Source of the DNA: Polyangiaceae bacterium
GTDB lineage: Bacteria; Myxococcota_A; Polyangia; Polyangiales; Polyangiaceae
Length of the DNA: 56,337 nucleotides
NCBI GenBank assembly: GCA_020849655.1
Contig: JADLFU010000028.1
Coordinates: 1 to 56,337 of the forward strand
Direction: 5' to 3'
The position numbers and the translations under genes are program-made. Shown piece after piece: positions 1-56,337 of the stretch. The notes beneath the pieces are model-generated. The model saw only the letters and a list, made by a program, of their open reading frames with translations, did no database searches and was not told the origin of the DNA. Position 1 is the stretch's first letter. The number at the start of each line of letters is the position of its first letter.

Positions 1-1266
<1,266 letters not shown>

Positions 1267-1463
1267 GCGTGGGTCTCGGGATCCCTTCGTCGCGAGCACC
1301 GGATTCCTCGCGTCCTTCGGCCGCCTTGGGTGAAGCCGTGCTCGACGTGGCATGGCCAGGCCTGCGCGCGGTTTCAGCCCAATCCGGCTCGAATTCCGCT
1401 TCGGACTCCGGCACTCGCTCCCGAAATCGACGCTGAGAGGCGTCCCCGCGCGTGGGCGCGTCG

Positions 1464-2747
1464 TCAGCCGAGCTCGCGCATCGCCGCGGCGCTCGCGGCG
1501 ACGACGCGATCGATCTCGTCGACCCCGTGCTCGCGCGAGAGGAACGCCGCCTCGAACTGGCTCGGCGGCCAGTAGACGCCGCGTGACAGGAGGCCCGCGT
1601 GCCACCGCCCGAACCGCGCGCGGTCGGATCGATCCGCGTCGGCCCACGAGCGCACCCCTCCGTCGACGAAGAACAAAGTCAACATGCTGCCGACGCGCTG
1701 CACGGTCGCCGCGACGCCCGCCGCGCGCGCGCCCTCGACGAGCCCCGCCTCGAGCCGCGCGCCCATCGCCTCGAGGTGGGCGTAGAGCTCCGGGGTCAGC
1801 TGGGCGATCGTCGCGAGGCCCGCGGAGACGCTCACGGGGTTCCCGCTCAGGGTGCCCGCCTGGTAGACGGGGCCGAGCGGCGCGACCTGCTCCATCAGCG
1901 CGCGGCGCCCGCCGTACGCGGCGAGCGGCTTGCCGCCGCCGATCACCTTGCCGAGGCAGGTCATCGCGGGGCGCAGGCCGAACCGCTCCTGCGCGCCGCC
2001 CCTCGCGACGCGGCAGCCCGTCATCACCTCGTCGAAGATCGAGACGGTGCCGTGCTCGTCCGAGAGGCGCACGATCGCCTCGAGGAACCCCGGCGCCGGC
2101 GGGACGCAGCCCATGTTGCCCACGACGGGCTCGACGATCACCGCCGCGAGCTCGTGCCCGCGGGTCGCGAACAGCGCCTCGAGCGCCGCTTGATCGTTGT
2201 AGGGCAAGGTCACGGTGGCCGCCGCGGCGCGCTCGGGGACGCCCGCGCTGTCGGGCACGCCGAACGTCGCGAGCCCGCTGCCGGCCTTCACGAGCAGGGC
2301 GTCGGCGTGCCCGTGGTAGCAGCCCTCGAACTTCACGATGACGTCGCGCCCCGTGGCGCCGCGCGCGACCCGCAGCGCCGCCATGCACGCCTCGGTGCCG
2401 GACGACACCGCGCGCATCATCTCCACCGACGGGTACAGCTCGCGCACCCGCTCGGCGAAGGTGATCTCGAGCTCGGAGGGCGCGCCGAAGGAGAGCCCGC
2501 GCGCGGCCGCCTGCTGCACCGCCTCGACGACCCGAGCATCGGCGTGGCCGAGGATCGCGGGCCCCCACGACCCGACGCAGTCGACGTAGCGCGCGCCGTC
2601 CGCGCCGACGAGCCACGCGCCCCGGGCCTCGCGGAAGAAGACGGGCTCGCCGCCGACCGCGCGGAACGCCCGCACCGGGCTGTTCACGCCGCCCGGCATC
2701 AGCTCCTTCGCGCGCGCGAACAGCGCCTTCGACGTGGGGTCGCTCAT
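1464..2747 (-). CDS. hemL: Glutamate-1-semialdehyde 2,1-aminomutase
   Basis: PLP enzyme that converts glutamate-1-semialdehyde to 5-aminolevulinate in the C5 route to tetrapyrroles. Full length at 427 residues. Visible landmarks are the N-terminal PGGVNSPVRAF, the VSSGTEA phosphate-binding turn, EGCYHGHAD, the cofactor Asp in FDEVMTG (D239) and the Schiff-base Lys in LGKVIGGG (K267). I chose the ATG at 2747 (MSDPTSKALF) over the in-frame upstream start at 2837, because the extra 30 residues are Arg-rich, do not match the family and would overlap the divergent glnS start. It is divergent from glnS with an 80-bp gap that must hold both promoters. Confidence 0.96.
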   Translation of the reverse strand: MSDPTSKALFARAKELMPGGVNSPVRAFRAVGGEPVFFREARGAWLVGADGARYVDCVGSWGPAILGHADARVVEAVQQAAARGLSFGAPSELEITFAERVRELYPSVEMMRAVSSGTEACMAALRVARGATGRDVIVKFEGCYHGHADALLVKAGSGLATFGVPDSAGVPERAAAATVTLPYNDQAALEALFATRGHELAAVIVEPVVGNMGCVPPAPGFLEAIVRLSDEHGTVSIFDEVMTGCRVARGGAQERFGLRPAMTCLGKVIGGGKPLAAYGGRRALMEQVAPLGPVYQAGTLSGNPVSVSAGLATIAQLTPELYAHLEAMGARLEAGLVEGARAAGVAATVQRVGSMLTLFFVDGGVRSWADADRSDRARFGRWHAGLLSRGVYWPPSQFEAAFLSREHGVDEIDRVVAASAAAMRELG

Positions 2748-2827
2748 GCGGCGCGAGGTACGGTGGGCGCGCGCCCGTGGCAAGGCATTGACGACCCGCG
2801 CGCACCGGGAGAACGCTCGCGCCCCTC

Positions 2828-5791
2828 GTGTCCACACCGAAGCGACCCAAGGATTTTCTCCGGGAGATCATCGACGAGCACGCTGCGGCGGGCACGTACG
2901 GCGGGCGGGTCGCGACGAGGTTCCCCCCGGAGCCGAACGGCTACCTCCACGTCGGTCACGCGAAGTCCATCTGCCTCAACTTCGGCCTCGCGCGCGAGTA
3001 CGGCGGCACGTGCAACCTGCGGATGGACGACACGAACCCCTCCACCGAAGATCCGGAGTACGTCGAGGCGATCGCGCGTGACGTGCGGTGGCTGGGCTTC
3101 GAGCCGGCGGGGCTCTTCCACGCGTCGGGCTACTTCGAGCGCCTGTACGAGTACGCGGAAGAGCTGATCCGCGCGCAGAAGGCGTACGTCTGCAGCCTGA
3201 GCGAGGCCGAGGTGCGCGAGCAGCGCGGCACCGTCTCGCAGCCGGGGCGCGAGAGCCCGCACCGCGGGCGATCGGTCGACGAGAACCTCGATCTGTTCCG
3301 GCGGATGCGCGCGGGCGAGTTCGGCGACGGCGCGCACACGCTCCGCGCGAAGATCGACATGGCGGCGCCCAACATGAAGCTGCGCGATCCGCCGCTCTAT
3401 CGCATCCGCCGCGCCAGCCACTACCGCACCGGCGACGCCTGGTGCCTGTACCCGCTCTACGATTTCGCGCACTGCCTCTCCGACTCGATCGAGGGCATCA
3501 CGCACTCCATCTGCACGCTCGAGTTCGAGAACAACCGCGATCTCTACGACTGGATCCTCGACGCGCTGCCGAGCGTGCCGCGCCCTCGACCGCGCCAGTA
3601 CGAGTTCGCGCGGCTGCAGCTCACGTACACCGTGCTCTCGAAGCGCAAGCTGCTCCAGCTCGTGCAGCGCGGACTCGTCGACGGCTGGGACGACCCCCGG
3701 ATGCCGACGCTCTCGGGGCTGCGGCGCCGCGGCGTGACGCCGGCGGGGCTGCGGAGGTTCTGCGAGACGATCGGCGTCTCGAAGCACAACAGCGTCGTCG
3801 AGGTAGAATTGTTCGAGGCGTGCGTCCGCGACGATCTGAACCTGACGTCGCGCCGCGTGCTCGGCGTGCTCGAGCCGCTCGAGCTCGAGCTGACGAACGT
3901 GCCCGAGGGCGAGACGCGGCGCGTGACGGCGCCGTACTTCCCGCCCGACGTGCCGGGCGGCGCGGGCGCGCGCGAGCTCACGCTGTCGAGGCGCCTGCTC
4001 ATCGAGGCGAGCGACTTCGCGATCGATCCGCCGCCGGGCTTCACGCGGCTCGTGCCGGGCGGCGTCGTCCGGCTGCGGCACGCGGCGGCGCTCGTCCGCT
4101 GCGACGAGGTCGTCCGCGACGACGCGGGCGCCATCGTGCGCCTGCGCTGCACGCTCGACACCACCCCCGGCGCGCGCGCGGACGGCACCATCCACTGGGT
4201 CGACGCCGCGACGGCGATCGACGCCGAGGTGCGGCTGTACGATCGCCTGTTCTCGGTCGAGGCGCCCGACGCGGAGGACGCCGACTTCACCACGTTCCTG
4301 AGCCCGACCTCGCTCGTCACGAAGCGCGCGAAGGTGGAGGCGAGCCTCGCCGACGCGCGCCCCGGCGAGCGGTTCCAGCTCGAGCGCACCGGGTTCTTCG
4401 TGGTCGACGAGCGCGACTCGTCGCCGGGCCGCCTGGTGCTCGACCGCACGCTGCCGCTGAAGGACTCCTGGGGGAAGAAGCCCGAGCGCGCACGCCCCGC
4501 CGCGCGCGCGCCCTCGCCGCCGCCCGCGGTCGCGAAGAAGGAGCACGGCGCGGCGACCCGCGAGCTCGCCGCGTCGCGCGGGATCGGGCTCGAGGAGGCG
4601 GAGGTGCTCGCCGCGTCGCCTCCGCTGCTCGCGCTGTTCGACGGCGCGGTCGCCGCGGGCGCCGACGCGAGGACCACCGGCACGCTCGTCGCGTCGGAGC
4701 TCCATCGCCTCCTCAGGGCCGAAGGGCGCGCCGCCGACGCGCTCCCCTTCTCGCACCGCGAGGTGGCCGAGCTGTCGCGCCTCGTCGCGGCTGGCGCGGT
4801 CGGCGCGCGCGGGGCGCGCGAGGTGTGGAGCGAGCTCGCGATGTCCGGTGGATCGGTCGAGGAGATCGTCCAGCGTCGTGGGCTCCGCGTGGTGCACGAC
4901 GACGCCGCGCTCGACGCCGCCATCGACGCCACGCTGTCGTCGGCGGCCGCGCTCGTCGCCCGCTACCGCGCCGGAGAGCAGAAGGTGCTCGGCGCGCTCG
5001 TCGGCGAGCTGATGAAGGCGACCGGCGGCAAGGCGACCCCCGCCCGCGCGCGCGAGCGGCTCGTCGCGAGGCTGGGCGGAGAGTTAGAAATGTTCGAGCA
5101 CGTCGCCGACGGCATCTGGACGACCGCGCGGCGGCAGCGGTTCTGGGGGGTCGACTCGGGCACGCGGATGACCGTGGTGCGCCTGTCGGACGGCGGGCTC
5201 TTCGTGCACTGCCCCGTCGCGCTGGATCGCGCGCTCCGCGCCGAGGTCGACGAGCTCGGCCCCGTGCGCGCGGTCGCGGCGTCGAGCCTGTTTCATCACC
5301 TGTACGTCGGCGCGTGGATGCAGGCGTACCCGCGCGCCGTGTTCGCCGCGTGCCCCGGGCTCGCCGAGAAGCGCCGCGATCTCGCGTTCTCCCACACGCT
5401 CGGCGACACGCCCCACCCCGCGTGGTCGGCGGATCTCGAGCAGGTGTCGTTCTCGGCGCGGTTCGAGCGGGAGGTCGTGTTCTACCACCGCGAGACGCGC
5501 ACGATGATCTGCGCGGACGCGCTGTTGAACCTCCGCCGGCACCCGTCGCCGCTCACGCGCGCCGTCGCGCTGTGGATGGGCAACCTCGGGCCCGGCCGCG
5601 GATGGATGGAGCGCTTCGCCGTCACGGACTGGCGCCGGGGCCGCCTGGAGGTCGACCGGATGCTCGAGTGGGACATCGATCGCATCGTGCTCGCGCACGG
5701 CGAGCTCGTCCGCGCAGGCGGCGGTCGCGCGCTCCGGGACGCCTACGACTGGCTGCCGCAGGCGCGCGCGCCTCGACGCATCATCCAGTAG
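2828..5791 (+). CDS. glnS: Glutamine--tRNA ligase with YqeY-like tail, reading through into a DUF4336 domain
   Basis: Charges tRNA-Gln with glutamine; class I synthetase. The HIGH-type signature HVGH is at residues 41-44 and the KMSKS-type loop VLSKR at 269-273; the anticodon-binding beta-barrels run to about residue 555. Residues about 560-752 resemble the GatB/YqeY tRNA-binding tail known as a C-terminal appendage of some GlnRS, ending in a MKATGGKA motif. From M755 (ATG at 5090) the same frame continues for 233 residues that match DUF4336, a metallo-beta-lactamase-fold family (IWTT...RMTVVRLSDGGLFVH...SSLFHHLYVGAW). A GGAGAG Shine-Dalgarno-like run lies just 5' of that ATG, and a TAG occurs one frame over at the junction, so this may be two genes joined by an indel. 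GTG start at 2828. The 3' end overlaps the convergent gene at 5743 by 49 bp. Confidence 0.93.
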   Translation: MSTPKRPKDFLREIIDEHAAAGTYGGRVATRFPPEPNGYLHVGHAKSICLNFGLAREYGGTCNLRMDDTNPSTEDPEYVEAIARDVRWLGFEPAGLFHASGYFERLYEYAEELIRAQKAYVCSLSEAEVREQRGTVSQPGRESPHRGRSVDENLDLFRRMRAGEFGDGAHTLRAKIDMAAPNMKLRDPPLYRIRRASHYRTGDAWCLYPLYDFAHCLSDSIEGITHSICTLEFENNRDLYDWILDALPSVPRPRPRQYEFARLQLTYTVLSKRKLLQLVQRGLVDGWDDPRMPTLSGLRRRGVTPAGLRRFCETIGVSKHNSVVEVELFEACVRDDLNLTSRRVLGVLEPLELELTNVPEGETRRVTAPYFPPDVPGGAGARELTLSRRLLIEASDFAIDPPPGFTRLVPGGVVRLRHAAALVRCDEVVRDDAGAIVRLRCTLDTTPGARADGTIHWVDAATAIDAEVRLYDRLFSVEAPDAEDADFTTFLSPTSLVTKRAKVEASLADARPGERFQLERTGFFVVDERDSSPGRLVLDRTLPLKDSWGKKPERARPAARAPSPPPAVAKKEHGAATRELAASRGIGLEEAEVLAASPPLLALFDGAVAAGADARTTGTLVASELHRLLRAEGRAADALPFSHREVAELSRLVAAGAVGARGAREVWSELAMSGGSVEEIVQRRGLRVVHDDAALDAAIDATLSSAAALVARYRAGEQKVLGALVGELMKATGGKATPARARERLVARLGGELEMFEHVADGIWTTARRQRFWGVDSGTRMTVVRLSDGGLFVHCPVALDRALRAEVDELGPVRAVAASSLFHHLYVGAWMQAYPRAVFAACPGLAEKRRDLAFSHTLGDTPHPAWSADLEQVSFSARFEREVVFYHRETRTMICADALLNLRRHPSPLTRAVALWMGNLGPGRGWMERFAVTDWRRGRLEVDRMLEWDIDRIVLAHGELVRAGGGRALRDAYDWLPQARAPRRIIQ

Positions 5792-6804
5792 CCCACCGGG
5801 AGCTGGAGCGCGTTCATCGCGAGGTTCGTCGAGTACGTCACGAACACCCACGCGGCGCCGCCCGACTGCACGGACTCCACCGGGAAGAACATCGCCAGCC
5901 CGGCGTACGCGGCGAGCTGGTAGGCGCCGAAGAAACCAGGGCCCGCCGGGATGAGCGAGCCTATCCCCGTGACGCCGGCGACGACCATGGTCTGCCCGGG
6001 ATCCGCGGAGAGCCCGACGCTGCGCATCGCCAGCCACGCGCCGAGGACCTGCACCGCCCAGTAGATCGCGGTGTCGCGGAGGAACGGCAGGCTGGCCTCG
6101 CGAGAGCGGAAGAACTGCAGCCCGTCCGCCAGGCGCTCCACCTTGTCGCTGAGGAACTCGGCGAGCCGGAGCGACACCTTCCCGACGACGCCGTGCACGG
6201 CGCGACGCGCCCAGTCGCGGGCGAAGAAGAAGACGCCCATCGCGGCGAACGCGCCCGAGAAGAGCAGGAGCGCGCCGTACGCGGCCGTCGGGACGGCGGC
6301 GACCGGCAGCGGGAGATCTCCCAGGTGATCCGGCAGCGGCGACAGCGGCGTGCTCGTGGAGAGCGCGAGGAAGAGCAGCACCGTGACGAACAGGCCGTCG
6401 AGGACGCGCTCGGCCCCCACGGTGCCCATCGCCTGCGTGAAGGTGACCTCGCCGTCCTGCGCGAGGAGGGACGGACGCGCGAGCTCGCCGAGCCGCAGCG
6501 GCGCGAACACGACGGCGGTGAAGCCCACGAGGCCGATGCCGTAGACGCGGAGGGGATCCAGATCGCGCCGAATGGGACGGAGCAGGTAGATCCATCGGTA
6601 CGTACGGAAGTGGATGCTCGCGGCCTGGTAGACGATGGCGACGGCCCAGCCCCACGGCGGGATCCTGGCCAGGATCTGCCCGCTCGGGATCACCGGGAAC
6701 CCGCCCCTCCGGAGCACCCAGAGGAAGCCGGAGGCGAGGACGATGGACGCCACGATCTTCGCGGCGTGCGGCCGCAGTCGCTCCCCGAGGCTGGGGGCGC
6801 TCAC
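5743..6804 (-). CDS. UPF0104/AglD-type polytopic membrane protein (lysylphosphatidylglycerol synthase TM family)
   Basis: A 353-residue inner-membrane protein with about eight hydrophobic segments and the conserved features of the PF03706 family: a polar FRTYRWIYLLRPI stretch after the second helix, PLRLGELARPSLL, and the late glycine-rich ITGIGSLIPAGPGFFGAYQ-like segment. Family members flip or modify lipid-linked sugars or phospholipids; the substrate cannot be read from sequence. The GTG start at 6804 overlaps the stop of the upstream methyltransferase gene by four bases (GTGA), so the two are translationally coupled. The TAG stop lies 49 bp inside the convergent glnS reading frame. Confidence 0.85.
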   Translation of the reverse strand: MSAPSLGERLRPHAAKIVASIVLASGFLWVLRRGGFPVIPSGQILARIPPWGWAVAIVYQAASIHFRTYRWIYLLRPIRRDLDPLRVYGIGLVGFTAVVFAPLRLGELARPSLLAQDGEVTFTQAMGTVGAERVLDGLFVTVLLFLALSTSTPLSPLPDHLGDLPLPVAAVPTAAYGALLLFSGAFAAMGVFFFARDWARRAVHGVVGKVSLRLAEFLSDKVERLADGLQFFRSREASLPFLRDTAIYWAVQVLGAWLAMRSVGLSADPGQTMVVAGVTGIGSLIPAGPGFFGAYQLAAYAGLAMFFPVESVQSGGAAWVFVTYSTNLAMNALQLPVGYWMMRRGARACGSQS

Positions 6805-8504
6805 GTGGCGCGCGACGGCTCGAGCGTCATCACCCAGTAGCGCACGCCGAGCGGGTTCTTCGGGTGGGACAGCAGGGCCTCCGCCGAGACGACAGTGAGC
6901 CCCGCGCGCTCGGCGAGCGCGCCGTACGCGTGCGACGGACGACAGTATTGGCCTCGATCCATGCTCGCGAAGAAGTTGTTGATGGGCGCACCTGGCAAAT
7001 AGACGATGTCCTGCGTCACGATGCGCCGCAGCCGCGGTGAGGCGCTCACCATCTCGAAGAGCCCGACGCACTCGTCGTCCGTCAGGTGGTGGAGGAGCCC
7101 GGCGAGGATGACGTGCGAGGGCGCGAGCTCGGCGACGTCCCTGGCGTCGAGCACGCGGGCCTCGAACCGCGTCGCCGGGCGCCCGCCGAACCTCGACTCC
7201 GCGAACCGCACTGCCACGGGATCGGTGTCGACGCCGAGGTAGCGCTCGTAGACGTCGATGTAGCGCAGGGCGTCTCCCGTGCCGCAGCCGACGTCGAGGA
7301 TCGACGAGCTCCGATCGGCGCCCAGGCGGGCGTAGACGCGGGACATGTCGATGCCGCCGACGACCAGCGGGCGGACGCGGTTGTAGACGAAGGGCGTGCC
7401 GAGGATTCGATCGTAGAGGCTCACGGGAGACCGGGTGGGTAAGTGGACTAGCACGGCGTCGAGGTGGAGCATCGTCCGGCGCGGGGCGCGGACGCGCACG
7501 AACCGCGCGCTCTCCTTGAAGCTCACGCTCCACGTCGAGAAGGCGTCGTCGCGGCGGGCGACCTGACGGAACGCCTGCCCGTCGTTCGACACCTCGACGA
7601 CGAGCGGCGCGGCTCGCTCGCCGCAGCAGTCGCGCCGGTTGCGGACGGTGACGCCCTTGATCGCGGTGACCGCGCCGAGGTCGACGTCCATCCAGGGGCT
7701 CTCCTCTTCCTTCGTGTGGAAGAGCGGCACGTCCGTCGCGCGGGCGTCGCTCGTGCGACCGCTCGTCTGGTACCCGACGTAGGCCGACGACGCGCGCCAG
7801 GGCTTCCCGGCGGCGATGTCCTTCGGCGAGAGCTTGCGCGCGAGGAGCGCCCCTGCCCCGCCGAGGAACGTCCCGAGGATGGCGACGACGAGCAGCGTCC
7901 GCGCGACGCGCGAGAGGGTGAGCGCGCGGACGGCCGCGCGCCCGCCGTCCGCGCGCGCGATCGCGGCGACCGCGGCGGCGCGGAGCAGCTCGGCGGCGCG
8001 CCTCCGCTCGACGACGCCGAGCGCGGTGAGCGCCCGCGCATCCATCCCCATGGCGGCGAGCGCGTCAGCGGCGCGCTCGGGCCCCAGGGCCGCCACGAGC
8101 GGCTCTCGGAGGCGCGCCGCGACCGAGTCGCCGTCTGCGGGCCAGGCGTCCTCCAGGCTCGCGCTCGCGAACAGGAGCGCGTCCACGAACGCGCGCGCCG
8201 CGGACACGTCGCCCGCGCCGGCGCGGAGCGGGTCGACGGGATCGAGCGCCCGCGCCCCGATCTCGGCGGCGATCTCCGCCAGCCTGAGGGCCTCCTGGCG
8301 CGCGGGCGCCAGCTGGCGAACCCTCGACGAGGCCTCGCGGAGCGCGGCGCCGCGCCACAGCCACTCGAGGAATCCTCCCTCCGTCTTCGCGGCGAGGGAC
8401 GACGGAGGGGGCGGCTCCCCGGGGGTTGGCGCCGACGGCGGCGGCGAGCCGGCAGGAGGCTCGGGCGGCGCGGAGGGGACGGGCTCATCGGTGGTGTGAC
8501 TCAT
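6801..8504 (-). CDS. Membrane-anchored discoidin (F5/8C)-like domain fused to a class I SAM methyltransferase
   Basis: 567 residues. A Pro-rich start (1-50) is followed by an Ala/Arg-rich helical region, one hydrophobic segment near residues 215-235, a discoidin/F5-8-type-C-like beta-sandwich (PWMDVDLGAVTAIKGVTVRN, then VEVSNDGQAF) at about 265-370, and a Rossmann methyltransferase with motif I ILDVGCGTGD and a LLHHLTDDE segment at about 400-560. Discoidin modules usually bind carbohydrate or lipid; the methyl acceptor is unknown. The ATG at 8504 overlaps the DUF2079 stop (ATGA), and the stop overlaps the UPF0104 start, placing it mid-operon. The role is inferred to be envelope glycan or lipid modification. 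The combination of domains is uncommon. Confidence 0.8.
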   Translation of the reverse strand: MSHTTDEPVPSAPPEPPAGSPPPSAPTPGEPPPPSSLAAKTEGGFLEWLWRGAALREASSRVRQLAPARQEALRLAEIAAEIGARALDPVDPLRAGAGDVSAARAFVDALLFASASLEDAWPADGDSVAARLREPLVAALGPERAADALAAMGMDARALTALGVVERRRAAELLRAAAVAAIARADGGRAAVRALTLSRVARTLLVVAILGTFLGGAGALLARKLSPKDIAAGKPWRASSAYVGYQTSGRTSDARATDVPLFHTKEEESPWMDVDLGAVTAIKGVTVRNRRDCCGERAAPLVVEVSNDGQAFRQVARRDDAFSTWSVSFKESARFVRVRAPRRTMLHLDAVLVHLPTRSPVSLYDRILGTPFVYNRVRPLVVGGIDMSRVYARLGADRSSSILDVGCGTGDALRYIDVYERYLGVDTDPVAVRFAESRFGGRPATRFEARVLDARDVAELAPSHVILAGLLHHLTDDECVGLFEMVSASPRLRRIVTQDIVYLPGAPINNFFASMDRGQYCRPSHAYGALAERAGLTVVSAEALLSHPKNPLGVRYWVMTLEPSRAT

Positions 8505-10513
8505 CGGACTCCCAGCGCGGCCTTGGCGGCCGCGGTCTCGGGGGACGCGTGCCCCTTCTTGAAGAGGTAGAACTCGCCCCGGCTGGCGAGGACGCCGTAC
8601 GGGTTGCGCTGGAGCGCGTCCTCGAGGTTCTTGCGGGTGTTGCCGGCGAGGTTGGTCCGCCGGACGACGATGTAGTCGGCGTCGCCATGGTGGTCCCGCA
8701 GCGTGTAGGCGTTCTTCCGCGCGGAGAAATGCGCGATCTCGTTCTCGGAGGCGCTCACCGACGCCTCCCTCGGGACGAGGGCGCGGAGCGCGACGAGATC
8801 CTGGTAGCGCTGGGTCTCCTCGGCCGTCATGTGAAACTGCACGCGGCCGAAGCCGCCGACGAACGTGCGGTGCTGCAGCACCGCGCCGAACACGAAGCTG
8901 TGGCTGAGCAGCACGAGGCTCATCGCGGCGAGCGCGCCGCGGCGACGGACCGTCCCGCCATCCATCCGCGACAGCACGCCGAGCGCGAGGACGCTCGCGC
9001 CGAAGACGTACGGGATGGAGTGCGTGGTGTACTGGAACCCTATCGACAGCGTGGGGGCGTACCCGGTCGTCAGCAGCGTGAAGAAGAACCCCGGACACGC
9101 GAGGAACAACAGGAGGGGCCTGCGCGCCGGGAGGAACACCAGCGGCGCGAACAGGTGCAGCACGTACTTGACCTTGTCCTCCTTCAGCAGCGTCGAGAGG
9201 AGGTAGGTCGGGTTGATCACCATCGTGCGGACGACGCTGCCGTAGCCCCGCTCGCCCTCGGCGATGAGATCCTTGTACATGTCCGAGAACCACCACTTGC
9301 CGGCCCACGGCATGATCACGAACTTGTCGATGCCGAACCAGGCGGTGCTGGTGACCGCCAGGAGCGCGCCGAACTTCGGCCGGGCTCCCGAGAGCAAGAG
9401 CACCGTCCCGAGGAGCGCCAGCCCGACCGCGATGTCCTCGCGGATCAGGTAGAGGATGGGCAGCATCACCGCGACGAGCCGCCACCGCTCCGTCGCGGTC
9501 CCGTAGTACAGCCAGAAGTGGAAGAAGATCGCGAGCGGCAGCCAGTGAAAGTCGTAGAAGTTCGGCCCGTGCAGCGGCGCGTACATCAGGTACCCGAGCG
9601 CGACGACGACGGCGGCGAGGCGCGGCACCTGCGTCTTCGCGAACAGGTAGAGCGGCACCGCCGCGAACCCGAGGATGACCGACTGGAAGACGAGCAGCGT
9701 CTCCGCGCCCGGCCGCAGGGCGTAGATCGGCGTGAAGAAGATGAGGGCGAACTCCGCGTGCGACGCGAGGTTGTTGCCGCCGTCCGGGCCGAAGAGCACG
9801 GTCGCACGGAAGGGCCTCCCGTGGATCGCGTTGAACATCAGGTTGTCGTAGATGCCGAGGTCGAACCCGCTGGTCTGCAGCCGCCGGTGGTTGAGCAGGG
9901 TGTAGTGGCTGAAGTACGCGGCGTACGCGGCGGCGGCGAGGACGACCACGCCGAGCGGCGCCCACCGCACCACGGCCGCGCGCGTCGTCGCGGGCAGCGC
10001 GGCGAGCGGATCCGTGAGCGGGTGCGCGAGGGCCTCCGGGAGCGCCGCGAACATGCGGCGGAACGTCAGCTCCGCGCCGACGCCGACCGCGACGAGCAAG
10101 ACGAGGTAGACTAGCACCTCGCTCTGCCAGATGCGCTCGTCGAACAGGAGCGGGAGCACGAACGCGAGCGACAGCGGCGAGAGCAGATCCGCGGCGCGGC
10201 GGACGGGCGCGAGCGCCCGCTCACGCCGCCACGCGACGCCCGCGAGCGCGGCGAGCACGAAGAGCGACGCCACGCCCATCGCGGCGACCATCATCGTGCT
10301 GCGCGTGACGACGGGCGCCAGGTTGCGCTGCACGAAGAGGGGCGCGGGGACCGACGCCGTGAGGAACGCGCCGAGGAGCCCGACGGACGCGCCCGAGATC
10401 CCGAGCAGCGCGAGCGACTGCCCGAGGTGCGCGAGCGACGGCCCGAGGCGCGCGAGCGAAGGCGGGGCTCCATGGGGGGCCTGCGGCTCGGCCAGGGTTC
10501 GCTCGCTCGACAT
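8501..10513 (-). CDS. DUF2079 polytopic membrane protein
   Basis: 670 residues with about a dozen membrane segments. The conserved DUF2079 core is clear after the fifth helix: TSGFDLGIYDNLMFNAIHG, then a His in NLASHAEF, FTPIYALRPGAETLL, and HGPNFYDFHWLPLAIFFHFW. The C-terminal 110 residues are soluble. The family resembles GT-C-type glycosyltransferases in topology, but no member's reaction can be assigned from this sequence. It is the first gene of a three-gene set coupled by ATGA/GTGA overlaps. A 100-bp gap separates it from the 937-residue membrane protein upstream, which lies on the same strand. Confidence 0.87.
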   Translation of the reverse strand: MSSERTLAEPQAPHGAPPSLARLGPSLAHLGQSLALLGISGASVGLLGAFLTASVPAPLFVQRNLAPVVTRSTMMVAAMGVASLFVLAALAGVAWRRERALAPVRRAADLLSPLSLAFVLPLLFDERIWQSEVLVYLVLLVAVGVGAELTFRRMFAALPEALAHPLTDPLAALPATTRAAVVRWAPLGVVVLAAAAYAAYFSHYTLLNHRRLQTSGFDLGIYDNLMFNAIHGRPFRATVLFGPDGGNNLASHAEFALIFFTPIYALRPGAETLLVFQSVILGFAAVPLYLFAKTQVPRLAAVVVALGYLMYAPLHGPNFYDFHWLPLAIFFHFWLYYGTATERWRLVAVMLPILYLIREDIAVGLALLGTVLLLSGARPKFGALLAVTSTAWFGIDKFVIMPWAGKWWFSDMYKDLIAEGERGYGSVVRTMVINPTYLLSTLLKEDKVKYVLHLFAPLVFLPARRPLLLFLACPGFFFTLLTTGYAPTLSIGFQYTTHSIPYVFGASVLALGVLSRMDGGTVRRRGALAAMSLVLLSHSFVFGAVLQHRTFVGGFGRVQFHMTAEETQRYQDLVALRALVPREASVSASENEIAHFSARKNAYTLRDHHGDADYIVVRRTNLAGNTRKNLEDALQRNPYGVLASRGEFYLFKKGHASPETAAAKAALGVR

Positions 10514-10615
10514 GCGCGCGGGGCTCTACCATGACTTCCTGGCAGATTCGCCGTCCCGCTGGGTCCACGCGCGGAGGCCGGCGAGGGGGGCCCGGCCGCG
10601 CGACCGCGCATGCCG

Positions 10616-13429
10616 CTACATCCCCTTGCCGTAGATGTCGAGGTGGGCGCCCGAGACGCCACCGCGGAGCCGCAGCTCGAGGGGGAGATCGACGGGGACC
10701 TCGGGCGGGAGCGTCGCGGTCGTCTCGTTGCGGCCGTCGATGACGCCGCGCCAGAGCTCCTTGTCGCCCGACCAGAGCGCGGCGTCGAAGCGGCCCCACG
10801 TGTTGTACACGAACCTCACCTTGTGCCCGGGCGCGCGGACCTTGTCGAACGCGAGCCGGACCTCGGAGCCCGCCTCGCGGAGGTGGATGCGCATCGACGG
10901 GAACTGCGGCGGATCCTCGCCACAGTCGCCCTGCAACGGCGCGGGGCCGTAGCCGAGGAAGCTCTCGACGGACGCGCCGTCGCAGAAGTACGCGCCCATC
11001 GGCAGCGCGCTCACGCAGGACACCGGCCCGCCCGAGGCCTTCTTCAGGGAGACGCGCAGGCCCATCCCCTCGAGCGGCGGCGCGAGGAGGTGGCGCGTCC
11101 CTCGCCGACCGACGGCGACGTACCCGACGAGCAGCACCACGGCGGCGCCGGCGGCGAGGCGCGCGGGCGTGACCCTCGCGGTGAGTTCGCCGAGCCTCTC
11201 GCGCGCCCGATCCAGCGACGAGGTGAGGAGCGCGCCGAGGCGGCGGCGCCGCGCGCCCTTCCCGAGCGCGATCACACCCGCGAGCGCGAACGCGGACAGC
11301 GCCATGCCGCGGAGGGCCCCGGGCATCACGCCGGTGCAGGCGATGACCACGTGCCCGTTCTTCACGCGGAGGCCGATCTGCTCCTGCTTCGGCAGCGCCC
11401 CCGCGTGGGGCGGGACGGCGGTGATGGGCACCGCCGCGCCGGCGACCGTGGCCTTCCACCGAGGGAACCACGCGCAGCGAACCTGGACGTCGGCGCCCTC
11501 GGCGGGGGCGCCCTCCACGTCGAAGCGGATCTCGTCTCCGACGAGCGCGAGGCCCTTGATGGTGACGCCGGCGGGCGCGACGACGAAGCGATCGTCGTAC
11601 TTCGGAACCTCCCACACGACGTACGGCCCGGACGAGAACACCTTGGTCATCCCTGCCCACGGCGCGGTGCCGTGGTCCGTCACGGAATAGCGGATGTTCC
11701 AGTCGTGGAAGCCCTGCTCGGAGATCTCGCGCGGCCTGATCCCCAGGAACGCGGCGCTCATCGCGATGAACTCGACGACCGGCACGCCGGTGAGGTCTCC
11801 TTCCGTCCACGCCGCGTGCTTCATGCGGTTCCAGTGGATGCTCGTGCGCCAAGGCGTCCCGCTCGGGTCGGCCTGCCGCTTCTGGCGCAGGTAGTCGAAC
11901 GCCCTCAGGTAGTCGGGATCGGTGTGCGAGCGCGCCGGCCTCGGCCCCTGCGGGATCTGCTCGACGAGCTTCCCGTTGGTGACCGCGAAGCCGTTCACGA
12001 CGGCGCGCGTGGGCCCCATGAGCACCAGCAAGAGGAGGATCGCGCGCCCCACCACCCGCGACGGCAACAGCGATCCCGCGCGCGCGAGGTGGCGCGTCAT
12101 GTGCCCGACGACGTAGGCCATCGCCGGCACGATCGCGCACTTCAGGACCGTGAGCATGCGCCGCTGCTGCCCGTCGAGGAACGCAGGCACCCACACGACG
12201 AGGCGCGACTGCACAGTGAAGGGCGTGAGCGCGAGCAAGAAGAAGACGAGCGCCCACATCCCGCCGGCGACCAGCGCCACGCGCCCCGACGTCACCATCG
12301 CGAACACGCCGAGCACGCCGACACCGATCCACGCGCCGAAGCTCGAGTGGGGCATGTCACCGCGCAGCAGCCCGGCGCCCAGGACCTTGTAGGACTCGCC
12401 AGGGATGGCGTACCGGAACCCCAGCTCGCGGAGGTTCTTCGTGTACGGCACGACCCAGAAGCTCGCGAGCACGATCCCGAGCACCGAGGCGAGCAGGGCG
12501 TACCAGCTGCGAGACTTGCGCTCCTGCGACGCGAGCAGCGAGACGGCGAGCGAGGCCGCCGCGGCGACCGCGAAGAGGATGCCGAGCGGGTGCGCGAACG
12601 CGGCCAGCGCGAAGAGCCCGACGCACGCGAGGAACCGTGGGGTGGTGTGCCGCCTGACGAGGTCGATCTGCGCCGCGGCGGCGAACATCGCCACGCTGAG
12701 CGCGACGTTGTTGTGGATCATCCCCCAGTAGATCATGCCGTTCCAGACGCCGTCCCACACGTCGTCCCCGACCTCGAACAGCATCAACAGCGCGACGAAC
12801 GCGGACGGGAGCGGCCCCGCGAACCGGCGCGAGAGGTGGTACGTCGCGACGCCGCGGAACCACCACGTCCAGATGCACATCACCGTGTACACCATCGGGA
12901 ACGGCATCGACTTCGGCAGCACCACGTAGAACGCGGTGGAGACGAGGTTCGCGAAGATCGGGTAGAGATCGACGAGCGAGTCTCCACCCTGCACGGCGTG
13001 CGTGAAGTACCGGAGCTTCCCCGACAGGAGCGATTTCGCGAACAGCTCCGCCCGCACGATCATGATCTGATGATCGCCGGTGTCGATCGGGATGCGCTTC
13101 GTCAGCGTGAACCCGAGGACGGACCAGGCGAGCACGCCGAACGCGAGCGACACGACGACCGGCTCCGTCCAGCGGACGAAGCGATCGCCCCCGCCGGCGC
13201 GCGAGCGCGCGACCGCCCGCGTGACGACCGGCACGGCGATGGAGAGCGCGAGGAACGGCGGGACGAGCGAGAGGACCAGATCCAGGCCCGACAGGACCTT
13301 CGCCGCGCCCCAGACCGCCACCCAGACGAGGAGCCAGTGACCCAGCGTGAGGCCCCGCCCGTCGGTGCCTCGAAACGAGAGCGCAGCGCGGAGCGCGCCG
13401 ATGAAGCGAGGCTCGGGCCGAGGGTCCAT
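10616..13429 (-). CDS. Large polytopic membrane protein of unknown function, GT-C-like
   Basis: 937 residues. The first 500 hold about 13 hydrophobic helices with an early acidic loop (IDTGDHQIMIVRAELFAKSL) and a HAVQGGDSLVDLYPIFANL segment. That layout resembles GT-C glycosyltransferases and the membrane proteins often labelled '6-pyruvoyl-tetrahydropterin synthase-related'. A periplasmic-type region (about 520-720), a further helix pair and a beta-rich C-terminal domain (about 790-937) follow. No catalytic assignment is possible from sequence alone. The ATG at 13429 lies 12 bp after the upstream lipoprotein's stop, so co-transcription from the 17363 end is likely. TAG stop at 10616. Confidence 0.8.
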   Translation of the reverse strand: MDPRPEPRFIGALRAALSFRGTDGRGLTLGHWLLVWVAVWGAAKVLSGLDLVLSLVPPFLALSIAVPVVTRAVARSRAGGGDRFVRWTEPVVVSLAFGVLAWSVLGFTLTKRIPIDTGDHQIMIVRAELFAKSLLSGKLRYFTHAVQGGDSLVDLYPIFANLVSTAFYVVLPKSMPFPMVYTVMCIWTWWFRGVATYHLSRRFAGPLPSAFVALLMLFEVGDDVWDGVWNGMIYWGMIHNNVALSVAMFAAAAQIDLVRRHTTPRFLACVGLFALAAFAHPLGILFAVAAAASLAVSLLASQERKSRSWYALLASVLGIVLASFWVVPYTKNLRELGFRYAIPGESYKVLGAGLLRGDMPHSSFGAWIGVGVLGVFAMVTSGRVALVAGGMWALVFFLLALTPFTVQSRLVVWVPAFLDGQQRRMLTVLKCAIVPAMAYVVGHMTRHLARAGSLLPSRVVGRAILLLLVLMGPTRAVVNGFAVTNGKLVEQIPQGPRPARSHTDPDYLRAFDYLRQKRQADPSGTPWRTSIHWNRMKHAAWTEGDLTGVPVVEFIAMSAAFLGIRPREISEQGFHDWNIRYSVTDHGTAPWAGMTKVFSSGPYVVWEVPKYDDRFVVAPAGVTIKGLALVGDEIRFDVEGAPAEGADVQVRCAWFPRWKATVAGAAVPITAVPPHAGALPKQEQIGLRVKNGHVVIACTGVMPGALRGMALSAFALAGVIALGKGARRRRLGALLTSSLDRARERLGELTARVTPARLAAGAAVVLLVGYVAVGRRGTRHLLAPPLEGMGLRVSLKKASGGPVSCVSALPMGAYFCDGASVESFLGYGPAPLQGDCGEDPPQFPSMRIHLREAGSEVRLAFDKVRAPGHKVRFVYNTWGRFDAALWSGDKELWRGVIDGRNETTATLPPEVPVDLPLELRLRGGVSGAHLDIYGKGM

Positions 13430-13441
13430 GCGCGGCCGCCC

Positions 13442-15601
13442 TTACTCCCTCGTCCTCGGGGAGCCAACGGGGATACCGCGGCGCGGAGAGAGGCCAGGGG
13501 TGGAGGGCGAGGCGGCTGGAGCGCGCGCGGGGTACGCCCGGGTCCGGGTCGCGGTGGGCGCGCCACTCGGCCTGACAGGCGCGGGCCGCCCCGCGGCCAG
13601 GGCGGCCTGAGGGCGACAGATCGCGACGAGGGGCCGGCCCAGAACTAACAAATTTGTACAAATGCACGTGAGCGGCTCACAGAACCCCTGCTGGCACTGC
13701 TCGCAGCAGGACTTGCAGATGCTCCCCACGCAGATCAACCCCTCGCCGCAGGCGTCGGGTCCCCCGCACTCCACCGATTGCCCGCAGTTGTCGGTGGCGA
13801 AGCCGCACTGCTTGCCGATGCACGCCTTCCCGTCGCTCACGCAGACGCACTGCCCGTTCTGACACTGCTTCCCGATCGGGCAGGCGCCGCCGCAGGCCAC
13901 CGTCACGCCGCAGCTGTCGGTCACCGTGCCGCACGCGGCGTTGGCGCACGGGTTGCTGGCCGGCGTGCAGCCGCAGACTCCGGCGACCCCGCCTCCGCCG
14001 CAGGTCTGCGGCGCGACGCAGGTGTCCGTGTGGGTGATCTGCCCCGTCGCGGGGGCGCAGGAGTCCTTGGTGCACGCCTTGCCGTCGTCGACGGAGACGG
14101 GCGTGTGGACGGGCCCCGCCTTCGCGTCGCAGGTGTCCGTGGTGCAGAGATCGCCGTCGCTGAGCGGGGGCGGCGTGCCCGGCTTGCACGTCCCGTCGAC
14201 GGCGCAGGTCTCCTCGCCGTCGCAGGCGTTGTCGTTCGAGCAGCTGGTGCTGACCACCACGGGGTCGTGCTGGCAGGTGTTCGCCACGCAGGCGTCGGTC
14301 GTGCACGGGTTGCCGTCACCGCACTGCGCGTCGGTCGAGCAGCCCTGGCAGCCCGGGATGGCGATGTGCTGCACGCCGCCCGCCGTCGTGCACTTGTCGT
14401 CGGTGCACGGGTTGCCGTCGTCGACGACGACGGGATCGTGTCGCACGCCGGTCTTCGGCTCGCACCTGTCGTCGGTGCACGGGTTGCCGTCGTCGACCGC
14501 GACCGGCGTGTGCGAGAGCTCGCCCGTCTTGGGGTTGCAGGCGTCCTTGGTGCAGAGATCACCGTCGGACGCATCGCGCGGCGTGTGCTTGATGCCCGTC
14601 GCGGGATCGCAGGCGTCGTCGGTGCACAGATCGCCGTCCTCCGTCGCCACGGGCACGTGCGTGACGCCGGCGCCGGGCTCGCACGTGTCGACCGTGCAGG
14701 CGTCGCCGTCGTCGACCTTGGGGGGCGCGCCCGGGACGCACTTGCCCTTCGCGTCGCAGCGCTCGACGCCGTCGCACGCGTTGGTGTTGCCGCACGGGGT
14801 GTCGGCCGGCGCCGGGGTGATGGCGCACTTGCCCCCTGGCCCACACCTGTCGACCGTGCAGGGGCTGCCGTCGTTGCAGTCCGCGTCCTTCGCGCAGCCC
14901 GCGCAGTTCGCGATGGGGACGTGGTGGAGCCCGGTCTTGTCGCAGCTGTCGGTCGTGCAGGGATCGCCGTCGCCCGGATCGACCGGGACGTGCTGCGCTC
15001 CGCCGCCGTTCTTGTCGCACGAGTCGATCGTGCACGGATCGCCGTCGTCGACGGAGACAGGCTTGTGCGTGACAGCTCCGGTCGCCTTGTCGCACGCGTC
15101 GACGGTGCACGCGTCGTTGTCGTCGATGACGACTGGCTGGTGGGTGACGCCGCCCGTGGCGGCGTTGCAGGTGTCGACCGTGCACTTGTCGCCGTCGTCG
15201 GTGACGATGGGGACGCCCTTCGCGCACGTGCCGCCGGCGTCGCAGGTCTCCTCGCCGTCGCACTTGTTGGCGTCCGAGCAGGACGTGCCCTTCGGCGCGG
15301 AGACGCTGACGCACTTCCCCTCGGCCGAGCAGCCGTCGAGCGTGCAGGGGTTCTTGTCGTCGCAGTCCGAGGCCTTCGCGCAGACGCCCCCGCCCGCCGC
15401 GCCGCCCTGCGAGGCGCCCCCCTGCCCCGCGGCCCCCGCGGCGCTCGTGCCTCCGGCGCCCCCGAGGCCCGCCTTCCCTCCGCCGCCAGCCGCTCCTGCG
15501 GCGGCGCCGCCCGCCGTGGTCGACTCGAAGGAGTCCCCCGATCCGCAGGCGAGGAGGGACGTCGAACCGAGCAACAGAGTCAGGGCGAAGATACGGCGCA
15601 T
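13442..15601 (-). CDS. Cys-rich repeat lipoprotein with about 14 DGDxCTxDxC units
   Basis: 719 residues. The N-terminal signal ends in the lipobox LLACGSG, followed by a Gly/Ala/Ser linker to about residue 72. The body carries about 14 tandem units of the pattern D-G-D/N-x-C-T-x-D-x-C followed by a spacer ending H-x-P-V. Interspersed are CDGEETCD-type units and, near the end, units of the type CGxxTDxCGxxxxCGG. The Asp spacing suggests disulfide-bonded, possibly metal-binding modules; this is inference. The ordered part ends at CICTN (about 13651). The last 70 residues are Pro/Arg-rich, begin with a rare TTA codon and look non-native: a TAG sits one base out of frame exactly there. The gene starts 4 bp after the DAGK-GAF stop. 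Confidence 0.82.
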   Translation of the reverse strand: MRRIFALTLLLGSTSLLACGSGDSFESTTAGGAAAGAAGGGGKAGLGGAGGTSAAGAAGQGGASQGGAAGGGVCAKASDCDDKNPCTLDGCSAEGKCVSVSAPKGTSCSDANKCDGEETCDAGGTCAKGVPIVTDDGDKCTVDTCNAATGGVTHQPVVIDDNDACTVDACDKATGAVTHKPVSVDDGDPCTIDSCDKNGGGAQHVPVDPGDGDPCTTDSCDKTGLHHVPIANCAGCAKDADCNDGSPCTVDRCGPGGKCAITPAPADTPCGNTNACDGVERCDAKGKCVPGAPPKVDDGDACTVDTCEPGAGVTHVPVATEDGDLCTDDACDPATGIKHTPRDASDGDLCTKDACNPKTGELSHTPVAVDDGNPCTDDRCEPKTGVRHDPVVVDDGNPCTDDKCTTAGGVQHIAIPGCQGCSTDAQCGDGNPCTTDACVANTCQHDPVVVSTSCSNDNACDGEETCAVDGTCKPGTPPPLSDGDLCTTDTCDAKAGPVHTPVSVDDGKACTKDSCAPATGQITHTDTCVAPQTCGGGGVAGVCGCTPASNPCANAACGTVTDSCGVTVACGGACPIGKQCQNGQCVCVSDGKACIGKQCGFATDNCGQSVECGGPDACGEGLICVGSICKSCCEQCQQGFCEPLTCICTNLLVLGRPLVAICRPQAALAAGRPAPVRPSGAPTATRTRAYPARAPAASPSTPGLSPRRGIPVGSPRTRE

Positions 15602-15605
15602 CCCG

Positions 15606-17363
15606 CTACCGTACCGAGGGGGACGCCGCGAGGGAAGGCTCCGCGCCTGACAGCGTGTCGAGCGCGCGGCGGACGGACCGGAGCTCGAGGAGCACGTCGC
15701 CGTACGAGTCCGACAGCTCTCGCAGCACCGACAGCGCCCGGTGCGCCTCCACGCTCGACAGCGAGTCGACGCCCGCGCCGAGCCGCGCGAGCGCGCCGAG
15801 CTCGAGCAGGGAGCGCTCCACGCCGCGCAGCCGCTCGCGCGCCGCGTCGAGGTCGTCGCGCCGTCGGTGACCGGCGTCCGCCGCGGGCGGGTGGAGCTCC
15901 CCGAGGCGCGCGCCCGCCTGCGCCGCGTACTCGGCGAGCGCCGCGCGGTGCGCGTCGGTGAACTGCCGCGGCACGACGTCCATCACGCAGAAGCTCCCGA
16001 GCACCTGGCCTCGAAACCGCACCGGCGCGCCGAGGTACGCGCGCACCCCGTACCGCTCGACGAGCTGCTGGGGCACGCGCGGATCGACGCGCGCGTCGGC
16101 GACCTCGAACGGCGCCTCGTCGCGGACGACGAACTGGCAGAACGAGCTGCAGCGCGACGTCGCCCGCGACAGCGCGATCTCCGGGGGCAGCCCCGTGTGC
16201 GAGTGGAACCACTGCACCCTGCCGGCGACGAGGCTGAGCAGCGCGATGGGTGTGCCCACCGTCGTCGCGGCGGCGCGGACCAGCGCCTGCATGACCTCGT
16301 CGTCTCTCCCCTCGAGCAGCGCGCCCTCGAGCGCGCCCAGCCTCCCCGCGTCGTCCAGCCCCGCCATGCCCCGCAGCGTACGCGGCTCGCGACGGGTCGC
16401 AACGCGTAACCCGACGCCGACGCTGGGGAGCTCCGGTCCCGGGCGGACGACGACGCGCGCCGTCAAGAAGCCGTCACCGTCGACGATCACGCGCGTCGGC
16501 GCGGGGAACCTCACCTCGAGCGCCTCGACGAGCGCGTCGAGCGCCGCCGCCGCGCCGAGCGATCTCCCGAGCAGCGTGCGCGGCGCGGCGAGCGCGAGCG
16601 CCGTCGGAGACGAGGTCGACGCCACCGCGTGCACGCGATCGAGCCGCTCGCCCGCGCGGTACGTCACCTTCACGCCGAGCCCGACGTCGCGGAGCGCGGA
16701 CGCGACGACGAGCGAGTACGAAGCGCCGGGCAGCTCGCGCCCGTCCGCCCGGATCGTCGCCGGCACGCGCGCGAGCACGCGCCTTGCGGTGCGCAGGCCG
16801 AGCGGCGCGCCCAGCGCGACCTGGAGCGCCACGGTCGTCGCCGCGCCGAGGCCGCGCGCGCCGGCGTCGTACTCCTCGAAGTAGCCCGAGACGAGGCCCG
16901 CGCCGAACGTGAAGCCGACGAGCCGCGGCGCGCCGTCGCGCTCGACCGCGATCGTCGCGCGCCTCGTGAGCGCCGTCGACGTGAGCGCCCGCTGCACCTC
17001 CTCGAGCACGCGCCCGCGGCTGCCGAGCGCGCGCGCCGCGGTGCCGATCGTCCCCGCCGCGACGAGAGCGACCTCGGGCAGCGGACCAGAGAGAGAGAGG
17101 CGCGAGAGCCCCGCCAGGTGCGAGCCGTCCCCGCCCACCAGCACCACGCGAGAGGGAGGCGGGGCCTCGAGGCACGCGTCGAGCTCGTCGAGGCTCGACG
17201 TCGTGACGACGCGCGCAGGCAGCCGCGAGAGCGCGTCGACCAGCGACGGGTCACGTGCGACGCGGCGCGCGCGGAGGTTGACGACGACGAGCGGGGGCAA
17301 GCGGGGCGCCCTCTCCCACGACGGCGATCTCTCACCAAGCCTCGGCGCGGTTTCCTGGTACAC
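15606..17363 (-). CDS. Diacylglycerol/sphingosine kinase-like domain fused to a GAF domain
   Basis: 585 residues. Residues about 24-320 match the lipid kinase (DAGK catalytic, LCB5-type) fold: a nucleotide-binding LVGGDGSHLAGLSRL, the glycine-rich VALVAAGTIGTAARALG and a C-terminal beta-sandwich with a VDGDG turn. From about residue 355 a GAF domain follows (VMQALVRAAATTVGTPIAL, FVVRDEAPFEVADARVDPR, YLGAPVRFRGQVLGSFCVMD), then a C-terminal helical stretch. The canonical PxGTxND is degenerate (AAGTIGT), so kinase activity is uncertain. The GTG start at 17363 has no obvious ribosome-binding site and is 11 bp from a divergent start, so the true start may lie downstream. Heads the minus-strand run. 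Confidence 0.78.
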   Translation of the reverse strand: MYQETAPRLGERSPSWERAPRLPPLVVVNLRARRVARDPSLVDALSRLPARVVTTSSLDELDACLEAPPPSRVVLVGGDGSHLAGLSRLSLSGPLPEVALVAAGTIGTAARALGSRGRVLEEVQRALTSTALTRRATIAVERDGAPRLVGFTFGAGLVSGYFEEYDAGARGLGAATTVALQVALGAPLGLRTARRVLARVPATIRADGRELPGASYSLVVASALRDVGLGVKVTYRAGERLDRVHAVASTSSPTALALAAPRTLLGRSLGAAAALDALVEALEVRFPAPTRVIVDGDGFLTARVVVRPGPELPSVGVGLRVATRREPRTLRGMAGLDDAGRLGALEGALLEGRDDEVMQALVRAAATTVGTPIALLSLVAGRVQWFHSHTGLPPEIALSRATSRCSSFCQFVVRDEAPFEVADARVDPRVPQQLVERYGVRAYLGAPVRFRGQVLGSFCVMDVVPRQFTDAHRAALAEYAAQAGARLGELHPPAADAGHRRRDDLDAARERLRGVERSLLELGALARLGAGVDSLSSVEAHRALSVLRELSDSYGDVLLELRSVRRALDTLSGAEPSLAASPSVR

Positions 17364-17374
17364 TCGGGCGCGAT

Positions 17375-18259
17375 TTGCGCGCGTCCACCTTCTGCTTCCT
17401 CACCCTCGCGGCGGCGGCGTGCGCGTCCGGCGCGGGCGACGAGGCGCCGGACGTCATCAGCGGCGGGACGGCAGGCGCGACGGCGACAGCGGGCGCTGGC
17501 GGAGACGGCGGCGAGGGCGGCGAGGGCGGCGCGTCGTTGCCGGACGGCGGCGCCTTCCCCGACGCGGCCTCGGGCGTGGACGGCGCGGCCTTCCCGGACG
17601 CGGCCTCGGCCGGCGCGCCGGGCACCGGCGGCGCGGGTGGGCAGAGCGGCGGCGAAGGAGGACAGAGCGCCGCGGGCGAGGCCGGGCAGGCGCAGGCGGG
17701 CGCGCCGAGCGGGCCGTGCGCGGGGCTCGCGGACGGGGCCGTCTGCGCGCCGACCTCCTCTCCGTGCAAGGACCCCGGCGTGTGCGCGGGCGGCGCGTGC
17801 ACCGCCATCACGAACAAAGCCAACGGTACGGTTTGTGACGATCCCAAGTCGCCGTGCCAGACCCCTGGCGTCTGCTCCTCGGGCGCGTGCGGCGCGCCGA
17901 AGGACAAGCCCGACGAGACCGTGCCGGACAGCAGCAAGCCGTACACCCGCTGCTGCGGCGGCGTCGCGACGAACGTCACCACCTCCTCGCGGTGCGGCTC
18001 GTGCAGCATCAAGTGCAACGGCTCGAACGGCGAGTCGTGCGAGGCCCGCTCGAGCGCGGGGCAGACGCACTACTACTGCGCCGGCTGCGTCGCGTCGGCG
18101 GCGTGCTGGTCGGGCTGCTGCAGCACGTCGTACGCGGCCACGAAGAACGTCTGCGCGGCCAGCGACTGCAAGGGCGGCTGCACGTCGAAGTGCCCGAGCG
18201 GCACCCACTGCAAGGACGGCACGTCGTACATGATGTCCAACTGGTGCGAGCCCAACTGA
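17375..18259 (+). CDS. Cys-rich surface lipoprotein
   Basis: 294 residues from a TTG start. A short signal with lipobox AAAACASG leads into a Gly/Ala/Glu linker containing two near-identical AAFPDAASG/AFPDAASAG units. The C-terminal half has about 20 cysteines, with paired CQTPGVCSSGAC-type units. No enzymatic motif was found; likely an outer-membrane surface protein. There is no convincing Shine-Dalgarno sequence, so the TTG start is provisional, but no other start precedes the signal segment. Confidence 0.72.
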   Translation: MRASTFCFLTLAAAACASGAGDEAPDVISGGTAGATATAGAGGDGGEGGEGGASLPDGGAFPDAASGVDGAAFPDAASAGAPGTGGAGGQSGGEGGQSAAGEAGQAQAGAPSGPCAGLADGAVCAPTSSPCKDPGVCAGGACTAITNKANGTVCDDPKSPCQTPGVCSSGACGAPKDKPDETVPDSSKPYTRCCGGVATNVTTSSRCGSCSIKCNGSNGESCEARSSAGQTHYYCAGCVASAACWSGCCSTSYAATKNVCAASDCKGGCTSKCPSGTHCKDGTSYMMSNWCEPN

Positions 18260-18317
18260 AGAGGTGTCCAGGCTCGCGGCTGCACCGGGCGATGCGTCGG
18301 CCCAGGGCTCACTCCGC

Positions 18318-19559
18318 TCACTCGGGGGCCTTGTCGCAGCCGTACACCACGTCGACGACGCCGATCTTCCCAGCCTTCAGCTGGTCGCAGTACCCGCCGT
18401 ACACTGTCACCTGGTGCTTCGCGGAGTCGTAGTCCCAGCCCATCGCGTGCGCGGGGTCGCGCGGGACCTTCGCCTTGTCGAAGAACACGTACAGCTGGCT
18501 CGCGTCCGGGGGCGGAGGGTCGAGCGAGAACACGCAGCCGGTCGCCTTGCCGGCGATGGCCGAGAGCGCGGCCGCGAGCGAGGCGTCGTCCTCGGCCTTG
18601 TAGAACATCGGCGAGGTCGCGGCCGCGGGGACGCCGCCGGCCTTCGCGAACGCGTCGAGCTGCGCCTCGTTCACCGCGTCGCCGAAGCCGACCACGAACA
18701 CGGCGATGCCGGCGGCCTTCATGTTGGTGATGATCTTCTCGGCCCCCGCCGCGCCGCCGGCGACGTTGCACCCCGTGCTCTGCGCGCCGTCCGTGAGCAG
18801 GAGCGCGTAGGGAGGGTGGGCCGGATCGAACAGGCCGGGCTCCTTGTTCGACTGCAGGATGCCGGTGTCGATGGACGTCGAGCAGGGGCCGTCGGGGTAG
18901 TTGACGTCGGTCGTCACGAGCGACGCCTGGAGCAGCGAGGAGATCGCGGCGCTCGTCGAGTCGCCGATCGGCACGAGGATGGACGACTCCTGCGTGCACT
19001 TGTCACCCTGCCGGTCGGGGAACATCGTCAGGCCGAAGCGGATCTGCGCGTCGAACTGCTTCGTCATCGCGGACAGCGCGGCGACCGCCATCTCCCACTT
19101 GGTCTTGCCGTTGGCGAGCTTCTTCAGCATCGAGCACGAGCGGTCGACCACCATGAGCAGGTTCGACGGCACCTCGGACGCCGCGATCTTCTTCGCGCCG
19201 CAGCCGCCGCCGGGCACGCACGCGTGGGTCGCCGCGTCGCACACCGTGCCGGGCGCCGTGCAGTCTCCGTCCGCCGCGCAGCTCCCCTTCGCGATGCAGG
19301 CGCCGGTGACGCTGCACGCTTGATCGGCCCCGCAGGGCGCCGCGCAGCCGAGCTTCGCGCCTGCCTGACCGCTGGTCCCCGCGGCGCCGGCGCCGGGAGC
19401 GCCGCCCGCGGGAGCCCCCGCGCCGCCTGCGCTCCCGCCGGCGGAGGCGCCCGCCGCGCCGTCGGGGGAGGTGTCGATGTCGCTCGCCGAGCCGCAGGCC
19501 ACGCCCCAGAGCCCCGCCATCACCAGCAGCGAAGCCGCGCGCGCTCGTACCCCGAACAT
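18318..19559 (-). CDS. VWA-domain lipoprotein
   Basis: 413 residues. Signal with lipobox GVACG (C22), Gly/Ala/Pro linker (30-68), a small Cys-rich module (about 70-120), then a von Willebrand factor A domain from about 133. The MIDAS motif D-R-S-C-S is at 139-143 (LLMVVDRSCSM), with the later Asp in LLLTDGAQSTGC. The domain should bind a divalent cation and a protein ligand at the cell surface. Divergent from the radical-SAM gene with an 89-bp gap; its stop faces that of the plus-strand lipoprotein at 18259. Confidence 0.88.
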   Translation of the reverse strand: MFGVRARAASLLVMAGLWGVACGSASDIDTSPDGAAGASAGGSAGGAGAPAGGAPGAGAAGTSGQAGAKLGCAAPCGADQACSVTGACIAKGSCAADGDCTAPGTVCDAATHACVPGGGCGAKKIAASEVPSNLLMVVDRSCSMLKKLANGKTKWEMAVAALSAMTKQFDAQIRFGLTMFPDRQGDKCTQESSILVPIGDSTSAAISSLLQASLVTTDVNYPDGPCSTSIDTGILQSNKEPGLFDPAHPPYALLLTDGAQSTGCNVAGGAAGAEKIITNMKAAGIAVFVVGFGDAVNEAQLDAFAKAGGVPAAATSPMFYKAEDDASLAAALSAIAGKATGCVFSLDPPPPDASQLYVFFDKAKVPRDPAHAMGWDYDSAKHQVTVYGGYCDQLKAGKIGVVDVVYGCDKAPE

Positions 19560-19648
19560 CGTGGGTCGACGCTATCACGCAACGATGATCGCGCGCGGCC
19601 GGTCGACGATCGCCCTCGCGCAGGCTCGATCCGCGCTACCGTCCCCGC

Positions 19649-22264
19649 ATGTCCAGGCGCGTGGAGACGGATCCGGCCGCGCGCGGCGTCGCCACCGCAC
19701 ACGCGACGGAGATCGTCGCCGTCGCGGGGACGCGCGCGACGGTCGCCCCGCTGGTCGACGCGCTCCGCAGGGTCGGGCCGCGGGTGTTCGGCTGCTCGAT
19801 CGAGGACGCCCGCGCGCGCGCCTCCGCGCTGCTCGCGCGGATCGCCGGGGGCGTCCTGGTCATGGGGGAGGACGTCCCGCCCGCCGACGGGGCGCCCCTC
19901 GTCGAGGCCGCGGTGCAGGCGGGCGCAGGCGTCGTCTGGTGCGCCGCGGCGCCTCCATCGCCCCTGCCCCCGGAGGTGGTGCGGGCGTCCGCGCGCGCTC
20001 TCTCGCCGGCCTTCTCCGGGCTGCTCACGGCGGCGCGCGGCGGCGGCGACGGCGCGCTCGCGCGGCTCTCGGTGAGGTGCCCCGCCGGCAGGCGCCAGCC
20101 GCGCCCGGCCTCGGTGCGCACGCCCTTCTTCGACGGCGCGCGCCAGCGCCTGGAGCTCACCGAGGAGGAGCAAGAGCGCCTAGCCGCGCTCGCAGCTGAC
20201 GCGTTCTGCCTCGCCGACGTGGTGGTGCCGGGGGCGGCGCGCGCGCTCGAGGTGACGGAGCTGGTCGCGGCGCCGGGGGCCGACAGGCTGGTCGCGCACG
20301 CGCGGGTGGGCGACGTGTTCCTCGACGTCGAGCTCGATCTGGAGCAGGCGGGCGAGGGGCCGCTGGAGCTCGAGGCGACGCTCGCGCGGAGCGCCGTCGT
20401 GTGCAGGTTCACCGCGGCGGGGGCGTCGCTCTCCCGCGTCGCCGCGCTGTCACGCGGAGAGCTCCCGCAGGCGACCGAGCCCGCCGCGCCGCGCGCCCTG
20501 CGCCACGCGCTCGCGGTGCGCGCGGATCCCGCGACGTCGCCGGCCTCCTCCGGGGCCGAGGCGCGCGCGCTCGCGGAGGCGCGGAGGGCGATCGCGGGGT
20601 ACCGCGCGCGCGTCGAGGCGCGCCCGGTGGAGCTCGTCCTCGTGCACGTGCCGCGGTTCCGCAACGTGCAGGACGAGCTGGAGCTGCCGTCGCTCGCGGC
20701 GGGGAGGCTCGCGGCGTTCGCGCGGGGGCATGGGTTCCGGGTCGCGGTCGTCGATCTCGAGGCGCTGTTCGGGCACGAGGAGCTGTCCTGCTTCGCCGAC
20801 GACGCGCGCGTCGACGCGTGGCTCGCGGGCGCCGACGACCCGCAGCTCTCCGCGCGCGTCGAGCGCCTCGGCGCCGCGATCGACGCGCCCGTCCGCGCGC
20901 TCGAGGCTCGGGGCGCGCGCGGCCTCGTCGGCCTGTCGATCGTCGACTATTTCGGCCATTTTCAGGCGAACCTGGCCTCGTGCCTCGCGCGCCGGGTGAA
21001 GTCGACGAGCGCGTGCGCCACCGTGCTCGGGGGAGAGCGCGATCAGGTCGACGGCGACCGCGCGCTCGGCGCCCCCGGCGCGTTCGACTACGTCGTCGAC
21101 GGCGACGGAGAGGCGGCGCTCCTCGGGCTGTTGCACCTCGTCGGGTACGGCGATCGCCCCGCGTCGACCATCCCGGGCGTGTGGTCGCGCGGCTCCGCGG
21201 GCCTCGTGAAGAACAAGCTCCTGCGCTCTCACCTCAACGCGATGCCGCGGCCTGACTTCGACGACGTCGACCTCGCGCGCTACCGCCGCGCGCCGCCGCC
21301 CGCGCTCGTCGCGCGGCTCCGCGCGGACGGGCTCGTCGACGACGAGGCGGTCGAGCCGTTCGCGTACCTGCCGTACGCGTTCGTGAAGGGCTGCACGGCG
21401 AAATGCGAGTTCTGCAGCGCGAAGGAGTGGCTCGACGTGCAGTCGCCCGAGAAGACCGCGGACGAGCTGCAGGCGCTCGCCGCGCGCCACGGCGTCCGCG
21501 ACTTCGTCCTCCTCGACAACCTCGTCAACGTGAGCCCCAGGCTGCTCGAGCGCCTGTGCCGCCGCCTCATCGACGACCGCGCCGGCCTGCAGTGGACGGA
21601 CTCGTGCCGCCCGACGGGCATCTCGCGCGAGCTCGCCGCGGCGATGCGCGAGTCCGGGTGCCTGCTGCTCAACTACGGGGCCGAGTCGGGGAGCGACAAG
21701 ATCCTCACGCTGATGAAGAAGGGCCTCTCGTCGCGCGACATCGTCGAGACGCTCCAGGCGACGCACGCGGCGGGGATCATCAACCGCGTGAACTTCATCG
21801 CCGGGTACTTCCACGAGACCCCCGACGACGTGGATCTGACGATCCGCCTGGTCGAGTCGCTGTCCGCCGAGATCGACGTCATCGGCTGCTTCCAGGGGTT
21901 CTATCTCTTCCCCGGGATGGGCGTCGACGAGGCGGAGGCAGGCGTCCGCGTGCGCCCCGGCCTCGACCGGCTGCGCTCGGGGCAGACGACGCTCGCGTAC
22001 GACGAGATCGGCGGGCTGCCGTGGGAGGAGAAGCGCGACGTCATCGACAGCTCGCGCGCGCGCATCCTCTCGGCGATGGAGGGCGCGGGCATCCGCACGC
22101 TCGACAAGATCAACGAGCACGGCCTGTTCTGGATGAGCCGGCGCTTCGACAAGGCGACGGTCAAGCGCTACCTGCTCGACGCGCCCCCCTCGCCCGCCGC
22201 GCCTCGCCCCAACCAGGCGCCGCTGCCGCCGGGCGGTCAGCGCGGGCGCGTCGAGCTCGGCTGA
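19649..22264 (+). CDS. Radical SAM protein with B12-binding-like Rossmann region and an extra N-terminal domain
   Basis: 871 residues. Residues 1-290 form an Ala-rich Rossmann-like domain reminiscent of a degenerate Gfo/Idh/MocA oxidoreductase (EIVAVAGTRATVAPLVDALR); weak recognition. Residues about 330-520 look like the B12-binding-type domain that precedes many radical SAM cores (GLVGLSIVDYFGHFQANLA, YVVDGDGEAALLGLL) but lack a DxHxxG motif, so cobalamin binding is doubtful. The core has a canonical CX3CX2C at C582, C586 and C589 (KGCTAKCEFC), followed by GAESGSDKIL and RVNFIAGYFHETPDD. Substrate unknown. Neighbours are a DUF483-like gene and a second radical SAM gene, which suggests one system. 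Confidence 0.87.
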   Translation: MSRRVETDPAARGVATAHATEIVAVAGTRATVAPLVDALRRVGPRVFGCSIEDARARASALLARIAGGVLVMGEDVPPADGAPLVEAAVQAGAGVVWCAAAPPSPLPPEVVRASARALSPAFSGLLTAARGGGDGALARLSVRCPAGRRQPRPASVRTPFFDGARQRLELTEEEQERLAALAADAFCLADVVVPGAARALEVTELVAAPGADRLVAHARVGDVFLDVELDLEQAGEGPLELEATLARSAVVCRFTAAGASLSRVAALSRGELPQATEPAAPRALRHALAVRADPATSPASSGAEARALAEARRAIAGYRARVEARPVELVLVHVPRFRNVQDELELPSLAAGRLAAFARGHGFRVAVVDLEALFGHEELSCFADDARVDAWLAGADDPQLSARVERLGAAIDAPVRALEARGARGLVGLSIVDYFGHFQANLASCLARRVKSTSACATVLGGERDQVDGDRALGAPGAFDYVVDGDGEAALLGLLHLVGYGDRPASTIPGVWSRGSAGLVKNKLLRSHLNAMPRPDFDDVDLARYRRAPPPALVARLRADGLVDDEAVEPFAYLPYAFVKGCTAKCEFCSAKEWLDVQSPEKTADELQALAARHGVRDFVLLDNLVNVSPRLLERLCRRLIDDRAGLQWTDSCRPTGISRELAAAMRESGCLLLNYGAESGSDKILTLMKKGLSSRDIVETLQATHAAGIINRVNFIAGYFHETPDDVDLTIRLVESLSAEIDVIGCFQGFYLFPGMGVDEAEAGVRVRPGLDRLRSGQTTLAYDEIGGLPWEEKRDVIDSSRARILSAMEGAGIRTLDKINEHGLFWMSRRFDKATVKRYLLDAPPSPAAPRPNQAPLPPGGQRGRVELG

Positions 22265-22273
22265 CGACGCGGA

Positions 22274-23494
22274 TCAACCGAACGGCAGGAGCGCGCCCAC
22301 CTCCTCGCCGTCGAGCTCGACGCCTCGACCGACGAGGCGCAGCAGGCCGCCGGGGGGGAGCCACGCGCCGAGCTTCGCGCGCGCGACGCCGGCCTCGACG
22401 GAGCCGTCGTCGCGGACGAGCGCGGCTCGCTCGTAGGCGAGCTCGTCCCCGCGCGCGCGGGCGCCCTCGAGCACGATCGATCTCGCCTCGTCGAGGTACA
22501 GGACCGCGCGCGAGAGCGACGCGAGGAGCGACGAGGCGACGCCGGCGTCGAGCGCGTCGAGCACGCCCTCCGCCCGCGCGACGGCGAGGCGGCACGAGAA
22601 CGTGCACGGCGTGAACGGCACGACCCTGCGGAGCACGACGTTCAGCGGCGGGGCGAAGGACGCGGAGAGCGCGCGCGTGCGTCGCTCGGTGATCCAGACG
22701 AGCGCCGCGTTGTCGCCGCGCGCGGCGAGCGCCTCGAACGCGGCGACGCAACACGGCGGGTACCCGAGCAGCGCCCCCAGCTCGCGCGCGTGCGCGGACG
22801 ATCCCCGCTCCCAGAGCGCCGCGGCGCGCTCGGCGTCCGCGCGCGATGCCGACAGGAACACGTGCGTCGAGTCGCGGCCCTCGCCGTACCTCCGCGCGCC
22901 CGTCGCGGGGTCGATGGCGACGGCCTCCGCGCGCGTCGCGGCGTGCGCGCCCGGGTGACGCGCGAGCAGCCGGGCGGCCTCGTCCGCGGGCTTGACCAGG
23001 TAGAGGACGGGCTTGTGCCCGGCGGTGAACGCGAGCTCCTCGAGATCGCCCGGGACCCCGAGGGTCGGATCGTCGACCGGCAGCGCGGCGGCGCTCGCCG
23101 CGCGCCGCTCCAGCCACGCGCCGAAGGGCGCGGCCGGGCCGCCGAGCTGCGCGCGCGACCGCCCGCGCGGCGCCGCGCGACGGTACCCGGAGGCGTCGTC
23201 GTGCTCGTAGAGCAGCGCGCCGAAGGTCGCCGCGCGATGCGCGAGCTCCTCGAGCCAGTCCGCGCGGATCGCGCCGCGCCGCACGACGACGCGCGGACAC
23301 CCGCGCTCCATCGCGGCGCTCGCGCGAAAGAGCGCCTCCTCCCCGCGCGCGGCGACGCCCACGGCGCGGGGCGCCTCCGCGAGCAGGGCGTCGAGATCTC
23401 CGTCCACGCCCTCGCGCGCGAAGTCGCCGACCAACTCGCCGTGCAGCGCGCCGAGCGCCACCGCTCGCGGCCGCGCGGGTTCGGGGGGAGACAC
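22274..23494 (-). CDS. DUF483-like protein next to radical SAM genes
   Basis: 406 residues, soluble. The most diagnostic segment is LGALLGYPPCCVAAFEALAA, typical of DUF483-type proteins, with a second cysteine pair in PFTPCTFSCRLAVARA. An earlier GHKPVLYLVKPADEAARLL segment precedes it. The cysteine pairs could bind metal or be a substrate site; function unknown. GTG start at 23494. Convergent with the first radical SAM gene (9-bp gap) and divergent from the second (71-bp gap, holding a short T7 run). Confidence 0.7.
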   Translation of the reverse strand: MSPPEPARPRAVALGALHGELVGDFAREGVDGDLDALLAEAPRAVGVAARGEEALFRASAAMERGCPRVVVRRGAIRADWLEELAHRAATFGALLYEHDDASGYRRAAPRGRSRAQLGGPAAPFGAWLERRAASAAALPVDDPTLGVPGDLEELAFTAGHKPVLYLVKPADEAARLLARHPGAHAATRAEAVAIDPATGARRYGEGRDSTHVFLSASRADAERAAALWERGSSAHARELGALLGYPPCCVAAFEALAARGDNAALVWITERRTRALSASFAPPLNVVLRRVVPFTPCTFSCRLAVARAEGVLDALDAGVASSLLASLSRAVLYLDEARSIVLEGARARGDELAYERAALVRDDGSVEAGVARAKLGAWLPPGGLLRLVGRGVELDGEEVGALLPFG

Positions 23495-23565
23495 CGCGCG
23501 AGCCTATTTTTTTCGAGCGACCGAGGCAACACCGCCCGCGACTCGGCTACGGTGGGCGCGACCGA

Positions 23566-26500
23566 GTGAAGCGATCCCTCCCGCTCCATCGACCCGACGA
23601 TCCGCTCCCCGCGCCGCTCGGGGAGGCGTGCCTGCCGTTCGCCGTGCTCAGCCTGCACAGCCACGACGGCCGATCGTTCCTCGACGACGTCGCGTCGCAC
23701 CACCTCGCCGGCGATCTGCGCGCGCTCGGGCTGCCGGGCGACCTCGTCGTCGCGCACCTGCCGCCCGGCGACCTCGAGGCGTCGTGGCGCGAGCTCGTGA
23801 CGGCGCTCGCGCCGTACCGCACCGTGCTCTACGAGCGCGTGTGGAGCGCGGACCTCCCCGCGCGGCTGCGCCGAGATCTGCCGGGCGTCACGATCGTGCA
23901 GGTGCGGGGCGAGCACCCGATGGAGGGCGCCGTCGCGGATCACGTGTTCGGCCCCGAGCGCGACCGCGTGCTCTCGTCGATGCTCGCGCTCGCCGGGCGC
24001 CCCGCCGCGCCCGCGCCGCGCGGGTACGCGCCCGTCGTCCGCCCCGTCGTCGCGACGCCGCGGCACCCGGGCGGGCCGCCGTCGTTCCCGATCGTCGGCA
24101 ACCTCGGGTGCCCCCACGGCGACGACGCCCGCGCGAACCCGCTGTACGAGGGCGTGGCGCTGCCCGAGGGGATGGGCCGAGGCTGCTCGTTCTGCACGAC
24201 GGGCAACCACTACGAGCACCGCTCACGCGAGCTCGCGGTCGAGCACGCGCTCGTGCAGCTGCGCTACCTGCGCGCGAACGCGCCCGAGATCGACACGCTC
24301 GTCCTGCGCGATCAGAGCCCGTTCTACTACCTGACCGAGCTCGTCGAGGCGGCGGCGGCCGAGGGGCTCGGGGCGTTCTCGCTGCTGCTCGAGTCGCGCG
24401 CCGACTGGTTCCTGCAGAGCGAGGCGCGGTTCGTGCGCGCGCTCGTGGCGGCGGGGCGCGCGGGCATCCGCCTGTGTCCCTTCCTCGTCGGCGTCGAGAG
24501 CTTCTCGCAGCCCGAGCTCGACAGGTTCAACAAGGCGATGGACGCCGAGACCAACGCGCGGTTCTTGGAGCGGCTCTGGGCGTGGCGCGACGAGCACGCG
24601 CCGGCGCTCGATCTGTCGCACGCGGCGTTCGGGTTCATCCTCTTCACCCCGTGGACGACGCTCGACGATCTCCGCGCGAACCTGGCCGGCGTGCGGCGCA
24701 CGCGCCTCTCCGAGCTGCGAGGCCACCTGCTCCTGTCGCGCGCGCGCCTCTACCCGGACACCGCGCTCTACTACCTCGCCGAGCGCGACGGGCTGCTCGC
24801 CGAGCGGTTCCGCTCCGAGGCCGAGGACAGCAGCGCTAGGTATGGGTACCTACCCGCGGCGCCGTGGAGGTTCCGGGATCCGCGCGTCGCCCGCGTGGCC
24901 GACCTCGGGGCGGCGCTCCTCGCGCGAGATCCCTCGGGCGACGAGCCCGCGATGCTCGAGGCGCTGATCGAGCTGTGCGCTGGCGCGGGCGATCCCGCGG
25001 CGGTGACGATCGACGACGCCGCAGCGAGGCTCGCGCCCGCGCGCGCGACGCCCGAGCCCGCGCGCGTGCACGACGCGCTGCTCACCGCGGTGCACGAGGC
25101 CAGGAGCGGGAGGTGGGCGAGCGCGCGAGCGCGGGTGCGGCGGGCCGTCGACCGCGCGCCCGACGACGCGTCGGTGCGCGTGATCGCGGGGATCGTCTCG
25201 TTCGTCGCGCGCGACCACGCGGGTGCGCTCCTGCACCTGCGGGAGGCCACGCGCCTGTCGCCTGCGCTCACGCCCCGCGTGGCGCCGATGATCGCGGAGC
25301 GCGCGGCGCGGCTCGGGTGGGACCGCGACCGGGAGGCTGCGCTCCGCGCGTGGGTCGCGGCCGCGCCCTCCGATCCGCGCGCCCACGTCGCCGCCGCGCG
25401 CCTGTACCTCTCGCGCCGGGCGTGGAGCGACGCGCTTCCGCTCCTCGAGCGGGCGTCCGAGCTCTCGGGCGCGCCGGGCGAGCTCGCGGTGGAGCGCGCG
25501 TCCGTGCTCGTCGAGCTCGGCCGCCACGCCGAGGTGGCCCCGCTGCTCCGCGACGCTCGCCCGAGGGCTCCTGGCGGCGCGCTCGCGTTCGAGCTGGAGG
25601 CCGCGCACACGCTCCGACGGGCGGGCGATTTCGAGGGCGCTCACGCGAGGCTCGTCGGCGCGCACGCGCTCGATCCGTCGTCGACCGCGGCCGTCGTCGG
25701 GCTCGCGGAGCTCGCGCTCTGGCGGGGCGATCACGAGGCCGCCCACGCCGAGCACGCGCCCGCGCTCGCGCGCCGCGACGAGCCCGCAGCCCTGAGGTGC
25801 CTCGGGGCGCTGGACCTCGCGCGCGGGGAGATCGCGCGCGGCGAGGCGCGCCTGCGCCACGCGCTCACCCTGGACGGAGGCGACGCGGAGACCCTCTGCT
25901 GGCTCGGAGAGCTCGCGATCGAGCGCGGGGATCACCGTGAGGCCGACGCGCAGCTGCAGGCGGCGGTGGCGGCGTCCGGCGGCGCGTCGTTCGCCCCGCT
26001 GCTGCTGCGGGCGCTCTCGACCGTCACCGAGGTGGCCGCGACGCAGCCTGGCGCGCGCTGCGCGTTCGCCAACTTCCAGGAGGTGGCCGCGACGGTCGAG
26101 CGGCTCGTCCCCGGCGCGCGGGCGACGCTGGTCGAGGGCGAGGCGTCGCCGTGCCGCGACGTCCTCCGCGCCGCGCGCGCGGCGCTCGGCGGCAACCTGT
26201 CGGCGCTCTCCACCCGCGTCGTCGACGGCGCCCTCGAGCTCGTCCCGCACGCGCCTGGTCCGCGCCTCGCGTCGCGCCGAGCGCTGCAGCTGATGCGGCT
26301 CCGCGGGCTCGACGCGACCCGCGACGAGCTACGGGCGGTGGCGGCGACCTACCCGGAGAGCTCCCTCCCCCTCTGTCACCTCGGCGAGGCGGAGCTGTGG
26401 GCGGGGGAGCTCGACGCCGCGCGGGCGACGCTCACCCGCACGCTGGAGATCTCCGCCGCCACGCGGTGGGCGTGGATCGGCCTCACCGCCGTGGAGGCGC

Positions 26501-27069
26501 TCGCGGGAGATCCGGCGCGCGCGCTCGAGGTGTCCGACCGCGGCGTCGCGGCGATGTGGGGCACCGTCGGGCCCGCCGTGCACGTGCACCGCGGCGAGGC
26601 GCTGTGGCTCTGTGGCCGGGGCGAGGAGGCCGAGGTCGAGCTCGAGCGCGCCCTCTCGCTGCACCCGCACCGCGTCTCGGCCCGCCTGCTGCTCGCGCTC
26701 ACGCGGCTCGCGCTCGGGCGCGACGACGAGGCCTGCCGCGACGCGCGGGCGCTCCGGGACGCGGCGCCCGGGCTGATGTCCGACGCCGCGGACGCCGCGC
26801 GCGTCGAGCTCTGGCGCGACGACGACGCGCTCCCTCCTAGGGGCGAGCTCATCAAGGTGCTGACGCACGCGCGCGCGATGATGCGCGGCAACCGCTCCGC
26901 GTCGTCGATCACGTACACCACGCCCGGCGGGACCCTGCGCGGGTGCGACGTCGGCGCGCGCGGCGACGCGCACGACGGCGACGCGGGCGCGCTCTCGCAG
27001 GCCGAGCGGCTCGCGCGGGCGGCGCTCGGACGCTCCGATCAGTCGGGCGCGCGACCGAGCGCGAGGTAG
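23566..27069 (+). CDS. Radical SAM protein with atypical CX24CX2C cysteines and a long TPR tail
   Basis: 1167 residues. Residues 1-170 resemble a B12-binding-type Rossmann domain without DxHxxG. The presumed cluster cysteines are C182 (NLGCPHG), C207 and C210 (GRGCSFCTTG), a CX24CX2C spacing instead of CX3CX2C: the position four before C207 is not Cys. Radical SAM core features continue with LESRADWFLQSEARF, LVGVESFSQPELDRFNK and FGFILFTPWTTLDDLRANLA. From about residue 500 to 1150 the protein is a string of TPR-like helical repeats. GTG start at 23566. The last 31 bp overlap the convergent MinD-like gene. Confidence 0.85.
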   Translation: MKRSLPLHRPDDPLPAPLGEACLPFAVLSLHSHDGRSFLDDVASHHLAGDLRALGLPGDLVVAHLPPGDLEASWRELVTALAPYRTVLYERVWSADLPARLRRDLPGVTIVQVRGEHPMEGAVADHVFGPERDRVLSSMLALAGRPAAPAPRGYAPVVRPVVATPRHPGGPPSFPIVGNLGCPHGDDARANPLYEGVALPEGMGRGCSFCTTGNHYEHRSRELAVEHALVQLRYLRANAPEIDTLVLRDQSPFYYLTELVEAAAAEGLGAFSLLLESRADWFLQSEARFVRALVAAGRAGIRLCPFLVGVESFSQPELDRFNKAMDAETNARFLERLWAWRDEHAPALDLSHAAFGFILFTPWTTLDDLRANLAGVRRTRLSELRGHLLLSRARLYPDTALYYLAERDGLLAERFRSEAEDSSARYGYLPAAPWRFRDPRVARVADLGAALLARDPSGDEPAMLEALIELCAGAGDPAAVTIDDAAARLAPARATPEPARVHDALLTAVHEARSGRWASARARVRRAVDRAPDDASVRVIAGIVSFVARDHAGALLHLREATRLSPALTPRVAPMIAERAARLGWDRDREAALRAWVAAAPSDPRAHVAAARLYLSRRAWSDALPLLERASELSGAPGELAVERASVLVELGRHAEVAPLLRDARPRAPGGALAFELEAAHTLRRAGDFEGAHARLVGAHALDPSSTAAVVGLAELALWRGDHEAAHAEHAPALARRDEPAALRCLGALDLARGEIARGEARLRHALTLDGGDAETLCWLGELAIERGDHREADAQLQAAVAASGGASFAPLLLRALSTVTEVAATQPGARCAFANFQEVAATVERLVPGARATLVEGEASPCRDVLRAARAALGGNLSALSTRVVDGALELVPHAPGPRLASRRALQLMRLRGLDATRDELRAVAATYPESSLPLCHLGEAELWAGELDAARATLTRTLEISAATRWAWIGLTAVEALAGDPARALEVSDRGVAAMWGTVGPAVHVHRGEALWLCGRGEEAEVELERALSLHPHRVSARLLLALTRLALGRDDEACRDARALRDAAPGLMSDAADAARVELWRDDDALPPRGELIKVLTHARAMMRGNRSASSITYTTPGGTLRGCDVGARGDAHDGDAGALSQAERLARAALGRSDQSGARPSAR

Positions 27070-28628
27070 CCCTCGCGGAGCCGCTTCGAGTACGTCCGAT
27101 CGACCTGCATCGGATCGAGCTTCAGCACCTTCGCGAGCTCGCGCACGAAGCCGCGGGCGTAGACGGGCGCGGGGAGGTCTTCCCACCTCTCCTCCTCGAG
27201 CGCCGACAGGTGGCCCGCGGCGATCTTGGTCATGCGCGCGATCTCGGCGAGCTCGAGCCCCTGGCTCTCGCGCACGCGCCGCAGGAAGCTCCCGGTGAAC
27301 TCGGTCGTCGTGTGGATCTCGCGCTGCACCTCGGCGATCAGCTGCAGGTCCTCCGGTGACGGCGCGCGGCGGCTCTCCCTCGGGTGCGTGTCGTCCTCGA
27401 GGTCGGGGAACGTCGACAGATCGTACGCGCGGCGGCGGTTCGGCTCGAGCAAGGTGTCGTGGGCCTCTTGCAGCCGCGCCTGCTCCGCGCGCAGCCCGGC
27501 CTCGTCGAGGATCGACACGAGCGGCAGGCTGTGAACCCCGAACAGCTCGCGCTGTCGCTTGAACGCGCGGCGCACCTCCTCGTCGCTCGCCCCGCGCGAC
27601 AGGCCGAGCAGCTCGTAAAGGTTAGGTTTGTTCTGTCGGCCCACGCCAGGCGGCGGCAGCGACGCGCGCCCCTCGAGCGTGGCGGTGATGGCGACCACCC
27701 TCCGAGCGACGCGCTCGATCAGGCGCGCGCCCTTCGACGTCGGGCTGTCGACGAGCAGCGGCCGACGACGGCGGACCGTGAGCCACACCGCGTCGTCCTG
27801 CTCGACGTGCCCCACGTACTCGAGATCCACGCCGAGGAACCGCGCCGCGATCGCCTGCATCGACGGGCCGAGATCGAGATCGGAGCGCACGCGCGTGCCG
27901 TTGACGACGAGCCGCGGCGTGAGCCTCGAGAGCTCGCCGGCCGCGAGCTCCGCGAGCGCAGGATCGGTGCGCTCGAGCGCCTCGATGACCTCGGGCGGGC
28001 GCGGCAGCGGCGGCAGCTCCGACAGCGCGCGCTCGACCACCCGCAGGCGGAACCGCTCGCGCAGGAGGGCGCGGCGCACCCTGCGGAGGAACAGCGCGCG
28101 GAGGAACGTGTAGGTCGCCTCGATCGCGGGCGGCTCGGGCACCGTCACGCACAGGGAGACGTCGGCCGCGCTGAACAGATCGAGCGTGCCCGGCGCGACG
28201 CCCGCGCCGAGATCGACGATCACGAAGTCGGAGTCGATCTGCCGCTGCGCCTGCAGCCAGCGCGACCGCCGCCCCGCGCGCGCCGACGACGCGCTCGTCG
28301 GATCGAGCAGCGCGCCGACCAGGCGCAGCCCGGGCACGTCGGTCTCGACGATCCTGATCTCGCCCGCGTCGGACTGCTCGCGCGTCGGCGTGGGCGGCGC
28401 GGCGAGGCCCAGCCCGACGTGGAGGTTCGCGCCGGCGACGTCCGCGTCGACGACCGCCACGCTGCGCCCGAGCTGCGCGAGGTACACGGCGAGGTTCACC
28501 GTGAGCACGCTCTTGCCGACGCCGCCGCGCCCCCCGCCGACGGCGATGACCCGCTTCGTGCCGCGCGGCGGGATCACGGACGGCGGCGGCGGGAACCGCT
28601 CGTCGAGGTCGAGCTCGCGCGGCGTCAT
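27039..28628 (-). CDS. MinD/FlhG-like ATPase fused to a J-like domain and a RodZ-type HTH
   Basis: 529 residues. Residues 25-300 are a deviant-Walker ATPase (GGGRGGVGKS at 31-40; VVDADVAGANLHVGLGL; FVIVDLGAGVAPGTLDLF). The signature Lys of the KGGxGK motif is Arg (R34). Residues about 345-410 resemble a J-domain (NLYELLGLSRGASDEEVRR) but lack HPD, so DnaK stimulation is unlikely. The C-terminus (about 445-520) is a HTH_25/RodZ-type helix-turn-helix (GLELAEIARMTKIAAGHLS, ARGFVRELAKVLKLDP). A role in spatial organisation or polar regulation is inferred. The ATG directly follows the gshA stop with no gap, so the genes are coupled. Confidence 0.87.
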   Translation of the reverse strand: MTPRELDLDERFPPPPSVIPPRGTKRVIAVGGGRGGVGKSVLTVNLAVYLAQLGRSVAVVDADVAGANLHVGLGLAAPPTPTREQSDAGEIRIVETDVPGLRLVGALLDPTSASSARAGRRSRWLQAQRQIDSDFVIVDLGAGVAPGTLDLFSAADVSLCVTVPEPPAIEATYTFLRALFLRRVRRALLRERFRLRVVERALSELPPLPRPPEVIEALERTDPALAELAAGELSRLTPRLVVNGTRVRSDLDLGPSMQAIAARFLGVDLEYVGHVEQDDAVWLTVRRRRPLLVDSPTSKGARLIERVARRVVAITATLEGRASLPPPGVGRQNKPNLYELLGLSRGASDEEVRRAFKRQRELFGVHSLPLVSILDEAGLRAEQARLQEAHDTLLEPNRRRAYDLSTFPDLEDDTHPRESRRAPSPEDLQLIAEVQREIHTTTEFTGSFLRRVRESQGLELAEIARMTKIAAGHLSALEEERWEDLPAPVYARGFVRELAKVLKLDPMQVDRTYSKRLREGYLALGRAPD

Positions 28629-29990
28629 TCACATCCGGGCGCGCGTCGAGATCTCGGCGCGCAGATCGCCCGCGGCGTCGAGCCCGTCGAGCAGGGTGTC
28701 GGCGGGGCACAGGCCGCGCTCGGTGAGCGCGCGCAGCCGCTCGAGGTGCACGCGCTCGTCCCTCCCCTCCCGGTTGAGGCGCGCGCGTCGCGCGAGGCCC
28801 CGCTCGGCCACCTCGAGCACGCGGAGCGCGAGCTGCTGCAGCGGCGCGCCCGCGAGCGTCGCCCCGAGCGCGCGCTCCGGGATCTGCTCGCGCGCGCGGG
28901 AGACGTCCTCGAACGAGAGCGTGCGCGCGAGCGCCTCGGCCTCGGCGAGCGCGTCGTCGTCGTAGAAGAGGCCGGTGAAGATCGCCGGCAGCGAGCACGC
29001 GAGGGACGACGGGAGCGAGTCGACGCTCCGCACCTCGAGCGTGCGCTTCAGCCGCACCTCGGGGAAGAGCGTGTTCAGGTGCATCTCCCAGTCGGCCGCG
29101 GTCGGCCGGTGCCCCTCGAACCCGTCACGCAAGAACGCCCGGAACGTCTGCCCGGTGTTCGCGACGACCGCGCCGTCGCGCTTGAAGAGGAACATCGGGA
29201 CGTCGAGCGCCCACTCGACGTAGTCACGGTACGACGCGTCGTCCCGCCACATCATCGGCAACAGGCCCGCGCGCTCGTTGGCGACGTCGAGCCACACCTT
29301 AGCGCGGTAGCTGCGCCCGCCCCAGCGCGCGCCCTCGTAGAACGGCGAGTTGGCCGTCATCGCGGCGACGACCGGCGCGAACGTGAGCCCGACGCGGAGC
29401 TTGCGCATGGCGTCGCGTTCGCTCGAGAAATCGTAGTTGGCCTGCACCGTCGCCGTGCGGCGCATCATGTCGAGGCCGTGCGCGCCGCGGGTCGGCAGGT
29501 AGCGCTGCATGATGCCGTACCGGGCCTTCGGCACCCAGTCGAGGTCGCGCTGCTGCGCGAACGGGTGGAACCCGAGGCCGAGCCACACGACGCCCAGCTC
29601 GGCCGAGATGTCGCGCAGCTCCGCCAGGTGCCCGCGCGACTCGGCGCAGATCGCGTGCACGTCCGCGAGCGGCGCGCCCGACAGCTCCAGCTGACCGCCG
29701 GGCTCGAGCGTCACCGACGCCGCGCCCCGGCGGAGCGCGATCACGGGGCCGCCCGGGTGCTCGGGCTCGGGCGTCCAGCCGTGGCGCTCCACGAGCGCCG
29801 CGAGCACGGCCTGCACGCTCCTGCCGCTCTCGTCCTCGTATCGAAGCGGCGCGCCTGAGCGCTCGTCGACCCCGAACTTCTCGGCCTCCGCGCCGATGCG
29901 ATGCTCCGATCTGGGCTTCTCCGCGCCACGGAAGATCTCGTACAGATCGTCGTCGCCGCGGAGGGGGCGGGTGTCGGAGGGGTCTGCCAT
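28629..29990 (-). CDS. gshA: Glutamate--cysteine ligase (plant/alphaproteobacterial GCS2 type)
   Basis: First step of glutathione synthesis: ATP-dependent joining of glutamate gamma-carboxyl to cysteine, in the cytosol. 453 residues, normal for the GCS2 family. Family landmarks: HRIGAEAEKFGV, TLEPGGQLELSG, GLGFHPFAQ, YLPTRGAHGLDMM, TVQANYDFSSE and LNTLFPEVRLKRTLEVR. The start is the ATG at 29990 (MADPSDTRPL). The same frame stays open upstream for 353 more codons as far as the HU gene, but those codons are antisense-like noise. Followed without gap by the MinD-like gene. No gshB in the window. Confidence 0.93.
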   Translation of the reverse strand: MADPSDTRPLRGDDDLYEIFRGAEKPRSEHRIGAEAEKFGVDERSGAPLRYEDESGRSVQAVLAALVERHGWTPEPEHPGGPVIALRRGAASVTLEPGGQLELSGAPLADVHAICAESRGHLAELRDISAELGVVWLGLGFHPFAQQRDLDWVPKARYGIMQRYLPTRGAHGLDMMRRTATVQANYDFSSERDAMRKLRVGLTFAPVVAAMTANSPFYEGARWGGRSYRAKVWLDVANERAGLLPMMWRDDASYRDYVEWALDVPMFLFKRDGAVVANTGQTFRAFLRDGFEGHRPTAADWEMHLNTLFPEVRLKRTLEVRSVDSLPSSLACSLPAIFTGLFYDDDALAEAEALARTLSFEDVSRAREQIPERALGATLAGAPLQQLALRVLEVAERGLARRARLNREGRDERVHLERLRALTERGLCPADTLLDGLDAAGDLRAEISTRARM

Positions 29991-30043
29991 CGCGCGCGAC
30001 TCTACTGCCGGTCGCGCAGCCGTGCTCGCAGAAGTGCGCCGCG

Positions 30044-30613
30044 TCAGGGGAGCCGCACGCGGCACACGGGCTCGCCGGAGCCGGGCAGCGGCGCGGAGTA
30101 CGGGAGCCGGGCCTCGGTGCGGAACACGACCCACGGCTCCGCCGACGCGGGCCTGTGCACGATCGCGCCGCGCGCCGGGGGGATGCCGGGGCGGGACTCC
30201 TCGAGCGTGACGATGATGTTCCCCGCCTCCTCCTCGACGGCCATGATCGACGGGCCGCGGCCGCGCGTGGGCCAGTCGCACGGCGTGCCGTCGCCCGACA
30301 CCGCGACGACGAACGCGTCGTCGCCGACGCTCGGCGGCTCGCCGCGCCACGAGAACGACGGATCGCCAGGCGCGCCGACGGCGGCCGCGAGGCAGCGGCA
30401 CAGCGGGCGGCTGGAGGCCTCGGGCGTCAGCGTGAGCCGGTGCGAGACCCCGATGCGTGACGTCCGCACCGTGCTGTCGTGCGCCGTCGTGACGAGCGAG
30501 GGCGGCGGCTCGGGCTCCTCCGCCGCCTTCTTGCCGGAGTTCACCTCCGCCTTCACCGAGGCCTGGCAGCCGGCGACGAGCGACAGGAGCAGGAGGGGCA
30601 GCGCGCGGGTCAC
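30044..30613 (-). CDS. Small lipoprotein of unknown function
   Basis: 189 residues from the GTG at 30613. The signal is ALPLLLLSLVAGCQAS (lipobox VAGC), followed by a Lys/Glu/Pro-rich spacer and a beta-rich domain with SRPLCRCLAAAVGAPGD and a C-terminal CRVRLP. No recognised family. I prefer this start to the one at 30649, which would add 12 residues ahead of the signal. It lies on the minus strand between HU (with its terminator hairpin) and gshA, 53 bp before gshA. Confidence 0.7.
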   Translation of the reverse strand: MTRALPLLLLSLVAGCQASVKAEVNSGKKAAEEPEPPPSLVTTAHDSTVRTSRIGVSHRLTLTPEASSRPLCRCLAAAVGAPGDPSFSWRGEPPSVGDDAFVVAVSGDGTPCDWPTRGRGPSIMAVEEEAGNIIVTLEESRPGIPPARGAIVHRPASAEPWVVFRTEARLPYSAPLPGSGEPVCRVRLP

Positions 30614-30667
30614 CGGGGGAGAATGGCACCCCTCCGCGCCCTCGGGCAACAGAGCGACGAACGACGA

Positions 30668-30699
30668 AGCCCGCTCGACGCCGTGGCGAAGAGCGGGCT
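30668..30699 (-). terminator. Candidate intrinsic terminator of the HU gene
   Basis: Perfect 9-bp inverted repeat AGCCCGCTC / GAGCGGGCT (30668-30676 and 30691-30699) with a 14-nt loop. On the minus strand it is followed by a weakly T-rich TTCGTCGTTCGTC tail. It lies about 35 bp after the expected end of HU and upstream of the lipoprotein start. The hairpin is seen directly; termination is inferred, since the U-tract is poor. Confidence 0.6.
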
Positions 30700-30737
30700 C
30701 GGTACGCGTCGGACGAGGCCCGACGGGGCCGCGCTAA

Positions 30738-31049
30738 CTGGATCAGGTCCTTCAGCGACTTCAGCGCCGTCGCGCGGATCTTCTTCGAGGCGGGCTTGCC
30801 CTTGAAGACCATCGCCTCGCCGGTGAAGGGGTTCTTGCCCGGGCGATCCTTCGTCGCGGGCTTCTTGACGGCCTTCAGCTTGAGCAGGCCGGGGATCACG
30901 AACTCGCCCGGGCCACGCGACCCGAGCTGCTTCTTGATGATCTCGCCGAGCACCTCGAACACGCGCGAGACGCTCTTCTTGTCGAGCTCGGCGGCGTCGG
31001 CGATTTCGGCGACGACCTGGGACTTCGTGAGACGCTTTGCAGCAGCCAT
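30738..31049 (-). CDS. HU-family histone-like DNA-binding protein, in-frame stop missing
   Basis: 104 recognisable residues, MAAAKRLTKSQVV to LKSLKDLIQ. Dimeric nucleoid protein that bends DNA through beta-arms; the arm sequence GKNPFTGEAMVFKGKPASKK is intact, and the VKKPATKDRPG stretch is typical of myxobacterial HU paralogues. A strong AAGGAG Shine-Dalgarno (31056-31061) precedes the ATG at 31049. There is no stop in frame: after the CAG codon at 30738-30740 comes TTAG, so a TAG lies one base out of frame, and the frame then stays open into gshA. Either a one-base T insertion or sequence error removed the stop, or the protein has a long aberrant tail. The adjacent terminator argues for the former. 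Confidence 0.88.
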
Positions 31050-31331
31050 GGTGTTCTCCTTGATGGGTTCCTGTCGAAAACTTCCCGCGGTGTGGAGGCC
31101 CTCGTTGCTCCCTCTGTGGGCCTTGTCGTTGCGGGGGTGGCGGCGCCGCCTACCTCCTCGACGCCGACGTCGACCCGCGTTTTCTCGCTCGAAGCGAGCG
31201 CGGCGGCGACGCGGCACCTAGGTAACAAGCCGATTTTCGCCTCGCAACAAAAAAAATGTCCGTGATCTTCGGGAAAAACCAGGGCAGGCGCCGCGCGTCT
31301 CGGCGAGATCTTCGAGAGAACAGCGCAGAGT
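31050..31331. promoter_or_regulatory. Intergenic region carrying the HU promoter and leader
   Basis: 282 bp between the ybeY stop and HU start, locally AT-rich for this genome (an A8 run at 31247-31254, plus AACAAGCCGATTTTCGCC). A minus-strand TTGCGA, 17-bp spacer, TACCTA pair near 31216-31244 could be a sigma70-type promoter for HU, with a leader of roughly 160 nt, but the -10 match is poor. I see no gene in the region. Confidence 0.35.
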
Positions 31332-31811
31332 TCAGCGATTCTTCGCGACATTTCGCGTCGCCTGGCGGGCCGCGCGGCGCGCGAGATCGGCGGTCGCCGC
31401 GGTCATCTCCCGCTCCTCTTCGTCGTCGCGGTGGTCGTAGCCGACGAGGTGGAGCAGGCCGTGAGCGAGCAGCATGGTCACCTCGGCGAGCGGCGTGCGG
31501 CGGTGCGCGCGGGCCTGCGCGGCGGCCGTCTCGAGGCTGATGACGACGTCGCCGAGCAGCTCGGGCACGCCCTCGATCGCCGGCGCGCGCTCGCCCTCGC
31601 GCTGCGCGAACGCGAGGACGTCGGTGGGCTTGTCCTTGTCGCGGAACGAGCGGTTCAGCGCGTGGATGGTGGCGTCGTCGGTGAGCAGCACCGACAGCTC
31701 CGCGTCACCGAGCTCGAGCGCGGCGAGCATCACGCGCGCGCGCCGGCGCACCTCGACGACGGTGACGCCGGCCGCGGCCGCGGAGCGAGGGCGCCGCTCG
31801 ACCGAGATCAC
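31332..31811 (-). CDS. ybeY: Endoribonuclease YbeY (rRNA maturation factor)
   Basis: 159 residues. Zn-dependent single-strand RNase involved in 16S rRNA 3'-end maturation and ribosome quality control. The metal site motif is AHGLLHLVGYDH, with H117, H121 and H127. The earlier LNRSFRDKDKPTDVLAF is the conserved N-terminal block. The GTG start at 31811 overlaps the stop of the DUF1501 gene (GTGA), so it is translated as the last member of that gene set rather than with PhoH or Era as is usual. Confidence 0.95.
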   Translation of the reverse strand: MISVERRPRSAAAAGVTVVEVRRRARVMLAALELGDAELSVLLTDDATIHALNRSFRDKDKPTDVLAFAQREGERAPAIEGVPELLGDVVISLETAAAQARAHRRTPLAEVTMLLAHGLLHLVGYDHRDDEEEREMTAATADLARRAARQATRNVAKNR

Positions 31812-33061
31812 GCGAGCACCGCGCGCACGGGCGAGCCGCCGTCGGTGACCGCGATCGGCCGCCCGCTCGGCGTCGAGAGGCCCTTGTCGGGCGCGACGCC
31901 GAGCGCGGTGAACACGGTGGCGCAGAGGTCTGGCACCGACGTCGGCGACTCGACGATCTTCGCGCCCGCGGCGTCGCTCTTGCCGTGCGCGACGCCGCCC
32001 CTCACGCCGCCGCCCGCGAGCGCCGCCGTCCACACCTGCGGATAGTGATCGCGCCCCTCGTCGCCGTTGATCTTGGGCGTGCGACCGAACTCGCCCATGC
32101 AGACGACGAGCGTCGAGTCGAGCAGCTTGCGGTCGGCGAGATCGCGCACGAGCCCGGAGAACCCGCCGTCGAGCGCCGCGGAGAGGCGCTTGCCCCGCTC
32201 GAAGCCGTCCTTGTGGGTGTCCCACCCGTCGAGCACGACCTCGACGAGCCGCGTGCCGCCCTCGACGAGCCGCCGCGCGAGCAGGCACCCGCGGCCGAAG
32301 TCGCTGTCGCCGTAGAGCTTCACCGTCCGCTCGGGCTCGTCCGAGAGATCGAACAGCTTCGTCCTCGGGGACCGCATCAGCCGCACGGACTGCTCGTACA
32401 CGCGGCGACGCCCGATGACCTGCGGATCGCCGGTGCGCCGCTCGAAGTCGCCCTCCATCGCGGCGAGGGCGCCGAGGCGCCCGTCGAGGCGCTTGTCGTC
32501 GACGTTGCGCGCGAGCGTGAGGTTCGCGGGGGGCGCGCCGGCCTTCTGGATGGTGAAGGGGCCGTGCTGCACGCCGAGGAACCCCGCGCCCGGCGCCGGC
32601 CCGCCGACGCTGACGAACTGCGGGAGCTCGGCGGACTTGTCGCCCAGCTCGTGGCTCACCCACCCGCCGAGCGACGGGTGCACGACGGTGGGGTTCGGCG
32701 CGTAGCCGGTGTGCACGAGGTACCGCGCGCGCTGGTGGTTGCCCTCCTTGCTGGTCATCCGCAGGAGGCTGATCTTGTCGGCGACCTCGGCGACGCCGGG
32801 CAGGTGCTCGGACAGCTCGTAGGTGCGCGCGCGGGTCTTGATGGCCTTGAACGGGCCGCCGGTGGGCTGGCCGGGCTTCGGGTCGAACGTGTCGATGTGC
32901 GACGGGCCGCCGTTGAGCCAGAGCACGATGCACGCCTTCGCGCGCGGCGGCGAGGCGGCGAGCGCGACCGACGGAGAGAACAGGCGCGACGCGAGCGCGC
33001 CGGCGAGGCCGGAGCCGGAGGCGACGAGGAGCGAGCGGCGGGAGACGAGGTGGTGGGTCAT
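31808..33061 (-). CDS. DUF1501 protein with Tat-like signal
   Basis: 417 residues. The N-terminal SRRSLLVASGSGLAGAL (R8, R9) is a twin-arginine signal. The body matches DUF1501, an alkaline-phosphatase-superfamily group (CIVLWLNGGPSHIDTFDPK, EVVLDGWDTHKDGFERGKRL, STLVVCMGEFGRTPKINGDEGRDHYPQVW), with plausible metal ligands in NGGPSHIDTFD and DGRDH-like segments. Biochemical function not established. DUF1501 genes typically sit beside DUF1549/DUF1553 genes, as here (17-bp gap). Exported, probably periplasmic. Confidence 0.9.
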   Translation of the reverse strand: MTHHLVSRRSLLVASGSGLAGALASRLFSPSVALAASPPRAKACIVLWLNGGPSHIDTFDPKPGQPTGGPFKAIKTRARTYELSEHLPGVAEVADKISLLRMTSKEGNHQRARYLVHTGYAPNPTVVHPSLGGWVSHELGDKSAELPQFVSVGGPAPGAGFLGVQHGPFTIQKAGAPPANLTLARNVDDKRLDGRLGALAAMEGDFERRTGDPQVIGRRRVYEQSVRLMRSPRTKLFDLSDEPERTVKLYGDSDFGRGCLLARRLVEGGTRLVEVVLDGWDTHKDGFERGKRLSAALDGGFSGLVRDLADRKLLDSTLVVCMGEFGRTPKINGDEGRDHYPQVWTAALAGGGVRGGVAHGKSDAAGAKIVESPTSVPDLCATVFTALGVAPDKGLSTPSGRPIAVTDGGSPVRAVLA

Positions 33062-33078
33062 GGGTCCTGGTCCCGAGC

Positions 33079-34926
33079 TCAGTGGTTGAAGAGAAATTCG
33101 CTGGAATTCAGCAGCGTCCAGAGCATGTCCTCCCAGGCCTGACGCTTCGGATCGCCGGCCTTCGCGGGCTTCTTCGCGCCCTTGTCGCGCTTCTCGAGGC
33201 GCGCGAGCGGATCGGGCGGCGCGCCGCCCTTGCCCTTCGCCTTGCCCTTCGCGTCGGCGGCAGCAGGCGGCGGGGCCGTCGAGACCCACGTCCGCGGCGC
33301 GTTCACGAAGGCGACCCAGCGCTCGACCTCGTCGGCGCGCGGCTCGCGCGACAGGACGCGGAGGTAGAGCGCGCGCACCTTCGCCGCGTCGTCCCCGGGC
33401 AGCGCGAGGAGGGCCGCGAGGGCGCCGCCCTGCTGCACGCTCGCGCCCTGGTTGCTGAGGCGCCCGTTGATCTGCAGGAGCACCTGCGGGATCGTGCCGT
33501 CGAACTCGTCGTCGTTCGAGCTCTCCTCGTCGACGTCGAACAGGAAGCTGAACTGGTTGCGGACCTGCGTCTTGATGGTCTGCACGTCGGCGCCGCCGCG
33601 CTCGAGCATGCCGTCGATGCCCGTCGCCGCGACCATCGCGTCGACGAGCGCCTCGGGCCCGAGCGGCCGCGGGCGGAACCTCGCGAAGCCGCGCGTCTCG
33701 CTCGGCGTCGGCCCCGAGGGCGGCGCAGACGAGAGCTGGTAGGCCTCGGTCGAGGTGATGAGCGCGATGAGCCGGCGCAGATCGTAGCCGTGCTCGACGA
33801 AGTCCCGCGACAGGCGCTTCATCACGGCCTCCGCGACCGGCGGGTTGCCGGGGCGGATGTCGTCGACGGGGTCGACGAAGCCGTGCCCGAGCAAGGCGCC
33901 CCAGGTGCGGTTGACGATCGCGTCGGCGAACCAGGGGTTGTCCTTCGAGGTCATCCAGGCGGCGAGGGCCTTCCGGCGGTCCTCGGCGCGAGAGAGATCG
34001 GTGCCGTCGAGCGCGGCGGGCGCCGCCTTCGCGTACTCGGGGTACTTCATCCCCTTCTGCATCTTGCCGCCCGCGCGGGCGCTCGCCTCGGCGACGTCGC
34101 GCACCTCGAACGTGCGCGTGCCCTTCTTGCCGGCCGCCTGCTTCTCGAGCGGGACGGCCTTCGTCTGCATGAAGCACGCGGCGAGGCTCTCGAACTGTGT
34201 CTGCTTCCACTTCTCGGTCTTGTGATCGTGGCACTGCGCGCACTGGATCTGCACGCCGAGGAAGACGCGCGACGTCGTGCCGGTCAGATCGGCTGGGTTC
34301 TCGAACCGCAGGACGTAGTTGACGGCGCCGTTCACGGCGAGGCCGCTCGCCTTCTCGGCCGCCGGGGTCGGCTCGCCCATCTCGCTCTCCGGCTTGTCGG
34401 TGTTGCGCCCCTCGGCGACGAGGAGATCGTAGACGAGCTTGTTCCACGGCTCGTTCCGCGCGAACCGCTCGCGCAGCCACGCGCGGAACGCGTCGCGATC
34501 GACGACGTTGCGCCGGATCTGCCGCCCGAGCAGCAGGCGGTCCCACGTGTCGGTCAGGTGATCGGCGTGCTGCTTGCTCGTGAGGAGCCCCTCGACCGCC
34601 TTCGCGCGCTTCTGCGGATCTCGATCGGCGAGGAACGCCGTGACGACGTCCGCGGGCGGGATCGTGCCGCCGAGATCGAGCCACACGCGCCGCAGGAACG
34701 TCGCGTCGTCCGCGGGGGCGACCTTCGTGACGCCGAGCCTCTGCCACTCGTCGCGCAGCGCCTGGTCGAGCTCGGCCGCGGTGAGCGCGGGCGCGGCAGG
34801 CGCGGCGGGCGCGGCCGACGCGGCGGCGCTCGCGGACGGAGGGGACGCCGGGGTCGGCGAGGGCTTCGCGCAGCCGGCGAGCAGCGCGCCGGCGAGCAGC
34901 GCGGCGTGCAGGTGGATGGCCTTCAT
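33079..34926 (-). CDS. DUF1549/DUF1553 lipoprotein with CxxCH motif
   Basis: 615 residues. Lipoprotein signal AALLAGALLAGCAKP, an Ala/Pro linker, then DUF1549 (LRRVWLDLGGTIPPADVVTAFL, WDRLLLGRQ) with a central CAQCHDHKTEKW near residue 230 that could bind heme c. DUF1553 follows (NPWFADAIVNRTWGALLGHGFVDPVDD, FVEHGYDLRRLIALITSTEAY) and a C-terminal LNSSEFLFNH, a common end for the family. The pairing with DUF1501 is classical, mostly described from Planctomycetes; the function is unknown. An AGGAGG Shine-Dalgarno lies just upstream of the ATG at 34926. Divergent from the subtilisin gene across 126 bp. Confidence 0.9.
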   Translation of the reverse strand: MKAIHLHAALLAGALLAGCAKPSPTPASPPSASAAASAAPAAPAAPALTAAELDQALRDEWQRLGVTKVAPADDATFLRRVWLDLGGTIPPADVVTAFLADRDPQKRAKAVEGLLTSKQHADHLTDTWDRLLLGRQIRRNVVDRDAFRAWLRERFARNEPWNKLVYDLLVAEGRNTDKPESEMGEPTPAAEKASGLAVNGAVNYVLRFENPADLTGTTSRVFLGVQIQCAQCHDHKTEKWKQTQFESLAACFMQTKAVPLEKQAAGKKGTRTFEVRDVAEASARAGGKMQKGMKYPEYAKAAPAALDGTDLSRAEDRRKALAAWMTSKDNPWFADAIVNRTWGALLGHGFVDPVDDIRPGNPPVAEAVMKRLSRDFVEHGYDLRRLIALITSTEAYQLSSAPPSGPTPSETRGFARFRPRPLGPEALVDAMVAATGIDGMLERGGADVQTIKTQVRNQFSFLFDVDEESSNDDEFDGTIPQVLLQINGRLSNQGASVQQGGALAALLALPGDDAAKVRALYLRVLSREPRADEVERWVAFVNAPRTWVSTAPPPAAADAKGKAKGKGGAPPDPLARLEKRDKGAKKPAKAGDPKRQAWEDMLWTLLNSSEFLFNH

Positions 34927-35052
34927 GGGGTGCCTCCTGGCATGGCGGAAGATACGCGCCGAGGGGCTCCCGCGCTCTTCGCGCGTCGATGAAGAATTGT
35001 TTCACGAGCGCACGACGTCGCGCGGCGTCCCGGCCTGTGCGACACACGGCCC

Positions 35053-37665
35053 ATGCGCGCCTCCGTCGCTGTCCTCGCCCTGTCTGCGCTGTCGCTGCTC
35101 GCGTGCGGAGGAGAGCTCGACGGCCCGGCGGAGGCGCCCTCGGCGAGCGGAGCGGCGGGCGGGCCGAGCGGGGGCGCGGCGGGCGCGGCGGGGGCCGGCG
35201 ACGCGGGGAGCGCAGGCGCGGCGGGCGCGGCGGGCGCGGCGGGGGATCCGTCGAAGCGCGGCGACCCCGCGAGCTTCCCCACGGCGTGCCAGCCGAGCTG
35301 CGCGGCGGCCTGTGACAAGCTGGAGGCGTGCGGCGCCGCGGCCTCCCCCGTCGCGCCGATGACCCGCGAGGCGTGCATGACCCGCTGCGCGCTCGCCGAG
35401 AAGGGCCCGCTCTGGGACGACGTCTCCGGCAACTTCAAGTGCTGCGCGTCGCAGCCCGCGTGCGGCGACGTCGCGCGCTGCGGCGCGTGGCTCGAGCTGC
35501 CGAGCACGAGGGCGTCCTGCAAGACGCTCTGCCAGTGCTTCTTCGGAGGCATGGGCGTCGAGGAGGCGTGGCGTGGCCGCGCGGCGCCGGAGGGCTATCG
35601 GTTCGCGGTCGACGCGGTCGCCGTGCGAGAGGTGACGGCGTCGCTGCCGCCCGGCGTGCGCGCGCGCCCCTTCGGCGCGGGCCGCCTCTTGACGGCGAGC
35701 GGCGCGCTCGACGCGGGCGCGCTCGCGGGCAAGGTCGACGCGCTGCCCACGTTCCGAGACGGCGCGGGGAGGCTCGCGGTCGCGACGGGCCGCGTGGTGG
35801 TCTCCGCGCGGAGCGAGGGCGAGCGGGCGCGCGCGGCTGTGGGGCTCGCGCGCCACGGGCTGTCGGCCCCCGCGCGCCTCGCCTACGCGGCCCACCTGTA
35901 CGTCTCGGAGTCGAGCGACGCGTGGGCCGCGCTCGACGCGGTCGCCGCGCTGCGCGCGCGCGGCGTCGACGCGGAGCTCGATCTGCTGCGCGAGTACAGC
36001 GTGCGCGCAGCGTCGGACGATCCCCTGCTCGCCGACCAATGGCACCTCGAGGACACCGGCCAGCGGGGCGCGACCCCGGGCGTCGACGCGCGCGTGACGG
36101 AGGCGTGGTCGCTCACGCGCGGCAGCCCCGACGTCGTGCTCGCGGTGCTCGACGACGGCGTCGATCTCGACCACCCCGACCTCGCGCCGAACCTCGCGGG
36201 CACGACGATCAACTTCCCCGACGACTGGCGCGCGAAGCGCGACGCGGCGGACTTCGGCCAGCACGGCTCGAGCTGCGCGGGCGTGGCGGCGGCGCGCGGC
36301 GACAACGCGGAGGGCGGCTCGGGCGTGTGCCCGACGTGCAAGCTGTTGCCGGCGCTGCTCGCGGAGACGACGGGCGGGCAGTTCCAGATCACCGACACCG
36401 AGTCGGCGAAGCGCTTCGTCGACATCGTCGACGCCGGCGCATGGGTCATCTCCAACAGCTGGGGCATCTCGACGGGCGATCCGCGGTTCAAGGACGCGGC
36501 GTTCCAGGTCCCGAAGATCACGAAGACGATGGCCGCCGCGCTCGACTACGCCGAGACGAAGGGCCGCGGCGGCAAGGGCACCGTCATCGTGTTCGCCGCG
36601 GGCAACGACAACTCGCCGCTCGACTCGACCGCCGCCTACGACTCCGTGGTCGCCGTCGGGGCCGTCGACGCGATGGGGCTCAAGTCTTACTATTCCAACG
36701 TCGGCAAGCAGCTCGACGTCGCGGCGCCGTCGAACGGCGCGCGGATAGGCGTCACGACGACGGCCGCCGGCAAGGGCGGCGCCGCGAAGTACACCGACGA
36801 GTTCGGCGGGACGTCGTCCGCGTGCCCGCTCGTCGCCGGCGTCATCGGGCTGATGCTGTCGGCGAACCCCGCGATGACGGCGGCCGAGGTGCGCGCCGCG
36901 CTCGCCGCGACGGCGAACCCGATCGATCCCGTGTACGGCAACTACGACGAGGACGGCCGGAGCGTGTACTACGGCGCGGGGCTCGTCGACGCGTACGCGG
37001 CCGTCAAGCGCGCGACCGGCGCGTGCTCCAGCCCGGAGTCCTGCGCGGCGCCGAGCGACCTCGCGGCGACCCCGAAGCGCGGGGCGGCGAGCGCGTGCCG
37101 CACCGGGCGCGACTGCGAGAGCGGCGTCTGCCAGGCGATCGCGGCGCTCGGCGCGACAGTGTGCGTCGGCACGACCACGCCGGGCGGCGCGTGCGCGGCG
37201 GGCGAGCTGCAGGAGGGGCTGTACTGCCTGCCGACCCGCGAGAGCGTGGGGATGTGCCTCGGCGCCGAGGCGCCGTGCAACGGGCGCGACGACGACTGCT
37301 CGGGCCAGACGGACGACGGCGCGGCGGCGTGCGGCAGCCTCGAGGGCGCGTTCTGCCCGAGCGGCCAGGGCGACTGCGCCGCGGGCGAGCTGTGCGCGGG
37401 CGTCGGGTGCGTGAAGGCGTGCGCGGTCGACGCGGACTGCGGCGACGGGCGCTGCCTGCCGGTCAAGAGCCGCTACGGCGTCTCCGACAAGAGCGTGAAG
37501 GGCTGCTCGCCGAACGCCCTCTCCGGGTGCCAGATGGGGTGCGAGGTGCTCGCCGCGTCGCTGACGGACGCAGCGGTCGACGCCTTCGTCGGCTGCATGA
37601 AGGACGGCGCGGCCACGTGCGGCGCGGTCACCTCGTGCGCGGGGATGCTCCCGGTGAAGCTCTGA
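35053..37665 (+). CDS. Subtilisin-like (S8) serine protease lipoprotein with Cys-rich ends
   Basis: 870 residues. Lipobox SLLACGG is followed by a Gly/Ala linker, a Cys-rich N-terminal module (about 78-170), a pro-region-like stretch and an S8 catalytic domain (about 325-655). The triad is the Asp in VLAVLDDGVDLDHPDL (about 366), the His in FGQHGSSCAGVAAA (about 403) and the Ser in GGTSSACPLVAGV (about 588), with the oxyanion Asn in FAAGNDN (about 516). The C-terminal 200 residues are Cys-rich (EAPCNGRDDDCSGQTDDGAA, a putative-metal-binding-like unit). Predicted surface-anchored protease. The standard GTSMA is GTSSA, tolerated in the family. Confidence 0.92.
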   Translation: MRASVAVLALSALSLLACGGELDGPAEAPSASGAAGGPSGGAAGAAGAGDAGSAGAAGAAGAAGDPSKRGDPASFPTACQPSCAAACDKLEACGAAASPVAPMTREACMTRCALAEKGPLWDDVSGNFKCCASQPACGDVARCGAWLELPSTRASCKTLCQCFFGGMGVEEAWRGRAAPEGYRFAVDAVAVREVTASLPPGVRARPFGAGRLLTASGALDAGALAGKVDALPTFRDGAGRLAVATGRVVVSARSEGERARAAVGLARHGLSAPARLAYAAHLYVSESSDAWAALDAVAALRARGVDAELDLLREYSVRAASDDPLLADQWHLEDTGQRGATPGVDARVTEAWSLTRGSPDVVLAVLDDGVDLDHPDLAPNLAGTTINFPDDWRAKRDAADFGQHGSSCAGVAAARGDNAEGGSGVCPTCKLLPALLAETTGGQFQITDTESAKRFVDIVDAGAWVISNSWGISTGDPRFKDAAFQVPKITKTMAAALDYAETKGRGGKGTVIVFAAGNDNSPLDSTAAYDSVVAVGAVDAMGLKSYYSNVGKQLDVAAPSNGARIGVTTTAAGKGGAAKYTDEFGGTSSACPLVAGVIGLMLSANPAMTAAEVRAALAATANPIDPVYGNYDEDGRSVYYGAGLVDAYAAVKRATGACSSPESCAAPSDLAATPKRGAASACRTGRDCESGVCQAIAALGATVCVGTTTPGGACAAGELQEGLYCLPTRESVGMCLGAEAPCNGRDDDCSGQTDDGAAACGSLEGAFCPSGQGDCAAGELCAGVGCVKACAVDADCGDGRCLPVKSRYGVSDKSVKGCSPNALSGCQMGCEVLAASLTDAAVDAFVGCMKDGAATCGAVTSCAGMLPVKL

Positions 37666-37748
37666 TCCTGGATTTCTGATCCGGGCGGGGACGACGAGCT
37701 CGCGACGAAAAGTGGGCAGGGCGCGCGCCGTCGCGTACACCGGGGGAG

Positions 37749-38603
37749 ATGCGTCGTGTCGCCGCGCTCTTGTCGTGCCTGGGCGTCGCGATGTCGTGCG
37801 TGGGGAGCGCGCCCGACGCGGCGCTCGCCCACCCGGCCGCTCCGACGGCGACGCGGTCCCTCGCACGAACCTCACCCCGCGCTCCCGTCCCGCCGGTGAC
37901 CGCCGCGCCGGACCTCTCCGAGACACGCACGCCGCCGCTCGACGAGCCGGCGCTTATCGAGCTCGAGGTGCGCGGCTTCGGCCCGGCGGTGGTGTCGACG
38001 CCGCGCGGAGCGACGACCCGGCGGCCCGTGCTGGTCGCGGCACACGGCGCGTCCGATCGGCCGGAGGATCTCTGCCGCGCGATGCGCGAGCTCACGGGCG
38101 ACCGGGGGTTCGTGCTGTGCCCCCGCGGCGCGAAGGTCGCCGGCGCGCCGACGGTGTTCGATTTCGAGAGCGCGCCGGCGCTGCGCCGCGAGGTGCTGGC
38201 GTCGCTCGACGCCCTCGAGAAGCGCTTCGCGGACCACGTCGATCTCTCGCGCGCGGTCTACGCCGGGTTCTCGCTCGGCTCGCTGCTCGGCGTGCACCTC
38301 CTCGCCGAGCGCGGCGAGCTGTTCTCGCGGGCGCTGCTCATCGAGGGCGGCTGGGACAGGTGGACGCCCGAGCACGTGCGCGCGTACCGCGAGAAGGGCG
38401 GCGAGCGGGTGCTCTTCGCGTGCGGCGAGACGACGTGCCCCCGCGAGGCCCGCGCGACGGCGGCGCGGCTCACGGCCGGCGGGCTCCTCGCCGAGGTGGT
38501 CGTCGGAGAGGGCGAGGGGCACCGTTACGGCGGCCACGTCACCGAGGCGATCGAGGCGCGCTTCGCGTGGCTCACCGCGGGCGACGAGCGCTGGGCCCCG
38601 TGA
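37749..38603 (+). CDS. Alpha/beta-hydrolase lipoprotein
   Basis: 284 residues. Signal RVAALLSCLGVAMSCVGS with a lipobox-like VAMSC, a Pro/Ala-rich linker, then an alpha/beta-hydrolase fold: oxyanion region VLVAAHGASDRPEDLC, nucleophile elbow YAGFSLGSLLG, and a late His in GEGHRYGGHVT. Esterase or peptidase activity is possible; substrate unknown. Follows the protease by 83 bp on the same strand. Its 3' end comes within 13 bp of the convergent gene at 38616. Confidence 0.8.
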   Translation: MRRVAALLSCLGVAMSCVGSAPDAALAHPAAPTATRSLARTSPRAPVPPVTAAPDLSETRTPPLDEPALIELEVRGFGPAVVSTPRGATTRRPVLVAAHGASDRPEDLCRAMRELTGDRGFVLCPRGAKVAGAPTVFDFESAPALRREVLASLDALEKRFADHVDLSRAVYAGFSLGSLLGVHLLAERGELFSRALLIEGGWDRWTPEHVRAYREKGGERVLFACGETTCPREARATAARLTAGGLLAEVVVGEGEGHRYGGHVTEAIEARFAWLTAGDERWAP

Positions 38604-38615
38604 CGGGCGCCGCGA

Positions 38616-39422
38616 TCAGGGGTTGAAGTCGTCGGGCTTCGCCGGCGGCGTGGCGGGGGTCGGCGCGGGCGCGGGCGCCGTCGTGGGCGCAGGCGCCGCG
38701 GGCTTCGAGGTCGGCGTGGGAGCGGGGGCGGGTCGCGGCGCGGGCGCCGGAGGCCGGGACGAGCTCGCGCCTCCGCCGTCCGACGCGGCGCGCACGAGGT
38801 CGGCGCTGTAGCGCTCGCTGTCGGCGGCGAGCTCCCTCGCGCGGGCGCGCACGCGGTCGAGCAGGCGGCGCGCGGCGGCGAGCTCTCGGCGCACCTCGGG
38901 GCGACCGCCGGCGTCGATGTCGTGATCGACCGAGCTCTCGAGCGCGGGGATCATCGCGACGACGGACGCGGCGCGCTCGGGCACGCGCTCCAGGCTGTCG
39001 TGGATCGCCTTCTCGCTGGCGAGCGACGTCGAGAGCGCCTGCGCGAGCGAGGTCGCGTCGCCGGTGCCGCGCGCCGTCGTGCCGCTCGCCGAGAGGGTCG
39101 CGCCGCGCCGGCGCAGCTTCGCCGCGCGCTCGCCGAGCACGCGCGTCACCTCGGCCGGGGGCACGGTGGGCAGGAGGCCGAGCTCGAGCGCGAGCCCCTG
39201 GCGGGCCGCGCGCCTGTCGTCGTCGGCCGACGCGACCTCGGCGTGGAGCCGGTGCACCTGCGAGAACAGCTCGTCGTAGGTCGGCTTGCCCGTCTCGTAG
39301 CGCACGCCGCGCTCGACCCACGTGGACGCGCTCGGATCGGCCAGGCCGCCGGGCCTCGCCTGCTGCTGCGGCAGGCACGCGGACAGGCCGAGGATCAGCG
39401 ACAGGAGAGCGTGGCGCCCCAT
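38616..39422 (-). CDS. Lipoprotein-like coiled protein with Pro/Ala-rich tail
   Basis: 268 residues. The N-terminal ALLSLILGLSACLPQQQ has a lipobox (LSAC). A mostly helical, Arg/Glu/Ala-rich region follows to about residue 205, beginning GKPTYDELFSQVHRLHAEV, and then a Pro/Ala tail (PAPTPTSKPAAPAPT-like) to the end at KPDDFNP. No known family. The ATG at 39422 lies inside the 3' end of the upstream gene (28-bp overlap), so the two are probably coupled. The tail may span or bind peptidoglycan (inference). Confidence 0.72.
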   Translation of the reverse strand: MGRHALLSLILGLSACLPQQQARPGGLADPSASTWVERGVRYETGKPTYDELFSQVHRLHAEVASADDDRRAARQGLALELGLLPTVPPAEVTRVLGERAAKLRRRGATLSASGTTARGTGDATSLAQALSTSLASEKAIHDSLERVPERAASVVAMIPALESSVDHDIDAGGRPEVRRELAAARRLLDRVRARARELAADSERYSADLVRAASDGGGASSSRPPAPAPRPAPAPTPTSKPAAPAPTTAPAPAPTPATPPAKPDDFNP

Positions 39423-41551
39423 ATCTCGTACGAGCCTTTCTTGGGTGTCGTCAGGTACACGGCGAGCGCCTCCGCGCCCACCACGGCCAGGCTCGGCTGG
39501 CCCGCGTTCGACTTCGCCACCGAGAGCGCGACGGGCTCGCCGAGCGCGGCGCCGCTGGCCGAGAGCGTCGCCACGCGCACGACGCGCGAGCCGCTCGCGC
39601 CCTCCGTCCACGCGAGCAGCCAGCGGCCGTCGGCGAGCCCCGCGATCGAGGGCGCGAACGCGTCTCCGCCGGGGCCCCCCGCGGGCACGACGAAGGGCGC
39701 GGCCTTCGCGGGCGCGTCGTCCCGGAGGAAGCGGCTGACCATCAGCCCCCACGGCGCGGTCGGGCCGGTGCGGTGCGCGAACGCGACGGCGAGCTCGACG
39801 CCGTTCGATCCGAGCGCCGGGGTGCCGGCCTGTCCGCCGTCGGCGAGCGGGACGAGGTCGCCCTTCGCCGCGCGATCGGCGCCGAGGCGCACCGCGAAGA
39901 GCGTGTCGCTCGCGCGCACCGCCACGAGCGAGCCGGCCCCCGAGACCGTGAGCGCCCGGAGAAGATCGGCGTTGCCCCGGATGCGCGGGCCGGGCGCCCA
40001 CGCGGCGGTCACCTTGTCGGCGGTCGCGACGACGTCGCCCGCGACGCCGACGACGAACGGCGGCTCGACCGGCACGGTCTCCGCGAGGCGCAGGCTGGCC
40101 TTCTTCGGGTCCGCGTCGACGAGCCACCTCGCGCCGCTCCCGGTCGGCGTCGCGAACACCCGGCGGAGCGTGCCCTGCGCCCGCGGCACGGCGCCCTTCT
40201 TCACGCCGAGCGTCGTCGGATCGACCTCGACGCCGTACGGCGCCTTGCCGTCGACGCTGAACCCGAGCGCGATGCGCGACGTCGCGGGGATGCCGGTGAG
40301 CGAGAGGGGGATGTCCTTCGACGCGCGAGGGGCGAGCTTGACGGCGCCCTTCGCGACCTTGCACGCGCCGAGCGCGCCCTCGCGCGGGGCAAGCGGAGGC
40401 TCGGGGGGCGAGGCGGCGCTCGACGCGGCCGGCCCGGCCGGCGCGGCGGAAGCTGGGGGCGGCGCGGCAGACGTCGCCTGCGTGGGCGAGGGCGTGGGAT
40501 CGCTCGGCCTGCGGAGCAGGGCGGCGGCGATCCCGACGACGCCGAGCGCCGCGGCCGCGCCCACCGCCCCGAGGACGATCGCCCGGAGCTTCTTCCGTCG
40601 ATCCTCGGCAGGAGCGTCGGGCGCGGTCTCCGCGGGCTCGTCGGCGACGCGGAGCCCCACGGCCGGAGCCTCGACGGGAGGAGGCGGCGACGCCGGGGGA
40701 GCTGGCGGCGGCGCGAACGCCTCCATGCGCATCGTGGGCTTCGAGGACGCGAGCGCGAGAGGCCGCTGCGAGCGCGCGCCCTCCGGCGGCGGCGGGAGCG
40801 GCGTCGGGCGCACCAGCGGCAGCGGCGGGGTCTCTCCCAGGCGCGCGGGCGCGGGAGCCGACGCGGGCGGCGCGGGCGGGGGAACGGACGCTGGCGGATC
40901 GGGCGGCGTGAAGAGCGGCGTCGGATCGGGCGGCGTGAAGAGCGGCGTCGGGTCGGGCGCGGCCGGCGGGGGGTGACTCGCGGGGGCGCGCGGCGGCGCG
41001 GGAGCGCCGACAGGGGTCGGCGCGTCGACCCCGAGCGGCATCACCTCTGTCGCGCGGGGCGCGGGCACCGAGAGCGGCTTCATCGGCCGCGTCCCGTGGG
41101 CGACGCGCGGCGGAGCAGGAGCGGGCGGCGCCACGGGCCCCATCACGACGGTCTGGCCCTTCTTGGGCCCGGGCTCGGGCGCGGCTGCGCCCCCGGGCAG
41201 CGGCACGCGGAAGGGCCTCGGCGCGCGCGGGATCACGACGTCGTCGCTGAGGCCGAGCGTGGTAGGTTTGTGAGATCTAGGCGGGGGCACCGTCGGCGGC
41301 GTGACGTTCGCGACAGCGACCGGCTGGACGATCTTCGCGGTCGTGGCGCCCGCCCTAGGCGGCGCCGGGGAGGGCCCGGAGGTCATCGCGATGGCCTCCT
41401 CGACGGCGACGAGACCCTCGATGCCATCGACCTCGACGCGCGCGCCTGGGGGGACGTCCCCCACCGACACCGCGGCGGCGAGCTCGCCCCCGGAGAAGAC
41501 GCGCGTCTGCCCGGTCGCGTCGCGGTACCGAAAGACACGGGGCGCGCTCAT
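39395..41551 (-). CDS. Pro-rich single-pass membrane protein with beta-propeller-like C-terminus
   Basis: 718 residues. The first 60 residues form a small folded domain (FRYRDATGQTRVFSGGELAAAV). Residues about 60-320 are Pro/Ala-rich and disordered, including an exact 9-residue duplication (TPPDPTPLF twice) from a 27-bp tandem repeat. One transmembrane helix lies near 328-348 (IVLGAVGAAAALGVVGIAA). The C-terminal 310 residues are beta-rich with repeated blade-like units (LLAWTEGASGSRVVRVATLS, LAVYLTTPKKGSYEIWGATL). It probably senses or scaffolds across the inner membrane; no family recognised. It is 61 bp after dus on the same strand. Confidence 0.72.
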   Translation of the reverse strand: MSAPRVFRYRDATGQTRVFSGGELAAAVSVGDVPPGARVEVDGIEGLVAVEEAIAMTSGPSPAPPRAGATTAKIVQPVAVANVTPPTVPPPRSHKPTTLGLSDDVVIPRAPRPFRVPLPGGAAAPEPGPKKGQTVVMGPVAPPAPAPPRVAHGTRPMKPLSVPAPRATEVMPLGVDAPTPVGAPAPPRAPASHPPPAAPDPTPLFTPPDPTPLFTPPDPPASVPPPAPPASAPAPARLGETPPLPLVRPTPLPPPPEGARSQRPLALASSKPTMRMEAFAPPPAPPASPPPPVEAPAVGLRVADEPAETAPDAPAEDRRKKLRAIVLGAVGAAAALGVVGIAAALLRRPSDPTPSPTQATSAAPPPASAAPAGPAASSAASPPEPPLAPREGALGACKVAKGAVKLAPRASKDIPLSLTGIPATSRIALGFSVDGKAPYGVEVDPTTLGVKKGAVPRAQGTLRRVFATPTGSGARWLVDADPKKASLRLAETVPVEPPFVVGVAGDVVATADKVTAAWAPGPRIRGNADLLRALTVSGAGSLVAVRASDTLFAVRLGADRAAKGDLVPLADGGQAGTPALGSNGVELAVAFAHRTGPTAPWGLMVSRFLRDDAPAKAAPFVVPAGGPGGDAFAPSIAGLADGRWLLAWTEGASGSRVVRVATLSASGAALGEPVALSVAKSNAGQPSLAVVGAEALAVYLTTPKKGSYEIWGATLSCR
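40896..40949. repeat. Two exact 27-bp tandem repeats in the Pro-rich coding region
   Basis: 40896-40922 and 40923-40949 are identical 27-mers beginning GGATCGGGCGGCGTGAAGAG. They encode the duplicated nonapeptide TPPDPTPLF in the minus-strand gene. In-frame repeats of this kind can expand or contract without disrupting the gene. Confidence 0.9.
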
Positions 41552-41612
41552 CGCGCGGCATCCTACCGCACGCCCGCCCGGAACCCGAAAACCCCGGCGT
41601 CGGTCGCGGCGG

Positions 41613-42599
41613 CTACGCTGCGAGACGCGCGGCGGCGCGGTCGAGGATCTCGAGGCACCCCGCGAGCGTGTCGCAGAACAGGAGCTCCTTGCGCAGCGCC
41701 GCGGCGCCCGGGAGGCCCTTCAGGTACCCGGTGAGGTGCCGCCGCGTGACGCGGACGCCGAAGGGCTCCGTGCGCTCCGCGACGTTCGCGCGGAGGTGAC
41801 GGCGGCAGAGCTCGAGCCGCTCGTCGGCGGTCGGCGGCGCCAGGCGCACGCCGTGGTCGAGCAGCGCGCGGGCCTCGCGGAACACCCACGGGTGATCGAT
41901 CGCCGCGCGCCCGACCATCACCGCCTCGCAGCCCGTCTCGGCGAGCGCGCGCGCGGCGTCGTCGGCGGTCTTCACGTCGCCGTTGACGACGACCGGGATC
42001 GAGACGGCCGCGCGCGCCCTCGCCGCCCACGCCCAGTCGGCCGCGCCCGAGTGGCCCATCGCGGCCGTGCGGCAGTGGAGCGTGATCGCCGCGACGCCCG
42101 CGTCCTCCAGGCGCCGCGCGAGATCGACGATGGGCATGTGCGACTCGGGGCCGAGGCCGATGCGCGTCTTCACGGTCACCGGCAGCGACACCGACTCGAC
42201 CACCATCCTCGCCATCGCGACCATCGCCGCGGGGTCGCGCAGCCAGCCGGCGCCCGCGCCTCGCCCCGCGATCTTCGGCACCCAGCAGCCGCAGTTCACG
42301 TCGACGAAGGCGGGCCGCGCGGCCTCGGCGACGCGCGCGGCCTCGGCCAGCCGCTCGGGGTTCGACCCGTAGATCTGGATGGCGGTGGGCGCGTCGTCGG
42401 CCCCGAGCGACAGCTTGCGCGCGGCGCTGCGGCAGCCGCGCAGCAGGCCCTCGACGTTGACGAACTCGGTGACGCAGAGATCGGCGCCCTCCTCGCGGCA
42501 CAGGCGCCGGAAGACGGCGTCGGACACGTCCTCCATCGGCGCCAGGATGACCGGGCGACCGGCGAGGTACGCGTGCAGGGACTCGCGGGTGAACGTCAC
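41613..42599 (-). CDS. dus: tRNA-dihydrouridine synthase
   Basis: FMN-dependent NADPH reductase that makes dihydrouridine in tRNA D-loops. 328 residues, family-typical. N-terminal VILAPMEDVSDAVFRRL, the catalytic Cys C105 in VNCGCWVPKI, GRGAGAGWLRDP, VKTRIGLG, ITLHCRTAAMGHSG and NGDVKTADDA are all present. Trp follows the catalytic Cys where most members have Pro (GCW instead of GCP). It starts 62 bp after the TorD-like gene, so it may be transcribed with the molybdoenzyme genes without a functional link. Subfamily (A, B or C) cannot be fixed. Confidence 0.93.
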   Translation of the reverse strand: MTFTRESLHAYLAGRPVILAPMEDVSDAVFRRLCREEGADLCVTEFVNVEGLLRGCRSAARKLSLGADDAPTAIQIYGSNPERLAEAARVAEAARPAFVDVNCGCWVPKIAGRGAGAGWLRDPAAMVAMARMVVESVSLPVTVKTRIGLGPESHMPIVDLARRLEDAGVAAITLHCRTAAMGHSGAADWAWAARARAAVSIPVVVNGDVKTADDAARALAETGCEAVMVGRAAIDHPWVFREARALLDHGVRLAPPTADERLELCRRHLRANVAERTEPFGVRVTRRHLTGYLKGLPGAAALRKELLFCDTLAGCLEILDRAAARLAA

Positions 42600-42660
42600 G
42601 GGCGCGGCGCCTTAGCACGGATGCGAGAGGCACACGCGCGCGTGCGCCGCGAGGCCCCGG

Positions 42661-43353
42661 TCAGCTGGGGAGCACGGGCAGGCGCGGGCCTGTCGCGCAC
42701 GCGACGTCGGCCCCGGCGTCGGGATCGTCGAAGAAGTCGAGCGGCGCGGGCGCCACGCCGAGCGCCTCGCACTCGCGCGAGAGCGCCTCGCCGCACCACG
42801 CGAAGAGCGGCCCGTACAGCGGATCGTCCTTCACCGCTGGGCGCGCCGCGAGCGCGAGCGCGAGGGGGGCGAGGTGCTCCCCGAGGAACCTCCGCCGCGC
42901 GTCGCGCACGATCTCGCCGCCCTCCGTGTCTCCGAGCCGCGCGAGCGCGGCCTGCTTCAGCAGCAGCACCGTGTAGAACTCGAGCTCGACCGCGACGTGG
43001 TCCTGCACCTCGTGCGCCCGCTCCGCGTCCAGCTCGAGGCCGAACGCCCGGTAGAACCCGGAGAGATCGGCGAGCTCGTTGCCCTTCGACATGCCCCGCA
43101 TGCGCCCGTACTCCGTCTCGTAGGGCGACGCGCCCGTGCGACCTCGGTCGAACAGATCGATGTACGCCGCGCGCACCACCGCCGGGCCGTCGGCGCGCGA
43201 GAGCGCCTCCGCGAACCCACGCGCAGACGGCGAGGCTGCGAGCGGCAGCCCGGCGAGCACCTCGAGCGTCGCGTCGTCCGGGTACGCGCCGAGCGCGGCG
43301 GCGAGCGCGAGCTCCCGCGCCAGCGTCTCCTCCGGCGAGACCTCGCCGCTCAT
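42661..43353 (-). CDS. TorD/DmsD-family molybdoenzyme chaperone
   Basis: 230 residues, all-helical. The features of the family are ASPYETEYGRMRGMSKGNELADLSGFYRAFGL-like stretches and the HEVQDHVAVELEFYTVLL segment (E-x-D-H-x-x-x-E-L-E). Such proteins bind the Tat signal or the apo-catalytic subunit and guard cofactor insertion before export. Its ATG overlaps the stop of the heme-b gamma subunit gene (ATGA), consistent with co-expression with the enzyme. It would serve the Tat-tagged alpha subunit encoded at 45392-48859. Confidence 0.88.
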   Translation of the reverse strand: MSGEVSPEETLARELALAAALGAYPDDATLEVLAGLPLAASPSARGFAEALSRADGPAVVRAAYIDLFDRGRTGASPYETEYGRMRGMSKGNELADLSGFYRAFGLELDAERAHEVQDHVAVELEFYTVLLLKQAALARLGDTEGGEIVRDARRRFLGEHLAPLALALAARPAVKDDPLYGPLFAWCGEALSRECEALGVAPAPLDFFDDPDAGADVACATGPRLPVLPS

Positions 43354-44222
43354 TGGACGATCACCGGGGTCCAGGCCATCGTCAGGGATTTCCGCGAGCC
43401 GACCTCGCCCTCGCCGCCTTGCCACACCGCGAAGGCGACGTTGCCCTTGCCGCCGACGGCGAGCTTCGACCCTCCGTCGATGGCGAGCGGGCGGACGATC
43501 ACGAGCGACCACTCTCCGTCCTTCCAGTCTCCGTGCGCGAGGCTCCCGTGGCCCTCGAGCACCGACGAGGTCGAGAACCCCTCCGCGACGATCTCGTCGA
43601 CGCCCGTCTTCGAGTACGACTGCGGGTTGCCCTCGGCGCGCCCGGGCGAGAAGGCCTCCGCCTGGGCCTCCGTCCCGCCCTTCGCGTCCTTGAATTCCAT
43701 GGGGTACATGTCGATCGACACGTTCGGGTAGAGCTGCGCGATCGTCGGCTTGCCCTTCTCGTGGTCGCGCTGGTACTGGGCTCGCCAGTGAAAGAGGTGC
43801 ACCGGCATCCCCTTCGCGCCCATCATCACCGGCGGCAGCGGGCCGTCCTGCAGCGGGAACTCCAGCGCGAGCGCGTCCGAGAACTCCCCCAGGCGCCCGG
43901 CCTCGCTGCGCTCCGGGTCCTTCCAGCGGAGCCTGAACGCTATCCGCTGCCCGTCGTGGACGGCCTGGACGGAGAGCGTGGAGGTCGTGGCCTTCTCGGG
44001 GCGGGGCGAGACCATCGGCTGCGCGAGCAGCGACACATCGCCCCCGCTCGCCTGCGCCCAGTAGGCGGCGCCGGGGTCTGCCTTCGACAGGTCGGCGGAC
44101 ACCCGCTTCACGAGCAGCTCCTTCAGCGGGGCGGGCTTCGCCGGCTTGTCGCTGCAACCGGCGGGCAGCGCCCCGAGCGCCAGGTTCGCCGCGATCATCA
44201 GTGCGATCTTCCAGTGGGACAT
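43350..44222 (-). CDS. Heme-b-binding gamma subunit of a type II DMSO reductase family enzyme, with lipobox
   Basis: 290 residues. Matches the ethylbenzene-dehydrogenase-type/NxrC-like gamma family: QRIAFRLRWKDPERSEA, DALALEFPLQDG, MMGAKGMPVHLFHWRAQYQ and WSLVIVRPLAIDGGS. In characterised relatives one heme b is ligated by a Met and a Lys; candidate Mets are in PPVMMGAKGM. The N-terminus MSHWKIALMIAANLALGALPAGC looks like a lipoprotein signal (PAGC), so this subunit may be membrane-tethered. It should pass electrons between the beta subunit and a periplasmic cytochrome c or quinol partner. It lies 25 bp after the beta subunit gene. Confidence 0.87.
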   Translation of the reverse strand: MSHWKIALMIAANLALGALPAGCSDKPAKPAPLKELLVKRVSADLSKADPGAAYWAQASGGDVSLLAQPMVSPRPEKATTSTLSVQAVHDGQRIAFRLRWKDPERSEAGRLGEFSDALALEFPLQDGPLPPVMMGAKGMPVHLFHWRAQYQRDHEKGKPTIAQLYPNVSIDMYPMEFKDAKGGTEAQAEAFSPGRAEGNPQSYSKTGVDEIVAEGFSTSSVLEGHGSLAHGDWKDGEWSLVIVRPLAIDGGSKLAVGGKGNVAFAVWQGGEGEVGSRKSLTMAWTPVIVQ

Positions 44223-44247
44223 GACAGGATCTCCAGTCGTCGCCGCG

Positions 44248-45384
44248 TCAGGGGGTGTTGTGGCGGGCGGCGCCGCGCCCGGCGTCGAAGGCGCTCCGCT
44301 CGTAGATGGCCTCTGTGACGGGCACCCGCACGATCTCCGCCCCGTCGGCGTCGTAGCCGATGGCCACGCCCTTCTCGACCGCGAACCTGTGCAGGATGCG
44401 GTCGCTGCTGCCCATGAGGCACAAGAGGCCCGCGGCCACGGGATCGTCGACGAGCTGCTTGTAGGCCTGGATGGCGTCGTCCACCCGCGGACCGAACATC
44501 TGGTGCAGGTACTCCGGGTCCGCGTGGATGGGCGGAATGTAATATATGTTCGGCTCGAGCCCGAGCTGGGGATAGTACGGCAGCGCGATCTTCTTCTTGT
44601 GGACCAGGTAGTCGATCGGGTTGTCCTCGCGCGCCTTCCACGGCGGGTTGATGAAGCCCATGACGCGGATCTTGCCGATGCAGTTGACGACGCACTGGGG
44701 CTGGATGCCCTCCTCGACGGCCGGGTAACAACCCACGCACTTCTCGCTGGTGCGGGTGTACGGGTTGTACATGGACTTTTTGTACGGGCACGCGCGGACG
44801 CACTCTCCGTAGCCCTTGCAGCGGCTCTGGTCGATGAGGACGATGCCGTCCTCCTCGCGCTTGTAGATGGCCTTGCGCGGGCACGCCGCGAGGCACGCGG
44901 GGTAGGTGCAGTGCGCGCAGGTGCGCGGGAGGTAGAACATCCACTCGTCGTGCGGCAGCTTCTGGACGTGACCGCCCGAGTCGACGGGCGCGCCCGCGCA
45001 GTCGTCCTCGCCGACGTTGGGGTACATCCAGTCCTCGTCCGTCGGCGCGTAGTGAAGCACGCGCTCCGTCGGCGGCGCCGCCTCGATGAGCGTCTTGCCG
45101 AGGTACTCGCCGTTCTTGCCCCAGTCCTGCCGCCCCAGCTTCTCCAGGATCCGGAGATCCCAGGCGAGCGGGTAGCCGCCCCAGGGCTTCGTCTCGACGT
45201 TGTTCCAGAACATGTACTCCTGGCCCTTGCCGCTGGTCCAGGTCGTCTTGCACGCCAGCGTGCAGGTCTGGCACGCGATGCATTTGTTGAGATCGAAGAT
45301 GATCGCCCACTGCCGCTTCGGGCGGCTCTCGTCGTACGGGTACTCGACCTCGCGCCCCAGCTGCCAGTTCTTCACTTTGGACAT
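44248..45384 (-). CDS. Iron-sulfur beta subunit (NarH/NxrB-like) of a type II DMSO reductase family enzyme
   Basis: 378 residues. Four cluster motifs as in NarH/NxrB: CIACQTCTLAC (C35, C38, C41, C45), CAHCTYPACLAACP, CKGYGECVRACP and CVGCYP with QPQCVVNC. A Tyr sits in CKGYGEC where NarH has Trp, the position that distinguishes the 3Fe-4S cluster. The C-terminal LPYYPQLGLEPNIYYIPP and MFGPRVDDAIQAY segments resemble NxrB/NarH from memory. It has no signal peptide and probably leaves the cell with the Tat-tagged alpha subunit. Seven bases separate it from the alpha gene. Confidence 0.93.
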   Translation of the reverse strand: MSKVKNWQLGREVEYPYDESRPKRQWAIIFDLNKCIACQTCTLACKTTWTSGKGQEYMFWNNVETKPWGGYPLAWDLRILEKLGRQDWGKNGEYLGKTLIEAAPPTERVLHYAPTDEDWMYPNVGEDDCAGAPVDSGGHVQKLPHDEWMFYLPRTCAHCTYPACLAACPRKAIYKREEDGIVLIDQSRCKGYGECVRACPYKKSMYNPYTRTSEKCVGCYPAVEEGIQPQCVVNCIGKIRVMGFINPPWKAREDNPIDYLVHKKKIALPYYPQLGLEPNIYYIPPIHADPEYLHQMFGPRVDDAIQAYKQLVDDPVAAGLLCLMGSSDRILHRFAVEKGVAIGYDADGAEIVRVPVTEAIYERSAFDAGRGAARHNTP

Positions 45385-45391
45385 TGGTTCC

Positions 45392-48300
45392 TCACTTCAC
45401 CGTGACGAATGCGCCCTTGAGGTAAGCCTTCATCGCCTCGCTCTCGTACGTCGGGCGGAACCCGAGCGCCGCGGGGCGCCACAGGGACTTCTTGTCGAGC
45501 CCGCCCGCCTCCACCTTCGTCAGCTTCACGAACGCCTCCCGGGGCGCGCCGACGGGGCAGTGCACGTCGGGCGTGAAGCCCTTGATCATCCCCTGGCCGA
45601 AGAGATCCTTGTGGACCAGCGTCTCGGTCATCAGGGTCGGCTTCAGCCAGGCGCGGGTCGCGCTCTGGTGGGAGCCGTAGCGGTACATCGCCTGGTAGTT
45701 GGTGTCGGCGCTCTTCGCGAGGCCGTCGGCGCGCGTCTCGTGGCCCTTCACGCTGCCGAACGTCGCGCCGTACATGTTGTGCCAGGTGCGGGCGACGCCG
45801 CGAGGGGTGCCGGGGTAGTACCGCACCCGCAGCATGAGCCTTGCCACCTTGTACTCGTCGGTGCCGGGCTTGAACCCGCGGTACGGGCGGTCCTCCGGGT
45901 CGGCGTCCACGTAGACGTAGTCGCCGTCCTCGAGCTTCAGCTCCTTCGCGTCCTTCGGGTTGATGTCCATGTACCCCTCGGTGACGGAGGGCAGCCGCTT
46001 GTCGTGGCGGTACACGTCGCCGAAGGGCCCGAACAGCACCCCGGCGAAGTCGGTGTCGACGGGCGTCGTGTGCGCGCCGTGTCGGTACTTGGGCGTGTGG
46101 TAGATGTGGGCGTACCCCTTGCTCATCAGCGGGTGCTTGCTCACCACCAATTCGTCGACGCTCTTCTGCACGTGGCGCACCTGGCGCGTCTCGCACGACA
46201 GATCCCCGGCCTCGAGGCCGTACGCGTCGGGCTGCTTCGGCCGCAGCGCCGGGTGACGCTTGGCGACGATGACGTTCGGCTCGTGGAACGTGGAGTCGAT
46301 GGGCTCGCGGTACACGACGAGGTTCTCCCCGCTGTCGATGAACTCGGCCTCGGGGCGGTAGAACTCGAGGCGCCCCGACTTCGTGTGCCACGGCTGCTCG
46401 CCCCGCGCCTGCTCGTACGACGAGACGCGCGGGTAGGTGCGGTTGTTGACGATCGCCGGGACGCCCTCCTTCGCCAGCGCGTGGAGCTTGTCGATGTCGT
46501 AGCCGGCGAGCGACGACGAGCCGTCGATGATGCGCTGCAGGTAGACGCCGACGGCGTCGTCGTCCACGAACTTCCACAGGGCGTCGAACCTGGGCTCCTC
46601 GTACAGCTTCCCGAGGGCCTTCGAGACGCCGGCGATGATCTCGATGTCGCTCTTCGTGTCGAACACGCGCTTCATCGTCGACTTCGGGTAGATCTGCACG
46701 AAGGGGTTGGTGCAGCTGCCGGTCATGTCGATGTGGCGGAACTCCGCCCACGAGTCGGCGGCGAACACGACGTCGGCGTACTCGCAGGAGCCCGTCCACC
46801 ACCAGTCGGAGTAGGCGATGAACTCGATGCCGGGAAGCGTGTTGTTGACGACGTCGTAGTGCCACTTGACGTTGCCGATGACGGAGTTGCTGTTGTTCAG
46901 CCACATCGCCTTCGTCGGCGCCGGCATGTGCCCGTGCCCGGTGAAGTTCTTGGTCCCCCGGCGGAGCGGTCGGTCTCCGTAGTTGAAGTAGTGGAGCGAC
47001 TCGTAGTGCAGGTACTTCTTGACGCTGACCTTGCCCTTCGGATCGGTCTGCGGGTGGAACGGATCCTCGGCCGCGAACGCGGGAATCCCCCCGAAGATCG
47101 GGGAGCGATAGTTGCCGGAGTAGCTGCCGACGTTCCCGCCGGGGAACCCGAGGTTGCGCGTCAACGCGGCCACGAGGAGGATGGCGCGGTCCTTCAGGTC
47201 GGCGTTGAAGTACTGGTTCGACCCCATGCCGGTGGCGAACAGGGTCTTCTCCGGGTTGGCGGCGATCTGCGCGGCCAGCGACTCCACGGCGGCCGCGGGC
47301 GCGCCGGTGATGCGGGCGACGTCGGCGGGCGTGAGGTTCTCGTCGAGGTACTGGGAGAGCAGCGAGAGGTGCGTGCGCACCTCGACCTCCCCGCCGGCCT
47401 TCAGCTTCACCTTCAGGGACGCGCCGAGGTCGGGCGTGCCCTTCATCTTCTTCCCGAAGTCGTCGCGCGTGACGACCGCGAGCTTCTTCGACTTGGCGTC
47501 GAGGACGACGTACGGGAGGAACTCGCCGGCGAGCGCCTCCGGGGCCACCTGCCCCCGCTGCTTGCGCGCGTCGGGCATCTTCTCGCCCTTCCCGAGGATC
47601 GTGAGGTTCTTTGGTTTGCTGGCGCGCGCGTCCGGCAGCGCGGCGGGGTCGACCTCCTCGGGGCGCAGCGGCTGGAGGGTGTCCATGCGCACCAGGAAGG
47701 GCAGATCGGTGTTCGTGGCGACCCACGCCGGATCGTAGAGCTTCTTCGCGATGATGACCTGCGCGAGGCCGAGCGCGAAGGCGGTGTCGGTGCCCGGCCG
47801 GAGGATGACGACCTCGTCGGCCTTGTTCGCCGTCGCGCTGTACTCGACGGTGATGGCGACCACCTTCGTGCCCTTCAGGCGCGCCTCCGTCATCCAGTGG
47901 CTGTCGGGCATCTTCGTCGTGATCCAGTTCATCCCCCAGACGAAGAGGAGCTTCGCGTGCTCGACGGCGAAGAGATCGAAGTCGTTCGTCTGCGCGCCGG
48001 TGACCATCGGGTGGCCGGGGGGCAGATCCGTGTGCCAGGAGTAGCTGTCCCAGCCGCGGGCGCCGACGGCATGGTCGGCGTCGACGCCGCGGACCTTGGC
48101 GTCCATGAGCGCGAGCGAGTTGGCGAACCGGTACAGGCCGTAGATGCGCGTCGCGCCGAGGAACGCCATGCCCCCGCGCAGCTTCACCGTCTGCGTGCCC
48201 GCGCCCTCCGTCGCCTCGATGACGTCGGGATCGTAGCCCTGGGCCTGGAGGCGCTTCTTGCCCTCCTCGCCCGAGTAGGCGCGGACGATGGCGTCGAGCG

Positions 48301-48859
48301 CCCTCGCGGAGTAGCTGTACGCCTCGTCCCAGCTGACGCGCGCCCACTTGTCCTTGCCGCGCTGGAAGTACTTCGGATCGGGCTTGCCGGTGGCCGCGTC
48401 GCGGGGGAACCCGTCGTCCGCCCACTGCTTGAAGCCGGCCCGGATCATGGGCGACTTGACGCGTCTGTCGCCGTAGACGCGCCGGACGAGCGCGAGGCCC
48501 TTCTGGCAGATGCGCGGGTCCCACCGGTGGGAGGCCTTGTTGCCGTACAGATCCTCGGCCTTGCCGTAGCCGTAGGTCGGCCCGATCCGGACGAGGATGT
48601 CGTTCTTGACGTGCCCGCGCAGCAGGCAGTTGTGGGTGTCGTTGGGCGCGCAGAGGAAGACGAACGACGAGTCGGCCTTGAAGATGTTGCGGTAGGCCTT
48701 CTCCCAGTCGCGGTTGGGGTACGACGCGAGCGGGTTGTCGACGCTCATGGGCTTCAAGAACCGGAGCGGCGCGGCGTCGGCGGTGGCCGCGCCCACGGTC
48801 GCGGTCGCGAGCACCCCCTGGAGGAACGAGCGGCGAGTGTGGTTCGGGTCGATGGTCAT
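45392..48859 (-). CDS. Tat-exported molybdopterin alpha subunit, NarG/NxrA-like
   Basis: 1155 residues. Twin-arginine signal [20 protein letters not shown] (R9, R10). Cluster FS0 region: C70-X3-D74-X3-C78 and C118, in [19 protein letters not shown], in place of NarG's His-X3-Cys-X3-Cys. The presumed Mo-ligating Asp is D278 in [11 protein letters not shown], matching the NarG ADLPPASP block, followed by [20 protein letters not shown] and [19 protein letters not shown]. The type II fold thus includes nitrate reductase, nitrite oxidoreductase, perchlorate, selenate and ethylbenzene enzymes; substrate not decidable here. No NarI-like cytochrome b or transporter is adjacent, so electrons probably flow via the gamma subunit. 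The predicted active site faces the periplasm. Confidence 0.92.
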
Positions 48860-48892
48860 CTCGGTGGTTCCGTGTGAGAAGAGTGGACGACG

Positions 48893-49639
48893 TCAGGACT
48901 CGTCGACGAAGACGGCGCGGGGCGACACCTCCCGCAGCGACAGGCCGGGGGCGCGGCGCGCGAGGAGGCGCTCGAGCGTCGCGCCGAGGCGCAGCCCCCC
49001 CGTGCCTCCGGCGCCCTTCACTGCGTAGTGCAGCACACCCTCCGAGACGCCGAGGAACTCGACGCGCGCGCGCGAGTCGAACATCGACAGCGTCCTCGCG
49101 GCGGCCTCGAGGTGGGGGCGCAGCTCGTCGGGCACCGGGCCGTGGCGCCCCGACCACTCCGGGTCCAGGTACACGGCGTCGACGCACCGCGCGCCTCCGT
49201 GGCCCGCGCTGTCATGGCGGGCGTGCATCGCGCCGCCCGTCATGCCTAGCACGAGGCCCGCCATCGCCTCTCTGTAGAAGTCGCAGCCGGCGGGGCCGAG
49301 CGCGGCGACGGGGCACGCCTCTCGCTCCAGGTACACCGCGGCGCTGTCGTCGTCGGGCGCGCGCGGGCGGCGCTCGGCGCAGGCGACGCCCAGCTCGGGC
49401 AGCGCCCCCACGAGCTCCGAGAACGTCGCGTGCGACGCCTGCACCGCCGCGTAACCCCGGCCGAGCCGGAGGCTGTTGTCGAACACCGCGCGCTGCGCCG
49501 CGGCCGGCGCGGCGAGGAGCGCCGCGCGCAGCAACTCCTCGTCTCCGGTCTCCGACGTCGAGTCGCTCAGCACCGCGCGGAGGGCGGCGCGGCGCGCGTG
49601 ACGCCAGCGCGCGGACAGCTCTCGATGGGCCTCGGTCAT
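48893..49639 (-). CDS. Uncharacterised protein with a cysteine-less NifU-like C-terminus, first gene of the molybdoenzyme operon
   Basis: 248 residues, ATG at 49639. The central EACPVAALGPAGCDFYREAMAG and GHGGARCVDAVYLDP region carries four cysteines in a 4-vinyl-reductase-like context (weak recognition). The last 70 residues align by eye with the NifU C-terminal scaffold domain: LRPHLEAAARTL..., then GVLHYAVKGAGGTGGLRLGATLERLLARRAPGL. The GACxxC that should hold the cluster reads GAGGTGG, so it cannot bind Fe-S the usual way. Position 34 bp before the alpha gene suggests an assembly or sensory role. Identity of the N-terminal half is unknown. Confidence 0.65.
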   Translation of the reverse strand: MTEAHRELSARWRHARRAALRAVLSDSTSETGDEELLRAALLAAPAAAQRAVFDNSLRLGRGYAAVQASHATFSELVGALPELGVACAERRPRAPDDDSAAVYLEREACPVAALGPAGCDFYREAMAGLVLGMTGGAMHARHDSAGHGGARCVDAVYLDPEWSGRHGPVPDELRPHLEAAARTLSMFDSRARVEFLGVSEGVLHYAVKGAGGTGGLRLGATLERLLARRAPGLSLREVSPRAVFVDES

Positions 49640-49743
49640 CGGCGCGGCGCCCGAGCAAGGAGCGCGCCTCGCTGGAGATCCCGCGGTCGAAGCGCGGTGG
49701 AGCGCGTCGGTCGACGCAGATTCCTCCCTCCACGACGCAACTT

Positions 49744-49764
49744 TGTGAATGCACATTCTTCACA
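49744..49764. promoter_or_regulatory. Inverted repeat TGTGAA-N9-TTCACA upstream of the molybdoenzyme operon
   Basis: Perfect 6-bp arms (49744-49749, 49759-49764) around a nested GAATG-CA-CATTC symmetric core. It lies 105-125 bp upstream of the first gene in a locally AT-rich patch, a plausible operator or promoter-proximal site. Spacing is too long for a CRP/FNR consensus. Confidence 0.4.
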
Positions 49765-49814
49765 CACGCGCGGTCCGCGTCGCTCGCGCCCGAGGCTCCC
49801 CGCTCCGGCCGCGA

Positions 49815-49826
49815 TGACGTCCGTCA
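49815..49826. promoter_or_regulatory. Palindrome copy 1: TGACG-TC-CGTCA
   Basis: First of three copies of TGACG-N2-CGTCA. It shares the longer context GATGACGTCCGTCA-S-CTC with copy 2. It lies about 176 bp upstream of the operon start at 49639; a candidate binding site for a dimeric regulator. Confidence 0.55.
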
Positions 49827-49910
49827 CCTCTCCCCCCCCACCCGACCGCTCGCCGCTCCACCCTCGACGAAGCGTGGACACGGGATGGCCGTCGCCGGGG
49901 CATCCCAGGA

Positions 49911-49922
49911 TGACGTCCGTCA
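49911..49922. promoter_or_regulatory. Palindrome copy 2: TGACG-TC-CGTCA
   Basis: Identical 12-mer to copy 1, 96 bp further upstream, with matching flanks (GATGACGTCCGTCA then GCTC here, CCTC in copy 1). Confidence 0.55.
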
Positions 49923-50028
49923 GCTCGCGCCAGGACAGCGGTCGCCACGCCTCCGGAGGCTCGCTTCCCTCTTCTCAGCGCCCGCGGGACACCGCCCGCC
50001 CCGCGCAAGTTCGGCGCGGCGCGCTCTC

Positions 50029-50046
50029 GTATGACGGGCGTCATAC
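50029..50046. promoter_or_regulatory. Palindrome copy 3: GTATGACG-GG-CGTCATAC
   Basis: The most symmetric of the three copies, with perfect 8-bp arms around GG. The TGACG-N2-CGTCA core is at 50032-50043, 121 bp from copy 2. Three such sites within 230 bp of non-coding DNA suggest an operator array for the downstream minus-strand operon. Confidence 0.6.
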
Positions 50047-50218
50047 GGCGTTGACGGCGCTCCCGTCCCGCCGACCGGAGACTGCGAGCTGCCGGTGCGA
50101 GACCAGCGACGTCGACGCCGTTCGCGCGCCGCCGCTCCTGACGAGCGCGCCGTGAGAGACGACGTGCAGCCCGATGCCCGGGGCCCCGGCGTGCGCGAGG
50201 GCGAGGCGCGAGGGCGGG

Positions 50219-50258
50219 CATCCGCCACCTACCACGACGGGCGACGGAGACGGCTCGC
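50219..50258 (-). pseudogene. Decayed C-terminal tail of a beta-propeller lipoprotein paralogue
   Basis: 40 bp that match 55358-55397 at 36 of 40 positions. On the minus strand they read EPSPSPVVVGGG, as in the C-terminus EPSPPPVVVGGG of the gene at 55357-56337, but the stop TGA is TGC here. Nothing upstream matches the rest of that protein, so only the tail of a former copy seems to survive. Confidence 0.5.
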
Positions 50259-50726
50259 CGTACTGGCGGAGCGCCGAGCGGCGCAAGAAGGCGCTCGGCG
50301 GCGCGGAGGACGCGTGAGCGTGAGCGGCGCGACGAAGCGACGACGCCTGGCGACGGTATCCGTGGCGACCGCGGGTGGCAGCCTCCGGTGGAGATGGCTC
50401 CACGTCGCGCTTCCGACCGCGTTCGACAGCTCGTCGGGCTGCGCGGCGCGTCGTCGCCGCGATGAAGCGCTCGCCGCTGGGCGGGCGCGGCCTTCGTGCG
50501 CAGCGAGGTCGGCGACCCCTGCAGCTCGGCCCTCGTCCGCAGCGAGGGGCACCCCGGCGACCCCGGCCACGCACGGCGGGCAGACCATCCTCAACTTCCG
50601 CACCGCGGTCCTGTCCGGTCGCTTCCCCATCCTGATGCGTGAGATTGCCGCCCGCTACTCCGCGAAGGTGGTGGCGGCCTGAGTGGAGGGTCAACACTTT
50701 GGGCCCAGGCTGGATATCCACCCCCC

Positions 50727-50972
50727 CTAGGCCTGAACTGAAGAAGCTGAAGAAGGTGCCGGCGCCGGGGGCGCCGCCGCCCGCGCAGACCGCGACTTCC
50801 GCTGTCGCTCTCGCTCGTCGAGGCGCGTCTCCTCCAGATCGCTCGCGAGCCGCCGCTCCCGTGCCTGGTGCGCCCGGCGCTTCCTCCGGCACTCGGCGCC
50901 GAACGTCCGCTGGTGCTCCGGCGCCGTCGCCGCCGCCGTGAACCACCTCCGACACTCCGTGCGCCGCTTCAT
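50727..50972 (-). CDS. Small zinc-ribbon-like basic protein (CRRWF type)
   Basis: 81 residues from the ATG at 50972. TECRRWFTAAATAPEHQRTF, then GAECRRKRRAHQARERR, then a DLEETRLDERERQRKSR helix and a Pro/Ser tail. The pattern C-x2-W-F ... H-Q-R-T-x-G-A-x-C-R-R recalls small proteins I remember beside transposase-like genes in myxobacteria, where the residue before GAEC is usually Cys; here it is Phe. Expected to bind metal poorly if at all. No intact transposase follows. Could be a remnant of a mobile element. Confidence 0.45.
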   Translation of the reverse strand: MKRRTECRRWFTAAATAPEHQRTFGAECRRKRRAHQARERRLASDLEETRLDERERQRKSRSARAAAPPAPAPSSASSVQA

Positions 50973-51250
50973 CGCCCGAGCGTCGCCGACGCCCGCCCGA
51001 GGACCGACGTCTCCGCGAGCGCTCGGGCACCCGCCCCGACGCCGCCGCCACCGCCGCCACGGGTGGAGCACGATCCCGACGGCCGAGCCGGCAGTCAGCG
51101 CGCCGGGCGGATCACGTGGATGGCGGACGGTGGATCAGGTCCACGTCGGCGGTGAAGGTGGGTTGACAGGAGCCACGTCGAGTGGTCCATCCGCGACCCG
51201 AGGTTTCCCATGCGCACTCGTGACAGGAGCAAGTTCACTCGGGCGGCAAC
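50973..51250. other. Intergenic region before the trypsin/Kelch gene
   Basis: No gene supported. It contains an ATG at 51210 that begins a basic 11-residue stretch (MRTRDRSKFTR). That stretch could be the original N-region of the downstream lipoprotein signal, but it is in a different frame from that signal. Confidence 0.35.
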
Positions 51251-51424
51251 CTGCGCAACGCGCTTGCTGTTGCCCTGCTCGTGGGAGCGTGCGCGTCCGG
51301 CGCAGGGTCAGAAGGGGCCGTGGATCGGGTAGCAGCCGCGGTCGATCGGGGGTCGCCTGACATCGACGGTCCTGACCGCGACTTCGTCTTGACCGTCGAT
51401 GGCGGCAATCGGCGGCAATCCTGA
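51251..51424 (+). pseudogene. Out-of-frame lipoprotein signal peptide segment of the trypsin/Kelch gene
   Basis: This frame reads LRNALAVALLVGACASGAGS, a lipoprotein signal with lipobox VGAC, and continues through DGPDRDFVLTVDGGN before stopping at TGA 51422-51424. Removing one copy of the 10-bp duplication at 51401-51420 joins it seamlessly to the downstream protease-like frame (TVDGGNPEDPYTHLGGKC). A TGA at 51221-51223 lies ahead, and only a CTG (51251) precedes the signal in this frame. So either CTG is the start or a second indel separates it from the ATG at 51210. Confidence 0.7.
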
Positions 51425-53786
51425 GGATCCGTACACCCACCTCGGGGGCAAGTGCACCGGAACCCTCATCACTCCGAAGCACGTGCTGACCGCCGCACAT
51501 TGCTTCCCACCTGGCAGCGTCACGGGAATGGCCGTCAGACTCGGTAGGGTACGGCCAGACGGGGCGCTCCCGGGTTCCGCGACGATCATCTCGGGTTTCG
51601 TGTTTCCAGGATGGAAGGCGGGGTCGAACGACCTCGCGGTGGTGCGATTGGATCGGCGCATCCTTGGCGTTGCGGTCGCTCGCCGCCCCTACATGGGCTT
51701 GCTCCCCCAGGCCCCGCTCTTCACGTCTGGAGGGAGGAGGTGGTTCGAGGCCGAGTGGCGCGGCTACGGGGAAGATCGCAGCAGCCTATGCGTTTCAGCC
51801 GGACAGAGCGGCCCGGCCGGCGTGTGCCTGCCGCCGTGGCACGGAGACCTGTCGTTCCTTGACGACCCCGTTCTCGAGCTGGGGCTGGTGCGCAACCCCA
51901 TCCTCGAAATGGGCGATCGCCTCGTCGTCGGCGTCGCCGGGCCGAGGTTCGAGGACATCACGTTCCTCGACGGCCGCGGCAGTCGGAGGCGCCCGGCGAG
52001 CCTGGCGCCCTCGGTACCCGGTTGGCTTCGCACCAGCAGCGGCGCGCTCTCCAGGCTGCCGGCCAGGTTTGTTCCGCAGACCATCGGGGACTCGGTGACC
52101 CAGGTGATCGGTGGCAAGACCGCCCTCTTCTGGATCGAGCGCGGGCTCGATGGCCCCGCGCGCTGGGCGGTGCTGCAAGCGGTCGCCGAGACCCATGCGA
52201 CCACGACGTACACTGCCACCCGCGGTGGCGTCGCTCCCTTCCTCGTCACGTCGAGCGCGGTCGTCGTAGGCGACGCGAGCCAAGGAGCGATCGCCGTGGT
52301 CGATTCGCCGACCGGGCTCGTCGCCGCGTACGACATCACCTCGGACACCTGGAGCACGCACGAAGTGCCAGCGGCACGTCGAGCCGACGCGAGCCTCGCG
52401 CTCGATGGTACGACCCTGTTCGTCGTCGGCGGTACCGTCGATGGAGGCTTCGCGACGACCGTCGCGATGGTCGACATCCTCGACGGGCGTTCTCTCACGC
52501 GCGCGGGGTTTCCTCAGCGCCGGCGCCCGGTCGCCACGCTGGCGCGCGACGATCATGCGTTGATCGTGTCTGGCGGAACCGATGGCGCCGGCCGAGCGCA
52601 CGACGACGTGTGGGTTCTCGACTACCCCAACCCGCTCGCCACGCCGTACAAGCTGCGAGGAGACACGGCGGGTACCGCGGTCTCTGCGGGGAAGGTGCTG
52701 CTCGACGTTCGTGTGAAGGCAGGGACGGTCGACGGCTACTTTCAGACTCCCGAGGGGTGGACCGAGGCGCGCTCGCGCGTCGATGGTGGGTGGCGCGGCA
52801 CGGACGCGAGCGCGACGTCCCCCGCCTGCAGCCCGGACGACGCGCGCGGCGGGCAGCTCTGCGCGCTTCCACAGAGTGGGCCGTGGGCCAGCCCGGGTCG
52901 GTTGACCTGCGCGACGTCGGCGCCGCCGCATGCTTGCGAGGGCGGCGTGGGAGAGGTGCTCGCGACCCGCGATGTCTCGATGTCTGGCATCGTCGATGTC
53001 GACGTCGCCTCCGGGGTGGTGTGGAGTCTGTCCCCGAGCGCCCTCGAGCGTCGCCTGTTGAACGATGATCTGTCGGATCGCCTGGTCTCCACCCTGCCCC
53101 TCGGCGCTGCAAGTCGCGATCTCGCGGCGAGCGACGAGGGCGCCCTGGTCGCGACCGACGCAGGCTTCTCGTGGGTCGCCGCCCGCGGTACGGCCCCCAC
53201 CAGCGTCGGCGCGTGCGGCAAGGCGGTCAAGGTCACGAGCCTGGGCAACGGATCGTGGGTTGGTGTCACGACCATCGGCGTCGCGCTGATCTCGACGGCC
53301 GGAGGCGCCCCCGTCATCACCCAGCGGGCGCTGCTTCTTCCCCGGCGCGGCGATGACGGCCTCGAGCTGACGAAGATTCCGCCGGGCGCGGTCGGGCGCG
53401 CGCTGTGCCGGGCGAGCGAGCGCGCGCTCGGCAGTCGAGCTACCGATGCGCTGGGCGACGCAACCACGCTCGCCGCGCTCTCCGGCGACAGTTTCCTGGT
53501 GTCGCGGGGACCGGTCGTGGCGCGCGTGCGGGCTTCGACGGCAGGTTTCGACATCGTCGGTTGGGCGCTCGCGCCGGGCGGGGTGCGGCAGCTTCGCGTC
53601 GACACCGTCGGCAACCGGGCGTACGCGGACCTCCGACATGGGACGCGCGTCTTCGATCTGCGGAGTGGCGGCGTCGTCGTTCGGCCGGGCGCAGAGGTAG
53701 CGTGGTGGGTCGAACGAGACGACGCGGGGAGCCTCTCGGCCAAGGTGACCGCAAGCGGCGTCAAGCTGGCCAGGGTCCGGCGATGA
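51399..53786 (+). CDS. Trypsin-like (S1) domain lacking the catalytic Ser, fused to Kelch-type propeller; probably frameshifted gene body
   Basis: 795 residues from the ATG at 51399. The N-terminal 210 residues are S1-like: GKCTGTLITPKHVLTAAHC (catalytic His) and SNDLAVVRLD (Asp). Where GDSGGP should be, the sequence reads GLVRNPILEMGDRLVVGVAG, so the catalytic Ser is gone and activity is unlikely. Residues about 250-480 contain Kelch-like units (FVVGGTVDGGFATTVAMVDI, LIVSGGTDGAGRAHDDVWVL); the rest is beta-rich. The ATG start has no signal peptide; the signal lies upstream in another frame, cut off by a 10-bp duplication. The TGA overlaps the next gene's ATG (ATGA). It is less extremely GC-rich than the rest of the window. 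Confidence 0.8.
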   Translation: MAAIGGNPEDPYTHLGGKCTGTLITPKHVLTAAHCFPPGSVTGMAVRLGRVRPDGALPGSATIISGFVFPGWKAGSNDLAVVRLDRRILGVAVARRPYMGLLPQAPLFTSGGRRWFEAEWRGYGEDRSSLCVSAGQSGPAGVCLPPWHGDLSFLDDPVLELGLVRNPILEMGDRLVVGVAGPRFEDITFLDGRGSRRRPASLAPSVPGWLRTSSGALSRLPARFVPQTIGDSVTQVIGGKTALFWIERGLDGPARWAVLQAVAETHATTTYTATRGGVAPFLVTSSAVVVGDASQGAIAVVDSPTGLVAAYDITSDTWSTHEVPAARRADASLALDGTTLFVVGGTVDGGFATTVAMVDILDGRSLTRAGFPQRRRPVATLARDDHALIVSGGTDGAGRAHDDVWVLDYPNPLATPYKLRGDTAGTAVSAGKVLLDVRVKAGTVDGYFQTPEGWTEARSRVDGGWRGTDASATSPACSPDDARGGQLCALPQSGPWASPGRLTCATSAPPHACEGGVGEVLATRDVSMSGIVDVDVASGVVWSLSPSALERRLLNDDLSDRLVSTLPLGAASRDLAASDEGALVATDAGFSWVAARGTAPTSVGACGKAVKVTSLGNGSWVGVTTIGVALISTAGGAPVITQRALLLPRRGDDGLELTKIPPGAVGRALCRASERALGSRATDALGDATTLAALSGDSFLVSRGPVVARVRASTAGFDIVGWALAPGGVRQLRVDTVGNRAYADLRHGTRVFDLRSGGVVVRPGAEVAWWVERDDAGSLSAKVTASGVKLARVRR
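51401..51420. repeat. Exact 10-bp tandem duplication GGCGGCAATC x2 causing a frameshift
   Basis: 51401-51410 and 51411-51420 are identical. A 10-bp addition shifts the reading frame by one and separates signal peptide from mature domain. With a single copy the two frames fuse into one ORF. Confidence 0.9.
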
Positions 53787-55168
53787 AGCATCGGCTTGCG
53801 CTGTACGTGGCGCTGGCCATCGGGCCGGTCGCGCTCGCGTCGCCTGTCGGGTGCGGCGGCGCCGACACTGATGCGGCTGTCGCCGGAGCGGGCGGAGCGG
53901 GCGCGCGGGCCGGAGGGGCGGGGAAGGCTGGCGGCGGGTCGAAGCCGGGGGCCGCTGGCGCGACGGCGGGCAAGGCAGGAGCGTCAGCAGCGGGCGGGCA
54001 GGCCACAGCTGGGACGTCGGCAGCCGCTGGTTGTGCCGACTTCGTCGGCTCCAACGACGGCTATGTGACAGTTCCGCCTTGCCCCACCGACTACACCTGT
54101 GGTCCGGGGTGTCGCCCGGTCTTCTCGGTTTCGTACGATCTGAACGCGCTCAGCGAGTTTCAACTCGACGCGTCGGGGGTGGCGGACACGACGCGGCAGC
54201 GACTGCTCGTCGCCAAGTTTGGCGACGAGCAGACGTACTCCGTCGGGCTTCCAGTGGGCGAGAACAGCATCGCGTCGCCCATGCTCACGGAGAGCTACCT
54301 CATCGGGCGCCACTACTCGCTGCCCGCGCCAGCCGACTCAAAGAAGCAAACGGAGCTTCGTGTCTGGGATCGCGCGACCGGCGCCCTGCTGAAGACCATC
54401 CCGATGCCCGGGACGACCAACGCGACGTCACCGTACTACTACGGCGGCGCATCCACCGACAAGTACACGCTGTTCTCGTTTGGCGGAACGCTCCGCAGGT
54501 TCGATCTCGCGACCGGCACGTCGAAGGCGATAGCGCCCAGCACCTGTCAGACTCCGCAGATCCTCGCCGGGCGCTACACGTGCATGGACGAGAACACGGG
54601 AAAGTTCACGTCGATTGACATCGAGACGGGCGACCTCACCCATCCTGGCGCTGGACCCGAGCTGCAAGTCGAAGGTCGGTGCTCGGTCGACGGCGCGTCG
54701 TGCGCGTGGGTAGACTACCGGGATCCACCTGGGCCTGGCTCCAACTTCTCCTGGCGATTTGGCGGCGAGATCTACCTCTACACGTTCGCCACGAAGACGC
54801 TCGAGCGCATCACGTTCGACTCGACCGACACCCCAACTTGGAAATTCCATGCGGCGGTGGATGGCGACCTCGTCGCGTGGATGGAAGTCAGCATGAAGTC
54901 GACGCAGCGGGATGAAACCCGGGCGTGGATCAGCATCATCGACCGTGTCGCCAAGTACGACCGCAAGTCTGGCCAGCGCTGCACCTACGCGGTCCAGAAC
55001 GTGACGGGCAGGAAGTTCATCGGCTCGATCGTCCACAACCGAAAGCTGTACGGGACGTTCAACGATCCCGACATGACGGGCTACTTGCGCGTCGTCGCGC
55101 TCGACCTCGACAGCGCTGACATTCCCTGGGTGTGTGCGGCGAGCCCGTCCCCCGTCGTCGTCCCGTGA
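53783..55168 (+). CDS. Beta-propeller-like lipoprotein, paralogue of the gene at 55357
   Basis: 461 residues. Signal with lipobox SPVGCGG (C24), Gly/Ala linker (28-80), a small Cys-rich stretch (PPCPTDYTCGPGCRP), then repeated blade-like units: LRVWDRATGALLKTIPMP, YTLFSFGGTLRRFDLATG, FTSIDIETGDL, CAWVDYRDPPGPGSN and ITFDSTDTPTWKFHAAVDGD. The ATG overlaps the protease-like gene's stop, so they are coupled. The CAWVDYRDPPG, FGG[ED]IYLY/F, TFDS[TP]DTP and DIPW blocks are shared with the convergent gene at 55357. Function unknown; probably surface-exposed. Confidence 0.8.
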   Translation: MKHRLALYVALAIGPVALASPVGCGGADTDAAVAGAGGAGARAGGAGKAGGGSKPGAAGATAGKAGASAAGGQATAGTSAAAGCADFVGSNDGYVTVPPCPTDYTCGPGCRPVFSVSYDLNALSEFQLDASGVADTTRQRLLVAKFGDEQTYSVGLPVGENSIASPMLTESYLIGRHYSLPAPADSKKQTELRVWDRATGALLKTIPMPGTTNATSPYYYGGASTDKYTLFSFGGTLRRFDLATGTSKAIAPSTCQTPQILAGRYTCMDENTGKFTSIDIETGDLTHPGAGPELQVEGRCSVDGASCAWVDYRDPPGPGSNFSWRFGGEIYLYTFATKTLERITFDSTDTPTWKFHAAVDGDLVAWMEVSMKSTQRDETRAWISIIDRVAKYDRKSGQRCTYAVQNVTGRKFIGSIVHNRKLYGTFNDPDMTGYLRVVALDLDSADIPWVCAASPSPVVVP

Positions 55169-55265
55169 TGCGCCGCCACGACGCGAACAACGGCATCGTC
55201 GGTCGGCCGGGCTGGGGGGCGTGGTGTGGTGCCGAGCGCGACGAAGCGCACAATAGAATGAACAG

Positions 55266-55291
55266 CCGGACCGCGTGCGACCGCGATCCGG
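55266..55291. terminator. Hairpin between two convergent genes
   Basis: CCGGACCGCG / CGCGATCCGG, 10-bp arms with one mismatch and a 6-nt loop, located in the 188-bp gap between the two convergent propeller genes. There is no T-tract on either side, so a bidirectional terminator is only a possibility. Confidence 0.35.
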
Positions 55292-55356
55292 CGGCACCAG
55301 CACCAGCGCGGTCGCTGCAAGCGGCGTCTGGACGCGTGCGCGAGGCGCGCGTGCGG

Positions 55357-56337
55357 TCATCCGCCACCCACCACGACAGGAGGCGGAGACGGCTCGCAGT
55401 TCCACGGGATGTCCGTGCTGTCGAGATCGAACGAGACGGCGCGGCCGTTGCCCGTCCCCAGGTCCGGGTAGTCCTTGAGCATGCCCCACAGCCTTCGCTG
55501 GTACACGAGGTTGAGCGCCATATACTTCAACGTGAACCAGCATCGTGTCCCCTTCGTCAAATCGAGACGCACGACCCTGTCCATGGTGACCTGGCCGGCC
55601 TCCACCGGCCCGAAGATCGGCTTGCCCCGCTCGAGCCAGGTGACCAGATCACCCTCCACCGCCACGTGCATCTTCTGCTTCGGCGTGTCCGGAGAGTCGA
55701 ACGTCACGCGCCTGAGCGTCGCGGTGCCCCGCTCGAACAGGTAGATGTCGCCGCCGAACCGCGTGAACACGTTCGACGTCGTGCCAGGCGGATCACGGTA
55801 GTCGACCCACGCGCACTGATCACCCTGCAACGAGCAGCTGCCTTCGATCTGCAGCGCCTTGCTCGGCGCCAGCACCTTGGTCGCGCCGGTCTCGATGTTC
55901 ACACTCTGAAACTGCCCCTTGTTCTCGTCCGCGCACAGGTACTCGTCGTCGATCAGCTGCCCGTTGAAGCAGAACGCTTGCCCGAGCAGCTTGACCGTCC
56001 CGTCCGCCAGCGTCACCCGGAACAGACCGCCCGACCGGCTGTACAGCGCGTACGTCTCGTTCGCGGCTGCGCCGCCGTACTGGGGGACCTCCTCCTCGCC
56101 AGGCGGGAACGCAGCCTCCGGGTACACCGGCATCGGGTACTTGTGGAGGAGCTGGCCTGTCTGGCGGTCCCAGATGTAGAGGACGATCTGCTCCTGGGGA
56201 TCAGAGAGGATGGGCCATGCGAGCATGAGCGCCATCACTCTGTGTTCGGTGAGCGCCGGATCGTAGAAGCTTGTGGCGTCGGCGTCGCCGTGACCCACCG
56301 TGAACGTGGGGTCGGACTCGCCGCCCGCCGAGAAGTA
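55357..56337 (-). CDS. Beta-propeller-like protein, 5' end beyond the window, paralogue of the gene at 53783
   Basis: The frame is open to the window edge, so the N-terminus (presumably a lipoprotein signal) is missing; 326 residues are visible, and the internal GTG at 56298 is not the start. Blade-like units: LYIWDRQTGQLLHKYPMP, YALYSRSGGLFRVTLADG, FQSVNIETGATKVLAPSK, CAWVDYRDPPGTTSN, FGGDIYLFERGTATLRRVTF and DSPDTPKQKMHVAVEGD. It aligns through most of its length with the 53783 protein and ends in EPSPPPVVVGGG. Function unknown. Confidence 0.8.
   Translation of the reverse strand, partial: YFSAGGESDPTFTVGHGDADATSFYDPALTEHRVMALMLAWPILSDPQEQIVLYIWDRQTGQLLHKYPMPVYPEAAFPPGEEEVPQYGGAAANETYALYSRSGGLFRVTLADGTVKLLGQAFCFNGQLIDDEYLCADENKGQFQSVNIETGATKVLAPSKALQIEGSCSLQGDQCAWVDYRDPPGTTSNVFTRFGGDIYLFERGTATLRRVTFDSPDTPKQKMHVAVEGDLVTWLERGKPIFGPVEAGQVTMDRVVRLDLTKGTRCWFTLKYMALNLVYQRRLWGMLKDYPDLGTGNGRAVSFDLDSTDIPWNCEPSPPPVVVGGG
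55358..55397. repeat. Intact copy of the 40-bp tail duplicated at 50219
   Basis: Encodes the C-terminal EPSPPPVVVGGG and stop region of the minus-strand propeller gene; 36 of 40 bases match 50219-50258 in the same orientation. Confidence 0.6.

Follow-up and report, generated by a model that had tools for sequence, protein, structure and literature searches.

A myxococcal cassette of a DUF483-like protein and two radical SAM proteins with a probable link to the maturation of His-Xaa-Ser repeat peptides

DUF483 is, by its Pfam name, a family without a known function. In the Thermus phages Cumys, phiMa, and phiLo, a DUF483 gene and a radical SAM gene form a module that has been proposed to modify DNA or nucleosides, on the ground that cyanobacterial homologues lie near deazapurine genes; the third gene of the module is given there merely as unknown (PMC11437467). 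The other described systems closest to the locus considered here are the His-Xaa-Ser (HXS) system, with HxsA4 (NF038313), HxsB (TIGR03978), and HxsD (TIGR03976), whose product was not found in the literature searched, and the radical SAM proteins OxsB, AprD4, MgmA, and TsrM. Some cobalamin-binding members of the radical SAM superfamily bind cobalamin without a DxHxxG motif, and QueE of Burkholderia multivorans has the cluster motif CX14CX2C.

The window (the whole stretch of 56,337 nucleotides that was analyzed, from a Polyangiaceae bacterium) holds, as the preliminary description had it, an LGYPPCCVAAF protein flanked by two radical SAM proteins: p1 (19649..22264, plus strand, 871 amino acids), p2 (22274..23494, minus strand, 406 amino acids), and p3 (23566..27069, plus strand, 1,167 amino acids). 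The 71 bp between the divergent starts of p2 and p3 (23495..23565; up to ∼104 bp should translation of p2 begin at 23461) are, from their position, a candidate shared promoter region. The cassette was found again in six Polyangium genomes and in a sister species, and one further genus has it in rearranged form; the p1 orthologues lie at loci L055 to L060, and the gene order p1(+) p2(−) p3(+) was seen repeatedly. Because the three genes recur jointly in other genera, their grouping is not due to chance, and the co-occurrence that the preliminary description had put forward as a check is borne out. Among 76 p3 relatives, p2 is fused to p3 in 13 and lies ≤3 kb away in 25. The p2-p3 pair is older than the full cassette, and the observations support p1, p2, and p3 as a functional unit.

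p1 belongs to the radical SAM superfamily, with a canonical CX3CX2C motif (CTAKCEFC, residues 582 to 589, 21392..21415, plus strand) and a PF04055 match of 63.6 bits (E = 3e-17; cutoff, 29.5) in a core at residues 578 to 734. The core is preceded by an N-terminal region of ∼330 amino acids, for which neither an oxidoreductase-like relative in profile searches nor a relative among solved structures was found, and by a B12-like domain (∼330 to 500) that matches the B12-binding profile weakly (17.2 bits; cutoff, 32.1). Since neither p1 nor p3 contains DxHxxG, the earlier label of degenerate B12-type domains is fair for both.

The features of p2 place it near DUF483 (PF04467), although its own score of 21.4 bits is under the gathering score of 25. 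A match at an E value of up to 0.01 was obtained for 28 of 37 p2 relatives (best, 1.7e-8), and a second p2-like gene in the window's genome reached, with its neighbors, a DUF483 score of 26.8. The conserved GYPxCC and (P)[CH]xxxC motifs are present in p2 as LGYPPCC (residues 243 to 249, 22748..22768, minus strand), which opens LGYPPCCVAAF at residue 243, and PCTFSC (residues 296 to 301, 22592..22609, minus strand). Cysteines C248, C249, C297, and C301, all within the DUF483-like domain (∼144 to 310), are invariant across the 37 aligned relatives, and phage DUF483 proteins have His in place of C297 (PHSLxC). A Foldseek search of the PDB with the p2 model gave no convincing relative and none with an E value below 0.001. 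As leads only, VIA-align matched residues 144 to 258 to 2guk (Z of 10.4 over 100 residues at 3.4 Å), the half-Rossmann-like residues 14 to 111 to half-Rossmann folds of oxidoreductases (Z up to 8.7), and the p2 model, weakly, to the cysteine methyltransferase NleE (Z of 7.1).

p3 consists of an N-terminal B12-like alpha/beta domain (approximately residues 22 to 150, 23629..24015), a radical SAM core (approximately residues 176 to 455, 24091..24930), and a C-terminal TPR array (residues ∼509 to 1068, 25090..26769), all on the plus strand. Its PF04055 score is 17.1 bits, below the cutoff of 29.5, and CX3CX2C is absent; in its stead stands C182-X24-C207-X2-C210 (24109..24195, plus strand), and the usual position of the first cysteine is without one. 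The preliminary description made no mention of this changed cluster motif. The three cysteines are invariant in alignments of 18 and of 68 p3 relatives, the latter spanning several phyla, and the first two are separated by 24 residues in the window's p3 and by about 19 to 33 in most relatives. The fold was taken from the modeled structure of L066, a natural p3-p2 fusion protein 48% identical to the window's p3 over the domain, in which residues 1 to 460 mostly have a pLDDT of >90. This model aligned with OxsB at a Z of 17.9 (rmsd, 4.3; 396 residues aligned), AprD4 at 17.6, MgmA at 15.9, and TsrM at 14.7. On the model of this relative, which has the radical SAM barrel, p3 is predicted to adopt the B12-radical-SAM fold of the OxsB/AprD4 kind. 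The subfamily escapes standard profiles, and because p3 falls below the Pfam cutoff, radical SAM surveys undercount it. A search of viral contigs for p3 relatives gave a single weak match.

The TPR array is solid (TPR_19, 59 bits; E = 6e-16; cutoff, 25), but among the p3 orthologues compared it is confined to the window's own genus. In those of Polyangium, its place is taken by a second radical SAM domain with a canonical motif (CNQDCGMC), and in the remaining orthologues the chain stops early or runs on into a DUF483 domain. This distribution lends no support to the earlier suggestion that the substrate is a protein captured by the TPR.

A pathway was sought by co-occurrence across 237 Myxococcota genomes, which are nonindependent samples, a bias that counts by genus or family soften only partly. 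As counts of HGS-repeat patterns over whole genomes are too noisy alone, the HxsA4 and HxsD profiles were used. Both hxsD and HxsA4 are present in 44/44 genomes with p2, compared to 40/193 others (P = 9e-25); by genus, HXS was found in 30/30 versus 27/135 (P = 2e-17). For p3, hxsD is present in 36 of 39 genomes but only 48 of 198 others (P = 6e-16), in 26/29 versus 31/136 genera, in 20/20 versus 20/78 genomes of the window's family, and, as a control for genome size, in 15/15 versus 11/33 genomes of ≥8 Mb. The three p3-positive genomes that lack hxsD have weak, distant p3 matches. The control radical SAM family TIGR03975 showed no significant association (hxsD in 8/15 versus 76/222; P = 0.11). 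There is also physical linkage: p2 lies 1.1 to 4.4 kb from HxsA4 and hxsD in several genomes, p3 and p2 occur within HXS islands with HxsB and HxsD (L202 to L207), and HGS-repeat genes adjoin p3 at L091, L099, and L128. The link of p2 and p3 to the HXS system is thus well supported, and the earlier remark that no known pathway of this composition could be named needs revision. Both genes are missing from about half of the HXS genomes and are therefore not core HXS genes.

The window itself contains no HXS genes, and a search within it for a histidine-repeat open reading frame found none, in agreement with the earlier statement that a precursor peptide gene is lacking. That statement does not extend to the genome, in which HxsA4 (71.6 bits; cutoff, 55), HxsB (538; cutoff, 370), and HxsD (67.5; cutoff, 50) lie on contigs C56, C178, and C60, apart from that of the window; a candidate precursor therefore exists outside the window.

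Since relatives of p1 to p3 occur almost only in genomes that make His-Gly-Ser repeat peptides, the locus probably helps to modify such a peptide. We propose, with a probability of roughly 55%, that it belongs, as a dispersed part, to an expanded HxsA4-type maturation pathway for His-Xaa-Ser peptides. p3 would be a B12-fold radical SAM enzyme in which C182, C207, and C210, rather than CX3CX2C, hold the [4Fe-4S] cluster; the first cysteine would keep its place behind strand beta-1, with an insertion of about 20 residues ahead of the second. p2 would be its partner, a DUF483-like protein with four cysteines (CC...CxxxC) that would bind a metal or a cluster and either present the repeat substrate or help to modify it. 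p1 would act in this route as an additional radical SAM enzyme. The substrate would likely be HxsA4, the HGS-repeat peptide whose gene lies elsewhere in the genome, and the TPR array may be a lineage-specific scaffold. What was observed is the cassette, the coupling and fusion of p2 and p3, the invariant cysteines, the modeled fold, the association with HXS genes both across genomes and in gene neighborhoods, and the presence of HxsA4, HxsB, and HxsD; we infer the cluster ligation, the roles of p2, p1, and the TPR array, the substrate, and the product chemistry.

The cassette might instead act outside the HXS pathway on a separate cellular protein or peptide, the co-occurrence merely marking radical-SAM-rich genomes. 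Lifestyles rich in radical SAM enzymes could hold both p2/p3 and HXS, many p3 loci have no HXS gene within 10 kb, and the separate contigs in the window's genome and the HXS genomes devoid of p2 and p3 fit this reading too. It is nevertheless rather unlikely in view of the 44/44 and 36/39 co-occurrences, the physical linkage, the size control, and the lack of significant association for the control radical SAM RiPP family. We regard as improbable that p3 is a degenerate structural partner, with p1 or other canonical radical SAM proteins doing the chemistry. The low PF04055 score and the second canonical domain in the same chain of many relatives speak for this reading, but a dead enzyme is not expected to keep a three-cysteine motif invariant in 68 relatives of several phyla, and the second domain is absent from some relatives, L068 and L064 among them.

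Modification of DNA or nucleosides by DUF483-radical SAM modules is the stated proposal of the phage authors (PMC11437467), but we consider it very improbable. In Cumys, the third gene of the module adjoins tail genes and encodes a dense His-Xaa-Asp repeat protein, with 54/54 histidines falling within HxD; the count of HxD is 53 in phiMa and 72 in phiLo. This independent pairing of DUF483 and a radical SAM protein with histidine repeats also counts in favor of the pathway proposed above. Inspection by eye of the islands around p2/p3 recognized no DNA modification gene. The phage DUF483 protein matches the p2 profile at 45 bits, and searches with the Cumys DUF483 and radical SAM proteins matched nothing beyond phiMa, phiLo, and a single metagenomic contig. 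More tentatively than the maturation pathway proposed above, we suggest that DUF483-like and radical SAM proteins, including the CX∼24CX2C subfamily, may be a general machinery that modifies histidines at fixed spacing in HxS and HxD repeats of bacteria and phage structural proteins, yielding a new type of modified histidine array. The connection of HxsA4 with a DUF483-like protein and a radical SAM protein of unusual motif, together with the HxD protein beside the phage DUF483 module, gives DUF483 and the HXS product one substrate class in common that can be tested, namely, histidine repeats.

In comparison with the HXS system, p2 and p3 share its genomes and several of its islands, but p1, p2, and p3 match none of its models and, to our knowledge, are not among its core genes. 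The module of Cumys, phiMa, and phiLo resembles the locus in having a p2-related DUF483 protein, an adjacent radical SAM gene, and a histidine-repeat protein nearby; it differs in that its radical SAM protein is of the SPASM type, with a canonical motif and no detectable kinship to p3, and in that its repeats are HxD rather than HxS. OxsB, AprD4, MgmA, and TsrM are alike in fold to the p3 relative L066 at a sequence identity of about 15%, but p3 lacks CX3CX2C, and p1 and p3 are without DxHxxG. QueE and other radical SAM proteins with altered cluster motifs resemble p3 in having an insertion between the first and second cysteines; QueE belongs to a different subfamily, and the spacing in p3 is 24 residues.

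The three open reading frames named in the preliminary description were recovered where it had placed them. The first, p1 (19649-22264, forward strand), encodes 871 aa with a clear radical SAM core carrying the motif CTAKCEFC; p2 (22274-23494, reverse strand) encodes 406 aa with the sequence LGYPPCCVAAF and a below-threshold match to DUF483; and p3 (23566-27069, forward strand) encodes a radical SAM-type protein of 1167 aa with a genuine TPR array, as judged by profile match. p1 and p2 are convergent, and p2 and p3 are divergent with 71 to 104 bp between them. Elsewhere in the window (42661-49639), an operon resembles, by eye, a molybdopterin oxidoreductase with a ferredoxin subunit and chaperone and is not part of this finding.

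The suggested search for co-occurrence found the order p1(+) p2(−) p3(+) unchanged in a sister species and in Polyangium and rearranged in a further genus; beyond these, p1 is lost and p2-like proteins are retained. Relatives of the p3 core are present in 23/98 genomes of the family. A search with the p3 core yielded 76 loci: p2 is fused to p3 in one chain in 13 and lies ≤3 kb away in 25, and it is missing from 36, 21 of which have a flank of <3 kb. The natural fusions are strong evidence that the p2 and p3 domains work jointly. Two further DUF483-like proteins were seen: one of 264 aa in the window’s own genome (L135, contig C159, 6643-7437), with no p3 relative nearby, and one adjoining a p3 relative (L044, 11280-13634), in which a DUF483-like C-terminal end follows a start that by eye is FAD-dependent halogenase/oxidoreductase-like.

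p3 scores 17.1 bits against the Pfam radical SAM model (cutoff, 29.5) and lacks CX3CX2C. C182, C207, and C210, its predicted cluster ligands, are invariant in 18 relatives and in 68 in a larger alignment, and the position four residues N-terminal of C207 is practically never Cys. The first two Cys are spaced by 24 in p3 and by about 19 to 33 in most relatives; QueE (CX14CX2C) provides a precedent for altered cluster spacing. A structure model of the natural fusion at L066, 48% identical to p3 over the core, is confident across residues 1 to 460, and its top matches are radical SAM enzymes that depend on B12 or share the B12-type fold (OxsB, Z 17.9; AprD4, Z 17.6; MgmA, Z 15.9; TsrM, Z 14.7). 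In this model, C151, the Cys that opens the motif, lies a few positions past strand 142-146. On the basis of its fold, p3 is therefore a radical SAM protein in which the loop between the first two predicted cluster Cys is lengthened. Distant p3-core relatives in two Deltaproteobacteria MAGs and one Elusimicrobia MAG (L105, 2222-6335; L113, 1-2563 and 14538-17769; L116, 11260-14704) lie near nitrogenase-type reductase-like genes (NifH-like and NifD/K-like, by eye).

Many p3 relatives have a second, canonical radical SAM domain C-terminal to the variant one. In Polyangium, this is SPASM/Twitch-like (CNQDCGMC) and stands where p3 has its TPR array; contig C62 of the window’s genome encodes a stand-alone 445-aa protein of the same type. 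Since this domain fills its place in relatives, the TPR array is a lineage trait rather than part of the system core.

In p2, G244, P246, C248, C249, C297, and C301 are kept in 37/37 aligned relatives. Phage DUF483 members carry His at the C297 position, which would be more in keeping with metal binding than with disulfide formation. The p2 model is confident (pLDDT, 89; pTM, 0.86) and resembles half-Rossmann domains over residues 14 to 111 and the uncharacterized structure 2guk over residues 144 to 258 (Z 10.4); further matches are weak.

Association with the His-Xaa-Ser (HXS) peptide system was tested because several p3/p2 loci include genes for HGS repeats as well as HxsD- or HxsB-like ones. 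In the family, hxsD (TIGR03976) is present in 20/20 genomes with a strong p3 match versus 20/78 others. Across 237 Myxococcota genomes of ≥85% completeness, it is present in 36/39 genomes with p3 versus 48/198 others (P = 6e-16) and in 44/44 with p2 versus 40/193 others (P = 9e-25); these values ignore shared descent and should be taken together with the genus counts (26/29 versus 31/136 for p3; 30/30 versus 27/135 for p2) and the 15 families spanned by the p2 association. HxsA4, the repeat peptide, was found in all 44 p2-positive genomes. A control radical SAM RiPP family (TIGR03975) gave 8/15 versus 76/222 (P = 0.11, shared descent again ignored). Genome size does not explain the p3 association, as the counts at ≥8 Mb are 15/15 versus 11/33. 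Physical linkage agrees with the statistics: in two genomes, a distance of 1.1 to 4.4 kb separates p2-like genes from HxsA4 and hxsD, and in four, p2/p3 are located in HXS multi-radical-SAM islands. In several family members (L187, L190, L193, L194, and L195), a large ClpA/ClpB-like open reading frame (by eye) recurs ∼10 kb or less from hxsD.

The window’s genome carries HXS genes on contigs C56, C60, and C178: HxsA4 (86 aa; C-terminal HCSHGSHGS...HGSW; 71.6 bits; cutoff, 55), HxsD (67.5 bits; cutoff, 50), and HxsB (538 bits; cutoff, 370). HxsC4 is the best NCBIfam model, always below its cutoff, for many of its radical SAM proteins, including multidomain ones dispersed over contigs (L136 to L152; C18, C62, C67, C106, C129, and C222).

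The cassette, the p2-p3 coupling, the fold, the invariant residues, and the HXS association are direct results. Building on them, we propose that p3 and p2 most likely form a complex modifying the HxsA4 repeats or another component of the HxsA4 route, in which p1 would most likely perform a further step; substrate, ligands, and chemistry are predictions. We give this explanation as a whole a probability of about 0.55, with membership in an HXS-linked route somewhat more probable than the exact enzyme roles.

A radical SAM-DUF483 module with a protein of unknown function was described in Thermus phages in 2024, with DNA modification as its proposed role (PMC11437467). Dense His-Xaa-Asp repeat proteins lie by the phage DUF483 and radical SAM genes (Cumys_13, L153, 11645-12676, 54 repeats; phiMa_29, L199, 2712-3740, 53 repeats) or near them (phiLo_137, L185, 9233-10657, 72 repeats). 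Cumys_13 is the third protein of its module, which tail genes surround, and has 54/54 His within His-Xaa-Asp; the phage radical SAM enzymes also end in His-Xaa-Asp tails. Two unrelated contexts, the phage modules and the HXS-linked loci, thus pair DUF483 with histidine repeats. The phage enzyme is of SPASM type, with no detectable kinship to p3. p1, p2, and p3 match none of the curated HXS models, and their locus probably acts within or beside the known HXS system.
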